Positions 1 through 50,181 of a stretch of DNA of 50,181 nucleotides are shown here, one piece after another. The notes under the pieces were generated by a model that saw only the letters and a list, made by a program, of their open reading frames with translations, had not been told where the DNA came from and ran no database searches. Where the stretch lies: positions 1 to 50,181 of the forward strand of contig NZ_RYFF01000041.1 in NCBI RefSeq assembly GCF_004138165.1. Reading direction: 5' to 3'. Numbering within the stretch: the stretch's first letter is position 1; each line of letters opens with the position of its first letter. The stretch is from Candidatus Chloroploca sp. Khr17 (lineage in GTDB: Bacteria > Chloroflexota > Chloroflexia > Chloroflexales > Chloroflexaceae). Position numbers and translations under genes: made by a program.

Positions 1-57
1 ACCCGCGACTTTGCCCAGGTGCCTGGACTTGTCATTGAGGACTGGTCGACTGAGTAG
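1..57 (+). CDS. C-terminal end of a PIN-domain (VapC-type) toxin, partial
   Basis: Only the last 18 codons are present; the gene starts before the window. The tail reads TRDFAQVPGLVIEDW plus three residues, then TAG at 55-57. This matches the usual end of VapC-type PIN ribonucleases (T-R-D/N-x-x-D-F-x-x-V-x-G-L-x-x-x-x-W), where the Asp is part of the acidic metal site. An antitoxin gene would be expected just upstream. The call rests on a very short segment. Bases 58-209 after it hold no gene that I can support. Confidence 0.5.
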   Translation, partial: TRDFAQVPGLVIEDWSTE

Positions 58-209
58 GCCATCGACCGCTGCACGAATTGCACCGGTCGTCGCCCCATCG
101 AGTAGCCCACCGCGGGGAAAGCAGAAATTGGCAAGCTGAAAGCTGAAAACGGTACTGTGTTGAAGGTCAACTCGATTTGCCGCCCGTTCTGCCTCACGAG
201 AGAATCTCA

Positions 210-238
210 TTGACATTCAACAAGGCAGGCGCTACTAT
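210..238 (+). promoter_or_regulatory. sigma70-type promoter for the large secreted protein
   Basis: A perfect -35 hexamer TTGACA (210-215), a 17-bp spacer and TACTAT (233-238) place transcription start near 245. This fits the start codon at 294 and argues against the longer TTG-initiated frame that opens at 177, which would begin upstream of the promoter. Confidence 0.6.
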
Positions 239-293
239 CGGGAACACACCTTCGCGCGCTCACCGTCCCGCAGTGAAACCAGGAGTCCTTACA

Positions 294-3200
294 ATGACCA
301 GAACGCACGCACCGCTCCGGCGCCTGCTCGCCATAATTCTGCTGCTCTGTTTGCTGCCCGCCCCGTCGCCGGCGCGGGCTGCCGTCGGCTTCGATGTGAT
401 CACGCTGCCTCCGAACCCGGAGCTCCAGTGGCTGGCGGGCGGCCTGATCGACAACAACGGCACGGTCTACTTCCTCGCCCAGATCGCCGGCACCATCGGC
501 GTCTACCGGCTGATCGCCAACAGCGTCGAGCCCTTCCTACTCGACGGTGCCCAGGTGCCCGCCCAACTGCCCTCGGGGATCGGCACGAGCGTCACGATTG
601 ATCGCGCCATGCCCTGGTTCGTCGACGCGAGCGGGCGCGTTTATTTCTGGATCAGCGAGGCCGGGCAGAGCGAGATCACCCGCGCCCTACGCCTGGAGGT
701 CGGCGGCGGCTTCACGCTGCTGGAGCTCAAGCCGCCCGGGACGAGGTTCCATGCTGAGACGCCAACCAGTAACGGGCGCTGGCTCGCCAGCGAGCGCGCC
801 GAAGTCGAGGGGGACTCGGGTTTTATCGTCTACCGCAGCGATGGCGTGAGCAGCCAGGAAGTGCTACGGCGGCCGCGCACGCGTACTTCGTGCAGTAACG
901 GCAGCCTCGCCGCAGCCGGCAGCGACGAGTCCAGTGTGCGCGTAAACGCCAACGGCAAGGGGGTGATCCACGAGATCCTGAGCACACTGGTCTACCCCAA
1001 CTCCGACTGCAGCGGGCCGCGCCCGCGCTTAGAGCAGATCGGCTTTCGCATCAGCAGTCTGAACGGCACCACCCAGGTCGAACAGCAATTTTCGACCACC
1101 GAAGTCAGCGCCCTTGAGGTGCGCAGCCTCCAGCTGAACGACGCCGGCAACCTGCTGTACGCGCTGCTCACCTTTGCACCGAACGACACCTGGCGCTACA
1201 GGCTTGTGCGCGACGGCAACACCGTGCTTGAGCTCAGCGGCAGCAGCGGCAGCTCGCTGTCGAACTCGATCCTCAACACCTTCAGCAGCGCGCAGCTTCA
1301 GCCCGACGGCAGCGTGGTCTACAAGTTGGCCCCCGGCGACGACCCGGCGCATCCCGCCGGCGGCCTGTTCCGCGACTCCACCCTGATCCTCGCGGGCAAC
1401 GACCCGCTCTTCCCCGCCCCGATCAGCTTCAGCTTCCTGTTTCGGGCGAGCAGCGGGGGCGCACTGGCAGCCAATTATTTCGATCCGACGCTCAGCCGGG
1501 CCCGGCTCGTGCTGCTCTCGCCCACCCTTGGTCGCTGGATCAACGGCGACGGCGGCGCCTGGAGCGACCCGACCAACTGGGCGGGCGAAGAGGTGCCGGG
1601 CCAGGGCGACAAGGCGCTGTTCAACCTGGCGAATGCCTACACCGTGAGCACCGGCACCCAGCAAGTGGGCAGTGTGGAGCTGCAGGACGGCGAGGTGACC
1701 TGGACGGCAGGCGAGTTGGCGATCATCGGCGCGCTGCGGGTGGGCAGCCGGGATGGGCAGGGCACGACAGACCTGTCGCTGCGCGACCGTGTGCTGGCCG
1801 GCGAGGTGACGGTAGGCGCGTTGCCGACGAGCGCTACCGACCTGGCGACCATTGCGGGCATGCAGATCCTGGCGGACGCACGGCTTACGGTCAGCGGACC
1901 GCTGGTGATCGGGCAGGCCGGGCGGGCCGGCCTCGGGCTCTTCGGCGGCACGCTGAGCACTGGCGAGACCAAGCTTGGCGTCGGCGGCGTGGGTACGTTC
2001 AACACCCTCGTTGGCGGCCAGTGGCAATCGGGCGGCCTGCTGGTGGGCGAGAGCTATCCCGGCTACATCAGCCTCGTCGGCGGCAGCGCGTTGCAGAGCA
2101 GCAGCGCACGCATCGGCGGCGCGCCCTTCTCGCCGAACTTCGACCCCGCCTTCGACCCCAGCGGCGGTGAGGGCGGCTTCTCGCAGGTGTCGGTCAGTGG
2201 GGTCGGCTTCGATGAGGCGATCAACCCCACCAACCCGACAAGCTGGAGCATCCAGGCCGGGCTGGAGCTCGGCAGCGGTCACCCCGGCAGCCTGCGCATC
2301 AGCGACGGCGGCAGCGTGCAGGTGAGCGAGTCGCTGGCGGTAGACAATCTGGCACCGGGGCTCCCCGTGGCGTTGCCGCCCGGCTCATCAACGTGGAGCC
2401 GCGTGCTGGTCGGTGGGGTTGACGAGAGCCTGCAGCAGCCGGCCACGCTGCTGATCGGGCAGGACCTGCTGCTCGGCAACACCGCCGGGGCCGTCTCCAG
2501 CCTGCGCATCGTTGACGGCGGCATCGTTGATATCGGCCGTTCGCTCTCAGTCGGCCACCAGCCCGGATCGCTGCCCATCGTGTTCGTGGAGGGCGCGGGC
2601 GCGACCCTCACCGCCGGGCAGGGAGCCGGCGCGAGTTGCAGCATCGGCTTCAGCGGGGCCGGCGATTTCAGGCTGAGCGACGGCGGGACTTTCCGCTGCG
2701 TCGGCCCGCTCTTCATCGGCCTGGGCGACGACGAGGCGTCGCTGTCGGTTGCCGGTGCAGAGAGCCAGGCGCGAGCGCAGCGCATCGAAGTGGGGGCCCC
2801 GGCCAGCGCCGAGCCTACCGGCGCCGGGGCAATCGAGCTGGACGGCGGGCGCGTCGTTGCCGACCAGAACCTCACCATCTGGGAGAACGGCACCCTCGGC
2901 GGCAGTGGCACGATCGTCGGTACCCTGGTGAACCACGGCACGATCAACGTCGGGCTGGAACCCCTGCCGCCGAGCGGCAATCTCCAGACGCTGGCCGCGC
3001 TCGGTGCCCAACCGGGCACCCTGGCCATCGAGGGTGCGGCGACCTTTCTACCCGCCAGCAAGCTACAGCTAGATCTCATCGGGGCGGACCAGTACGACCA
3101 ACTGACCGTCAGCGGGGCGGCGCAACTCGACGGCGAACTGGTGCTGGCCTTCAGCGAGGGCTTTGCGCCCCGCGCCGGCGACAGCTTCACGTTCGTCAGC

Positions 3201-3374
3201 GCCGGCAGCAGCGCGGGCGCGTTCGCGACCGTCACGGTGACCGGTCTGGCACCGGGCTGGCAGTTCAGCCTGAGCAGTAGCAGCGGCGTCACCACGCTGC
3301 GCTCGGAGAGCGACGGCGTGGCCACCACCACCCCGACGCTACGGCGCGTCTACTTACCCCTGGCCCGCCGCTAA
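294..3374 (+). CDS. large secreted beta-strand-repeat protein with C-terminal YLPL tail
   Basis: The protein has 1026 residues. The ATG at 294 follows AGGAGT by about 7 nt and begins a classical Sec signal peptide (basic start, Leu-rich core, cleavage near SPARA-AVG). Residues ~30-410 are a beta-rich segment. From ~420 (GRWINGDGGAWSDPTNW) the sequence resembles the G-x-W-S-D-P-x-N-W opening and passenger-like beta-strand repeats of autotransporter-associated or PEP-CTERM-type proteins, with many Gly-rich 'DGG' turns. Near the end a block with YDQLTVSGAAQLDGEL resembles the C-terminal passenger-type domain of such proteins. The last residues are RRVYLPLARR, a tail I associate with Chloroflexota exported proteins. 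It is probably cell-surface attached or secreted; ligand unknown. No operon partner downstream is intact. Confidence 0.75.
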   Translation: MTRTHAPLRRLLAIILLLCLLPAPSPARAAVGFDVITLPPNPELQWLAGGLIDNNGTVYFLAQIAGTIGVYRLIANSVEPFLLDGAQVPAQLPSGIGTSVTIDRAMPWFVDASGRVYFWISEAGQSEITRALRLEVGGGFTLLELKPPGTRFHAETPTSNGRWLASERAEVEGDSGFIVYRSDGVSSQEVLRRPRTRTSCSNGSLAAAGSDESSVRVNANGKGVIHEILSTLVYPNSDCSGPRPRLEQIGFRISSLNGTTQVEQQFSTTEVSALEVRSLQLNDAGNLLYALLTFAPNDTWRYRLVRDGNTVLELSGSSGSSLSNSILNTFSSAQLQPDGSVVYKLAPGDDPAHPAGGLFRDSTLILAGNDPLFPAPISFSFLFRASSGGALAANYFDPTLSRARLVLLSPTLGRWINGDGGAWSDPTNWAGEEVPGQGDKALFNLANAYTVSTGTQQVGSVELQDGEVTWTAGELAIIGALRVGSRDGQGTTDLSLRDRVLAGEVTVGALPTSATDLATIAGMQILADARLTVSGPLVIGQAGRAGLGLFGGTLSTGETKLGVGGVGTFNTLVGGQWQSGGLLVGESYPGYISLVGGSALQSSSARIGGAPFSPNFDPAFDPSGGEGGFSQVSVSGVGFDEAINPTNPTSWSIQAGLELGSGHPGSLRISDGGSVQVSESLAVDNLAPGLPVALPPGSSTWSRVLVGGVDESLQQPATLLIGQDLLLGNTAGAVSSLRIVDGGIVDIGRSLSVGHQPGSLPIVFVEGAGATLTAGQGAGASCSIGFSGAGDFRLSDGGTFRCVGPLFIGLGDDEASLSVAGAESQARAQRIEVGAPASAEPTGAGAIELDGGRVVADQNLTIWENGTLGGSGTIVGTLVNHGTINVGLEPLPPSGNLQTLAALGAQPGTLAIEGAATFLPASKLQLDLIGADQYDQLTVSGAAQLDGELVLAFSEGFAPRAGDSFTFVSAGSSAGAFATVTVTGLAPGWQFSLSSSSGVTTLRSESDGVATTTPTLRRVYLPLARR

Positions 3375-3400
3375 AGGGCCAGGCGAGAAACGAGGACCTG

Positions 3401-3487
3401 ATGCAGGGACGGATAGCCTACCCGCGGATCTGCGTGATCGGTGCGGGAGCGGCGGGGATCGCGGCGGCCAAGGAGCTAAAATTGTGA
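3401..3487 (+). pseudogene. N-terminal remnant of an FAD-dependent monooxygenase
   Basis: A 28-codon frame begins with ATG 9 nt after GAGG and reads MQGRIAYPRICVIGAGAAGI followed by AAAKELKL and a stop. V-I-G-A-G-A-A-G-I-x-A-A-K is the dinucleotide-binding Rossmann fingerprint at the start of flavin-containing monooxygenases. Everything after the first beta-alpha unit is missing, so no enzyme can be made. It lies 26 nt after the secreted-protein gene and is followed by unrelated minus-strand genes, so a deletion or rearrangement removed the rest. Confidence 0.6.
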
Positions 3488-3515
3488 CCGCCTCCCTCAT
3501 TCTCGCGCTATGCCG

Positions 3516-3878
3516 CTATGATGGCTGTGCTTCCCGCACCCTCCGCACCTCTTCCTGCGCCCAGCCCCGCGCCTCTTTGCGGGTCAGGCCACTGCTTCCC
3601 GCAGGTGACTCGAGCGTGCTCCCAAAGCGCGACGGACCCGCACCAGTGTACGTGCCGTTCCGCTGGAGCGATAGCTCTGCCTGCGCTGCCGCATCCATTT
3701 CCAGATCCCGCAGCGCCAGCACCTGATCGTCGGGCAGCAAGACAACCGGTACCTCAGCCGCGGCACGGTCAAGCCACTCGACCAGGACATCCTCAACGCG
3801 CCGCTGGGTTCGCGCCGCGACCGCGCGTGCACTTTCGACCAGCGGCTCAGGAAGCGCGAGGGTCACCAACTCGCTCAT
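3516..3878 (-). CDS. small antitoxin-like protein
   Basis: The frame encodes about 120 residues starting MSELVTLALPEPLVESARAV. The ATG at 3878 is preferred over the GTG at 3887 because AAGGG lies just upstream, inside the end of the preceding gene. The N-terminal half (short beta strand, then helices with TQRRVEDVLVEWLDRAA and LPDDQVLALRDL) matches a family of small proteins common in Chloroflexota and cyanobacteria that is usually annotated as antitoxin-like. The second half (from about residue 72) is less family-like than the first, so it may be decaying. It follows the SOUL gene by 5 nt, suggesting cotranscription. No partner toxin is adjacent. Confidence 0.5.
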   Translation of the reverse strand: MSELVTLALPEPLVESARAVAARTQRRVEDVLVEWLDRAAAEVPVVLLPDDQVLALRDLEMDAAAQAELSLQRNGTYTGAGPSRFGSTLESPAGSSGLTRKEARGWAQEEVRRVREAQPS

Positions 3879-3883
3879 CGGTA

Positions 3884-4717
3884 TCACCCTTCATCCACAC
3901 CCCCCGACGATGCGTTTCCCGTCTGCAACCTGCGTTCGACTGGAATGAGCACCTCGTTGCGACGCAGAAACCACAATGTGAGGGGCGGGTCATAGCGCGC
4001 AAATAGCGCCGGGCCTGTGGCAACATATCCGTTCTGTTCGATCAAGGCTTCCAGGTGTTTGCGCTTGGACTCATACACAACTTTGAGCCAGGTGCCCGAA
4101 TATTGCAGCGCTGCCATCAACTGCCCCGGGTGCTGCACAAGCCGGATCCGGGAATCATTTGGTTCGGGCAAGTCTTCCAATGCATATTCCGCCGGCATGA
4201 TGAAGGAAAAGACCCAGGTGTTCTCCGCACCGATCTGTGTCACCGGTGCGGTCATCGCAATCTTTGTGCGCTCCGGCTCCTGGAATACCGGCGCCGTCAT
4301 GGCGATCGTTTGCCGCTCGCTGGTCTGGGTAACCGGCGCCGTCATCGCCAGCGAGTCCCTCCGCCGGTTGTTGCCGAAAATGTAGCCCGCCAGTCGGCTG
4401 AAGGCGAGATTGCCGACCCACTCGAAATTGCCGGTCACCGTCGAGGCTATGCCGTCGAGAAGGTAATACCAGGTCGAAGCGCCAGTGCGGATTATAGGGC
4501 TAAGGCGATATTCACCCTGGATCAAAGGCACTATACGCACAACCTGGTAGGTGACGGGATCACTATCCAAGTTCAGAGTCCGCCTAACGCCATAAAACTC
4601 ATTGGCAATCTCTTCAGGCGTAATCCCCGTATATTCAGCGCTCGTTGGAGCCATCGTCAGTTGCAAGGTCAGACCGTCATCCAGCGCGGTGCCTTCAACA
4701 TAGTTGTCGCCCAGCAA
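3884..4717 (-). CDS. SOUL-family heme-binding-like protein, N-terminus uncertain
   Basis: The 277-residue frame carries the SOUL family signature in its second half: NLAFSRLAGYIFGNNRRR followed by three closely spaced AMTAPV motifs and a C-terminal beta/alpha region ending in LRRNEVLIPVERR. SOUL/HBP proteins bind heme or tetrapyrroles. The first ~95 residues (around VEGTALDDGLTLQLTMAP) are not typical of the family. The only starts are TTG codons with no clear ribosome site, and the same frame is closed by a stop just upstream. The 5' end overlaps the frame-shifted end of a dehalogenase fragment, so the gene may be a truncated or chimeric product. The SOUL assignment is secure; a functional start is not. 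Confidence 0.6.
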   Translation of the reverse strand: MLGDNYVEGTALDDGLTLQLTMAPTSAEYTGITPEEIANEFYGVRRTLNLDSDPVTYQVVRIVPLIQGEYRLSPIIRTGASTWYYLLDGIASTVTGNFEWVGNLAFSRLAGYIFGNNRRRDSLAMTAPVTQTSERQTIAMTAPVFQEPERTKIAMTAPVTQIGAENTWVFSFIMPAEYALEDLPEPNDSRIRLVQHPGQLMAALQYSGTWLKVVYESKRKHLEALIEQNGYVATGPALFARYDPPLTLWFLRRNEVLIPVERRLQTGNASSGGVDEG

Positions 4718-4953
4718 ATAGTCCGTGTCCAGGAGTTCCCAGTTAGGGAGTTATCGGTCATATCAGCGGTGGCCGCTACCGGTCTGGCGGCGATGAATGC
4801 GTTCACGCGGCGGGCGATTTCCTCACCCTGGTTGTCTTGTAGGAAGTGGCTGGCTTCTTCCAGGCGCACGTGATCCCAGCCTTCGCTACCCAGAATATGA
4901 TCAAGTAATGTCTGCTGGATCAGAGGCGGCCTTAATCTATTCCAGCAAGGCCG
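4669..4953 (-). pseudogene. C-terminal remnant of a haloalkane dehalogenase-like alpha/beta hydrolase
   Basis: An open frame between stops contains LLDHILGSEGWDHVRLEE and then ASHFLQDNQGEEIARRVNAF at about 4920-4790. This is the characteristic end of haloalkane dehalogenase-type hydrolases, including the catalytic His in x-A-S-H-F-L-Q. The nucleophile and lid regions are absent, and an in-frame stop (4954-4956) precedes it. The tail runs out of frame into the start of the SOUL gene. It is a leftover of a deleted gene. Confidence 0.6.
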
Positions 4954-5121
4954 CTATTTCCTAAGAATCAATATGCCCCATACCAGGAAGCTGAGCTCCA
5001 CAATTGTCGAGACAATGGTGATGGTATCCAGCGTCCCGCTGACGAAGGCGGGGATCCGGCTAAGGATGAGCAGCCAGAAGACGACGAGCACAGCGCGAAT
5101 GAAGATGGTTTTGTCCATCAT
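4954..5121 (-). CDS. small two-helix membrane protein
   Basis: This 55-residue protein begins MMDKTIFIRAVLVVFWLLIL and has two hydrophobic segments (about residues 6-21 and 34-52) separated by a short polar turn, ending LILRK. The ATG at 5121 is preceded by AGGTG 4 nt upstream, and this ribosome site overlaps the stop codon of the metallo-hydrolase gene (7-nt gap), so the two are probably translationally coupled. I do not recognise the family. Its position suggests a membrane partner or accessory of the exported hydrolase. Confidence 0.55.
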   Translation of the reverse strand: MMDKTIFIRAVLVVFWLLILSRIPAFVSGTLDTITIVSTIVELSFLVWGILILRK

Positions 5122-5128
5122 GATTCAC

Positions 5129-6292
5129 CTACCCAAAGAGTTCTGAGATAATGATTTGATCTGAATTGACCGGCAGTTTTGCCATCGTACCGTCATTGGC
5201 CATCCGTACCTCACCACTGTAGATGGCGCGTGCGTCTCTCAGGAAAGGATTGATCAACAATTTTGGTACTGGGGGCAGAACGTGTGTGATGAGCAGCACC
5301 GGAACCCCTGCTTCTCTTGCAACGAGTGCGGCTTCTTCCGGCTTGATATGCGATTCCTGAATATCCTCAGTAACGCTAGAGAGGTTGTTGTCCATATCTT
5401 TTCCGGCTTCAGATATCGCTTGTGACATCTTGTGATTCAAGGAATCACTGACCATCAAATCAGCGCCCATCGCGTGATGAATGAGGCTATCGGAGTAAAT
5501 CGTATCGCCTGTAATCATGACGCTGCGACCTTTGTAATTCACGCGGAAGCCAACCGCTGGAACTACGGGGGGGTGGTCTACATTGAAGGCAATCACCTGC
5601 ACATCACCTGCTTCATAGACTACGGCACTAGACATGAGATCAGCGCCGAGATCGAACGTGTGCGCCACTCCTCCAAACCCAGAAGGGGGTACGACTTCTT
5701 CATCATGATGTGCAATTCGATAGCTGCGATCGAGTTGATAGGCAGCAGTGAATCCTGCCACAACCTCTTCGACTCCTGGAGGGCCGTAGATGGGCAGTGG
5801 CTCAGTCGCACCACCGCTTGCCCAGTGCTGTAGCATCAACTCACCGAGATCGCTAATGTGGTCTGAATGGTAGTGGGTCAGGAAGAGCGCGCTCATTGAA
5901 CTGAGATTCAAGCCAGTTAGCGAGAGTTGGCGCGTACTGCCGGGGCCTGCATCAAAGACAAGCATTTGATCCCCTGCGATGACGACTGCTTGAGGGCCGA
6001 CTCGCAAGGGGTCAGGCAGCGGAGCGCCCGTACCAGTTGTGATGACGTATAAGGCATCATCTTCGAAATGCTTCGCGTCTCTTCCGCTAGCAAATGCGTT
6101 TTGCAATAGCCTTTCAACAGCGACATCCGGCAGGTTGTTCATGAAATGCGTTCCGCCAGCAACAAGCAGACCGGAAACACCCATCCCGGCACCAATTAGA
6201 AAACCCCTACGAGATACCCCCTTAGTGCGGGTTTCCTTACCGGAATCCTCTTGGGGATCCGGCGCTTCATCTTTTCGTTTCACATCGGCCAT
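5129..6292 (-). CDS. Tat-exported MBL-fold metallo-hydrolase
   Basis: The 387-residue protein starts at ATG 6292, 6 nt after a strong GGAGGAG; the upstream start at 6313 lies before this site. Residues 27-46 (SRRGFLIGAGMGVSGLLVAG) form a twin-arginine signal with hydrophobic core, so the folded metalloprotein is likely exported or membrane-anchored. The metallo-beta-lactamase motif T-H-Y-H-S-D-H (His140, His142, Asp144, His145) binds the dinuclear metal site; a later GDT (MITGDTIYSD) supplies the bridging Asp, and LLITHVLPP the last His. The arrangement is like the RNase Z/arylsulfatase-type branch; substrate unknown. It is probably expressed with the small membrane protein downstream. Confidence 0.8.
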   Translation of the reverse strand: MADVKRKDEAPDPQEDSGKETRTKGVSRRGFLIGAGMGVSGLLVAGGTHFMNNLPDVAVERLLQNAFASGRDAKHFEDDALYVITTGTGAPLPDPLRVGPQAVVIAGDQMLVFDAGPGSTRQLSLTGLNLSSMSALFLTHYHSDHISDLGELMLQHWASGGATEPLPIYGPPGVEEVVAGFTAAYQLDRSYRIAHHDEEVVPPSGFGGVAHTFDLGADLMSSAVVYEAGDVQVIAFNVDHPPVVPAVGFRVNYKGRSVMITGDTIYSDSLIHHAMGADLMVSDSLNHKMSQAISEAGKDMDNNLSSVTEDIQESHIKPEEAALVAREAGVPVLLITHVLPPVPKLLINPFLRDARAIYSGEVRMANDGTMAKLPVNSDQIIISELFG

Positions 6293-6347
6293 TTGTATCT
6301 CCTCCAGGTTCAATGTCTGGCATATCGATGATCGTTACAGAATGGGA

Positions 6348-7184
6348 TCAGTCGCGCTCGTCCAGCATGCGCAGCAGCGTCTGTGCAGTCTCGCCGGATG
6401 AATTCTGGTTTTGTCCGGTGACGATGTTGCCGTCAACCGCTAGATACGTCGCGAAGAAATCGCGGAATGCGGTGGCGCTCACAAAGTTTGCGCCTAGTCG
6501 GCGCAACTCGGTTTCCGGGTGTTGTGGCGTGATTCCAATACCGAGTTCTTCGACCTGCTTGTCGGTGACGGCGGTCATTGTGCGGCCTTCAACCAGCGGG
6601 CTGCCGTCGACGTCGGTCGCCATCAGGAAACCGAGCGCCCCATGGCACACCGAACCGAGCAGAACGTCTTCCGCGTGGGCTTCCGAGATCTTCGTGCCAA
6701 GCACTTCGCTGAAGCCCAGGTCGTAGGCTGCACCCCAGCCACCGGCCAGCCAGATGATCTCGTAGTCGCGGAAATCAATATCGTCGATCTTCAGCGAGTT
6801 GGCAGTTTTGCTTTGCGCAGCCGGATCGTTCAAATAGCGGCGATCGGCATGGGTGGCCAGCGGCCAGCGCAGGCTGACTGGTTCGAACGGGATGCCGCCC
6901 CCTTGGATACTGGCAATATCAACCGTCATACCGGCATCCAGAAAATCGTAGTAGGCGATGGTCAATTCTGAGCCAAACACCCCGGTTGCCACTCCGTCTT
7001 CCGGGTCACCTAATGTATCGTGATTGGTGGCGATGATCAGCGCTTTCTTTCCTGTTAGGTTGAACTCACCTCTCTCGTACGCCGGATGAAGGCCGATGGT
7101 TGCCAAAATCTGTGGCAATAGCGCCAGGACAAGCAAGATGGCTCCTGCTACGCCCAGCCCTCCCCAAAGGTAACCCTTTTTCAT
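6348..7184 (-). CDS. membrane-anchored DJ-1/PfpI family protein
   Basis: This 278-residue protein has an N-terminal transmembrane anchor (residues ~7-30) followed by a DJ-1/PfpI (class I glutamine amidotransferase-like) domain. Visible features are KALIIATNHD at the first strand, an acidic residue in GSELT (Glu73), and the nucleophile elbow GSVCHGALG with Cys180 and His181. Such proteins act as glyoxalase III-like deglycases, chaperones or peptidases; which one cannot be told here. The start ATG follows GGGAG by 10 nt. The domain would face the outside if the anchor is N-in. Its upstream region contains a 12-bp direct repeat. Confidence 0.8.
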   Translation of the reverse strand: MKKGYLWGGLGVAGAILLVLALLPQILATIGLHPAYERGEFNLTGKKALIIATNHDTLGDPEDGVATGVFGSELTIAYYDFLDAGMTVDIASIQGGGIPFEPVSLRWPLATHADRRYLNDPAAQSKTANSLKIDDIDFRDYEIIWLAGGWGAAYDLGFSEVLGTKISEAHAEDVLLGSVCHGALGFLMATDVDGSPLVEGRTMTAVTDKQVEELGIGITPQHPETELRRLGANFVSATAFRDFFATYLAVDGNIVTGQNQNSSGETAQTLLRMLDERD

Positions 7185-7205
7185 CGTGGTCTTTTCTCCC
7201 TTATA

Positions 7206-7234
7206 ATGACGGAATCGCCTGTATGACGGAATCG
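7206..7234. promoter_or_regulatory. 12-bp direct repeat, candidate operator between divergent genes
   Basis: ATGACGGAATCG occurs at 7206-7217 and again at 7223-7234, 17 bp apart start to start. It lies in the ~290-bp gap between the DJ-1-type gene (minus) and the sensor kinase gene (plus). A tandem site in a divergent promoter region fits binding by a dimeric response regulator, possibly the one encoded at 8715. No other gene is seen in 7185-7473. Confidence 0.35.
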
Positions 7235-7473
7235 ACTACTTGCTCGGCGAAAGGGACTTCCTGATTCAGGCGGAAGCAGGCCGGTCAATTCCTTTGGCTA
7301 TTCTGTCAACAGTGTAGAAGAAGTGCTGGCCGGCTACATCTGGCGCAGGACAGAAAAAAAGGTGAAAACGACGGCTGTCGCATCCCCCAAAAGATATACG
7401 CCGAACGTGGGGGACGTTATCTGTACATAGAAGGTTGTTGGAGAAACTGCTGTTGTGCTACGCTTGGAGCATG

Positions 7474-8718
7474 ATGAACACAAACATCTCCTCTCGCCGG
7501 AAACTAAATTCGTTGCCATCTTTGTGGGCGTGGCTAAATGTCAACCCTCCGGTCAATCTCATTCAGTTAGTTTTGGGGGGCAGTATCCTGATCTTGATCT
7601 CGGGTATTTATGTCCGACCAAGATCGGTCATATCCTGGCGGTTAGGGTTCATACTCTTATGTATGGGCGTGATCTGGGTAACGGCGCGCTGGATAGGGTA
7701 TCGGTACGTTAAAGCACCCGGGACCAAGATCGCGTTGCTCTGGATTGGTCTGACCCTGCTGCTCGCGGAAGCGATCACCATCGTTTCTGCCGGAATGTTT
7801 CCCCGCGTCTTGTACACGCTCATACCGATTATCGCTGTCTTTTATCTGCCGAGGCGCTGGTCACTGGCGATCACTATCGGGTCTCTTTTTTGGGTGATGC
7901 TCAGCGTGCTGCTCTTTCCTATTCCAGAAATCCGTCTGCAGTCTCTAATCATAACGTTACTCTTGGTGACCTATCTGGGCGGTTATGGTCTCGCCTATGC
8001 CCTATTGCAAGAACGGCGTGCTCGGGAAGAGACGCAACATCTGCTGCACGAGCTGGCTGAAGCGAACGACCAGTTGACGCGGTATGCTGCGGAGGTAGCC
8101 CAGTTAGCCACAATGCGCGAACGAAACCGCATCGCCCGCGAGATTCACGACAGCTTGGGGCACTACCTGACGGTCATTGGTGTGCAGTTGGAGAAAGCGA
8201 TAGCCTTCGATGCTGTCAACCCAGAAGAAGCGGGGCTAGCCGTCAAAGCGGCCAAAGGGCTGACCGATGACGCGCTGACCGAGGTGCGCAGTTCCGTCGG
8301 GGCGCTGCGCGAAACAGATGAAACGTTTACCCTCCAGTCGGCGCTGAATGTTTTGGTGCAGAACATGCAGCGAAGTGGGTTGTCAGTGAATGTGCGGTGG
8401 CGCGGTGATGAAGAAGGTTTCTCCGAACAGCAATTGTTGACCCTGTTTCGCGCCGCACAAGAAGGGTTAACGAACGTACAGAAACATGCCGGGGCGCAAC
8501 AGGTGCTGATTGAGGTGTCGTTGGACGCAGAAACGGCTACTCTGCGGCTGGCCGACGACGGCATCGGCTTTGACTGGCAAGCAATGCAGACCGGCGGCTA
8601 TGGACTTCAAGGTCTCCGCGAACGTGTCGAACTGGTGCAGGGAGAGATGACGCTGGATCGTTCACCGGCCGGTGGTGTACAGATGGTCGTGGTATTACCA
8701 AAAGAAGGAATCTCATGA
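7474..8718 (+). CDS. NarL-type membrane sensor histidine kinase
   Basis: About 414 residues, counted from ATG 7474 (GGAG 5 nt upstream; ATG 7471 is possible). Roughly six transmembrane helices fill residues ~20-180, followed by a coiled-coil linker (LLHELAEANDQLTRYAAE). The HisKA_3 box is RIAREIHDSLGHYL with the phospho-accepting His near 225. The HATPase domain shows AQEGLTNVQKHAGA (N box, ~330), DDGIGFD (G1, ~360) and GYGLQGLRERV (G2). There is no separate input domain, as in DesK/LiaS-like kinases that sense membrane state through their helices. Its stop overlaps the response regulator start (ATGA), so the pair is translationally coupled. Confidence 0.85.
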   Translation: MNTNISSRRKLNSLPSLWAWLNVNPPVNLIQLVLGGSILILISGIYVRPRSVISWRLGFILLCMGVIWVTARWIGYRYVKAPGTKIALLWIGLTLLLAEAITIVSAGMFPRVLYTLIPIIAVFYLPRRWSLAITIGSLFWVMLSVLLFPIPEIRLQSLIITLLLVTYLGGYGLAYALLQERRAREETQHLLHELAEANDQLTRYAAEVAQLATMRERNRIAREIHDSLGHYLTVIGVQLEKAIAFDAVNPEEAGLAVKAAKGLTDDALTEVRSSVGALRETDETFTLQSALNVLVQNMQRSGLSVNVRWRGDEEGFSEQQLLTLFRAAQEGLTNVQKHAGAQQVLIEVSLDAETATLRLADDGIGFDWQAMQTGGYGLQGLRERVELVQGEMTLDRSPAGGVQMVVVLPKEGIS

Positions 8719-9380
8719 GCGAACCGGTGATTCGCGTCCTTATTGCCGATGATCAACTCTTGATGCGAGACGGGCTGGCCTCCCTGCTCAACATCCAACG
8801 GGGCATCGACGTGGTGGCCACGGCTGAAAACGGCCAGGAGGCAATTGTGCTTGTGGCTGACCTGCTGCCTGACGTCGTGCTGATGGACGTGCGCATGCCG
8901 GTGATGGACGGCATCGAGGCAACGGCTGAGATTCACCGCCGATTTCCAGAGATCAAGGTGCTGATGCTGACCACGTTCGACGATGAAGCGTATGTGACCG
9001 GAGCGTTGCGCGCAGGGGCGTTTGGCTACGTCTTGAAAAACACGCCCGCGCTTGATCTGGCGCAGGCGATTCAGATGACACACCGGGGCATGGTGCAACT
9101 GGCGCCTTCAGCCATGAGCAAATTAGTCAATTCCAAAGAGAACTACTCATTCTCAGCGGCGATGAAAAATGACGACAAAAATCCCCTAAACAAATTGACT
9201 GAGCGTGAGGTAGAGGTGTTGCGTTTGGTGGTAAATGGTGCGAGCAATAAGGAGATCGCCGATACGCTGGTGATCACCGAGGGAACGGTCAAGTCACATA
9301 TCTCCAATATTTTGAACCGGCTGGAAGCGCGTGACCGCACACAAGCGGCCGTTATTGCCGTTAAACATGGGCTGAAATAG
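8715..9380 (+). CDS. NarL/FixJ-family response regulator
   Basis: This 221-residue protein has a receiver domain with acidic pair Asp12-Asp13, phospho-acceptor Asp58 (VVLMDVRMPVMDG) and the conserved Lys in GYVLKNT, then a LuxR-type helix-turn-helix (~155-215: LTEREVEVLRLVVNGASNKE). It is the partner of the upstream kinase, with which it shares a 4-nt overlap. The nearby 12-bp direct repeat and the DJ-1/hydrolase genes across the divergent gap are plausible targets, but this is inference. Confidence 0.88.
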   Translation: MSEPVIRVLIADDQLLMRDGLASLLNIQRGIDVVATAENGQEAIVLVADLLPDVVLMDVRMPVMDGIEATAEIHRRFPEIKVLMLTTFDDEAYVTGALRAGAFGYVLKNTPALDLAQAIQMTHRGMVQLAPSAMSKLVNSKENYSFSAAMKNDDKNPLNKLTEREVEVLRLVVNGASNKEIADTLVITEGTVKSHISNILNRLEARDRTQAAVIAVKHGLK

Positions 9381-9410
9381 TTGCCTGTTGTCACAAAGGA
9401 GAGTCTGTCA

Positions 9411-9500
9411 TTGCCATCCATCGACGTTGGTCTACTTGATGCGGCTATCCGTATGCTACATGCGCTTTCTGATCCCGTTGAAGCCGCCCATCTAACCTGA
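9411..9500 (+). pseudogene. remnant of an AraC-family regulator N-terminal domain
   Basis: A 29-codon frame starts with TTG, about 9 nt after AAAGGAG, and reads MPSIDVGLLDAAIRMLHALS then DPVEAAHLT. This resembles the segment L-L-D-A-x-x-R-(L/M)-L-x-x-L-x-x-P found in the AraC_N domain of YqhC-type regulators. The rest of the gene is missing and the stop overlaps the end of the convergent oxidoreductase gene. It is a short fragment, so confidence is moderate. Confidence 0.35.
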
Positions 9501-10484
9501 GGCAATACCGGCCTGCTCCATCGTGATGACTATCTTGCCGCGGGCGTGGCCGCTTGCGAGGTAGCGCATCGCCTCGGGAAGCTCGCCAAGCGGGTAGCAG
9601 CGGTCGATGACCGGCACAACCACGCCGCTGTCGAGCAACTGACCCACGAACAGCAGATCGTCCCGACTAGGGCGCGCAACCAAGCTGCGCACCGTGATGC
9701 TGTGGGCGAGCGACACCACCGACCCGAACAGCGTCGCCCGCAGGATCGTCCCCACGTCGCCGCCGACCACCACGAGGCGGCCCCGGGGGCTGAGGGCGCG
9801 CCGGTACTGCGCGAGCGGGTGTCGGCCGTTCACGACCAGGATCAGGTCGTAGCGTCGGCCATCCTGCGTAAAGTCTTCCTGCGTATAGTCGATGACGTGC
9901 TCGGCCCCGAGGGTGCGCGCCTGCTCCACGTGGCGGGCACTGCACACCGCCGTCACGTGGGTGCCCATGGCCTTCGCCAGCTGCACGGCGAACGTGCCGA
10001 CGCCACCCGACGCACCGTGGATAAGCACGTGCGTTCCCGCCGCGATCGGCCCGGCCACCCGCAGCCCCTGCAGCGCGGTGACCGCCGCCATCGGCACGGC
10101 CGCCGCCTGCGCGAAGCTGAGGCTCGCCGGCTTCGGCGCGAGCGCCTCCTCGCGGACACAGACGTACTCGGCGAACCCGCCTAAGCCATAGGCGGCGAGG
10201 TCGCCATATACCGCGTCGCCCGGCTGAAATTGGGTCACTCCGCCACCGACCGTGATCACTTGCCCGGCGATGTCGGCGCCGAGGGTCGGGTGTTTCGGTC
10301 GGCGCAGCCCCGATGAGAGGCGTGCGAGCCACGGCTTACCGCGCAGGAGGTAGAGGTCGGCCTGATTGAGTGACGCGGCGTGGATCTGCACCAGTACCTC
10401 GCCGGCTTTAGGTACGGGCCTGGTGAACGTCGTCAACTGGAGCACGTCGGGTTCGCCATAGGTCTGATAGGTCATTGCTTGCAC
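9492..10484 (-). CDS. MDR-family NAD(P)-dependent alcohol dehydrogenase/quinone oxidoreductase
   Basis: A 330-residue medium-chain dehydrogenase/reductase. The GTG start at 10484 is supported by GAGGAG 9 nt upstream; an ATG three codons later is too distant from it. The N-terminal GroES-like domain contains HAASLNQADLYLLRGK and LGADIAGQVITVG. The Rossmann nucleotide site is IHGASGGVGTFAVQLAKAMG (about residues 153-172). The structural-zinc Cys cluster of classical ADHs is absent, placing it with zinc-independent quinone oxidoreductase-like or NAD(P)-dependent alcohol dehydrogenases (AdhP/QOR superfamily). It is the last gene of a minus-strand run that includes DUF6326 and two copies of a 96-residue protein; substrate unknown. 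Confidence 0.85.
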   Translation of the reverse strand: MQAMTYQTYGEPDVLQLTTFTRPVPKAGEVLVQIHAASLNQADLYLLRGKPWLARLSSGLRRPKHPTLGADIAGQVITVGGGVTQFQPGDAVYGDLAAYGLGGFAEYVCVREEALAPKPASLSFAQAAAVPMAAVTALQGLRVAGPIAAGTHVLIHGASGGVGTFAVQLAKAMGTHVTAVCSARHVEQARTLGAEHVIDYTQEDFTQDGRRYDLILVVNGRHPLAQYRRALSPRGRLVVVGGDVGTILRATLFGSVVSLAHSITVRSLVARPSRDDLLFVGQLLDSGVVVPVIDRCYPLGELPEAMRYLASGHARGKIVITMEQAGIASG

Positions 10485-10548
10485 TGGTGATCGCTCCTCA
10501 TTGTGGCCTGCGGTTCATCGGGGCAGGCATGCCCGGTAGTGTCTGTGT

Positions 10549-10606
10549 ATGCACCCCACCAGGGCACCCGCAAGGGGTGCCCGTACACGTATAATGCAAT
10601 TGCCCT
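10549..10606. repeat. partial copy of the palindromic MITE-like repeat
   Basis: The stretch carries GCACCCCACC, the GGGCACCCGCAAGGGG palindrome arm and an end ATGCAATTGCCCT that is one base off the terminal repeat (ATGCAATCGCCCT) of the full element at 17964-18251. The left end is missing. The rest of the gap 10485-10641 holds nothing else that I recognise. Confidence 0.6.
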
Positions 10607-10641
10607 GGGTCAGACCGGCGGTGCGGATCGAAGCCATGGGC

Positions 10642-11136
10642 CTACCGTCCCATCTGGATCTGCGACCGGTTTGGTTCGACAAGGTCTGGCATCGACGGTG
10701 AGGCCACGCGGGGCCAGATCCAGGCGGCGCGCAGGATGAAGGCCAGGAGCAGCACCTCCAGTCCGATGGAGAGGCCGTAGAAGTAGGCGTAGGTCCAGGA
10801 CTCGCCGACCGCGTTGTACATCGAGAAGGGGATGTAGAGCGTTGCTACGACGAGGTTGATGGTGCGGTTGAGACGGGCGGGCAGTGTCGTGGAGAGCAGG
10901 ATCATGAGGGTCGGGATGGCTAAGGCCGTGAGCGCAATGGCGACAAAGGTTGGGCCGATGTCGAACTCATGGACGACGCCGGCCAGGATGTCGTCGACAA
11001 CGCCGGGCTTGTACAGGCCGAGGTAGTCAACGTAGAGGTAGAGGAACATGAAGCTGGTCCATGCTGCTGCGAGCTTCGCCTGAACCGGAACCTGCCGGTC
11101 CTCTAGCGTGGTGAGTTCTGCTGTCTGGGTTCTCAT
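10642..11136 (-). CDS. DUF6326-like four-helix membrane protein
   Basis: This 164-residue protein has four hydrophobic segments (about 23-42, 60-80, 90-108, 116-140). The start region (TLEDRQVPVQAKLAAAWTSF followed by MFLYLYVDYLGLYKPG) matches the pattern E-D-R-x-V-x-x-x-x-K-L-x-x-x-W-x-x-x-M-F-x-Y-x-Y-x-D-Y of DUF6326 proteins. Function unknown. The ATG is preceded by a weak purine-rich stretch. It is on the same strand as the oxidoreductase downstream and the 96-residue protein upstream, and may be cotranscribed with them. Confidence 0.65.
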   Translation of the reverse strand: MRTQTAELTTLEDRQVPVQAKLAAAWTSFMFLYLYVDYLGLYKPGVVDDILAGVVHEFDIGPTFVAIALTALAIPTLMILLSTTLPARLNRTINLVVATLYIPFSMYNAVGESWTYAYFYGLSIGLEVLLLAFILRAAWIWPRVASPSMPDLVEPNRSQIQMGR

Positions 11137-11171
11137 TTTAGTCCTTATCTTGAATAATGTAGAAAGTGTTA

Positions 11172-11440
11172 GGGCGGGCCGGTTTCAGCTACGCGCCGGG
11201 TAGGTCGCCTGAATCTGCCGCTAACCCGTCCAATTCTCTCGGCTCGCTTGAGCTCAGTGCGAGCAGCGTCAGGCCGAGATCGCGCACTTTGCGCAGCAGC
11301 CCGTGCAAGGCTGCTTGATCGGCCACCAAGCCGGTGATGAGCGTTGCGCCGGTGGCGTCCTGGGTGATCGTCATCCCGTCGAACCAGGCGCACCAGTCCG
11401 CGCTTAGCTGGCCCTTCACCTTGATCTGGTAGACAGCCGG
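11172..11440. repeat. 269-bp direct repeat, copy 1
   Basis: This segment is repeated at 12389-12657 (offset exactly 1217 bp) with four base differences that I can count. It contains nearly the whole coding sequence of the 96-residue protein except its first ~13 codons. The two copies bracket the gene at 11604-12368. Confidence 0.9.
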
Positions 11441-11479
11441 TCGACCGGATCCGGCTCCCGGATTTGGTTTGTTCGACAA
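11189..11479 (-). CDS. 96-residue conserved hypothetical protein, copy 1
   Basis: The TTG start at 11479 follows GAAAGGAA by about 5 nt and gives exactly 96 residues, the same length as copy 2. The frame is open further upstream without a ribosome site. The conserved body reads AVYQIKVKGQLSADWCAWFD then GMTITQDATGATLITG and ADQAALHGLLRKVRDLGL. This looks like a small alpha/beta domain (strand, strand, strand, helix) that I have seen as an uncharacterised family in Chloroflexota and actinobacteria; I assign no function. Within the duplicated part it differs from copy 2 by one residue (Arg versus Gly near SSSEP), the other three base changes being silent. Confidence 0.65.
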   Translation of the reverse strand: MSNKPNPGAGSGRPAVYQIKVKGQLSADWCAWFDGMTITQDATGATLITGLVADQAALHGLLRKVRDLGLTLLALSSSEPRELDGLAADSGDLPGA

Positions 11480-11603
11480 TGCGTTCCTTTCGTGGCCGGT
11501 GACTCGAGCACGACGTGCGCGAGCGGGTCGCGGTCTGCGAAGTGTGCGTGACCCATTCCAACCTCCTTTCGTTCGCTTCAACGAGCGCCACCATAGATCG
11601 ACG

Positions 11604-12368
11604 TCAGCCCTGTCCACGGATGAGCCGTATGCCGATGACAACGAGCCAGACGAGCCACAAAAAATAGCCCAGAACCCCGACGAATATCAGTGGCGACCCA
11701 TCCGCGATGGCGAGGTTTGCAAGCCCGGCCAAGATGGGCAAGCTGCCGCCCACCATGCCGAACAGCCGCTGCCACGGTCGGGTTAAACCGCTGGCGTGGG
11801 TGGCCAACGCCGCGCCGATGAAGGTCGCCCCGAGCGCGGGCAGCGCGAGCGCGAAGAGCGCGGCATGGAGCTGCCACATCAACGCGAAGGCAGGGTTCGG
11901 CTCGGCCAGGTTGCTTGCGGCGAGCACAACCACAATCTGCGTGGCAATGAAGAGGGCGAATAACGTCGAGCAAGCCGCTCCGGCTGCCACCGCGAGCCGC
12001 GACCAGTCCGCCCCGGCGCCGCCCCGGCGCTGAACGAGCCCGTGCAGCGCCGTGACGAACACCAGGAGCAGTACCATGTTCACAGTCTCCAGACCTGAAA
12101 TGATGGCAAAGGCGCCCCGGTTCGCGGCATGGTAGGCGAGGACCACACCAAGCGGATCGCTGTAGGCAGGCGCTCCAGTGCCCCCAAACACCGCGTTCTG
12201 AACGAACCCCGACACGGCTAAGGCGACCGCGGTGCCGCCAACGATTCGCGTCGTAGATACCGGGTTCCCCGCGGCCACTGCTGGTGTCGCTGCCTCGCTC
12301 ATGCGAGTTCCTCCGAGCGCTGACCTGGTGTCTGTGCTCACCTGCGCCACGTTCCGTACATCGTTCAT
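11604..12368 (-). CDS. multi-pass membrane protein flanked by direct repeats
   Basis: A 254-residue protein with about six transmembrane segments after a polar N-terminus of ~40 residues (TRIVGGTAVALAVSGFVQ, AFAIISGLETVNMVLLLVFV, FALFIATQIVVVLA, LHAALFALALPALGATFIGA, LPILAGLANLAIA, FVGVLGYFLWLVWLVVIG). The ATG at 12368 has an excellent ribosome site, AAGGAG 6 nt upstream. I do not recognise the family with certainty. It lies between the two copies of the 96-residue protein gene, so recombination between those repeats would delete it. Confidence 0.7.
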   Translation of the reverse strand: MNDVRNVAQVSTDTRSALGGTRMSEAATPAVAAGNPVSTTRIVGGTAVALAVSGFVQNAVFGGTGAPAYSDPLGVVLAYHAANRGAFAIISGLETVNMVLLLVFVTALHGLVQRRGGAGADWSRLAVAAGAACSTLFALFIATQIVVVLAASNLAEPNPAFALMWQLHAALFALALPALGATFIGAALATHASGLTRPWQRLFGMVGGSLPILAGLANLAIADGSPLIFVGVLGYFLWLVWLVVIGIRLIRGQG

Positions 12369-12388
12369 ATGTATCTCCTTCTCGTCGC

Positions 12389-12657
12389 GGGCGGGCCGGT
12401 TTCAGCTACGCGCCGGGTAGGTCGCCTGAATCTGCCGCTAACCCGTCCAATTCTCCCGGCTCGCTTGAGCTCAGTGCGAGCAGCGTCAGGCCGAGATCGC
12501 GCACTTTGCGCAGCAGCCCGTGCAAGGCTGCTTGATCGGCCACCAAGCCGGTAATGAGCGTTGCGCCGGTGGCGTCCTGGGTGATCGTCATCCCGTCGAA
12601 CCAGGCGCACCAGTCCGCGCTCAGCTGGCCCTTCACCTTGATCTGGTAAACAGCCGG
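12389..12657. repeat. 269-bp direct repeat, copy 2
   Basis: Second copy of the segment at 11172-11440. The left edge falls in the gap upstream of the membrane-protein gene; the right edge is near codon 13 of the second 96-residue protein gene. Sequence outside the edges is unrelated between copies. Confidence 0.9.
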
Positions 12658-12696
12658 CTCGCCACGGGTTGCCCTGGGAGGTTGGTGCTGCTCCAT
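12406..12696 (-). CDS. 96-residue conserved hypothetical protein, copy 2
   Basis: The ATG at 12696 follows AGGAG by 7 nt, a better site than the GTG at 12702. It gives 96 residues, equal to copy 1, with a different N-terminus (MEQHQPPRATRGEPAVYQ). The rest is nearly identical to copy 1. Since this copy has the more usual ATG start and ribosome site, it is the likelier parent of the duplication. Function unknown. It heads the run of minus-strand genes toward the oxidoreductase. Confidence 0.65.
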   Translation of the reverse strand: MEQHQPPRATRGEPAVYQIKVKGQLSADWCAWFDGMTITQDATGATLITGLVADQAALHGLLRKVRDLGLTLLALSSSEPGELDGLAADSGDLPGA

Positions 12697-12925
12697 ACTC
12701 ACACTCCTGCGTGGTAGGTTCCCGTATGGTGCGGGGCCAGCGTCCGATGATGCTCAACGCTCCATCGCAGCCCACGTGCTCGAACATCTCTACGATAGCA
12801 CCCGACGGCACGCATGGCGTACCACCGCGGTGGTATTTGAGGGGGTAGGTATGCACAACGCGCTAGAACGTCGGGAGAGAATCCCCCTGGCGGGGGTTCT
12901 CGGGGTGCCGCCCCGGTGAGATTTG

Positions 12926-12968
12926 GCTTTGTGTTGCGATTTGGCTTCGCCAAATCGCAACACAAAGC
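12926..12968 (-). terminator. long hairpin after the MalT-like gene
   Basis: A perfect 20-bp stem (GCTTTGTGTTGCGATTTGGC, 12926-12945, with its complement at 12949-12968) closes a TTC loop. It starts 7 nt after the regulator's stop on the minus strand. No U-run follows, so it may block 3' exonucleases or work with Rho rather than be an intrinsic terminator. A second, smaller hairpin (GAGAATCCCC / GGGGTTCTC) lies at 12877-12901. The remaining gap 12697-12925 shows no gene. Confidence 0.6.
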
Positions 12969-12975
12969 AAATGCT

Positions 12976-15750
12976 CTACGATCGCTCCAGGAAGCCGAGT
13001 TCCCGGCCTCTGGCAACGGCCTGAGTGCGGCTTGCAACCCCAAGCTTGCTGTAGATGTTGCGCGTGTGCACCTTGACCGTCTGGGGCGAGAGGTGCAGCC
13101 GTGCGGCAAGCTCCTGGTTGCTGAGCCCCTCGGCGATCAGGCGCAACACCTCGCGCTCACGTGCGGTGAGCGGCTCGATCAAAGGATGAGGGATGGAGGA
13201 TGAAGGATGAACCGCTGCTTGCTTGCCAAAGGCGTTGAGCAGGCTGTGAAGGTACGGCTGCATCCCTCCGCCCGTGTCCCGCTCCCGTTCCAGCAGCCGT
13301 GCCAGTGGTGTGCCCTCGTCTGCAAACAGCCGGACGTACCCCTCTGGCTCGGCCAGCACCAGCGCACGTTGCAGCGGGATGCGTGCTTGCTCACTATCGT
13401 CCAGGGCCTCGTGGGCGAGGCTCTGGAGCAGCAGCGCCTCGATCTGGCTGCCGATCCTGCCGCCAGCCTCCGCTGCCGCATGCAGTCGCGTGAGCAGATC
13501 GAGCACGTCGTGCTGATCGCTGGCGACGTGCTCGCGGCGAGAGCGGGCAATAACGCTGCGCGTCAGCTTCGCTAACAGCACGCGCGCGAGGGTCAGATGC
13601 TCGAACTCACGCCGATAGCTCAGGGCGTCCGTGGCGGTGACGCCGCACGCCGCGACCCATGCCGTTGCGGCGAGCAGATTGCCCTGCCGCAGGTACACCC
13701 GCGCCTTGAGCGCCGCGACGGGGCGCAAGTCAGGGACGGGGTTGGGACGATAGCGCCGCTCGGCCGCATCCAGCAGATCAAGCGCGGCCTCCCAGTTGCC
13801 GGACGACGCTTCGATCCGGGCCTGGGCCAGATGCCAGCGAAAGGGCCAGTCGATCAAGGCGGCTTGCTCGCCCTGCGCCTTGCTGGTGCGCAGGTGCAAC
13901 GTGGCGGCCTGGGCATCGCCCTGCTCGTGGGCAATCACGGCCAGACCCAGGTGCAGGTGTGGGGCCGCCATCCTGAGGGCTTCGTGATCGGCCGGTACCA
14001 GGGTGAGGAACTGCCGGTAGAGGCGGGCCGCCTCGCGCAGTTCGCCCTGGGCAAGCCGAATCTCCGCCAGATAAAAGCCACTGGCCAGGGCGAACGCAAG
14101 GTTGCCGGCCTCGCGCGTTTGCGCGACCCATGCGGCGAAGGCGCGGTAGGCTACCTCAAGGGCGCCGGTAGCCCACTGGCTCACCCCCGCCAGCACGGTC
14201 GCCTGGGCGTGCAGCAGCGGCTCCGTCTCAGCGCTAAGCTCCCGCGTGGTGGCGGCATACTGCTGGGCCGCGACGAAATCGCCCCGGCTCTGGGCCAGGT
14301 AGGCGCGGGCGGCGGCGATCCGCGCCGGCAAGCTGGGCAGCAGCTCGCTGGCGACCACCACCATCGAGGCCATCTCGTCGTGCGACGCAGACTCCGTGCT
14401 GTGTGCAGCGGGCAACCAGCGCTCGGCGTGGCGCAACCAGGCCTCGCTCGCCTCGGTCTGGCCGATATCCATCAGCGCCCAGGCGTACTGGGTACACAGC
14501 ACCGGCCTGACGCGCAGCACCTCCTCCGGCAACTGGCCCACCCAGCGGCCCCAAGCGTCCGCCTGAAAGCTGCTGTCCATCTGCGCCCACGTGCGCTCGG
14601 CCAGCGCAGCAAGCCGGGCGGGGTCAGCCGCCGCAGCGGCGTGGTGCAGCGCCTCAAGCAGCAGACCCTGGGCCTCATACCAGCCACTCGCCCGCAGGTG
14701 GAGCGTGGCGATCGCACCCGCGTCCATGGCCGCCTCCTGCGGGAGGCGCTGCTGCAGCAGTTCGCCAAACAGATGGTGGTAGCGATACCAGCAACGCTGG
14801 TCGTCCAGTGGAATGAGGAACAGATTGGCGCGTTCGATGGCTTCAAGCGTCGCCTGCCCGGTGCCGACGGGCATGGCGAGAACCGCGTCACACAGCGGGC
14901 CACAGAGCCGGTCAAGCACTGACGTGCGGAGCAGGAACTGCTGGAGCAGCGTGGGCTGCTGTTGGAGCACTTCTTCGAGCAGATAGTCGAGCACAAAGCG
15001 CTGACTGCCGGAGAAAGAATGCACGAAGCTGGCTGCGTCCTGATGGCCGCGCAGGGAAAGCGCCGCCAGGTGGAGGCCGGCGGCCCAGCCTTCGGTGCGG
15101 CTCGTGAGCACAGCGACCACCTCTGCCGACAGACTCAGACCTTCCGTCTGGCTGAGCAGCACGTCCGCCTCGGTGTGGCTGAAGCGCAGTTCGGAGACGC
15201 GCAACTCAGTCAGCTGATCACGGGCGCGCAGGCGGGCCAGGGGCAGCGGCGGATCCTCGCGGGTGGCGATCACCAGGTGGAGCTGGGGAGGCTGGTGCGC
15301 CAGCAGCAGGCCGAGGGCCGCATCAACCGGCGCTGCATTGACCAGATGGTAGTCGTCGAGGACGAGCACGACCGGCTGCGCAAGCGTAGCGAGTGCGTTG
15401 ATCAGATCCGTTACCGCTGCGGCAGGCGTTGGCGCCTGTGGCGCAAGCAGCGCAGCCAGCAGCCCCGCCCCAAACTCTGGCACGACGGTCTGGAGCGCGG
15501 CGACAAGGTAGGCCAGGAAGCGTGTGGGCTCGTGATCGCTCGCATCGAGGGTCAGCCAGGCGACCGGGCGTGCGCAACCGTCCAGCCACTGGCTGAGCAG
15601 CGTTGTCTTGCCAAAGCCGGCCGGGGCGGCAAGCAGGGTCAGATTGCGGTGCAGCCCGGCATTGAGCCGTGCGATCAGGTGGGGCCGCACCATCCCCCTT
15701 GGCCGGGGCGGCGGTCGGTACAACTTTGTGGCGAGCAGCGTAGTGGGCAT
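12976..15750 (-). CDS. MalT-like LuxR-family ATP-dependent transcriptional regulator
   Basis: Starting at ATG 15750 ([19 protein letters not shown]) the protein has 924 residues, the usual size for MalT/LAL regulators; the frame is open for 31 more codons upstream, but those come from repeat sequence. Domains: STAND-type NTPase with Walker [15 protein letters not shown] (39-52), Walker [10 protein letters not shown] (~130) and [19 protein letters not shown]; a helical and TPR-like middle (~330-800); a C-terminal LuxR helix-turn-helix ([20 protein letters not shown], ~855-920). Such proteins bind an inducer and ATP, oligomerise and activate transcription. A TATAAT sits 7 nt before the ATG, suggesting a leaderless mRNA. 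Targets are unknown; the minus-strand genes downstream are candidates. The start is close to a MITE-like insertion. Confidence 0.88.
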
Positions 15751-15757
15751 TGCTCTA

Positions 15758-15763
15758 TTATAG
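15758..15763 (-). promoter_or_regulatory. -10 element of a probably leaderless promoter
   Basis: On the minus strand TATAAT is followed by AGAGCA and then the ATG of the MalT-like gene. With the usual 6-7 nt from -10 to the start site, transcription would begin at or next to the A of the ATG. No Shine-Dalgarno sequence is present and no convincing -35 hexamer is seen. Confidence 0.45.
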
Positions 15764-15807
15764 TGCCAGGCCGCGCTGTTTGGTAGCAGAGAACAGACCC
15801 CGCGAGA

Positions 15808-15962
15808 TAGGGTGATTGCATCATACGAAACCGGATACAACAAGACGCGCTATCAGGGCACCCGCAAGGGGTGCCCCTACCGGCCGGGGGCCGGATCCGG
15901 TGTACGGGCACCCCTTGCGGGTGCCCTGGCCTGGTGCATCCACGGAAGCTGCAATCGCCCTA
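15808..15962. mobile_element. 155-bp MITE-like element
   Basis: The ends are TAGGGTGATTGCATC (15808-15822) and GCTGCAATCGCCCTA (15948-15962), which are inverted repeats with two mismatches and match the ends of the element at 17964. Inside, a 26-nt arm (15855-15880) and its complement (15902-15927, one mismatch) form a long hairpin around a CCGGGGGCCGGATCCGG-like core. No target duplication is visible. It sits 57 bp upstream of the MalT-like start and right against the truncated Rpn-type gene. Confidence 0.7.
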
Positions 15963-15990
15963 AGGGTGGTGGTAACGGGTCGACAAACTG

Positions 15991-16758
15991 GTGCAGGTCG
16001 TGCGGCGCGATGGCACGCCTGCCTGGGTGCTTGTCCATCTGGAAATTCAGAGCCAGCGTGATCCCGCCTTTCCAGAGCGGATGCTCTTCTATCACGTGCG
16101 CCTGATGGATCGTGAGCGGTTGCCTGTGGTGAGCCTCGCCGTGCTGGGGGACGACCAGCCCGCCTGGCGTCCTGACCAGCTTAACCGGCACCTGTGGGGG
16201 TGTGACCTGACCTTTCGCTTTCCAACCGTCAAACTGCTGGATTACGACCCGGCAGTGCAGGCGACCCTGACCAATCCGTTTGCCACCGTGACCTTGATGC
16301 ATCGTGATGCCCAAGAGACGCGGGGCGATCCGGAGGAGCGGTTGCGCCGGAAGGTGGTACGCTATCGGGCGCTCTTGCGCCAAGGCTACCAGGCCGCTGA
16401 CATTCGCCTGCTCCTGCGGCTGATGGAGCATCTCTTGCGCTTGCAGCCCGAACTGGCCCGCCAGGCCCGTGATGCGATGCGCCAGGTAGAACAGGAGGAA
16501 CTGGGGATGGAGACCTTTGTCACGAGTTTTGAGGAAATTGGACGCGAAGAAGGGCAGCGGGAATTGGTGTTGCGCCTGCTCACCCGCAAGGTGGGGCCAC
16601 TCAGTGCCACCGTGCAGGCGCAGGTGACCGCCCTAAGTGGCGAGGCCCTGCTCGACTTGAGCGATGCCTTGCTCGATTTCACCCAGGCCGCCGACCTGAC
16701 GACCTGGCTTGATCAGCACGGGGCTGCGGCGACGGATGATGCGCCTGATGGTGCATGA
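15991..16758 (+). pseudogene. N-terminally truncated Rpn-family recombination-promoting nuclease
   Basis: The frame starts directly after the MITE-like element: a stop (TAA 15973-15975) precedes RVDKLVQVVRRDGTPAWV then LVHLEIQSQRDPAFPERM. The E-x-Q-S/G-x-R-D-x-x-F pattern is the PD-(D/E)XK core of Rpn/'putative transposase' proteins, with Glu and Gln of the active site visible. The C-terminus (EEGQRELVLRLLTRKVGPLS onward) is a DUF4351 domain. The first ~40 residues, including the metal-binding Asp, are missing, so the nuclease should be inactive. The GTG at 15991 has no real ribosome site. The frame to 16758 is otherwise intact, suggesting recent loss. Confidence 0.7.
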
Positions 16759-16862
16759 CCTCTGACCCCCCGCTGCCAACGGCAGAGGCTCAACGCCAAC
16801 CGGCGCAGGTCTGGTGGGACGCGGCGGCGTTGGGTGGTGGTGCCGGGGGTGGGGGAAGCAGC

Positions 16863-17207
16863 TTAGGCTGGGGTGTTTCCCTCAAGCGTTCTCATACTCT
16901 GGTACACGAGATCGCGCAGTTCGTCGTCGGCGAGTTGTTCCGCGAAGGGTGGCAGATTCAGCATATCCAGGAGCCGGCGATCTTGCCCATGGCGTGCCAT
17001 TTCATCACGTTGCTCTTGCGTGATCGACGGTGAGAGCCGACCCGTAGCTACCCGTTCATAATTGCGCAGCAGCGTGGGATCACGGCCAATCTTTTCGTAC
17101 AGATCGGGGAAACTGCTCTGGATCACCGTGAGCTTGGCGATCAGGCCAGCGGGGGTGGTGCGGCCCTGGGCGCGATCCAGGATGAGGTGCAGCCGGAAGA
17201 TAGGGTG
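16863..17207 (-). pseudogene. remnant of an unidentified protein, C-terminal part
   Basis: An open minus-strand frame after a TGA (17208-17210) reads HPIFRLHLILDRAQG, AGLIAKLTVIQSSFPDLYEK, GRLSPSITQEQRDEMARHGQ and ends in RDLVYQSMRTLEGNTPA. It has coherent protein character (amphipathic helices, balanced charges) and begins mid-domain without a start codon or ribosome site. I do not recognise the family; it may be another mobile-element-associated gene. The gap 16759-16862 holds nothing else. Confidence 0.35.
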
Positions 17208-17299
17208 TCAGCATCGTTCGCCACCACGTGGTGTGCCCTTGGAGTGCCGCTGACCACGAATGCTGATAACGAATAAACGAATATGGGCTGCTCCATACG

Positions 17300-17422
17300 C
17301 TATTCGTTCATTCGTGGCCCCCATTCGTGGTAGCGTTCGACAATATGTTCCAGACCAATGCGATGACCTTTCAGCCGGATCACATCTTCAGCGTGGAAAT
17401 CAAGGTAGTTTTCGAGATGCAT
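17300..17422 (-). pseudogene. N-terminal fragment of a DUF433 antitoxin
   Basis: ATG at 17422 opens a 40-codon frame, MHLENYLDFHAEDVIRLKGH then RIGLEHIVERYHEWG. I-R-L-K-G-H-R-I-G-L-E-x-I is the beginning of DUF433 proteins (x-I-R-I-x-G-T/H-R-I-x-x-x-x-I). It is cut where a repeat-like stretch with CCACGAATG units (17253-17330) begins, which itself forms an imperfect inverted repeat. The helix-turn-helix-like second half is absent. A complete DUF433 gene exists at 39876. The region 17423-17816 shows no further gene. Confidence 0.55.
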
Positions 17423-17816
17423 CGCACGTACTCCTGCACGATATGATTTGCGGGCATTTTATCACGCACGGCATGCGCATGTCCAGGTTCTGCATCGAGA
17501 CACCTAGGGCGATTGCAGCTTCCTGCCGTGGCCGTGAACGGCTCGGCTCATAGGGAGCGAAGGCCACCTTCGTGGGCTGGAGCGGATTCATTTCTGAAAG
17601 ACCATAACACCAGCGGCGTCAACGCCTCGGCTGCCGTATGCGAAGCCGGCCTACGCCGGCTGGATCAAAGCTTCGCGCCTTTGCGCCTTTGCGTCAAAAA
17701 ACGGGTCTCATTTGAAACATTCCAGCCTTCTCGCTTGCATCGATGAACCTGAACGGGTACCGTTGAAAGAACTACGTTGGCATGCCGAGCAAAGCTATGC
17801 ATCAGGGAGGTGCATC

Positions 17817-17936
17817 ATGGTATCACCATCTGGCTATGGCATCCACTGGCCGGAGGTGGATGAAGATCTGGCGCTTACGCCGTTGCTTCAGGATGCAGAG
17901 CGCATGATCGCCGAGCCGGTGAACGAAGAAGGGTAG
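17817..17936 (+). CDS. 39-residue DUF2442-like fragment or small protein
   Basis: A 39-residue frame, MVSPSGYGIHWPEVDEDLAL then TPLLQDAERMIAEPVNEEG, starts 4 nt after a strong GGGAGGTG. S-G-Y-G-I-H-W-P-x-x-D-E-D-L resembles the C-terminal part of DUF2442 proteins, which usually have ~80 residues. It is therefore probably a truncated gene that has kept or gained a ribosome site. It ends 27 bp before the MITE-like element at 17964. Confidence 0.4.
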   Translation: MVSPSGYGIHWPEVDEDLALTPLLQDAERMIAEPVNEEG

Positions 17937-17963
17937 CCCCCACCTGGCTCTGCCATCCTATGG

Positions 17964-18251
17964 TAGGGCGATTGCATCTTCCGTGCATGCACCCCACCAG
18001 GGCACCCGCAAGGGGTGCCCCTACACCGATCCCGGCCCCCGGCCCTGTAGGGGCACTCCTTGCGGGTGCCCTTGCGGGTGCCCTTGCGGGTGCCCTTGCG
18101 GGTGCCTCGTTGTTGCCGGGTGCCGCTGGTTGCATGCACATGCTGCCACATAGGTTGTTGCCGGGTGCCGCCGTTTGCGCCGCTGGTTGCATGCACATGC
18201 TGCCACATAGAGCGTATTTTTTATCCGGTGTCGTATGATGCAATCGCCCTA
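17964..18251. mobile_element. 288-bp MITE-like element with 15-bp inverted ends and 10-bp target duplication
   Basis: Perfect terminal inverted repeats TAGGGCGATTGCATC (17964-17978) and GATGCAATCGCCCTA (18237-18251) are flanked by the direct repeat CATCCTATGG at 17954-17963 and 18252-18261, as expected of transposition. The interior has the GGGCACCCGC palindrome, four tandem copies of CTTGCGGGTGCC (about 18058-18105) and a twice-repeated TGCATGCACATGCTGCCACA block (about 18132 and 18188). No coding sequence is present, so it must be moved by a transposase encoded elsewhere. Confidence 0.8.
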
Positions 18252-18286
18252 CATCCTATGGTCCGCCCAAACACAGAAAACAGCAA

Positions 18287-20602
18287 TCAGGAATCAGAAC
18301 CGGGCAGCGGAGAATGACTGGCGACCCGCAACCCGAAGAAGAAGTTGTAGCGGTCGCGCGGGTAGAAGCCGTAGCGGAACGAAGCCCGGACGGATTTCTG
18401 GTAGTCCGAATAATCTCCGCCACGCAACCGTCGTGCCTCATCTCGCTCCACATAGGCCTCGGCCCACTCATCTTCTTGCTGGTAGGGGTAGTTCTTGCCG
18501 TACTGCGTCGCGCACCACTCCCAGACGTTGCCGGCCATATCAAGAGCCCCATATGGACTGGCTCCGGATGGGTACTGATTGATAGGTGTCGTTCGACCAG
18601 TAAAGACTCGGCCAACCGAAGAAAAGAAACCCTTCGCACTGTTACAACGCCCTTCCTCCCACGTATTGCCCCACGGCCAGATGCGCCCATCCGTCCCCCG
18701 TGCCGCCTTCTCCCATTCCGCTTCGCTGGGCAAGCGGAACGAGTGGGCAGTCTGGGCACTAAGCCAGCGGCAGTAGGCGACCGCCTCGAACCAACTCACC
18801 CCAACCACCGGGTAGTCGTCGCCGTTCCATTTCGCGTTGTCCCAGTATTCTGGCTTACCAATCCCCTTTTCCTCGCGCCATTCCCATCCCACCTTCGTCC
18901 AGTAGGCGGGGTTGGTATAGCCATCGCCCTCGACAAAGGGCCGGAATTGCGCGTTAGTCACCGGGGTTTTGCCGATCCAGTAGTCGGGCAGGGTCAGCGT
19001 GTGCTGGGGTTTCTCGTTGTCGTTCGCCATTGTGTCGGCGTCGCTGCTGCCCATCAGGAAGGGGCCAGCGGGCACGTTGACCAGCGCGGGCACCCAGGGC
19101 GGCAAGGTGGCCCCGGCGCTCTGGCCCTGAGGCCTGGGCGCGGGGGCGGGCTTTTTCGCGCCAGGATCAGGTGGTTGAGTTGGTTGCTCGTGTGGTTGCG
19201 GGATAGGCGGCGTTGGGGCGGGCGATGGTGGCGCTGCCACGGCGGGCGGGGCGCGATCCGCCGGGGTGTCCGGGCTTGATGGGCCAGGATGGGCCGTTGA
19301 TGTTTCCCCGGCGCGGCGCAGGTCCTCGATTTCCCGGCGCAGGTCAGCCGCGTATTGGAAATGATGCTCTTCTAATTCCCCGGCGCGGCGCAGGTCCTCG
19401 ATTTCCCGGCGCAGGTCTTCGATCTCGATTGTGATGTGGGGCGGTGTGTCAATGCCGTACCGCGCCGCCGTGAGCTCAAGCGCGTGCAGACGGCGACGTT
19501 TCTCGGCGAGGATGACCTGGGCCTCCGTTGGAGGATCATCGGGCGCAACGGTCGTCGGGCGCTCCTGCTCGGGCGTCGGCGCGGCCACGCCAAGCAATCT
19601 TTGGAACACCGCCGCGAGCAACGAGTTGCGCGGCGCCCAGTGCGCGCCGTCACGTTTCGCGAGGCCAATCAGTTCCAGGCGCACCATGTCGTCGTCGAGG
19701 CGGTCGAAGGGTGGGCGATCGCGCAGCAGGCGGCGGGCGGCCTCCTCCAACTGGTGCGTGCGCAGGTCGTCGCGGATGCGGCGGAGCAACGGCGGCGCGT
19801 CGGCGACAATCTCCCTCGCGGCATGCGCCACGTCAGCAAGGCTCAGCGCGGTGCCCGCCGCGTGGGCGCTTGCCAGCAACTCGCCCATGCGCTGGGTTAG
19901 GTAGGGGTGACCGGCCACCTGCGCGTAGACCGCCCGGCCAAGCGTCTCGCTCAGGGCAGCTTCGACGCCTGCCGCCTGGAGGCCGTCGGCTATCAGCGTG
20001 ACCGCCTCAGGCGCGGGCAGGTCGGGCAGGTAGATCTCTTCGCACACACTGTGCAGCGACGAGACCTCGCTCACGACCATGGTGTAGAGTTCGACGCCGC
20101 CGCTGAAGATGACCTGCAACTTCTGCAATGGCAGCGAGATCAGCCGGTCGTGGAAGAAAGAACGCAGCGCGTTGCCCAGCGCCTCACGCGAGGCTGGCGG
20201 CAGCGCACCAAGCTCGTCGAGCATCAGCACGAGCCGCCCGACCTCGGTCCGCGCCAGCGCCTCAGTGAGCCGCGCCTTGAGACGGGGCGCACTGACGATC
20301 TGCCCGAGGTCACGACCAAGCGGCACGACCGTGTCGATCTGCTCGGCCAGATAGGCAAAGACCCGCTCGGGCTGTGCGCCCTGGATCGCCTGAAAGTCAA
20401 TCCGGCACAATTTCGTCGGGTGCTCGACCACACCCAGCACCTGGAAGAGCAAACTCGTCTTGCCGTTCTGCCGCCCACCGTAGACTACCCCGTAGCGCGT
20501 CACCTCCTCGCGGCAGAGGCGCAGCAGGCGCGCCAACTCGGCGGCACGCCCCCGGAACACGGGGCTGCCCGGGCCAAGGGCGGTGGTTGAGAAAAAAGCC
20601 AT
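18287..20602 (-). CDS. AAA ATPase fused to an FGE-sulfatase (C-type-lectin-like) domain
   Basis: The 771-residue protein is taken from ATG 20602 (MAFFSTTALGPGSPVFRGRA); a GTG at 20632 is the alternative. N-terminal P-loop NTPase: Walker A GGRQNGKTSLL (~42-52), Walker B RLVLMLDELG (~125), then winged-helix-like segments to ~370. A heptad region repeats EIEDLRRAGE-type units (~425-470), followed by a Pro-rich linker (~475-520). From ~525 (VNVPAGPFLMGSSD) there is a formylglycine-generating-enzyme-like fold with W-E-K-A-A-R-G and AGNVWEWC. The sulfatase-activating cysteines are not obvious, so it is probably a binding domain. The last ~40 residues look like a DGR variable region. The architecture suggests a signalling or conflict-type ATPase with a diversified binding head. 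No reverse transcriptase is in the window. Confidence 0.8.
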   Translation of the reverse strand: MAFFSTTALGPGSPVFRGRAAELARLLRLCREEVTRYGVVYGGRQNGKTSLLFQVLGVVEHPTKLCRIDFQAIQGAQPERVFAYLAEQIDTVVPLGRDLGQIVSAPRLKARLTEALARTEVGRLVLMLDELGALPPASREALGNALRSFFHDRLISLPLQKLQVIFSGGVELYTMVVSEVSSLHSVCEEIYLPDLPAPEAVTLIADGLQAAGVEAALSETLGRAVYAQVAGHPYLTQRMGELLASAHAAGTALSLADVAHAAREIVADAPPLLRRIRDDLRTHQLEEAARRLLRDRPPFDRLDDDMVRLELIGLAKRDGAHWAPRNSLLAAVFQRLLGVAAPTPEQERPTTVAPDDPPTEAQVILAEKRRRLHALELTAARYGIDTPPHITIEIEDLRREIEDLRRAGELEEHHFQYAADLRREIEDLRRAGETSTAHPGPSSPDTPADRAPPAVAAPPSPAPTPPIPQPHEQPTQPPDPGAKKPAPAPRPQGQSAGATLPPWVPALVNVPAGPFLMGSSDADTMANDNEKPQHTLTLPDYWIGKTPVTNAQFRPFVEGDGYTNPAYWTKVGWEWREEKGIGKPEYWDNAKWNGDDYPVVGVSWFEAVAYCRWLSAQTAHSFRLPSEAEWEKAARGTDGRIWPWGNTWEEGRCNSAKGFFSSVGRVFTGRTTPINQYPSGASPYGALDMAGNVWEWCATQYGKNYPYQQEDEWAEAYVERDEARRLRGGDYSDYQKSVRASFRYGFYPRDRYNFFFGLRVASHSPLPGSDS
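18321..18427 (-). other. candidate diversity-generating-retroelement variable region
   Basis: It encodes RGGDYSDYQKSVRASFRYGF then YPRDRYNFFFGLRVA. In FGE-type DGR targets this segment reads R-G-G-S-W-N-N-N-x-x-x-V-R-A-x-x-R-N-N-N-x-P-x-x-R-N-N-N-x-G-F-R-V, and template adenines in AAC codons are mutated. Here those positions carry Y, D, S, F, G and N, mostly NNC codons (GAC, TAC, TTC, GGC, AAC), as expected for A-to-N change of AAC. No template repeat or reverse transcriptase was found within the window. Confidence 0.5.
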
Positions 20603-20689
20603 ATGCGCCGCGCTGCTCCATAAACCGTCCACGTCGGATATGACTCCATTGTAACAGACGAATGCGTGCGTACGTACGGATCAGCGAGG

Positions 20690-20763
20690 GAAAGAGGAAA
20701 GCTGAAAAGGCATGGCAACGCACCGCGTTCACGGCTCATTTCCTCTTTCAGCTTTCCTCTTTC
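20690..20763. repeat. 18-bp inverted repeat in a polypyrimidine tract
   Basis: GAAAGAGGAAAGCTGAAA (20690-20707) is the exact complement of 20746-20763, with a 38-nt loop. The right arm is part of a pyrimidine tract (about 20738-20787) built of CTTTCCTCTTTCA-like units. It lies upstream of the AAA-FGE gene. The gap 20603-21326 has no gene that I can support; a frame ending at 20904 (DLAESLDDRWVVASAAQRFW) may be a coding remnant of unknown family. Confidence 0.5.
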
Positions 20764-20950
20764 ATCTTTCCTCTTTCAGCTTTCCCTTGCTGCCCACCAA
20801 GGAGGTGCTTGTGCCTGCCTGCGCACCTCGACTTGGCCGAGAGCCTCGACGATCGCTGGGTGGTTGCCTCTGCCGCCCAACGCTTCTGGCATGACCTGCT
20901 ATGAGGCATGCGGATTCATGCCGATGGCCCTGCGCTGACGAGCGCACCGA

Positions 20951-21172
20951 CGTACGGCCGCAGCACGTGCCGCCCCACCCATCTCGACCTCACACCCCTC
21001 GCACGTGCGTCGGCCCACGGCCGCACCATCGCGACCGCCACACACAGCGACCACCCACCGCCGTACGGACGAAGCACGTGGCCCCTCACCCATCCCGACC
21101 CCACACCCGCCATCACGTGCGTCGGCCCACGGCTGCATCAACGCCTCAACGCCGCACTGGTGCGCGTCGCAG
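20951..21172. repeat. two degenerate tandem units of about 111 bp
   Basis: Shared blocks recur at constant spacing: CGTACGG at 20951 and 21062, GCACGTG then CACCCATC-type blocks, and ACGTGCGTCGGCCCACGGC at 21003 and 21115. The copies differ at many positions. Several overlapping frames cross it but none has convincing protein character. Function unknown. Confidence 0.45.
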
Positions 21173-21326
21173 CACTGCATAGCTCCCCGTGGATCATCTC
21201 TGCCGTGCGTCAGGTAACATCGGGTAGAATAGTGGTGCCACGCGGGTCTCGTGGGGTTGCGCGCCTCTGGCAGCGTGGGTTCGACCACTTTATCGCGCTG
21301 AGTTTATCGCGCTGAGGAGATGACCA

Positions 21327-21671
21327 ATGCCTGATATGACGACTGTGATCCTGATCAACCGCGCCGGGATGGGCGAGACTGACCCGGCCCTGCAGCAGAA
21401 GTTGCTGGCGACGTACCTGCGTCTCCTCAACGAGAACAACAGCCTTCCCGCCGCGATCTGCGTCTACACCGAGGGGGTTAAGCTCGTTGTCCACGGCTCG
21501 CCCGTGCTCGCTGAACTCCAGGCTTTGGAAGCCCGGGGCGTTCACGTCATCAGCTGTCTCACCTGTCTCGATTATTATGGCCTGACCGAGCAACTGGCCG
21601 TCGGGGTCATCGGTGGCATGCCCGACATCATCGCGGCTCAGTGGGGTGCCCAGAAGGTAATCACGTTGTAG
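21327..21671 (+). CDS. DsrE-like (YedF C-terminal-type) sulfurtransferase-like protein
   Basis: The 114-residue protein starts at ATG 21327, 7 nt after GAGGAG. It resembles the DsrE-like domain at the end of YedF selenium-metabolism proteins: VILINRAGMGETDPALQQKL, then LPAAICVYTEGVKLVVHGSP, GVHVISCLTCLDYYGL and a terminal QKVITL. The CLTCLDYY Cys residues are in the place used by this family for persulfide carriage. The TusA-like N-terminal domain of full YedF is missing and no sel genes are near, so it stands alone. It probably has a role in sulfur relay or redox, which is not shown here. Confidence 0.75.
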   Translation: MPDMTTVILINRAGMGETDPALQQKLLATYLRLLNENNSLPAAICVYTEGVKLVVHGSPVLAELQALEARGVHVISCLTCLDYYGLTEQLAVGVIGGMPDIIAAQWGAQKVITL

Positions 21672-21734
21672 GGGTGCGTTGGGGGGTGGGTGATCTTCTT
21701 TGAAAAGTATTGGGTCTAAACCCTGGATCATCGC

Positions 21735-24700
21735 ATGGTAGACGATCAAACATGTCATTGCGGGCGGTTCTGGCGCTTCCTCATTCTCCCTATCGTTTTG
21801 CTGCTCACCGCCTTCCAGCCCGTCGCCGCACGTGCAACCGGCGTCACCTTTGCCCCCGGTGCGCACCTTCGCTTTGAGCATCTCACGATTGACGACGGCC
21901 TCTCGCAAAACGCCGGGTTGGCCCTACTACAAGACCGCCAGGGCTATCTATGGATTGGTACGCAAGACGGCCTGAATCGCTATAACGGCTACACCCTCAC
22001 CCACTTTAAACATGATCCCGATGACCCGGCTAGCCTCAGCCACAACAGCATCATTGCGCTTTACGAGGATCGCGACGGCGTGCTGTGGATTGGCACCTGG
22101 GGCGGTGGCCTGAACCGCTTTGACCCGGCTACCCAGCAATTCACCCGCTACACGCCCGACCCCGCCAACTCTGCGAGCCTCGGCCACCCCATTGTCACCG
22201 ACATTCTCCAGGATGCGCAGGGTGTTTACTGGGTCGCCACCCTCGGCGGATTGGAACGCTTCGACCCGGTCAGCGGGACATTCACCCACTTCCGCCACAA
22301 CCCTGATGACCCCGCCAGCCTGTCCAGCGACGCCCTTTCGGTCATCTTGCCAACTGCCGATGGCAAACTGTGGATCGGTACGGGCGCGTTCAACATCCCC
22401 GGCGCAGGGCTGAACCTGTTCGACCCGGCTACCGGCACAGCCCAACGCCTGGAGCAAACCGGCGACTGCCTGGCCTCCCCCAACATCGCCGACCTCCTGC
22501 CTGCCCCTGATGGTGGCGCGCTGTGGATTGCCTACGGCGGCTACGGCGTTGCGGGCGGCGGCCTCGACCGTTATGACCCCCAAACTGGCACGTGCGCTCA
22601 CTTCGATAACAGCCAAACCTTTGCTACCCAGATTGCCGATAACAACTTCACCGACCTGGCCTTCGACCGCGATGGGGCGCTCTGGGCGACCAGTTGGTCG
22701 GGCGGTCTCTGGAGCATGACTCCCGATGGAGAGTTTAGCGGCATTCATCACAACCCTGCCGACCCCGAAAGCCTTTCGAGCGACAACACCTTCACCGTTT
22801 GGCCCGACCGCTCCGGCGTCATCTGGGTTGGCACGCTCAGCGCCGGCATCAACAAACTCAATCTCGATACGTTGCAATTCCGCACCTACCGCCACGATGC
22901 CGCTAACCCCAAGAGCCTGCCCAGCAACCACATCACTGCCTTTACCGAAACCAGCGACGGCAGTATCTGGTTGGGCACCATCGAAAACGGCCTCGTGCGC
23001 TTCGACCCGACTAGCGGCGAATTTACCCCCTACCGTTCCGACCCGGCCAACCCAAACAGCATCTCCGGCGATATTGTGCTCACCCTCTATGCCGATCCGG
23101 ATGATACGCTCTGGGTCGGCACCTTCGGCAGCGGCCTGAACCACTTCGACCCTCAAACTGGCCTGTTCACCCGTTACCAGAACGACCCCGCCGACCCCAA
23201 CAGCCTGCTCGAAAACCAGGTTACCAACCTCATCCGCGACCGGGCCGGGCGGCTGTGGGTGAGCAATTTCGCCGGTCTTTCACGCCTCGACCCTGGCGCG
23301 ACGGGCTTTGTCAACTATGCCATGCCCGCACCGCCGGTCTCTTTTGGCCTCGTGGGGGATGAACTGTGGGCGGGAACATGGGGCGGCGGCCTCTACCGCC
23401 TCGATCTTTCCGACCCTCTCAGCCTAGATCCCAGCACAGCGACCTTCGCCACGCTGAAAAACGACCCCGCCAACTCCAACTCCCTCAGCAACGATGGCGT
23501 CTGGACGATGCTCCAAACCCCTGATGGCATGGTCTGGCTGGGAACCCAGGCCGGGCTCAACCGCTACGACCCCCAAACTGGTCAGTTCACAAGCTACACC
23601 GAGAAAAACGGCTTGCCCAACGCCTCGATAATGGGGCTTTTGCAGGATGCACAGGGCTTGCTCTGGTTGACCACCAATCATGGCGTGGTCAGGTTTGACG
23701 CCCAGGCCGAGACATTCCTGGTCTATGAAAAAAGCGACGGTTTGCAAGGCAACGAGTTCAACTCGAATGCCTATTTCCAGTCCCGCAACGGCGACTTTTA
23801 CGTTGGCGGCGTCAACGGCTTCAGCGTATTCGACCCGCTCAACCTGCGCCAGAACGAACTCCCGCCCCCGGTCGTCATCACCGACGTTTCGATTTTCAAC
23901 ATCCCCCAGGCGTTTGACCCCGCGCAAACGGTTCGCCTGAACTACGACCAGAACTTCATCTCATTTGAATTTGCCGCCCTCGATTTTCAGTCACCCTCCA
24001 AAAACCAATATGCTTACAAGTTGGAAGGCTTCGATAAAACGTGGGTGCAGGCTGGCACGCGCAACTACGCCAGTTACACCAACCTGCCCGGCGGCGATTA
24101 CACCTTTCGCGTCCGCGCCGCTAACAAGGACGGCATCTGGAATGAAACCGGAACCTCTGTGCGGCTGACGGTCGCGCCACCTTTTTGGCAGACCTGGCCG
24201 TTCCAGGTAGGCTTGTTCCTGGGCGTGGTTGCGCTTGTGGTCGGCGGCTTGCAGTGGCGGGTACGGGCGGTGCGCGAACAAAACGCCCAATTGCAAAAGA
24301 TGCTCGAACAGCGCATTGCCGAACGAACCGAGGAACTGAATCTTGCCAACGAACGCCTGCGTGCGAAAGCTGCGCAGGATGCCGTGACTGCCGAGCGCAC
24401 CCGCTTGGCGCGTGACCTGCACGATGCCGTTACCCAAACCCTCTTCTCTATCACCATAATCGCCGACGTGCTGCCCGATATTTGGGCAATGAATCCGAAC
24501 GAGGGCAAGCGTCGCCTCGAGGAGGTGCGCCAACTCACGCGTGGTGCGCTGGCTGAAATGCGCACTCTGCTGGTCGAACTGCGCCCCAACGCTCTGGTGG
24601 AAGTGCCGCTGCCCATACTTTTACGCCAACTGACTGAAGCGATGATTGGTCGCTCACGCATAAACATTCAACTCAGCGTCGAAGGGGAACGCAAGTTACC

Positions 24701-24983
24701 GCCCGATGTGCAGGTTGGCCTGTATCGGCTCGTCCAGGAAGCCTTAAACAATGTCGTAAAGCACGCCAAAGCGAGCGAGGCCGTGGTCACCCTGCGGCTG
24801 GGCGAAACCGTCCGCCTGACCGTGGCCGACAATGGCGTTGGCTTCGATCCATTGGCTGTCACTGCCGACCATCTCGGCCTGAAAATCATGCGCGAACGCG
24901 CCGAAGCAATTGGCCTGACGTTGCGTATTTACAGCGAACCCGGCGAGGGGACGCAGATTTCAATTGTTTGGCCCCCCCCATGA
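21735..24983 (+). CDS. two-component sensor kinase with 14-blade propeller sensor
   Basis: The 1082-residue protein starts at ATG 21735 with a signal/anchor segment (FLILPIVLLLTAFQPVAA). About 14 Reg_prop repeats follow (for example GYLWIGTQDGLNRYNG, GVLWIGTWGGGLNRFDP, GMVWLGTQAGLNRYDP), enough for two seven-bladed extracytoplasmic propellers, then a Y_Y_Y domain (LEGFDKTWVQAG, LPGGDYTFRVRAANKDG). One transmembrane helix (~820-842) and a coiled coil lead to HisKA_3 (RLARDLHDAVTQTLFS, His near 895) and a HATPase domain (QEALNNVVKHAKAS, ADNGVGFDP). The layout resembles Bacteroidota hybrid sensors but lacks the fused regulator; a separate response regulator lies at 25270. It probably senses a polymer or surface ligand and controls the transport genes downstream. 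Confidence 0.88.
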   Translation: MVDDQTCHCGRFWRFLILPIVLLLTAFQPVAARATGVTFAPGAHLRFEHLTIDDGLSQNAGLALLQDRQGYLWIGTQDGLNRYNGYTLTHFKHDPDDPASLSHNSIIALYEDRDGVLWIGTWGGGLNRFDPATQQFTRYTPDPANSASLGHPIVTDILQDAQGVYWVATLGGLERFDPVSGTFTHFRHNPDDPASLSSDALSVILPTADGKLWIGTGAFNIPGAGLNLFDPATGTAQRLEQTGDCLASPNIADLLPAPDGGALWIAYGGYGVAGGGLDRYDPQTGTCAHFDNSQTFATQIADNNFTDLAFDRDGALWATSWSGGLWSMTPDGEFSGIHHNPADPESLSSDNTFTVWPDRSGVIWVGTLSAGINKLNLDTLQFRTYRHDAANPKSLPSNHITAFTETSDGSIWLGTIENGLVRFDPTSGEFTPYRSDPANPNSISGDIVLTLYADPDDTLWVGTFGSGLNHFDPQTGLFTRYQNDPADPNSLLENQVTNLIRDRAGRLWVSNFAGLSRLDPGATGFVNYAMPAPPVSFGLVGDELWAGTWGGGLYRLDLSDPLSLDPSTATFATLKNDPANSNSLSNDGVWTMLQTPDGMVWLGTQAGLNRYDPQTGQFTSYTEKNGLPNASIMGLLQDAQGLLWLTTNHGVVRFDAQAETFLVYEKSDGLQGNEFNSNAYFQSRNGDFYVGGVNGFSVFDPLNLRQNELPPPVVITDVSIFNIPQAFDPAQTVRLNYDQNFISFEFAALDFQSPSKNQYAYKLEGFDKTWVQAGTRNYASYTNLPGGDYTFRVRAANKDGIWNETGTSVRLTVAPPFWQTWPFQVGLFLGVVALVVGGLQWRVRAVREQNAQLQKMLEQRIAERTEELNLANERLRAKAAQDAVTAERTRLARDLHDAVTQTLFSITIIADVLPDIWAMNPNEGKRRLEEVRQLTRGALAEMRTLLVELRPNALVEVPLPILLRQLTEAMIGRSRINIQLSVEGERKLPPDVQVGLYRLVQEALNNVVKHAKASEAVVTLRLGETVRLTVADNGVGFDPLAVTADHLGLKIMRERAEAIGLTLRIYSEPGEGTQISIVWPPP

Positions 24984-25053
24984 TCTGCTTGTTGTGCATC
25001 ACGCATTTCTTTTGCTTGGAAGCGGCGCAGGAATGTAAGCCAAAAGACGAGCA

Positions 25054-25252
25054 AGGCATGTTTCAAACGAGCTTGACCGTTCGCAGCGAAGGTAGCACCG
25101 GCTTCTAGCCGGTCAGGAAGCCCCACCGGCTGGAAGCCGGTGCGACCAAACGGTCAAGCAGCACCGGCTTCTAGCCGGTCAGGAAGCCCCACCGGCTGGA
25201 AGCCGGTGCGACCAAACGGTCAAGCTGGAAGGCCCGATTCTGAAACATGCCT
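25054..25252. repeat. 199-bp inverted-repeat element containing a 66-bp tandem duplication
   Basis: The ends AGGCATGTTTCA (25054-25065) and TGAAACATGCCT (25241-25252) are perfect 12-bp inverted repeats; just inside, AGCTTGACCGTT faces AACGGTCAAGCT. The centre holds two perfect 66-bp copies (25094-25159, 25160-25225), each with the paired hairpins ACCGGCTTCTAGCCGGT and ACCGGCTGGAAGCCGGT. No target duplication is seen. It occupies most of the gap between the propeller kinase and its response regulator; nothing codes there. Confidence 0.7.
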
Positions 25253-25269
25253 AAGCCGAAGGAGACTGT

Positions 25270-25899
25270 ATGAGTGGCAAAATTCGCATCATGCTCGTTG
25301 ATGACCATGCCGTTGTCCGCTCTGGCCTGGGCGCGTTTATGAGCGTCAACCCTGACCTGGAACTGGTCGGCGAGGCCGAAAACGGTGAACAGGCCGTCGC
25401 CCTGGTTGCAATGCTCAAGCCGGATGTTATCCTGATGGACTTGATGATGCCGGTCATGGATGGCGTGGCCGCGACTGCCGCGATCAAAAAGCAACATCCG
25501 GGTATCCAAATCATCGCCCTGACCAGCTTCCACGAGGACGAGTTGGTCCAGAACGTGCTCAAAGCCGGAGCGATCGGCTACCTGATGAAAAACGTTAGCG
25601 CATGGGAATTGGCCGCTGCGATCAAAGCTGCCAAAGCGGGCAAAATGATCCTCTCGCCCGAAGCAGCTCAGGCCCTTGTCCATGCCAGTCAGCAGGCCCA
25701 GGAAACGGAAGTGCTCACCGAGCGCGAGCGCGAAGTGCTGAAATTGTTGGTCGAGGGCCTGAACAACGCCGAAATTGCCGAGCGGCTGGTGGTCAGCCTT
25801 TCCACGGTCAAGTACCACATCAGCAACATCCTGATGAAACTGGGCGTGGATAACCGCGTCGCGGCCGTGACGATGGCGATCCAAAAAAAACTTGTTTAA
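25270..25899 (+). CDS. NarL/FixJ-family response regulator
   Basis: This 209-residue protein has a receiver domain (Asp11-Asp12, phospho-acceptor Asp57 in VILMDLMMPVMDG, Lys in GYLMKNVS) and a C-terminal LuxR-type helix-turn-helix (LTEREREVLKLLVEGLNNAE). The ATG follows GAAGGAG closely. It is the natural partner of the propeller kinase, although a repeat element now separates them. A strong intrinsic terminator follows, so the downstream protease and ABC genes have their own promoters and may be its targets. Confidence 0.87.
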   Translation: MSGKIRIMLVDDHAVVRSGLGAFMSVNPDLELVGEAENGEQAVALVAMLKPDVILMDLMMPVMDGVAATAAIKKQHPGIQIIALTSFHEDELVQNVLKAGAIGYLMKNVSAWELAAAIKAAKAGKMILSPEAAQALVHASQQAQETEVLTEREREVLKLLVEGLNNAEIAERLVVSLSTVKYHISNILMKLGVDNRVAAVTMAIQKKLV

Positions 25900-25907
25900 T
25901 CCTCTTC

Positions 25908-26019
25908 CTGGTCACTTGACCAAGCCAAAACTCCCCCCTCGGCGGGGGAGTTTTTTTTCGTCGCCTGCTAGACTACGGGCATAGAGATTTCAAGATCGGT
26001 GAAGATGCCGGAGTACCTG
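25908..26019 (+). repeat. terminator-leader module, copy 1
   Basis: This stretch (CTGGTCACTTGACCA, terminator, TGCTAGACTACGGGC, TTTCAAGA, GGAG, start) is homologous to 30979-31083. Both copies precede a CPBP protease gene. The region after the terminator probably contains the promoter; TAGACT/TACACT occupies the same position in each copy. Confidence 0.55.
25927..25958 (+). terminator. intrinsic terminator after the response regulator
   Basis: AAAACTCCCCC pairs with GGGGGAGTTTT, followed by a run of eight T. A near copy with the same flanks lies at 30999-31026. Confidence 0.9.
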
Positions 26020-26919
26020 ATGAACCCTAAAACGTCAACGAACGCTTTCATCTTCATAATCTGGATCGTAACCCTGCTGATCTCTCAACTGCCCGATATT
26101 TTTTTCAGGGAACTGACTGGCAGCATACCCTGCTGGTTGTTCTGGTCTAAAGTTGGCCTGATTGGCGGGTTGCTGCTGATCAGCCTGTTCTGGAAACCGC
26201 TACGGGCCTTATGGCTCTACTTTGCCGTCCTGCTCAGTGTGTACCTGGTTGAATGGGGCGTAGACCGGGCGTACCACGCCCTGCATTACACCACCTGGTT
26301 CGCCAATGCCAGCCCGTTTCTCCAAACGATGCTTGCGGTGCAACTTCCGCGCACCACGATGGGCATCGCTATCGCGCTGATTGCGCTGGCGTTGATGGGT
26401 AGTTTTGGGCGCTTCTTCTTTGTCAAAGGCAAGCTGGATGCCCCGGCCCAACCCATTCCCCTGGTGTTGACCCGCCCGCCCGCATGGAACATCTTAGGCC
26501 CGGCCATTACGGGGGCTATGTGCTTGGGATTGCTGGTCTTTGGCTTTGTTTTTGGCCAGCCCCCTGCGCTACAAGCCATCCAAGACGTGCTGCCACTGCT
26601 GCCATTCGTGCTGATCTTTGCCGCCAGCAATGCCTTTGGTGAGGAGATGATCTACCGCGCTCCTTGGCTAGGTGCGTTGGAAGGTCCGCTTGGTCCTGCC
26701 CAGGCCCTCCTGATGACCGCCGTCTACTTCGGCATCGGCCACTTCTATGGGGTGCCGTACGGTGTGCTCGGTGTGGTGATGGCCGTCATCCCCGGATGGC
26801 TTATGGGCAAAGCGATGCTCGAAACGCGCGGCTTTTTTTGGCCCTGGTTCATCCATATTTGGATGGATGTGGTGGTCTTTTGCTTTATCGCTTTCGGCTC
26901 GGTCACGCCGGGCGGGTGA
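26020..26919 (+). CDS. CPBP-family intramembrane metalloprotease 1
   Basis: ATG 26020 is chosen because GGAG lies 7 nt upstream and the same layout is seen before the second CPBP gene; earlier GTG/ATG codons (25999, 26005) lack a site. It has 299 residues and about eight hydrophobic segments. CPBP/Abi motifs: E-E-M-I-Y-R (EExxxR, ~215), FGIGHF (FxxxH) and a C-terminal HIWMD. Type II CAAX/CPBP glutamic proteases cleave prenylated or membrane peptides and are often found in bacteriocin maturation or self-immunity loci. Here it is followed by an ABC pair and a second CPBP gene. The substrate is unknown. Confidence 0.85.
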   Translation: MNPKTSTNAFIFIIWIVTLLISQLPDIFFRELTGSIPCWLFWSKVGLIGGLLLISLFWKPLRALWLYFAVLLSVYLVEWGVDRAYHALHYTTWFANASPFLQTMLAVQLPRTTMGIAIALIALALMGSFGRFFFVKGKLDAPAQPIPLVLTRPPAWNILGPAITGAMCLGLLVFGFVFGQPPALQAIQDVLPLLPFVLIFAASNAFGEEMIYRAPWLGALEGPLGPAQALLMTAVYFGIGHFYGVPYGVLGVVMAVIPGWLMGKAMLETRGFFWPWFIHIWMDVVVFCFIAFGSVTPGG

Positions 26920-27027
26920 GCCGATGGCCTGGCCTCATCTATGTCCAAGGCAGGGCGGTGGCCCGGAAGGTCTTGTGGTTTTATGATGGACGCAGTTCAG
27001 CTTTATGCACATTCAAGGATGCTTCTC

Positions 27028-27309
27028 ATGAATACGCTCGCTCATCTCATCGTGCTGGATGCCTACCACGTCGTCCAAGCCACGCCGGTAACTAAATTGA
27101 TGGTCTTCCTGCTTGGCGGTCAACCGCGACATTGCTGCCACTGGCACCATCGCTATCCCGATGGGGGAGTTCATGCGCCTGCGCCTGCTGCAAGGCCGTA
27201 TGCGCAAGGCCAGAGTGTTTGGGCACGCATAGCTCTTGCAGATCGGCGAGCGAGACCGCCGCCACGATACTGGTTAGGTGCTAGCACGCCGAGACACCTG
27301 GCAGAGTGA
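27028..27309 (+). other. uncertain ORF, possibly a frameshifted remnant
   Basis: In the 413-bp gap 26920-27332 an ORF starts at ATG 27028 after AAGGA (MNTLAHLIVLDAYHVVQATP). Its later part has poor protein character, while another frame has better (NRDIAATGTIAIPMGEFMRL then RLLQGRMRKARVFGHA, stop). The two could be parts of one frameshifted gene of unknown family. I cannot tell whether anything is made. Confidence 0.2.
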
Positions 27310-27332
27310 TCGACAGAAATCAGAGGTGACCG

Positions 27333-29651
27333 ATGTATCTCCGTATCCTCCGTAACGATATTCGCAGAAGCAAGGCGATCACGCTGACCACGATGCTGTT
27401 TGTCGCCGCGGCGACCATGCTGGTTGCGCTGGCAGCTGTCCTGGTCGTCAACCTGTCGGGCGCGATCGATACCCTGATGACGCAGTCCAAAACGCCGCAT
27501 TTCACCCAAATGCACGCCGGCGAACTGGACACGGCGCGGTTGGCGGCGTTCGCCCAACAGAATCAAGCTGTCGCCGACTTCCAGACGCTGGAATTTCTCA
27601 ACGTGGACGGTGCGCAGTTTGTCTTTGAAAGCGGCTCGCTGGCAACCAGCGTCCAGGATAACGGGCTGGCGATGCAGAGCGAAACGTTCGACTTCCTGCT
27701 CAACCTCGACGGAGAGGTCATCACCGTCGCTGATGGCGAAATCTATGTCCCCATCACCTATATCCAGGGCGGCATCGCCAGGGTTGGCGAGACGGTGACG
27801 GTGGCCGGGAAAAGGTTCACCATCGCCGGTGCGCTGCGCGATTCGCAAATGCAGCCGCTGCTCTCCTCGTCCAAGCGCTTCCTGGTGAGCCACAATGATT
27901 TCACGGCGCTCAAGCAGTTCGGCAGCGTGGAATACCTGATCGAGTTTCGGCTGCATAACATGGACAGGCTGGGCGCGTTCGAGGCTGCCTACACCGCCGC
28001 CGGGCTTGAGGCCAACGGGCCGACCCTCACCTATGCACTGTTCAGGCTGTTCAACGGTCTTGCCGATGGGCTGATGATTGCGGTCATCCTGCTGGTCAGC
28101 GTGTTGGTGATTGCCATCGCCTTCCTGTGCATCCGTTTCAGCCTGCTGGCAAAAATCGAAGATGACTACCGCGAAATCGGCGTGATGAAAGCGATCGGTC
28201 TGCGCGTTGCCGACATCAAGAGAATCTACCTGACCCAATACGTTGCCATCGCGGCAGTGGGCAGTCTCTTGGGCTACGGGCTATCCTTGCTCTTCCGGGA
28301 CGCGCTGCTCGCCAACATCCGGCTGTACATGGGTGAAAGCGCCAACGCCACCTTTGCGCCGCTCTTGGGCATTTTCAGCGTGACCCTGGTTTTCGTGGCA
28401 ATCAGCGCCTACGTGAACGGCGTGCTGGGACGCTTTCGCCACATCTCCCCGGCAGAAGCCGTCCGTTTCGGAGTTTCGCAGGAAAAAGCGGGCGGGGGCA
28501 GGCACTTCCGCCTCAGCGCAAACCGATGGCTCGGCACAAACATGTTCCTCGGCATCAAGGATGTGCTCGCCCGCAAAAGCCTGTACGTCACCATGCTGAC
28601 GGTGCTGGTGCTGGCGGCATTTATCATCATCGTCCCGCAGAATCTGCACAACACCATCGCCTCCGACACGTTCATAACCTACATGGGGGTCGGGAACAGC
28701 GACCTGCGCATTGACATCCAGCAGACCGACCACATCGCCGAAAAAGCGGCGGAAATTGCTGCGGTGATGGCGAACGACCAAGCCATTGCCAGGTTTGTTG
28801 TGCTGACTACCCAAACCTTCCGCGTACAACTGAACGACAGCTCGGATGAGCGTCTCAAGGTCGAACTGGGCGACCACTCGGTCTTTCCCTTAACCTATGC
28901 CGAGGGGCGCGCCCCTGCCGCTGCGAACGAGATCGCGCTTTCGGTGCTGAATGCCAGCGAAATGGGCAAAACGGTGGGGGATGTCATCACGCTGGTCATC
29001 GACGGGCGCACGAGCACACTCACGGTCTGCGGCACGTATTCGGATCTGACCAATGGCGGCAAGACTGCCAAAGCAGTTTTCTCTGACCCTTCGGCGGACA
29101 CGATGTGGAGCGTCATCACCGCCGAACTGGCAGACCCAACCCTGCTGGATGAGAAAATTGCCGCATACGCGGACAGGTTCGCTTTTGCCAAAGTCTCGGA
29201 CATTGATGAATATATCCGGCAGACCTACGGCGGAACCATCAACGCCATGGGCGCAGCCTCCTATGCCGCCATCGGCGTTGCGCTGGCGCTGACCGTGCTG
29301 ATTACCCTGCTGTTCATACGCATGTTGGTCGCCAAGGACAGATACGCGATTGCGGTGATGAAAGCCTTCGGGTTTACCAACGCGGACATTCGGGCGCAGT
29401 ATGTGGCGCGCTCGGTTTTCGTCCTGCTCCTCGGCATGTTGCTCGGGACACTGCTGGCAAACACTCTCGGCGAGAGATTGGTAGGGGCGGTGATGGCCTC
29501 GTTTGGGGCGGCTTCCTTCACCTTCATCGTCAACCCGGCTTTTGCCTACCTGCTCAGTCCCCTGCTGATGGCGAGCGCGGTGCTGGCTTCCACATTTTTC
29601 GGCACGCTGGACGCAGGCCACATCAAAATTTCAGAAAATATCAAGGACTAA
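27333..29651 (+). CDS. FtsX/MacB-type ABC transporter permease
   Basis: The 772-residue protein starts at ATG 27333 (AGAGGTGA just upstream). It has an N-terminal transmembrane helix, a large extracytoplasmic domain, then three helices with the FtsX fold (~245-375: VSVLVIAIAFLCIRFSLLAK, EIGVMKAIGLRVADIKRIYL). A second helix near 415, another extracytoplasmic domain and a second FtsX block (~650-765: YAIAVMKAFGFTNADIRAQY) follow. This duplicated-FtsX layout is typical of type VII (MacB-like, BceB-like) mechanotransmission exporters handling peptides, lipids or antibiotics. It forms an operon with the ATPase 3 nt downstream. Confidence 0.87.
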   Translation: MYLRILRNDIRRSKAITLTTMLFVAAATMLVALAAVLVVNLSGAIDTLMTQSKTPHFTQMHAGELDTARLAAFAQQNQAVADFQTLEFLNVDGAQFVFESGSLATSVQDNGLAMQSETFDFLLNLDGEVITVADGEIYVPITYIQGGIARVGETVTVAGKRFTIAGALRDSQMQPLLSSSKRFLVSHNDFTALKQFGSVEYLIEFRLHNMDRLGAFEAAYTAAGLEANGPTLTYALFRLFNGLADGLMIAVILLVSVLVIAIAFLCIRFSLLAKIEDDYREIGVMKAIGLRVADIKRIYLTQYVAIAAVGSLLGYGLSLLFRDALLANIRLYMGESANATFAPLLGIFSVTLVFVAISAYVNGVLGRFRHISPAEAVRFGVSQEKAGGGRHFRLSANRWLGTNMFLGIKDVLARKSLYVTMLTVLVLAAFIIIVPQNLHNTIASDTFITYMGVGNSDLRIDIQQTDHIAEKAAEIAAVMANDQAIARFVVLTTQTFRVQLNDSSDERLKVELGDHSVFPLTYAEGRAPAAANEIALSVLNASEMGKTVGDVITLVIDGRTSTLTVCGTYSDLTNGGKTAKAVFSDPSADTMWSVITAELADPTLLDEKIAAYADRFAFAKVSDIDEYIRQTYGGTINAMGAASYAAIGVALALTVLITLLFIRMLVAKDRYAIAVMKAFGFTNADIRAQYVARSVFVLLLGMLLGTLLANTLGERLVGAVMASFGAASFTFIVNPAFAYLLSPLLMASAVLASTFFGTLDAGHIKISENIKD

Positions 29652-29654
29652 TCC

Positions 29655-30422
29655 ATGCAACCCCTGATTCGTGGCGAAAACATCACCAAATCCTTCGGCG
29701 TGGGCACGGAAAAACGCAACGTGCTCGACGGCATCTCGGTGGACATCCAACAGGGCGAATTTGTCGCCGTGATGGGCCCTTCCGGTTCGGGAAAATCGAC
29801 CCTGTTGTATGCCCTGAGCGGCATGGACAGCGTGGACAGCGGAAGAGTCATCTTCGACGGCGCGAATGTGTCAGCGCTCAAAGAGAACGAACTCGCCGAT
29901 CTGCGCCGCACGAACATGGGCTTTGTTTTCCAGCAGCCGACCCTGCTCAGAAATCTGAACATCCTCGACAACATCCTCCTGCCATCCATGCGCGATGGCC
30001 GCAAACATGGCGCACGGCTCACCGAAAAAGCAACCATGCTGATGGAAAAAACGGGCATTGCCGGGCTGGAAAAGCGCGACATCACCCAGGCCTCGGGCGG
30101 GCAACTCCAGCGGGTCGGCATCTGCCGTGCCTTGATGGGCGATCCAAAAATCATCTTCGGCGACGAGCCGACCGGCGCGTTGAACTCGACCTCGGCCAAC
30201 GAAATCATGCGCCTGCTGGCCGAGATTCATCGCACTGGTGTGACCATCCTGCTGGTCACGCACGATGTCGGGGTGGCTACCAAAACGGAGCGGGTACTCT
30301 TCATTCTGGATGGCAGGATCGCAGGCGAATACCTACCCGGCGTGTACGATGAAACGCGGGATGACGGCAAGGCCCGCGAGGAAGCGCTCACGGCCTGGTT
30401 GGCCGAGATGAACCATGTTTAA
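29655..30422 (+). CDS. MacB/LolD-type ABC transporter ATP-binding protein
   Basis: The 255-residue ATPase has Walker A GPSGSGKSTLL (~42-52), a Q-loop (VFQQPTLL), signature ASGGQLQRVGICRA, Walker B IIFGDEPTGAL and switch His in LLVTHDV. The ALNS residues after Walker B fit the MacB/LolD/BceA family. It begins 3 nt after the permease stop. It powers conformational change of the FtsX-type permease. The gene end overlaps the next start by 8 nt, so the ParB-like protein is coexpressed. Confidence 0.9.
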   Translation: MQPLIRGENITKSFGVGTEKRNVLDGISVDIQQGEFVAVMGPSGSGKSTLLYALSGMDSVDSGRVIFDGANVSALKENELADLRRTNMGFVFQQPTLLRNLNILDNILLPSMRDGRKHGARLTEKATMLMEKTGIAGLEKRDITQASGGQLQRVGICRALMGDPKIIFGDEPTGALNSTSANEIMRLLAEIHRTGVTILLVTHDVGVATKTERVLFILDGRIAGEYLPGVYDETRDDGKAREEALTAWLAEMNHV

Positions 30423-30951
30423 TAGTTTCTATTCCCCTATTTCACCCGAATACCAGACCACCAACAATCATGCCCTTTTGTTGAACAGCGCTATCAACCG
30501 CTTCAACCAGGCGCGCCAGTCGGCCACTTTTGAGCAAATCAAGTGCTTTATCCTGCGGCGTTTTTCCGGCTTGCGCGACCTGGCTGCCCTGCCACACCAA
30601 CAAGTGCGCACCCGGCGCTATGGTGGCTTGCGCTCCGTCAGCCTGGAAAAGATTTGTGGAACACTGGGACGCGCCAACGATTTTGACCATCTCTTCCAGC
30701 CCCGCCGAGACAGCACCCGCGACCGTTGGGTCAGCGTGGCGATTGCGCGCAGCCAGTACATCCCGCTCGAACCGGTGAAGCTCATCCAGGTTAGTGAATG
30801 TTACTTCGTTGAAGACGGTCACCATCGCATATCGGTTGCCCGCGCCCTGGGTGAAACATTCATCGAGGCCGAAGTCACCGTATGGGACATCTGCTGTGCA
30901 CTGCCCTGGGAAAAAACACCTTCGGCAACAGCCATCCCGCAAATTGCATAA
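30415..30951 (+). CDS. ParB-like domain protein translated with the ABC exporter
   Basis: A 178-residue protein. The C-terminal half contains IPLEPVKLIQVSECYFVEDG then HHRISVARALGETFIEAEV. This is the ParB/Srx-type pattern (x-V-x-D-G-H-H-R-x-x-V-A-x-x-L-G) in which G-H-H-R lies in the nucleotide-binding or catalytic loop. The N-terminal half is helical and polar (RFNQARQSATFEQIKCF, RRYGGLRSVSLEKICG). It lacks a ParB helix-turn-helix, so chromosome segregation is unlikely. The 8-nt overlap with the ATPase gene implies a role with the transporter, possibly regulatory. Function unknown. An intrinsic terminator follows. Confidence 0.6.
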   Translation: MFNSFYSPISPEYQTTNNHALLLNSAINRFNQARQSATFEQIKCFILRRFSGLRDLAALPHQQVRTRRYGGLRSVSLEKICGTLGRANDFDHLFQPRRDSTRDRWVSVAIARSQYIPLEPVKLIQVSECYFVEDGHHRISVARALGETFIEAEVTVWDICCALPWEKTPSATAIPQIA

Positions 30952-30978
30952 GTCTGCAACATCTGGAAAGAGAATTTC

Positions 30979-31083
30979 CTGGCTACCTGACCAGTCTCAA
31001 ACTCCCCCCTGGGCGGGGGAGTTTTTGTTTGTCGTCCGCTACACTATGAGCACGAAGCTTTCAAGACTGATTGGGAGTCACAG
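30979..31083 (+). repeat. terminator-leader module, copy 2
   Basis: Homologous to 25908-26019 across the terminator, the following CGCTACACTATGAGC stretch, TTTCAAGA and the ribosome site. It precedes the second CPBP gene. The duplication therefore includes the transcription signals and not only the coding sequence. Confidence 0.55.
30999..31026 (+). terminator. intrinsic terminator after the ParB-like gene
   Basis: AAACTCCCCC pairs with GGGGGAGTTT, followed by T-rich sequence. It closes the ABC/ParB-like operon and is a near copy of the terminator at 25927. Confidence 0.88.
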
Positions 31084-31908
31084 ATGAACATGAAAGCCTG
31101 GTTTGTCCGTCATCCAATGCTCACCTATATCATCCTGACCGTGATCTGGTCTTTCGGCATCTGGTCATTGTTATTCCTGTACATCCAACCCGGTGGACTG
31201 ATGCAAGCCCCGCCCAGCGCTTTCATCTTCGTCATTCTGGGCGGGTTTGGGCCTTCACTCAGCGGCCTGTTCACCACTTGGCTGGTGTATGGACAAGCGG
31301 GGCTGCACGCTCTGTGGGCCAGGGCACGTATCGGGAAGGTGGGAGGCTGGTGGTTTGCCTTGCTGGTGATCCCTGCAGTGACGGCGCTCACGCCACTCGT
31401 ACGCTGGCTGGCAGGCTACCCGGTGGATCTCGGCGCCATGGCAAACCTGCTCGGCCCCGGCATTGCCCTCGGGCTCACCGCCGGGTTGATGGAAGAATGC
31501 GGCTGGCGCGGCTTTCTCCTGCCACACCTGCTCAAACGCCACTCCCCATTCGTCGCCACCCTGTTGCTGGGCCTGGTCTGGGGTGGCTTGTGGCACGGCT
31601 ACGCGGATTACTTCGCGCTTGGCGGCAGGGGCCTCGACTCGCTGATTTTGATTAGCCTGCTCGGCCCGATCTTGTTGACCGCCTGGTCCTTCATCATCAC
31701 CTGGGTCTATGAACGAACTCAGGGCAGTTTGCTGATCGCCTACTTTATGCATGCCAGTCTTTCCTCCAGTGCGTTGATTTTCGGGCAAACCTATACCACC
31801 ACCGCCGAAGAGATGACCTGGACGGCGATCAGCACCGGGCTGGCCGTGCTTGCGGCGGCTTTCATCTGGCTGTTTATCCGGCGTTCCGGCCCACAAGCAT
31901 CTGGTTGA
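31084..31908 (+). CDS. CPBP-family intramembrane metalloprotease 2
   Basis: The 274-residue protein starts at ATG 31084, 6 nt after GGAG. It has about eight hydrophobic segments. CPBP motifs: E-E-C-G-W-R-G (EExxxR, ~140), VWGGLWHGY with the second-motif His, and FMHASLSSS with the third. This is the classical CPBP layout, more typical than copy 1, and the two proteins are only distantly similar. Roles of the family are prenyl-protein or peptide processing and bacteriocin immunity. It sits between the MacB-like operon and a methyltransferase gene. Confidence 0.87.
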   Translation: MNMKAWFVRHPMLTYIILTVIWSFGIWSLLFLYIQPGGLMQAPPSAFIFVILGGFGPSLSGLFTTWLVYGQAGLHALWARARIGKVGGWWFALLVIPAVTALTPLVRWLAGYPVDLGAMANLLGPGIALGLTAGLMEECGWRGFLLPHLLKRHSPFVATLLLGLVWGGLWHGYADYFALGGRGLDSLILISLLGPILLTAWSFIITWVYERTQGSLLIAYFMHASLSSSALIFGQTYTTTAEEMTWTAISTGLAVLAAAFIWLFIRRSGPQASG

Positions 31909-31944
31909 CTTTCTTTGAAGGCAAGCTTTAGCTCGAGTACCTGT

Positions 31945-32559
31945 ATGATGCATACCCAACACGACTCCTACGCCGCCGACTATGACGCCCAGGTGCGCGC
32001 CTACGATTGTTACATCACCGACCTGGTGTTTGGGCTCTGTTATGAATTCATCCACCCCGGTCAATACCTGCTCGATATCGGAACAGGCAGTGGACTTTCG
32101 GCGCAGCCCTTTGCCAAGGCCGGGTTGCACGTCGCGGGCATGGATTTTTCCCCCGCCATGCTTGAAATTTGCCGGGCCAAGGGCTTTTTCGCCGCTTTGC
32201 AGCAGCACGACCTGACGACCACGCCCTGGCCTTATCCTGCGGCGCATGTTGATCACTTGATTGCTTGTGGCGTATTCCACTTCATAGCTGAGTTAGAATT
32301 CATCCTCGCCGAGGCCGTGCGCCTGCTCAAACCAGGTGGCCTGTGTGCCTTTACCACCCGCTTGCCAACCGCCGACCTGCAAGGAAAACCATATACCCGT
32401 CATCTGGCGGGCGATCTCGAGATTTTCTCGCATGCGCAACACGACATCGAAGACGTGCTCAAACACTCAGCACTGACGCGTCTGAAACGGCAAAAATGCT
32501 TCATTGGTGAGGATATTTTTCTGATCTGGGTCACGCAGAAATCATCACAAATTCATTGA
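31945..32559 (+). CDS. class I SAM-dependent methyltransferase
   Basis: About 204 residues from ATG 31945 (ATG 31948 also possible). Motif I is YLLDIGTGSGLSAQPFAKAG, the acidic residue ending strand 2 is in VAGMDFSP, motif II/post-I is DHLIACGVFHFI and motif III is EAVRLLKPGGLCAFTTRLP. It resembles small-molecule methyltransferases of the Methyltransf_11/25 type. The ribosome site is weak. It starts 36 nt after the CPBP gene and is likely in the same transcript. The acceptor substrate cannot be inferred. Confidence 0.82.
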   Translation: MMHTQHDSYAADYDAQVRAYDCYITDLVFGLCYEFIHPGQYLLDIGTGSGLSAQPFAKAGLHVAGMDFSPAMLEICRAKGFFAALQQHDLTTTPWPYPAAHVDHLIACGVFHFIAELEFILAEAVRLLKPGGLCAFTTRLPTADLQGKPYTRHLAGDLEIFSHAQHDIEDVLKHSALTRLKRQKCFIGEDIFLIWVTQKSSQIH

Positions 32560-32628
32560 CATGCACGCATGTTCCTGGTGAACACAAACACGGTATCACC
32601 ACCAGCCGCAACGCAAGGCGAAAAACTG

Positions 32629-33879
32629 ATGTACAAAAAGTTCTTCATCTTTCTTGGCCGCCTGCTGGCACTTTTGCTGGCGCTCGTTTTGTGCCTGCCC
32701 ATCTTGCTGCTGCCCCAGGCCACCGCCGTCCCGGCCTGGGTCTGGGTTCCGCTCGCCGCAGGTAACCTGGGCTTGTTGTTCGCTTTTTTCTGGATCAAAC
32801 CCGCCGGAAAAGCAACGTTCGTGGCGCTGGCAGGACTGCTCGTCACGGCGGTTCTGGCCGTGGTCGTCTCGCAGGCCTTTGCGATGACCCCGCCCATCCT
32901 CGGTGCCGACGGTCAACCCCTGCCCGGCAGCATCGCCACGCTCGAAACCGTCACGCTCAATGGCAGCCAGCAGTGGCTTTCGATCCGTGGCAAAGACACG
33001 ACCAAACCGGTGCTGCTGTTCCTGGCGGGCGGGCCTGGCGGCAGCCAATTGGCCGCCGCACGCTTCGCCCTGGGCGGGTTGGAAGACCACTTTGTTGTCG
33101 TCAACTGGGAGCAGCCTGGCGCGGGCAAGTCCTTCGATGCCGTTGACCGCGCCACCATCACCCCAGAGCGTTACATCGAGGACGCGCACGCCCTGGTGGC
33201 GATCTTGAAGGAACGCTTCGGACAGGAGAAGGTCTATGTGCTGGGCGAATCGTGGGGCAGCGCACTGGGGATCTGGCTCGTCCAGCGTTACCCCGAGGAT
33301 TTCCACGCCTTCATCGGCACTGGGCAAATGGTGGCGTTCCTCGAAAATGACCTGATGTGTTACGAATTCGCCTTGAACTGGGCGCGTGAACGCGGCGATA
33401 CCGCCAAAGTGCAGACATTGATCCAACAAGGCCCCCCGCCCTACTACGGCGCTGGCATGGCGTGGAAAGAAGCCGCCTTTCTGGGCGATACCTTCACCTA
33501 TATGAACCAGAATCCAGCCATTCGGGATAACGGCTTCAATACCTGGCGCGACCTGGCCGCCCCCGAATATGGTCTGTACGACAAGGTCAGCTGGTTCCGC
33601 GGCGTGCTGCAAACCCTGGATGTGGTCTACCCCCAACTCTGGGAGGTGGATTTCCGCCAGCAGGCAACCCGACTGGAAGTTCCGGTCTACTTCCTGATTG
33701 GCCGCCACGACATCAACGCCCCAACGGTCTTCGTCGAACAGTATTACGCCGTGCTGGAAGCCCCCCACAAGCAGATCGTCTGGTTCGAGTCTTCGGGGCA
33801 TACCCCCTGGGTGAGCGAAGCGGCGCGTTTTGTGGACGTGATGGTAGAGACCGTGCTGGCGCAGACGCAGCAGCTGTAA
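32629..33879 (+). CDS. membrane-anchored alpha/beta hydrolase (S33 proline iminopeptidase-like)
   Basis: The start is taken at ATG 32629 (MYKKFFIFLGRLLALL), giving 416 residues; an upstream ATG (32569) adds a polar stretch without support. Three N-terminal hydrophobic helices (to ~85) precede the hydrolase domain. LFLAGGPGGSQ (~133-141) is the H-G/G-G-P-G oxyanion motif of S33 peptidases, GESWGS holds the nucleophile Ser (~208), and IGRHDINAP and SSGHTPW supply Asp and His. Such enzymes release N-terminal residues from peptides or act as esterases. With CPBP and M28 genes nearby, peptide processing is plausible. Confidence 0.85.
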   Translation: MYKKFFIFLGRLLALLLALVLCLPILLLPQATAVPAWVWVPLAAGNLGLLFAFFWIKPAGKATFVALAGLLVTAVLAVVVSQAFAMTPPILGADGQPLPGSIATLETVTLNGSQQWLSIRGKDTTKPVLLFLAGGPGGSQLAAARFALGGLEDHFVVVNWEQPGAGKSFDAVDRATITPERYIEDAHALVAILKERFGQEKVYVLGESWGSALGIWLVQRYPEDFHAFIGTGQMVAFLENDLMCYEFALNWARERGDTAKVQTLIQQGPPPYYGAGMAWKEAAFLGDTFTYMNQNPAIRDNGFNTWRDLAAPEYGLYDKVSWFRGVLQTLDVVYPQLWEVDFRQQATRLEVPVYFLIGRHDINAPTVFVEQYYAVLEAPHKQIVWFESSGHTPWVSEAARFVDVMVETVLAQTQQL

Positions 33880-33888
33880 AGGGATTAT

Positions 33889-34833
33889 ATGGTATCACCT
33901 GTCATTCAAACCTCATCGCTCACACGGCACTTTGGCGAAATAAAAGCGGTTGATCAGCTAACGCTTGAGGTGCAAGCTGGCGAAATCTTCGGCTTTCTCG
34001 GCCATAATGGCGCAGGCAAAACGACCACCGTGCGTTTGCTCAACGGCGTGATCGAAGCCACCAGCGGGGAGGCACGGGTGCTCGGGTTGAACCCACAGAC
34101 GCAGGGTTCCGCGTTACGTGCCCGAACCGGTGTGCTCACTGAAACGCCCTCGCTCGATGAGCGTCTCACGGCCCGTGATAATTTGTCCATCTATGCCGAT
34201 CTGTATAACTTCCCGCGTGCGGACGTTTCGGCGCGTGTACATTTTCTGCTCACAGAATTTGAACTAGCTGAGCGCGCCGATGAAAAAGTTGCCGGGTATA
34301 GCAAGGGGATGAAGCAGCGGCTCGCGCTTGCGCGTGCCCTGCTCCATAAACCGGAAGTTCTCTTTCTCGATGAGCCAACGTCAGGTCTGGACCCGGTGGC
34401 GGCGCGACACGTCAATGACTTGGTGGAACATCTGGCCCGCCGCGAAGGTTGCACCGTTTTTCTGTGTACACATAATCTGGTGGAAGCTCAAAAGCTATGT
34501 GACCGCGTGGCTGTGATGGAACATGGGCATCTGGTGGCATTGGGCACGCCTTCAGACCTGACCCGCCAATATGTCAAACGCCTCGATGTGGATCTTGAAG
34601 TTGATCCCACGCAAATAGAACTTGTCCTTCAGATCGTGCAGGGGCTGCCTCAATTGGTGAGCGGTCCCCCAAAACAGAAGAAGGATATGCTCACATTGAC
34701 TCTCTCCGGGCGGAAAGCCATCCCTGAACTCTTACACATTCTTGTGCAGAAGGGATTGCACGTCTATCGGCTCGCGCCACAGGAAGCCAATCTTGAAGAA
34801 GTGTATTTTGCATTGCATGGAAACACCCAATGA
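33889..34833 (+). CDS. ABC transporter ATP-binding protein (DrrA/NatA type)
   Basis: The 314-residue protein has Walker A GHNGAGKTTTVRLL, signature YSKGMKQRLALARALL, Walker B VLFLDEPTSGLDP and switch His in LCTHNLVEAQ, then a ~100-residue C-terminal extension typical of DrrA/CcmA-like exporters. The ATG at 33889 lies 9 nt after the hydrolase stop. Its stop overlaps the permease start (ATGA), so the pair is coupled. It probably drives export of a drug, lipid or peptide. Confidence 0.9.
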   Translation: MVSPVIQTSSLTRHFGEIKAVDQLTLEVQAGEIFGFLGHNGAGKTTTVRLLNGVIEATSGEARVLGLNPQTQGSALRARTGVLTETPSLDERLTARDNLSIYADLYNFPRADVSARVHFLLTEFELAERADEKVAGYSKGMKQRLALARALLHKPEVLFLDEPTSGLDPVAARHVNDLVEHLARREGCTVFLCTHNLVEAQKLCDRVAVMEHGHLVALGTPSDLTRQYVKRLDVDLEVDPTQIELVLQIVQGLPQLVSGPPKQKKDMLTLTLSGRKAIPELLHILVQKGLHVYRLAPQEANLEEVYFALHGNTQ

Positions 34834-35645
34834 ACACACGGGCCATTCTCGCCATCGCCCGCAAAGACTTGAAAGTTGCCATCCAAAACAAGGGCGTGGT
34901 CTTGCCGATCATTATTCTGCCTCTCGTTTTGTTCGTGATCCTGCCCTGGATCATGGCCTATGCTTCGTCGTTTACCGAAACGACCGGTGCCTCCAACGAC
35001 ATCGGTGAATTGCTGGCGCGTATGCCCGCAGGTCTGCTTCATGAATTGAGCGGGTTTGCACCCAATCAACAACTGATCGTTTTTAGCCTAGTCTATATGC
35101 TGGCACCAATGTTCCTGATTATGCCGTTGATGGTTTCATCCGTGCTAGCGGCGGATAGTTTTGCCGGGGAGAAGGAACGCAAAACACTCGAAGCCTTGCT
35201 CTATACGCCAATCACTGACCAGGAACTATTCGCCGCCAAACTGTTAGGCTCATGGACTACGGCGCTTGCCGTCACGTTGTTGAGTTTCATCGTCTATGCG
35301 GTGATGGTAAACGCCGCTGGCTGGCAAAGCATCGGGCGCATCTTCTTCCCGAATTGGATGTGGATCGCGCTAGTGGTGTGGGTCACACCTGCGGTTGCGG
35401 GGTTGGGACTTGTGGTGATGGTCTTTGCTTCCGCCCGTGCGCAAGGATTTCAGGATGCCTACCAAACGGGTGGGTTGGTGGTTTTGCCAGTGATCGCTCT
35501 TATGGTTGGGCAGGTTTCTGGTGTGATGTACTTCAGCCTCAGCGTTGTCATGATCGTGGGGTTGGCGATCTGGTTGATCGATGCGGTTCTGCTTTGGTTT
35601 GCCAGTAAAAGTTTCCGCCGCAGCCAATTGATGACAAAGTTCTGA
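34830..35645 (+). CDS. ABC-2 type transporter permease
   Basis: The 271-residue protein has six transmembrane segments: one near residues 25-47, then a loop (TGASNDIGELLARMPAG), and five more from about 80 to 260. AGEKERKTLEALLYTPITD is the cytoplasmic coupling helix seen in ABC-2 permeases (E-R-x-x-x-T-L-E-x-L-L). It starts 4 nt before the ATPase stop. With that ATPase it forms a full two-subunit exporter. Confidence 0.87.
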   Translation: MNTRAILAIARKDLKVAIQNKGVVLPIIILPLVLFVILPWIMAYASSFTETTGASNDIGELLARMPAGLLHELSGFAPNQQLIVFSLVYMLAPMFLIMPLMVSSVLAADSFAGEKERKTLEALLYTPITDQELFAAKLLGSWTTALAVTLLSFIVYAVMVNAAGWQSIGRIFFPNWMWIALVVWVTPAVAGLGLVVMVFASARAQGFQDAYQTGGLVVLPVIALMVGQVSGVMYFSLSVVMIVGLAIWLIDAVLLWFASKSFRRSQLMTKF

Positions 35646-35674
35646 ATTGATCTTCGGCAGTGAGGAGGCTTGAG

Positions 35675-36832
35675 ATGCTTGACAGACATGTACATACCCT
35701 CATCGGCCTGGGTCCGCGCCCGGTCGGTTCACCTGCCAACCAGCAGGCCGCCGATTACATCCGAGCAACCTTCCGCGCCGCCGGTTTGGACGTGGAAGAA
35801 CAGCCCTATGCCTGCACCGCCTGGGAGCAGGATTTCATTCGTTTGGAACAGGAAGGCGAGCAACTGGATGCCGCCGCCAATGCCTTTTCGCTGCCCTGTG
35901 ATGTCACCGCGCCGGTGATCTCTGCCGGAACGATTGCGCAACTGGAAGCGGTTTCGGCGCGCGGGAAAATTCTCTTGCTCTATGGCGACCTGGCCCGCGC
36001 CCCGCTCTCGGCCAAATCCTGGTTCCTGAAGGATGAACGCGACGACCACATTATCCAACTGCTAGAGCAGATTCAACCCGCCGCATTGCTCGCCCCGCCA
36101 ACTTCTACTGTTTACTATGGCCATCTGACCGAAGATTGGGAACTCGACCTGCCCGCCGCTACTGTTCCCCAGGCAGTGGCGCGGCGGCTCATGCAAAACG
36201 CAGATTCGGCGGCGCACCTGTGCATTGCAGCGCGCAAAATCCCGGCCATGGCGCAGAATATCGTGGCGAGAACGCACGGGGTTTTTGAAAAACGCATCGT
36301 CGTGTGCGCCCACTTCGACACCAAAATCAACACCCCCGGCGCCAGCGATAACGGTGGGGGCGCGGCGGCCCTACTCGCACTGGCCGAACGGCTCTCCAAA
36401 TGGGAGGCAGGTGTCGACCTGGAATTTGTCGCCTTCAACAGCGAGGAATACCTGCCGATCGGCGACGATGAATACGTTCGGCGCGGTGAAGCCTATTTTC
36501 CATCCATCCGCTGTGCAATAAATATGGACGGCATCGGCGCAATGCTGGCAGCCAACAGCCTCACCGCAATTGCTACGCCGGAGGAGATGGAACAGGCCAT
36601 CCGGCACGTGGCCGCAGAGTTCCCCGGCGTGCAGTGGGTCGAGCCGTGGCCGGAAAGCAACCACTCGACCTTTTCATTTCGCGGCATCCCAGCTGTGGCG
36701 CTCAGTTCGGTCGGCGCACGCGGCCTGGCGCATTCGACCGCAGATACGATTGATGTCATGAGCGCGGATAAGCTCGAAGAAGCTGTCGCGCTGGTCGAGC
36801 GGCTGATACAAATCATCGTGGCGAAAGCGTAA
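35675..36832 (+). CDS. M28-family aminopeptidase
   Basis: Starting at ATG 35675, five nt after GAGGAGG, the protein has 385 residues. The N-terminal part (LGPRPVGSPANQQAADYIRA) is typical of M28 peptidases, followed by a PA-like insert. Metal ligands are visible as CAHFDTK (His, Asp), GASDNGGGAAALL (bridging Asp), FNSEEYLPIGDDEY (catalytic Glu pair) and AHSTADT (last His). There is no signal peptide, so it is probably cytoplasmic. It cleaves N-terminal residues from peptides. It follows the ABC pair by ~30 nt and may degrade or trim peptides handled by the cluster. Confidence 0.85.
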   Translation: MLDRHVHTLIGLGPRPVGSPANQQAADYIRATFRAAGLDVEEQPYACTAWEQDFIRLEQEGEQLDAAANAFSLPCDVTAPVISAGTIAQLEAVSARGKILLLYGDLARAPLSAKSWFLKDERDDHIIQLLEQIQPAALLAPPTSTVYYGHLTEDWELDLPAATVPQAVARRLMQNADSAAHLCIAARKIPAMAQNIVARTHGVFEKRIVVCAHFDTKINTPGASDNGGGAAALLALAERLSKWEAGVDLEFVAFNSEEYLPIGDDEYVRRGEAYFPSIRCAINMDGIGAMLAANSLTAIATPEEMEQAIRHVAAEFPGVQWVEPWPESNHSTFSFRGIPAVALSSVGARGLAHSTADTIDVMSADKLEEAVALVERLIQIIVAKA

Positions 36833-36867
36833 TGAAACAATCCTGCTCGTGATTTCGTGAGACATGT

Positions 36868-37794
36868 ATGAAACTGACGTTTAGAAAATACCAATCCGAC
36901 CAAGATTACTGGAACATTCGTGTGTTCCTGCGCGAACTATTCCTCGCGAACGACCGCCGCGAAGTCAGTTGGCCGCTCTACCGTTGGGATTACTGGCGCT
37001 GGCACGTCAACGCGAATATCCTCAAATTCGACCTTTCGGCTGCGATTTTTATCTGGGAGACCGCTGAGGGTCGCCTAGCAGCCGTGCTTCATCCCGATGG
37101 GGCTGGGGAAGCCTTTTTGCAAGTGCATCCTACATGTCGCTGCCCTGAACTTGAAGTGGCCATGCTTTCAGCGGCAGAAACGCAATTTGCCACCACGCAG
37201 GCCGATGGGCGGCAGCGTCTGGTCGTCTGGGCGCACGAGAACGACCAATTACGGCAGGATGTGCTGAAACGGCGCGGCTACGCCAGGGGCAACCATCCCG
37301 AATACCAGCGCCGCCGTGAAATGAGCCTACCGATTCCAGACGTTCCTACCCCCGCAGGCTATACCCTGCGCGCCCTGGGCGACCTAGACGAGCATCCTGC
37401 CCGCAGTTGGCTCTCGTGGAAGGTTTTCCACCCCCATGAGCCGGATGAGAAATACGAAGGTTGGGCCTGGTATACCAACATCCAGCGCGCCCCGCTCTAC
37501 CGCCGTGATCTCGATTTGGTGGCGGTTGCCCCGAACGGCGCGCTCGGCGCCTTCTGCACGCTCTGGTATGATGAGGCGACCCGCACCGCCGCCTTCGAGC
37601 CGGTCGGAACGCATCCTGAACATCAGCGCACAGGCTTGGGCAAGGCGCTCATGGCCGAAGGCCTGCGCCGCGTCCGCGACCTGGGCGCCACGCTCTGCAC
37701 GGTTGGCTCCTATGCCGAAGCTGCCGGGGCGTTGTATGCCTCGCTGGGTTTCACCGAATATGATGTATCTGAACCCTGGGTCAAAGCATGGTAA
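36868..37794 (+). CDS. GNAT-family N-acetyltransferase (tandem GNAT)
   Basis: The 308-residue protein is about twice a single GNAT domain. The C-terminal domain has the acetyl-CoA loop in PVGTHPEHQRTGLGKALMAE and the C-terminal strand VGSYAEAAGALYASLGF. The N-terminal half (YQSDQDYWNIRVFLRELFL, LSAAIFIWETAEGRLAAVLH) is a degenerate GNAT fold. This arrangement is common in enzymes acetylating small amines, aminoglycosides or peptides. ATG 36868 has only a weak ribosome site. It follows the peptidase gene by 35 nt. Confidence 0.8.
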   Translation: MKLTFRKYQSDQDYWNIRVFLRELFLANDRREVSWPLYRWDYWRWHVNANILKFDLSAAIFIWETAEGRLAAVLHPDGAGEAFLQVHPTCRCPELEVAMLSAAETQFATTQADGRQRLVVWAHENDQLRQDVLKRRGYARGNHPEYQRRREMSLPIPDVPTPAGYTLRALGDLDEHPARSWLSWKVFHPHEPDEKYEGWAWYTNIQRAPLYRRDLDLVAVAPNGALGAFCTLWYDEATRTAAFEPVGTHPEHQRTGLGKALMAEGLRRVRDLGATLCTVGSYAEAAGALYASLGFTEYDVSEPWVKAW

Positions 37795-37842
37795 TGGATT
37801 GACGAAGACAACCATCGTCAAGTAACAGCATTAGGAAGAAAC

Positions 37843-38256
37843 ATGAAAACACCTGAATACGAATATAAAGGTCTAATGGCAGAAGCATGGGATGTGTTAC
37901 GGGGAGAGACCTCACATTGGGCAGACCGTCATTTCTATCTGGATATCATTCAAAAGTATGGACAGCCAGTTCTTGATGTCGGCTGTGGCACTGGGCGACT
38001 ATTACTGGACTATTTACAGCAAGGCCTTGATATTGATGGCGTTGATAATTCGCCAGAGATGTTAGCGATATGCCAGCACAAGGCAGATGAATTTAAGTTA
38101 GAACCAAAGTTATACGAGCAATACTTGGAAAACCTAGAGCTTCCGCGCAAATATCAGACCATTCTGGTTCCGTCAAGTTCATTGCAATTAATTATCGAGC
38201 CAGAAGCAATCGAACGGAGCATGAGACGACTATATAACCACTTGTTGCCCAATTGA
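37843..38256 (+). pseudogene. C-terminally truncated class I SAM methyltransferase
   Basis: The ATG at 37843 follows AGGAAG. The first ~100 residues are normal: PVLDVGCGTGRLLLDYL (motif I), DIDGVDNSPEM (motif II acid), and ILVPSSSLQLI. The frame stops after 137 residues in SMRRLYNHLLPN, just where a motif like L-x-P-G-G and the last three strands should follow; relatives have ~240 residues. Its end runs into an integron-type half-site, suggesting a deletion that joined the gene interior to the interior of an attC site. Base composition is more AT-rich than the genes before it. Confidence 0.65.
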
Positions 38257-38299
38257 ACCATCTCTGATACGCAAACGTCGCTTCGTGCCGTCGCTCGCC

Positions 38300-38347
38300 T
38301 CGGTCTACGGAAGCCGCCAGCGGTGCAGGTGAAGCCCGGCGTTAGGC
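38300..38347 (+). other. attC half-site (R' side), left edge of cassette cluster
   Basis: GTGCAGGTGAAGC then CCGGCGTTAGGC ends in R' box GTTAGGC (38341-38347), the G^TTRRRY recombination point. The matching R''/L'' half (GCCTAACGCCGGGC) is missing upstream. The TTAGGC that starts the next cassette is exactly complementary to that cassette's own R'' box at 39589. Confidence 0.6.
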
Positions 38348-38408
38348 ACACCGTCCAAAACGGAACCTAAGTCATCAGCCATTTGAATATCAGCACCAAG
38401 GAGTAGCC

Positions 38409-39569
38409 ATGCCTGACAGAAAGAAAGCAGTTCATAGCTTCCTAAGAATGGCGGGCATATTCATGTGGGCAATGTTGATAGCCAGCATCAATCAGAAGAT
38501 TGAACCTCACTCCCATACTATACATGCAGCAGGAGACCCGAATATATCAGCATTGCAATGTGCTCAACTTAAAATTGATCAGGTTGCCACATCCTCTGAT
38601 TTACCCAATGCAATTGCTCTAAATGTAAGTTTTCAGGGCAACTCCTTGCCACCGCGGCTCAGCAGGGATGGTGGCTCGACATGGCAGGTAGTTCCCACAA
38701 TGCCCGCATCTGCTATCAGCGGTATAGCCATTGCCCCTCGTCAAGATCCAGTGGCACCAGTGCGAATTTTAGCCTATTCAGGAGAGTCTCTGTATCGCAC
38801 GGGTGATGGAGGCCAAACTTGGGCTGAACGAGATTTTGGCCTTGATGGGCCGCTTCATGCCTTTATTACTGGCATGGTTGCCTCACCTGCAGATGGAAAT
38901 CGCCTGTACATTTTCGCGACTTCATGGTGGTATGCGACTTCATGGTGGTATCCCCCCCCAGACTGGCTCGACTCTTGGGCCTACTTGAGTACAGATGCTG
39001 GGATAAACTGGACAAGAGTATATACAGTTAGCTTGACGACTATTGGCAACCCAGTGCTATCACCAATAAACCCCGAAGATGGATTTGTTCGGGTTCATGA
39101 GTGGCAAGACACTCATTATTGGCAACCTTATAGGTTTCCCGTTGATACACTTGCATTGGATGCGCTTGCCTCTGAGCATCTCTACGGGCTAGCTGATTTC
39201 AACTCCCAGGAGTATCCTGCAGCATATTACATGTCGGGCAAGAGCAGCAACGACGGAGGAAGGAGCTGGACACCTTGGGAAACGATGCCTTCAGGAGGAT
39301 GTGAGCAGTTACTGGCCCACCCTACACAGACACAGAGATTATTAGCGCATTGTAGGCAGGGGCTGTATCATAGCACAGATGCAGGGAATCACTGGGAACA
39401 GTTATCACCTATACCTGGAAATAACCTAATCCCGAATTATGGATCCCCTGGTCAATTGTTACAAGTGAGAGACGATGGGCTTTGGCAAAGCAACGATGAT
39501 GGCCTTACATGGTTCCAGATTTTCTCAACCTGCCTCTGCAAGGTTTTTTTGCCCATGATCGTCCACTAA
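38409..39569 (+). CDS. secreted YCF48/sialidase-like beta-propeller protein (cassette gene)
   Basis: The 386-residue protein starts at ATG 38409, 5 nt after AAGGAGT. A hydrophobic signal (FLRMAGIFMWAMLIASINQ) is followed by repeated DGGxxW-type blades: SRDGGSTWQVVP, RTGDGGQTWAERDF, STDAGINWTRVYT, SNDGGRSWTPWET, STDAGNHWEQLSP, SNDDGLTWFQIFS. These Asp-box/YCF48-like repeats form a propeller as in sialidases and photosystem assembly factors; no catalytic residues are evident. It ends KVFLPMIVH, like the YLPL tail at the window start. An 18-bp in-frame duplication (38916-38951) repeats ATSWWY. It lies in an integron-type cassette. Confidence 0.75.
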   Translation: MPDRKKAVHSFLRMAGIFMWAMLIASINQKIEPHSHTIHAAGDPNISALQCAQLKIDQVATSSDLPNAIALNVSFQGNSLPPRLSRDGGSTWQVVPTMPASAISGIAIAPRQDPVAPVRILAYSGESLYRTGDGGQTWAERDFGLDGPLHAFITGMVASPADGNRLYIFATSWWYATSWWYPPPDWLDSWAYLSTDAGINWTRVYTVSLTTIGNPVLSPINPEDGFVRVHEWQDTHYWQPYRFPVDTLALDALASEHLYGLADFNSQEYPAAYYMSGKSSNDGGRSWTPWETMPSGGCEQLLAHPTQTQRLLAHCRQGLYHSTDAGNHWEQLSPIPGNNLIPNYGSPGQLLQVRDDGLWQSNDDGLTWFQIFSTCLCKVFLPMIVH

Positions 39570-39588
39570 GAAGTATTCAAAAAGATGT

Positions 39589-39716
39589 GCCTAACCCTGC
39601 ATGCACCCGACTTGCCTTACGCGCCGAGTTCCAGAGCTACTTTCGCGTGGTTATCGTCTTTTGGGACACGAGGGTTGTGTGTCGCATCCGGCAAGCGGGT
39701 GATGCTTGCGTTCGGC
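39589..39716 (+). other. attC-like recombination site 2 (128 bp)
   Basis: R'' GCCTAAC (39589-39595) and R' GTTCGGC (39710-39716) enclose inverted arms: CTGCATGCACCCGACTTGCC and its partner GGCAAGCGGGTGATGC. The left arm carries two extra bases (G and A) that would stay unpaired in the folded strand, the typical extrahelical bases of attC. The middle is an imperfect palindrome. Confidence 0.75.
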
Positions 39717-39825
39717 GGCGTCATCAACCCGAACCGCCCATGCTGGGCAGTGAAACAACACATGTGTGCTTTCATTTCCTGGTAAAATCTGTTATGATCA
39801 CGTCTATGCTTTCCACCCACGTGCT

Positions 39826-39831
39826 ATACTT
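39826..39831 (+). promoter_or_regulatory. possible promoter inside the toxin-antitoxin cassette
   Basis: TATACT lies 45 bp before the antitoxin ATG, and TATGAT occurs at 39793; no strong -35 matches either. The 160-bp stretch 39717-39875 is long for a cassette leader and is otherwise non-coding, consistent with a promoter carried by the cassette. Confidence 0.3.
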
Positions 39832-39875
39832 GTGGTGGTTTCACCTGATGAGCGGGCTGCAAACAGGAGGCGACA

Positions 39876-40184
39876 ATGTCACTGGTTGAAACTCGATACG
39901 AACATATTGTGCTCGATGATGCGGGGGTTCCGCGTATCGTTGGCACGACGATGAAAGTGATCGAATTGGTGTTGGAGCGCTCCGCCTATGGGTGGAGTCC
40001 CGAAGAACTCCACTTTCAGCACCCCTATCTGTCGCTGGGCCAAATTCACTCCGCCTTGGCCTACTATTGGGATCATCAGGATGAACTCGATCAGGATATC
40101 GCCCGTCGGCGGGAACGCGCTGAGGAACTGCGCCGCATGACTCCGCCCGCGCCCTTGATCGCACGCCTCAAAGCACAGAGCTAA
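39876..40184 (+). CDS. DUF433 family antitoxin (cassette gene)
   Basis: The 102-residue protein starts at ATG 39876, 5 nt after GGAGG. It has the DUF433 pattern: IVLDDAGVPRIVGTTMKVIE, then LERSAYGWSPEELHFQHPYL and SLGQIHSALAYYWDHQDEL. This is a beta strand plus helix-turn-helix-like unit known from antitoxins of VapB/DUF433 type. The C-terminal tail (RRRERAEELRR) is basic and would wrap the toxin. The gene is followed 6 nt later by a DUF5615 gene. Together they form a type II toxin-antitoxin module and autoregulation is likely. The pair is the only content of its cassette. Confidence 0.85.
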   Translation: MSLVETRYEHIVLDDAGVPRIVGTTMKVIELVLERSAYGWSPEELHFQHPYLSLGQIHSALAYYWDHQDELDQDIARRRERAEELRRMTPPAPLIARLKAQS

Positions 40185-40190
40185 CCCCCC

Positions 40191-40538
40191 ATGCCGCTCA
40201 ACCTATACATGGATCATCATGTGCCACGAGCGATCACGCTGGGCTTACGCCTGCGACAGGTGGATGTCCTCACGGCCTACGAAGACCAGACCCATGAAAT
40301 TGCAGACTCCAAACTCCTCGATCGGGCCACGAGTCTGCGACGAGTGCTTTTTACCCAAGATGATGACTTGCTGACCGAAGCAACACAGCGACAGCGGGCG
40401 GGTCTTGCCTTTGGAGGCGTGATTTACGCGCATCAAGAGGCGATCTCGATTGGACAATGTGTTCAGGATTTGGAACTGATTGCGGCAGCCGGCAGCGAAG
40501 CAGATGTTGTGGATCGGGTTATCTATCTTCCACTTTAA
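40191..40538 (+). CDS. DUF5615 PIN-like toxin (cassette gene)
   Basis: The 115-residue protein has MDHHVPRAITLGLRLR at the start (acidic residue after the first strand), then LLDRATSLRRVLFTQDDDLL with the conserved Asp cluster, GVIYAHQEAISIGQCVQDLE and a final strand. These are the features of DUF5615/Mut7-C-like PIN-fold proteins, probable RNases acting with DUF433 antitoxins. It is 6 nt downstream of the antitoxin and probably translationally linked. Such modules are frequent in sedentary integron cassette arrays, where they counter cassette loss. Confidence 0.85.
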   Translation: MPLNLYMDHHVPRAITLGLRLRQVDVLTAYEDQTHEIADSKLLDRATSLRRVLFTQDDDLLTEATQRQRAGLAFGGVIYAHQEAISIGQCVQDLELIAAAGSEADVVDRVIYLPL

Positions 40539-40612
40539 CACGCCATGGATCGGCAATAGCCTATTCAGAAGATCCAGCGATAGTTTCCGTTATAAACCAT
40601 AACTCGGCTGCC

Positions 40613-40740
40613 GCCGAACAAGCTCATGCACCCGACGCCGCTGCGCGTCGACAAGATCAGGGCGATTTTAGAAATCAGTTTCGGCCCGATTGTCATTTCG
40701 CTCTATCAGTGCGGCGCGGGTGATGGGCAAGACGTTGGGC
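40613..40740 (+). other. attC-like recombination site 3 (128 bp)
   Basis: R'' GCCGAAC (40613-40619) and R' GTTGGGC (40734-40740) enclose arms CTCATGCACCCGACGCCGC and GCGGCGCGGGTGATGGGC, complementary apart from the same two extra bases (G, A) as in site 2. R'' is the exact complement of GTTCGGC at the start of its own cassette (39710). Confidence 0.78.
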
Positions 40741-40766
40741 CACTTTTCCATTTGAGGCGTCGAAAA

Positions 40767-42110
40767 ATGAAACAACTATTCACTTATTTCTCAGACAAAA
40801 CACGTAGACAATACAAATTTGTTCGCTTGTTCGACTATGCAGTTTTTACTGCTCTCATGGTTTTCCTCGTGATCGTTGTCATTTCTTCAGGAATGGCGAA
40901 CATTCAAACCGACTCGATTGACTATTACGCCATTGTCCAAAGACTTACATCAAAAGATAGTAACCCCATCGTAAGAAATCTTCACTTCGTCGAACAACGC
41001 TCCCCTGGCTATCCTGTTCTTTCACTGATTCCCTACTACATCACATCGCGCTTTATCGAACCGTTAGTGCATACAGAAGAAATTAAGAATCCGTCAAACC
41101 CTGCACAAGGCTCCCCGCTACAACCCCCGACAGAGAGAATGCTCTTGCCTGCCAAGCCGCTTTTGTTCAAAGATGTTTTCTTCAAAAACTTTTATATCGA
41201 AACCCAAGACAGTTGGTTTGAGTGGAAAATAATTTCTTCCATGCTTTTCACAGGTTATGGGCTTCTATTTATCGGATTGATTATTACTGTCAAAACGCTG
41301 GCATTGGAAAACACACCTGTTTTGGGGGCAAGCCTTGCCCCGCTTGTGGTAGTTACTTCAAGCGTTTTCATGCACAACATTGTCAACACTCCTGCCTATG
41401 CCACGTTAACTGCTTTTGGCATTAGTTGCTTGTTTGGCTACTTTTTTGTGAAGGCGTCTCTAGAAAAGACACTGTTATCACAATTTTTTTCAGGTCTTTT
41501 TTTAGGACTGTTGGTGCTAACTCGCCTCGAAACAATTGTTATCGCTACGGTTGTACTTGTTTCGCTCGTTATCATCAGGGAATTCGGGTTTTTGAAAAAC
41601 TATGTTCTAGGTGCTTTGGTGCCTGCTGTTATTCTGTTGGCATACAACCTTTCACAGTTCGGCAATCCGTTTCATTTGGGACTATTCAAGGGAGACATCA
41701 ACCTGATTTCTTTTGATTTGGGCTACATATACGCCAATCTCTTCAATCCGCAATCGGGAATTCTCTTTTGGTCAACCCTTGCCTCACTCGGTATTAGCGG
41801 ACTTTTCTTAGACGATAAGCGACACACCAAAATACTAGGCATCGCTTCACTAGCCCTGATGCTCTTGATATTAATCCGAGTGCCTATCATGTATAGCTGC
41901 ATTGGAGCAGGCACAACGTTGATTAGCGGATTGCCCATCACCTGTCCGAATAACATGGCAGAGATGGCAACTCTTATTCGTTTTGACGCCAATCGGTACA
42001 TAATAGTTTTGATTCCTTTTTCAATTCTAGGGCTTCGGACGTTAGTTGTGTCAACACCTACACTCTGGCGTAGAATACAAGCACTCACCAAGCAACACAA
42101 AGCGGGCTAA
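40767..42110 (+). CDS. multi-pass GT-C-like membrane protein (cassette gene)
   Basis: The start is ATG 40767 (MKQLFTYFSDKTRRQYKFVR), since the open frame upstream is attC sequence. The 447-residue protein has about ten hydrophobic helices. After the first helix it carries TDSIDYYAIVQRL, like the acidic D-x-x-x-Y motif in the first outside loop of GT-C glycosyltransferases (PMT/ArnT/DUF2029-like), and RSPGYPVLSL. Family assignment is tentative. The gene is clearly AT-richer than the surrounding genome, suggesting foreign origin. Its TAA stop (42108-42110) is inside the R'' box of the next attC, as in classical cassettes. Confidence 0.65.
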   Translation: MKQLFTYFSDKTRRQYKFVRLFDYAVFTALMVFLVIVVISSGMANIQTDSIDYYAIVQRLTSKDSNPIVRNLHFVEQRSPGYPVLSLIPYYITSRFIEPLVHTEEIKNPSNPAQGSPLQPPTERMLLPAKPLLFKDVFFKNFYIETQDSWFEWKIISSMLFTGYGLLFIGLIITVKTLALENTPVLGASLAPLVVVTSSVFMHNIVNTPAYATLTAFGISCLFGYFFVKASLEKTLLSQFFSGLFLGLLVLTRLETIVIATVVLVSLVIIREFGFLKNYVLGALVPAVILLAYNLSQFGNPFHLGLFKGDINLISFDLGYIYANLFNPQSGILFWSTLASLGISGLFLDDKRHTKILGIASLALMLLILIRVPIMYSCIGAGTTLISGLPITCPNNMAEMATLIRFDANRYIIVLIPFSILGLRTLVVSTPTLWRRIQALTKQHKAG

Positions 42111-42170
42111 CGCTGGGCGTGCAGCCGACGTTGCTCCGCTTCGCAATGCCGCTGACGCCAACCGTTAGCT
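42105..42170 (+). other. attC-like recombination site 4 (66 bp)
   Basis: R'' GGCTAAC (42105-42111) and R' GTTAGCT (42164-42170) differ by one base from perfect complementarity. The arms GGGCGTGCAGCCGACGTTGC and GCAATGCCGCTGACGCC fold with an unpaired G, around a short TCCGCTTC loop. Its length is near the classical 59-base element. Confidence 0.78.
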
Positions 42171-42187
42171 GGCTGATAAGGACAGAT

Positions 42188-42979
42188 ATGAACTTTCCAA
42201 TCTATCAGATCGATACGTTCACCAAGCGCGTCTTTGGCGGCAATCCTGCTGCGGTTGTCGTCTTGCACGAATGGCTCGAAGACCACACGCTTCAGGCTAT
42301 CGCGGCAGAGAATAATCTCGCCGAAACGGCGTTCGTCATTCCCGATCCCGTATGCTCTACGCTGCGATGGTTTACCCCTGTTGTGGAAGTGGACCTGTGC
42401 GGGCATGCAACGTTGGCGACTGCGCATGTGTTGTTCCAAGAGTATTACCGCGACTACGCCCACCTGCGGTTCGAAACCAAAGGCGGAAGCCTGGCGGTGA
42501 TCCGCAAGGACGATCATCTCTTTCTCGACTTTCCGTCCCGCCCTGGCACGCCAGTGACCATCGACGGCACCCTCATCGAAGCACTCGGAACAACACCAGC
42601 AGCAGCCATGCTCGCCCGCGATCTCATGGTGGTGCTCGAAAGCGAAGCGGAGGTGAAGGCGTTCGTGCCCGACTATGCGGCCATTCAGCGCCTTGACGCG
42701 TTCGCACTGATTGTCACCTCTTGTGGCGAAGAAGTGGACTTTGTATCTCGCTTTTTTGCGCCGCGTGCTGGGGTGCCGGAAGACCCGGTGACTGGGTCTG
42801 CCCATTGCACCCTGATCCCCTACTGGGCGAATCGCCTCAGCAAGAGCAATCTTTCAGCGCTGCAGCTCTCGAATCGTGGCGGGGAACTCACCTGCGAACT
42901 TCGGGGAGACCGCGTTCTCATTGGGGGGAAGGTCGTGCAATATATGCGAGGAGAAATCAGTGTCGGGGCAGCCAGTTAA
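42188..42979 (+). CDS. PhzF-family isomerase/epimerase-like protein (cassette gene)
   Basis: The 263-residue protein starts at ATG 42188, after AAGGA. PhzF motifs are visible: IYQIDTFTKRVFGGNPAAVV at the start, the catalytic Glu in AAENNLAETAFV (~46), LCGHATLATAHVL and EDPVTGSAHCTLIPYW. The family folds as two diaminopimelate-epimerase-like halves and includes phenazine enzyme PhzF and many uncharacterised isomerases. The stop codon TAA lies inside AGTTAAC (42974-42980), resembling an R'' box. It is the last gene of the cassette cluster; specific substrate unknown. Confidence 0.88.
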   Translation: MNFPIYQIDTFTKRVFGGNPAAVVVLHEWLEDHTLQAIAAENNLAETAFVIPDPVCSTLRWFTPVVEVDLCGHATLATAHVLFQEYYRDYAHLRFETKGGSLAVIRKDDHLFLDFPSRPGTPVTIDGTLIEALGTTPAAAMLARDLMVVLESEAEVKAFVPDYAAIQRLDAFALIVTSCGEEVDFVSRFFAPRAGVPEDPVTGSAHCTLIPYWANRLSKSNLSALQLSNRGGELTCELRGDRVLIGGKVVQYMRGEISVGAAS

Positions 42980-42980
42980 C
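42974..42980 (+). other. possible R'' box, left half of a broken attC
   Basis: AGTTAAC overlaps the PhzF stop and is one base off the complement of GTTAGCT at the start of the same cassette (42164). No L'/R' partner is found downstream, so the site appears truncated at the right edge of the cluster. The gap 42981-43099 shows no other feature. Confidence 0.35.
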
Positions 42981-43099
42981 GCGCCCTCCTTGTCCGTGAT
43001 TGCTCTCACTTGTGGTTCGTAATCTACATTCTACTAGCGCACCTACGATGCGACCGCTGAGATGGGATGCAGGCACGATCACACTTTCTCTATCACACT

Positions 43100-44005
43100 A
43101 TGCTCAAGACGATCATCAAAACCAAGATCAATCTGCCTGCGCTTCGACGCAGTTTGGTGTTGCGTCCGCGTTTGCTTGCTTCGATATCGGAGGGGGTCAG
43201 GCAGGGGCATCTCCTGACTCTGATCGCTGCGCCTGCGGGCTTTGGGAAAACGACGCTCATCAGGGAATGGATCGCCGCTGGCGAAACCCCTGCGGCGTGG
43301 ATCTCATTGGATGAAGGCGATGGCGACCCTATTCGCTTTTTGACCTACTTGGTGGCAGCGCTGCAAACTCTGATCTCAGGTGTCGGCGATGGTGTGTTGG
43401 CGGCGCTGCAGTCGGCTCAATCTGTTTCGACATTAGATGTACTGACCTCCCTGCTCAACGAACTTTCTTCAACTGAAGATGCCTTCGTTCTTGTTCTCGA
43501 TGATTATCACGCACTAGATTCCACATCGGTGGATGCCTTGCTCACGTTCCTGGTCGAGCATATGCCGCCGCCGATGCATCTGGTCATCACGACCCGTGAA
43601 GACCCAGCCCTGCCGCTGGCTCGTTTGCGCACCAGACATCAACTGACCGAGATGCGCGCGGCTGACTTGCGTTTCACCGAAGACGAAGCCGCCGAATTCC
43701 TGAATCACGTGATGGGGCTGCGCCTCTCGGCTGAAGAGGTTGCCGCATTAGATCAACGCACCGAGGGTTGGGTGGCAGGGTTGCAATTGGCGGCGCTTTC
43801 GATGCAAGGCAAAGCGGATACGTCCGCGTTCATGTGAAAACCTGTTCGTCATTCCGCTTGATGACGAGCGCAGGTGGTATCGCTATCATCATCTTTTCCG
43901 TGATCTGCTCGGTCAGCGGTTGCGTGGTTTGAGCAAAACGGGGAGATTGGCGAAGCCTTCCAACATGCCATGTCCGCGGTGGACGTTGAGCGTGCCGCCC
44001 GCCCC
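43100..44005 (+). pseudogene. broken MalT-like LuxR-family regulator
   Basis: The first ~246 codons from ATG 43100 (MLKTIIKTKINLPALRRSLV) are a normal MalT-type NTPase with Walker [15 protein letters not shown] and Walker [10 protein letters not shown], until TGA at 43835. The next ~90 bases encode [20 protein letters not shown], which belongs ~70 residues further on in the family, and after another junction a different frame gives [20 protein letters not shown]. So at least two deletions have occurred, and the TPR and LuxR DNA-binding regions are lost. It is a distant relative of the intact gene at 12976. It may have lain beside the cassette cluster before decay. Confidence 0.75.
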
Positions 44006-44032
44006 GTGAACGGAGATCGCCCGGTCACCAAT

Positions 44033-44101
44033 GTAGGGGCGCAGCAGCCACCAGGCATGCCCTTCGTGCAACGGGTAAGCCAGGGGAGGCTGCGCCCCTA
44101 C
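44033..44101. repeat. 69-bp inverted-repeat element
   Basis: GTAGGGGCGCAGC at the left (44033-44045) is complementary to GCTGCGCCCCTAC at the right (44089-44101). It follows the MalT-like remnant and resembles the GTAGGGGC-type ends of other repeats in the window. The stretch 44102-44309 holds nothing else that I recognise. Confidence 0.5.
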
Positions 44102-44309
44102 GGGGCCATGATAACGCCACGGGGGGGGATAACTGTGTCAGCACCTTATGCCGGGTCTCGCCGTCAGAAGCACCCAAGGTTCAGCCTGATCACCGCGGTT
44201 CGTTCGGGGTCGCCGCAACGACGGCATCAGCCACGCCGTCGTTATGCCAACGATCGCGTTTCTCTGCTTCTGGACGAAGGATAGTAGTTTCGCACGTGCG
44301 CGAGATACA

Positions 44310-44338
44310 TTGACAAATTCGCGGGGGCGGTGTATGCT
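44310..44338 (+). promoter_or_regulatory. strong sigma70-type promoter
   Basis: TTGACA (44310-44315), a 17-bp spacer and TATGCT (44333-44338) give a start near 44345, about 125 nt before the LacI-like remnant and upstream of the sugar transporter operon. It is the best promoter match seen in the window along with the one at 210. Confidence 0.65.
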
Positions 44339-44470
44339 TTTTCGCATAGATCTTATCTACGCCGCTATCTGGACGTATCGTCTCGCCACCCCGATTCCGG
44401 CGCAAAATGTTTTACATGTTGCGGTGTGACACGGCCCAACGCCGGGCCAGCCTCACCGACGGGTGATCAC

Positions 44471-44971
44471 ATGGCGACGATCGATGAGGTTGCGCAGGTT
44501 GAAAGGGTCTGGCCTGCGACCGTATCAGACGTACTCAACCAGCACCTCTATGTGAGTACGGCGACCCGGGCCAGGGTCGCGTGCGTGACCGCCGCGGCGG
44601 GTTACGTGCCCGGATCGTGGGCGCGGTTGCGCGGCCCGCGCCGCTCGTGCATGCTCGGTCTGCTCATCACCTCCTCCTCAGACCGCTTCTTTGCCGCTCC
44701 GCACCTGTTCGCGATCATACGCGGCATTGATGCGGCGGCCACCTGCCATAACTACAACCGGCTATTCTCGACCGCGCACGGCACGAGCGGCGGCGCTGCT
44801 CGGCTTGATTGCCCGCTCGCGCCCCGGCGATGCTGCTCATCCTACTGCTCGGCACACTTCGCCCGTCCGGCTCCCGGCCGGTCGAGGCGGCCTGCGCTTG
44901 CCTTGGTGCGATCCTCGCGGGTGACGCGATCGCGGCGCGACGGTTCCCGAAAGGAGGTGGTTGAAATATAG
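44471..44971 (+). pseudogene. degenerate LacI-family repressor
   Basis: From ATG 44471 the frame reads MATIDEVAQVERVWPATVSD then VLNQHLYVSTATRARVACVT. This is the LacI helix-turn-helix and hinge (A-T-I-x-D-V-A-x-x-A-G-V-S-x-A-T-V-S-x-V-L-N-G) with several key residues changed. GLLITSSSDRFFAAPHLFAI and IDAAATCHNYNRLFST match the first strand and helix of the sugar-binding domain. After about 100 residues similarity ends, and the rest (Cys/Arg-rich) is not protein-like. LacI regulators commonly precede CUT1 sugar operons, as here, so the original function was probably repression of the operon at 45103. It should no longer bind sugar. Confidence 0.6.
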
Positions 44972-45102
44972 AGCGTAAAACGCCAAACACAGAGCACCGG
45001 GCAGTACGATGGACCGCCTGATGTGCTCGTCACACATTCTCTCTTCCCACACCGATGTAGGGAAGTTTGCACTGTTGCACATATGTGAAAGGACACAAGC
45101 TC

Positions 45103-46542
45103 ATGCAGCGTATGCAACGCAGATTTTCGTGGATCAGTCTGATCGCGATTCTTACCCTGGCTCTTGCGGCCTGTGGCGGCGGAACTACCGCGCAGCCTAC
45201 CACCGCCCCGGCACCTACGGAAGCGGCTGCCGCTACGGAAGCGCCCGCCGCCACGGAAGCCCCGGCACCTACGGAAGCCCCGGCACCTACGGAAGCGGCT
45301 GCCGCCACGGAGGCCCCGGTGGCCATGGACGAGGTCGCCCTTCGCTGGCGCACTCGCCCCGACAACCAGGCCGAGATCGACGTGTATAGCCAGATCTCCA
45401 GCGAACTCGACGCCCAGCTCGACAACATCAGCCTGACCTACGAGCCGGGCGGATCTGAGACATCGTCGTACCAGGATGTGCTCAAGACCGAGCTGTCGGC
45501 CGGCACGGCCCCCGACGTCTTCTGGATCCCCGGCACCGACATCGCTGACTTCGCCACGCGCGGCCTTATCCTCGATCTCCGCGACCTGGCCGATGCCGAT
45601 GCCGACTATAACGACGGCGACTTCTATCCTGGCCCGATGTTCCACTTAACCTTCAATCCCGAGACCGGCATGACCGGCGAGACGCTCTGGGGCCTGCCCC
45701 GCGACGTCTCGACCTTCGCGCTCTACATCAACAACGACCTGATCGAGCAGGCCGGCGCCGAGGATCCGCGCGTGCTGGCGGCTAACGGCGAGTGGACCTG
45801 GGACAAGTTCCTTGAGACGGCCGTAGCGGTCAACAACCTGGGCGGCGACGTCAAGGGCTTTGGTATGAACGCATGGTGGGCCAACCCCGGTCTGTTCATC
45901 AACTCGGCCGGCGGCGGCTTCTTCAACGAGGATCGCACCGCTTGTGCGCTCGATAGCGATGCATCGGTGGCGGGCATGGAGTTCGCCTCGCGGCTCTACA
46001 ACGAGTTCGGTGTGGCCGTGCCCTACGGCGAGGACTCCGAGCCGCCCTTCCTGGCCGGCAATGTCGGCATGTTCCTCAACGGCCGCTGGGCGACACCCGG
46101 CACCCGCGCAAGCGCCGCGTTCGACTGGGACGTTGTCGACGTGCCGATCGGCCCCGGCGGCGCTCGCAGTTGGCTCTTCTGGGGCGCCTATGTGGTCAAT
46201 GCCAACACCGCGCACCCCGAGGCAGCCTGGCAGCTCGTTCGCGCCCTGACCACGGCCGAGACCCAGAGCAAGATCGCCGAGTTGGGTGCCAACATTCCTT
46301 CGCGCGTCTCCGATGAGGCGATCCAGGCCTTCCTGACCTACACCCCACCGGCCAATAATCAGGCGTTCATCAACAACCTCGCGAACGACCCGGCCGTTGA
46401 AGGCCCGCTATGGGCCGGCTCGTGGCCTGAGTTCGACGCCGCCACAGGCTCGAAGTTTACCGCGTTGCTCAATGGCGACCTGACTCTCGAGGACTACCGG
46501 GCTACCGTCTGTGAGGAGGCTAACCAGGCCTTTGATCAGTAA
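45103..46542 (+). CDS. sugar ABC transporter substrate-binding lipoprotein (family 1, CUT1)
   Basis: The start is ATG 45103 (AAAGGA upstream), giving 479 residues. A lipoprotein signal ends LALAAC (lipid-carrying Cys24). A linker of PTEA/ATEA repeats (~32-70) precedes the binding domain: LRWRTRPDNQAEIDVYSQIS, AGTAPDVFWIPGTDIADF, WGLPRDVSTFALYINNDLIE, GNVGMFLNGRWATPG, SWLFWGAYVVNANTAHPEAA. These are typical of extracellular solute-binding family 1 proteins for oligosaccharides. It delivers sugar to the two permeases downstream. No ATPase is encoded here; a shared MsmK/MalK-type ATPase elsewhere is likely. Hairpins at its 3' end probably limit downstream expression. Confidence 0.88.
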   Translation: MQRMQRRFSWISLIAILTLALAACGGGTTAQPTTAPAPTEAAAATEAPAATEAPAPTEAPAPTEAAAATEAPVAMDEVALRWRTRPDNQAEIDVYSQISSELDAQLDNISLTYEPGGSETSSYQDVLKTELSAGTAPDVFWIPGTDIADFATRGLILDLRDLADADADYNDGDFYPGPMFHLTFNPETGMTGETLWGLPRDVSTFALYINNDLIEQAGAEDPRVLAANGEWTWDKFLETAVAVNNLGGDVKGFGMNAWWANPGLFINSAGGGFFNEDRTACALDSDASVAGMEFASRLYNEFGVAVPYGEDSEPPFLAGNVGMFLNGRWATPGTRASAAFDWDVVDVPIGPGGARSWLFWGAYVVNANTAHPEAAWQLVRALTTAETQSKIAELGANIPSRVSDEAIQAFLTYTPPANNQAFINNLANDPAVEGPLWAGSWPEFDAATGSKFTALLNGDLTLEDYRATVCEEANQAFDQ

Positions 46543-46598
46543 GACATGGTTCGCCGTTACTTGACAGTTCCGGCAAACCACAACCTCGTCAGAAAGGG

Positions 46599-46647
46599 TT
46601 GTGATTGTCAGTTTTTTCGGCTTCGCCGAAAAAGCTGACAATCACAA
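46599..46647 (+). terminator. 23-bp hairpin after the binding-protein gene
   Basis: TTGTGATTGTCAG followed by TTTTTTCGGC (46599-46621) pairs with 46625-46647 through one T-G pair; the loop is TTC. Imperfect pairing (TCAGAAAGGG with CCCCCTTCTGA) extends the stem outward. It has the same GGC-TTC-GCC cap as the hairpin at 12926. It may be a partial terminator or mRNA stabiliser. Confidence 0.6.
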
Positions 46648-46682
46648 ATCCCCCTTCTGAAACCTTGTCTAACGGTGAATGC

Positions 46683-46723
46683 ATGCGGGCGCAGGCTGAG
46701 CCAGGCTCAGCCTGCGCCCGCAT
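46683..46723 (+). promoter_or_regulatory. perfect 20-bp palindrome between binding-protein and permease genes
   Basis: ATGCGGGCGCAGGCTGAGCC (46683-46702) and its exact complement (46704-46723) flank a single A. It ends 12 nt before the permease ATG, adjoining the ribosome site AAGGGTAAG. It probably forms a very stable mRNA hairpin that protects the upstream message and lowers permease translation, as intercistronic palindromes do in maltose-type operons. Confidence 0.6.
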
Positions 46724-46735
46724 AAGGGTAAGCCC

Positions 46736-48391
46736 ATGGCAACCACGACCGCACGGAAGCCGGCCACAACGGCCGGCGCGGCCCTTGTGATCAGGCTTGG
46801 CGCGGCCTGGCACGCCCTACTCGCTTTCGGACTCGTCGCCGCGACCTGGGCGCTGCTTCAGGCCCGCTGGGTGCAGCGCGACGGTCTGCGCCTCTATGTT
46901 GCGGGCCTGATCTTGCTCGCCGCGGTCGCCAGTGTTAGCGCGCTCGTACTGCTGCTCCGTCGCGACAGGCGGGGCCGTGCGATCAGCCTTGGCCTCAACT
47001 ATATTTTTGGGGTCGGGTCATTGCTCAGCCTGCTCGGCGTGCTCGGCCTCTACATCAGCCTTGACGAAGTCGCCGCAAGTTTCAACCGCTGGGTCTGGCT
47101 CCTGCTCGGGGTGCTGGTAGGCTTTCTGATCGGGTCCGTCGGCGATCGCTTCACCCACGCGCCGACAACGCAGGCTGCCTTCCACCGTGTCGGCGGCTGG
47201 GTCATGGGCGCCAGCGCGATCATCCTGCTGCTGGCGATGGGGCTGATCCAGGGCGTGATCGGGCTGCTCAGCGGGCTCGGCGACCCATTGGCGCTAGTGC
47301 TCCTTTCGGCCACGGTGCTCTTCGGCCTGTTCTTCTGGCTGATGCTGCGGCCACAGCTTGCCGTCGCTTTCGGGGCAGGCGAGCGCGATGCCGAGGCGGT
47401 CAGCGGCTTCCTGTTCATCGCGCCGAACCTGCTTGGCTTCATGCTCTTCTTCGCCGGGCCGCTGCTCTTCTCGCTCTACCTCAGCTTCACCAACTCCGAC
47501 TCGTTCACGGCCGAATTCGTAGGCCTGCGCAACTATATCGAGATCTTCAGCCTACAGTTTGCCCAAGTGCCGCCCGGCCAGCGCTCGGGTGCGGTCTTGA
47601 GCAGCGGCTATATCGAGCTCGTGCGCCTGGGTGACTTTGTGATCGGGGCGAAGGATCGTATCTTCTGGATCGCACTCTGGAATACGATCGTCTACTGCTT
47701 CTGGGTGACCATGCTGAGCGTCGTCCCGGCCCTGCTGGTGGCCACGGTTCTCAACAGCAAGATCCCCGGGATGCAGTTCTTCCGTGCGATCTATTTCATC
47801 CCCAGCATCGCCGGCGTGGTCGGCGTCGCGGTGATCTGGAAGTGGCTCTACAACTCGAATATCGGCTTCCTGAACTATGGCATCAACCAGGTGCTCGGTC
47901 TGTTCAACCGGCTGCCTTTCGTCGAGATTGCGCCCGTCCAGATCTCCTGGTTGGCCAGCCAGCAGACCGCCCTGGCCTCGATTATTCTTATGGCGGCATG
48001 GCAACTGCTGGGGTTCAACACGATTCTGTTCCTGGCTGGACTCCAGGGCATTCCCGGCGAGATCTACGAGGCCGCGACGATCGACGGGGCGAGCAACCTG
48101 CAGCGCTTTCGCTATATGACGCTGCCGCTTCTGGCGCCCACAACCTTCTTCGTTGTGACGACGACCCTGATCACCACCCTCCAGGTCTTCAGTGAGCCGT
48201 TCGTGATGACGCCGCCCCCCGGCGGCGGCCCGAACAACTCGACGATGACCGCCGTGCTCTACCTCTACCAGCGCGGCTTCAACCGCTTCGAGCAGGGCTA
48301 TGCCGCAGCAGTGGCCTGGGTGGTCTTTCTGTTCATCTTCGCCGTCACCCTGGTGCAGTTCCGGATCCAGCGCCGCTACGGCGACATGTAG
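46736..48391 (+). CDS. sugar ABC transporter permease (MalF-like) with N-terminal membrane extension
   Basis: The 551-residue protein is much longer than the ~300-residue typical CUT1 permease. Residues 1-~220 contain about six extra hydrophobic helices of unknown role; the permease proper starts near GFLFIAPNLLGFMLFFAGPL (~225). A loop insert (residues ~262-300) follows FTNSDSFTAEFVGLRNY. The EAA cytoplasmic loop is YEAATIDGASNLQRFRYMTL, contacting the ATPase. The ATG follows AAGGGTAAG. The stop is 9 nt before the second permease. It forms the translocation channel with that protein. Confidence 0.87.
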   Translation: MATTTARKPATTAGAALVIRLGAAWHALLAFGLVAATWALLQARWVQRDGLRLYVAGLILLAAVASVSALVLLLRRDRRGRAISLGLNYIFGVGSLLSLLGVLGLYISLDEVAASFNRWVWLLLGVLVGFLIGSVGDRFTHAPTTQAAFHRVGGWVMGASAIILLLAMGLIQGVIGLLSGLGDPLALVLLSATVLFGLFFWLMLRPQLAVAFGAGERDAEAVSGFLFIAPNLLGFMLFFAGPLLFSLYLSFTNSDSFTAEFVGLRNYIEIFSLQFAQVPPGQRSGAVLSSGYIELVRLGDFVIGAKDRIFWIALWNTIVYCFWVTMLSVVPALLVATVLNSKIPGMQFFRAIYFIPSIAGVVGVAVIWKWLYNSNIGFLNYGINQVLGLFNRLPFVEIAPVQISWLASQQTALASIILMAAWQLLGFNTILFLAGLQGIPGEIYEAATIDGASNLQRFRYMTLPLLAPTTFFVVTTTLITTLQVFSEPFVMTPPPGGGPNNSTMTAVLYLYQRGFNRFEQGYAAAVAWVVFLFIFAVTLVQFRIQRRYGDM

Positions 48392-48400
48392 GGGAACATC

Positions 48401-49615
48401 ATGAAGCGTGCCCGATCATACCAGACCCAGAAGTGGCTCACCTATATCGGCGCCTACGCCGTGCTGACCATGTTCGGGTTGTTGATCATCTTCCCGTTCA
48501 TGTTCATGTTTTTTACCTCGTTCAAGGCTTCAAGCGATGTCTTCCGCTCGCCGCCCCAGTTGCTGCCTTACAGCGTTCAGACGGCCAGTGTCAATGGTGA
48601 GATGGTGCCGCTCTACCGGGTTGAGACGCCGGAAGGCTTGCGTACTTTGGCCCTGGTCGATCAGGGCGCTCCACTGGTGATCTTTGCCAGCGTCGATGAT
48701 CCGAGCCGGACGTTTGAACGAGCCCCTCGTGACGCGAAACCCGTCGGCGGCTTCACTGCTCAGGAGCAGATCACGGTCGACGGAGAGACGAAGCTGCTCT
48801 GGGAAATCGAGGAGGGCGGCCAGACCCTGCCGGTGTTCGAGTTGAGTCGTGGGCGCATGGGCGTTTTCGTTGACCCGGACGACCCGCAAGTCACTTTCGA
48901 CGCGAGCCTTACCGATGCGACACCGGTCGAGCGGATCAATCTGCAAATCGAGAATTACCAGCGTGTGCTTGAGTTGCAGAACATCGATCGTAGTTTGACC
49001 AATACCATGCTGGTGACGATCCTGGTGGTGATCGGGCAGGTAGTGACCTCGGTGCTGGGCGGCTACGCCTTTGCCCGGTTGCGCTTCCCCGGGCGCGACA
49101 GCCTGTTCGTGGTCTACCTGGGGACGATCATGATCCCCTTTGTGGTCTTGATCATCCCCATGTACCAGTTGATGGTGATCGTCGGCTGGGTCGACCGCAT
49201 CGCGGCCCTGGTGATGCCCTGGATCTTCACTGCCTACGGCACCTTCCTGATGCGCCAGTTCTTCATCAGCATTCCAAAAGATCTGGAGGAGGCGGCGCTG
49301 ATGGATGGGGCCTCGCGGTTGCGCATTCTCTGGCAGATCTTCGTGCCGCTGGCCGGCCCGGCCATCGCGACCCAGGCCACCTTCACCTTCCTCTATGCCT
49401 GGAATAGCTTTGTCTGGCCTTTGATCGTGATCAATACGGGCAACTTCGGCAATCAGGTACTGACCCTCTCGCTGATGGTGCTACAGGGTCGCGCCGCCGA
49501 AAGCCCGAATCTGGTAATGGCCGGCACGACGATCGCCGTAAGCGTGCCGCTGCTGATCTTCGTGCTCGCCCAGCGCTATTTTGTCGAGGGCATTGCAACG
49601 ACCGGGATCAAGTAG
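48401..49615 (+). CDS. sugar ABC transporter permease (MalG-like) with periplasmic insert
   Basis: The 404-residue protein has a first helix (YAVLTMFGLLIIFPFMFMFF), then about 130 residues outside the membrane (from FRSPPQLLPYSVQT to NYQRVLELQNIDRSL), then five helices with the EAA loop EEAALMDGASRLRILWQIFV. Ordinary MalG-type permeases have ~280 residues, so the insert between helices 1 and 2 is distinctive and might contact the binding protein. GGGGAAC lies just before the ATG. It is the last gene of the operon. Confidence 0.87.
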   Translation: MKRARSYQTQKWLTYIGAYAVLTMFGLLIIFPFMFMFFTSFKASSDVFRSPPQLLPYSVQTASVNGEMVPLYRVETPEGLRTLALVDQGAPLVIFASVDDPSRTFERAPRDAKPVGGFTAQEQITVDGETKLLWEIEEGGQTLPVFELSRGRMGVFVDPDDPQVTFDASLTDATPVERINLQIENYQRVLELQNIDRSLTNTMLVTILVVIGQVVTSVLGGYAFARLRFPGRDSLFVVYLGTIMIPFVVLIIPMYQLMVIVGWVDRIAALVMPWIFTAYGTFLMRQFFISIPKDLEEAALMDGASRLRILWQIFVPLAGPAIATQATFTFLYAWNSFVWPLIVINTGNFGNQVLTLSLMVLQGRAAESPNLVMAGTTIAVSVPLLIFVLAQRYFVEGIATTGIK

Positions 49616-49823
49616 AGGCGTCGTGCGCCTGGTATAATGTATTGCGAGGGCCTTCGCGACCCGTAGCCGAGGGCTTCAGCCCGACGGTGCTCCGGTCAGG
49701 TGGACCTTGCATCAGCCCTGCTGCCCTGCCTTCCCACGGATGGCTCCTTCAAGATGGTATACTATCATTGTATCGTTGTGGTGGTGGGTCGCCCGATGAT
49801 GGTAACCCACCAGGATCGAACCT
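49616..49823. other. intergenic region with small hairpins and a possible promoter
   Basis: No gene is seen. GCGAGGGCCTTCGCGA and GGGCTTCAGCCC form short hairpins (49646-49683) that may end the sugar operon. TATAAT occurs at 49634-49639 and TATACT at 49758-49763; the latter lies 60 bp before the DUF4160 gene and could be its -10, but no clear -35 is present. Confidence 0.3.
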
Positions 49824-50078
49824 ATGCCACGGATTGCCGAGTTTGATGGGGTCATCATCCTTCTGTACTATGATGACCACCATCCGCCCCATGTTCATGT
49901 ACGGTATGGCAGCCATCAGGCGTTGATGCAGATCGATCCGGCAAGCATTGCTGCCGGAGCACTTCCACGGCGGGTTGAACAGCAGGTTCTCGCCTGGGCA
50001 ACCCGCCGCATGGCAGCACTCCAAGCGAACTGGGATCGTGCGCAACGCCATCAGCCGCTCGAATGGATTGATCCATAG
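49824..50078 (+). CDS. DUF4160 family protein
   Basis: This 84-residue protein has the DUF4160 signature MPRIAEFDGVIILLYYDDHH then PPHVHVRYG, followed by RVEQQVLAWATRRMAALQAN. The His-rich P-x-H-x-H-V/A-x-Y motif is the conserved core. DUF4160 genes are usually paired with DUF2442 genes, as here (next gene 16 nt downstream); the pair has been proposed as a toxin-antitoxin-like module. The biochemical activity is unknown. No strong ribosome site is visible before the ATG. Confidence 0.85.
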   Translation: MPRIAEFDGVIILLYYDDHHPPHVHVRYGSHQALMQIDPASIAAGALPRRVEQQVLAWATRRMAALQANWDRAQRHQPLEWIDP

Positions 50079-50094
50079 GAGGAAGGGAATCGTG

Positions 50095-50181
50095 ATGCAA
50101 CTTATGGACATTGTGGCGGCCGAGCCGCTTGAGGGCTTTCACGTCCGCCTGACCTTCACTGACCACACCACCCGCGAGGTG
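50095..50181 (+). CDS. DUF2442 family protein, partial
   Basis: The first 29 codons are present; the gene continues past the window. MQLMDIVAAEPLEGFHVRLT then FTDHTTREV matches the N-terminus of DUF2442 proteins (V-x-x-x-x-P-L-x-x-Y-x-L-x-x-x-F-x-D-G). ATG 50095 or GTG 50092 may be the start; a long AGGAGGAAGGG lies 5-15 nt upstream. It is the partner of the DUF4160 gene before it. Confidence 0.75.
   Translation, partial: MQLMDIVAAEPLEGFHVRLTFTDHTTREV

Follow-up and report, generated by a model that had tools for sequence, protein, structure and literature searches.

A MITE family of Candidatus Chloroploca with the ends of an ISAs1-family insertion sequence as its likely driver

Small gene-less elements that are moved by the transposase of another element have been described in several bacteria. 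In the accessible parts of the respective papers, MITEPye1 of Paracoccus yeei is driven by IS1182 (PMC11578231), the TIMEs of Pseudomonas are driven by Tn3 (PMC4133298), and three further MITEs are reported whose driver is not named there (PMC5756416). The accessible text of PMC10907252 describes MITE-like repeats at the diversity-generating retroelement loci of Thiohalocapsa PB-PSB1, a multicellular bacterium. An ISAs1-driven MITE does not appear in the accessible parts of PMC4133298, PMC3542288, PMC5756416, PMC3281130 and PMC11578231. In the open literature, as far as its text is accessible, neither the family analysed here nor any MITE driven by ISAs1 is described, and the suggestion of an earlier note on this DNA that the family is undescribed is uncontradicted there. 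In the genome paper of Candidatus Chloroploca asiatica (PMC6180586), a term search of the main text found neither 'transpos' nor 'MITE'. The only open paper that pairs 'Chloroploca' with 'transpos' is PMC10907252, where, in its accessible text, 'Chloroploca' occurs in the reference list only.

The stretch of DNA analysed here, called the window, has a length of 50,181 nucleotides and lies on contig C149 of the window genome (G000; 6.38 Mb in 171 contigs). At positions 17964–18251 it contains a 288-bp element with perfect 15-bp TIRs, which were located by sequence match as TAGGGCGATTGCATC at 17964–17978 (plus strand) and its reverse complement at 18237–18251 (minus strand). The element is flanked by the target-site duplication CATCCTATGG at 17954–17963, which is present as a single copy in the empty site of the sister genome G001, and at 18252–18261, where it matches the left copy exactly. 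The earlier note had reported perfect 15-bp TIRs with a 10-bp duplication at 17954–18261 and had called the element non-autonomous. The coordinates are exact, and the TIRs, the duplication and the non-autonomous character are all borne out. The sole frame of at least 120 amino acids that covers most of the element is a 122-aa frame at 17875–18243 on the minus strand, which gave no Pfam or NCBIfam match. Two convergent genes face the element with their 3' ends; one is a short frame with its stop at 17936 that matches only positions 45–68 of the 72-position DUF2442 profile, and the other, at 18287–20632 on the minus strand, encodes an AAA domain and, at its C terminus, an FGE-sulfatase domain.

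The interiors of the family are near-palindromic. In the window element, a palindrome at 17993–18078 with 33-nt arms of 91% complementarity is common to the copies of the 155-bp type described below, and a tandem array of the 12-bp unit CCTTGCGGGTGC occupies 18058–18105, which is unexpanded in the aligned 155-bp copies. A pair of 32-nt direct repeats with a spacing of 57 occupies 18122–18153 and 18179–18210 within 18122–18210. The element is short, transposase-free and bounded by TIRs, as a MITE is; it also has a target-site duplication with an empty site, occurs in multiple copies, and shares its TIRs with an autonomous type of element, namely the ISAs1 element on contig C160, which is itself broken. 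Tandem arrays with units of about 12 bp were also observed inside the MITEs of L305, L313 and L318, some of them at contig starts, and such arrays may break assemblies and vary between strains.

The element used as a query against G000 gave 122 matching pieces. With up to two mismatches, the TIR gave 211 matches (102 forward and 109 reverse), compared with 8 (3 and 5) when the pattern was reversed as a control. Among the matches listed, 100 of the 211 TIR matches together with the element and IS matches formed 95 clusters, two of which were IS ends on C160 and were set aside, leaving 93 sampled loci. A TIR pair was accepted when each end had at most four mismatches, both ends together at most five and one end at most two, at a distance of 60–700 bp; under this rule, 62 of these 93 loci have a pair and 31 do not. 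The flanking 10-mers match at 8/10 or better in 35 of the 62 paired copies, where 17 are identical, 10 match at 9/10 and 8 at 8/10, as against 6 of 3,782 mispaired flank pairs (0.16%), which reach 8/10 and never nine or ten. An exact 9-bp duplication fits three more copies (L186, L206 and L250), and an 11-bp duplication with one mismatch fits L179; the wider rule that admits these lengths is satisfied by 6 of the 3,782 mispaired flanks. The 27 pairs below 8/10, minus these four, leave 23 without any duplication, including the window copy at 15808–15962. The earlier note had proposed a genome search with the TIRs and held that the match would be coincidental if other copies lacked the ends or the flanking duplications; the 62 paired copies and the 35 duplications indicate the opposite. 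A chance match is ruled out by the copy number, the duplications and the empty site.

An all-against-all comparison of the 62 copies gave clusters of 41 and 17 copies and four singles. The larger cluster is the 155-bp type, whose core consists of 15 copies of 150–157 bp with a mean pairwise identity of 0.86, and the smaller is the 195-bp type, with a core of 13 copies of 190–197 bp with a mean pairwise identity of 0.81, where the two types have their ends in common. Within the 155-bp type, the window element represents a long form; it begins with the left half of the 155-bp form, continues with the 12-bp tandem array and the repeated 32-nt block, and ends with a right half that is also present in L209 and L229. 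Its closest counterpart within G000 is L206 (G000:C87:7574-7865), a copy of 292 bp with 90% identity from end to end. L206 also carries an exact 9-bp duplication of its own, CTGGAAGCC, so the long form seems to have transposed as one piece. The window holds three other members of the family: a second full copy of the 155-bp type at 15808–15962 on the minus strand, whose duplication is unmatched (2/10); a decayed copy of the 195-bp type at 17505–17667 with one TIR left at 17505–17519; and a fragment of the 155-bp type at 10542–10588. The interior palindromes that the earlier note had seen elsewhere in the window, GGGCACCCGC or its reverse complement at 10562, 15856 and 15917, fall in this fragment and in the second full copy, and thus belong to the same family.

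The sister genomes record the movement of the family. On contig C121 of G001, 145 bp of the flank upstream of the window element (97% identity) and 84 bp of the downstream flank (93%) meet at a single CATCCTATGG, and the element is absent. The G002 region that matches the window site lacks a larger stretch, and thus is not a clean empty site. For L194 and L206, the element is absent at the matching sites in both G001 and G002, where the junctions are not clean. On contig C84 of G001 (L125, 1442–1898), a 252-bp element of the 155-bp type is inserted within an element of the 195-bp type; both 10-bp duplications are exact (CGAGCGAAGG and GGTGGCGTAG), and without the inner one and one duplication copy the outer element measures exactly 195 bp. 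Together with the empty site and the target duplications, this nesting shows mobility. L194 (around 896–1010) also contains a palindromic repeat of another kind, about 110 bp long, with the ends TGCAAAGTCC and GGACTTTGCA and many matches in G001 and G002. A 195-bp MITE adjoins it, and the duplication of this MITE, GTGCAAAGTC, overlaps the repeat end; the repeat possibly represents a second, unrelated MITE family.

In the set of 61 genomes searched, the MITE family is restricted to one genus, whose genomes are G000, G001 and G002. The last is taken as Candidatus Chloroploca asiatica B7-9, because the 769-bp IS derivative described below has identical coordinates in the named contig of that organism, NZ_LYXE01000109.1, and in G002:C108. 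The YAGGGCGATTGCATC ends, with at most one mismatch, number 163, 187 and 210 in the three genomes of the genus and 0–12 in the remaining 58 genomes, which all belong to the same family or order. Half of these numbers corresponds to approximately 80–105 element equivalents per genome of the genus. When up to 12 candidates were scored per genome, strong matches to the element itself were found only in the three genomes of the genus, and short interior matches in five other genomes. The plasmid records gave no match to the family.

The search for a transposase was made with the ISAs1 family profile (NF033564), which matches one place in G000, on C160, at 349.7 bits compared with a cut-off of 70. 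The IS at this place (G000:C160:35788-37020) is 1,233 bp long and has YAGGGCGATTGCATCTT at both ends, spanning from TAGGGCGATTGCATCTT to CAGGGCGATTGCATCTT at the other end; its 15-bp ends are those of the MITE, the first base being T or C. Its transposase contains the domains PF13808 (DDE_Tnp_1_assoc) and PF01609 (DDE_Tnp_1), and both these domains and the NF033564 score place it in the ISAs1 family. The earlier note had expected that the element could be grouped with its transposase through the TIR and the duplication length, and that a full-length IS with the same ends might be found. The grouping leads to ISAs1, and the C160 IS is such a full-length element, but its transposase has an in-frame stop: a TAG follows 158 codons, and the family profile stops at 307 of 314. 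This broken IS is the only full-length parent in G000, and no recognisable target duplication was found at its flanks. What it has in common with the MITE is only about 15–18 bp at each end, so the MITE may or may not descend from it by internal deletion.

The ISAs1 elements of related genomes were compared in the same manner. Facing ends within three mismatches are found at 11 of 33 loci, and 22 have no facing pair. Duplications of 10/10 flank L138, L139, L143 and L162, and one of 9/10 flanks L063 and L142, which were read as one element in two collections; no duplication (5/10 or less) is found at L064 and L136, also read as one, or at L076, L140 and L141. The closest related ISAs1 elements are about 1.23 kb long. 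Target duplications in the ISAs1 family range from 8 to 10 bp, and those of the MITE are typically 10 bp, with 9 bp in three copies and 11 bp in one. The ends, the duplication length and the transposase family therefore agree between the ISAs1 elements and the MITE.

The C160 IS used as a query gave no match in G001, and in G002 gave only a 769-bp derivative and a 29-bp end piece, with no full-length match. ISAs1 sequences in the sister genomes consist of a frame of another subgroup in G001 and several fragments in G002. The shortened 769-bp derivative (L076, 1936–2704) lies in Candidatus Chloroploca asiatica NZ_LYXE01000109.1 (G002:C108), and a 366-bp element in the window genome (L218, 701–1066) partly matches the IS. 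Neither has a clear duplication, and the two are possible steps from the IS to the MITE.

From these comparisons, the element is very probably a MITE, the ends of which a DDE transposase of the ISAs1 family recognises in trans. In this reading, a near-palindromic stretch of about 290 bp that has no recognisable gene would ride on this transposase, which would cut at the YAGGGCGATTGCATC ends; staggered strand transfer at insertion would then produce the 10-bp target duplication, occasionally one of 9 or 11 bp, and copies would have built up in the Candidatus Chloroploca lineage. We infer the action in trans on the MITE ends, the chemistry of transposition and its timing. As the parent transposase carries a stop codon, the family may be immobile now, or it may rely on a copy that the draft assembly lacks. 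A transposase of a different family, sharing ends and duplication length with ISAs1 by coincidence, might move the MITE instead, considering that the resident ISAs1 parent is broken and single whereas the TIRs are very numerous, and that the transposase search covered the ISAs1 family only. This is very unlikely, because the IS between exactly these ends in G000 is an ISAs1 element, and the ISAs1 elements of relatives bear the same or similar ends, several of them with exact 10-bp duplications.

A multi-copy parent hidden at contig edges of G001 and G002 was also considered and rejected. Nine of ten contig starts with an inward TIR begin inside MITE-type sequence, and the tenth (L312) has 74 bp of MITE beside the TIR and other sequence before it; none of the ten matches the C160 IS among the matches listed, with three targets per query. 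The ISAs1-like edge fragments of G002:C79, C126 and C175 contain no such TIR with up to three mismatches in their first 500–600 bp. L319 of G001, which belongs to the other ISAs1 subgroup and has an open frame of 437 amino acids, has no such end at its borders within four mismatches, apart from a single TIR in the wrong orientation, about 30 bp past the gene.

An alternative is that the element is a structured RNA or bidirectional terminator between convergent genes, kept for its hairpin rather than for mobility. The predicted fold of the window element reaches −164.5 kcal/mol, with z = −7.3 relative to 200 shuffles. Structure tests were performed on 13 copies of each type, after L209 and L229, whose right halves differ, had been left out of the 15 copies with 150–157 bp. 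In the 195-bp type, two-sided changes with pairing kept occur in 8 of 60 pairs, compared with a shuffled mean of 3.7 (0 of 500 shuffles reach 8) and with 0–3 in slid controls; the alignment tested also supplied the structure, and kinship among copies can raise such values. The tally of pair types shows no increase in this type (26 compared with 24.5 after shuffling, where 104 of 500 shuffles reach 26), and in the 155-bp type double changes occur in 1 of 53 pairs. The RNAalifold covariation terms are slightly unfavourable, at +0.28 kcal/mol for the 195-bp type and +0.40 kcal/mol for the 155-bp type, and Rfam gave no match in the window at the gathering score. The insertion context was evaluated for 32 of the 35 copies with a duplication of at least 8/10, namely those flanked by 400 bp or more on either side, using control points 350 bp away; open frames of at least 150 codons are crossed less often by the insertions, at 18 of 32 insertion points compared with 55 of 64 control points (rank test, p = 0.025). 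The pair counts weakly suggest a possible, perhaps secondary, hairpin role in the 195-bp type only. That the hairpin rather than mobility accounts for the element is highly improbable, since duplications, an empty site and a nested copy all show that the family is mobile.

A wider proposal is one that we consider rather unlikely as a whole: one ISAs1 transposase may have given rise to two or more unrelated, near-palindromic MITE types with nothing but the ends in common, selection may keep their palindromic interior, and the MITEs may have outlived the transposase. The selected interior might then act as an RNA or cruciform structure, such as a bidirectional terminator that makes insertions tolerable.

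The variable part of the neighbouring FGE-domain gene (18287–20632, minus strand) lies at about 18311–18392. When the 3' end of this gene is aligned with a template-like repeat at G000:C148:12923-13001 (L278), all 14 mismatches are at A in the template, and there is one 3-nt gap; beside the repeat lie a reverse transcriptase (PF00078), a bAvd protein (PF22296) and another FGE-domain gene. The FGE-domain gene of the window is thus likely to be a remote target of a diversity-generating retroelement, judged from its sequence. Three similar stretches, L275–L277, have mixed mismatches and are possible additional variable regions. As the stop codon of the FGE-domain gene is 35 bp from the end of the element and 25 bp from that of its duplication, and as the 3' end of this gene differs from the template-like repeat at 14 positions that are all A in the template, the element could be imagined as a working part of the retroelement target, for example a cruciform beside the variable region; there is scarcely any likelihood of this, because G001 has an FGE-related sequence at the same place (71% over 649 bp) without the element. 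The empty site largely refutes such a role, and the family does not as a rule occur with variable regions: this FGE domain was matched at only 1 of the 93 sampled loci, the window's own, so chance is enough to explain the placement.

The assignment to ISAs1 names a transposase family for a high-copy repeat in filamentous anoxygenic phototrophs of one genus, and the MITE family accounts for some contig ends in draft Chloroploca assemblies. The family also offers a natural case of the spread and persistence of short palindromic passengers after the driver breaks, and its insertions can serve as polymorphic markers between Candidatus Chloroploca species.

Compared with the described systems, the window element represents a new MITE family of a known kind that is likely driven by ISAs1, where we infer the action in trans. 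The ISs of the ISAs1 family (NF033564; DDE_Tnp_1_assoc and DDE_Tnp_1) have the same or similar termini, several with 10-bp duplications, whereas the window element has no transposase and only about 15–18 bp in common with them at each end. Like MITEPye1 and the TIMEs, as described in the accessible parts of their papers, it is small and gene-less, its TIRs match those of an autonomous element elsewhere, it is flanked by duplications, and long RNA stem-loops are predicted for it. Unlike those elements, it is associated with another transposase family, and its copy number of about 80–105 contrasts with 1–3 per chromosome or usually a single copy in the same accounts. It also resembles the MITE-like repeats of Thiohalocapsa PB-PSB1, which the accessible text of PMC10907252 presents as IS-derived, with predicted stem-loops and a location beside retroelement loci, but differs from them in that 1 of the 93 sampled family loci lies beside a retroelement target.
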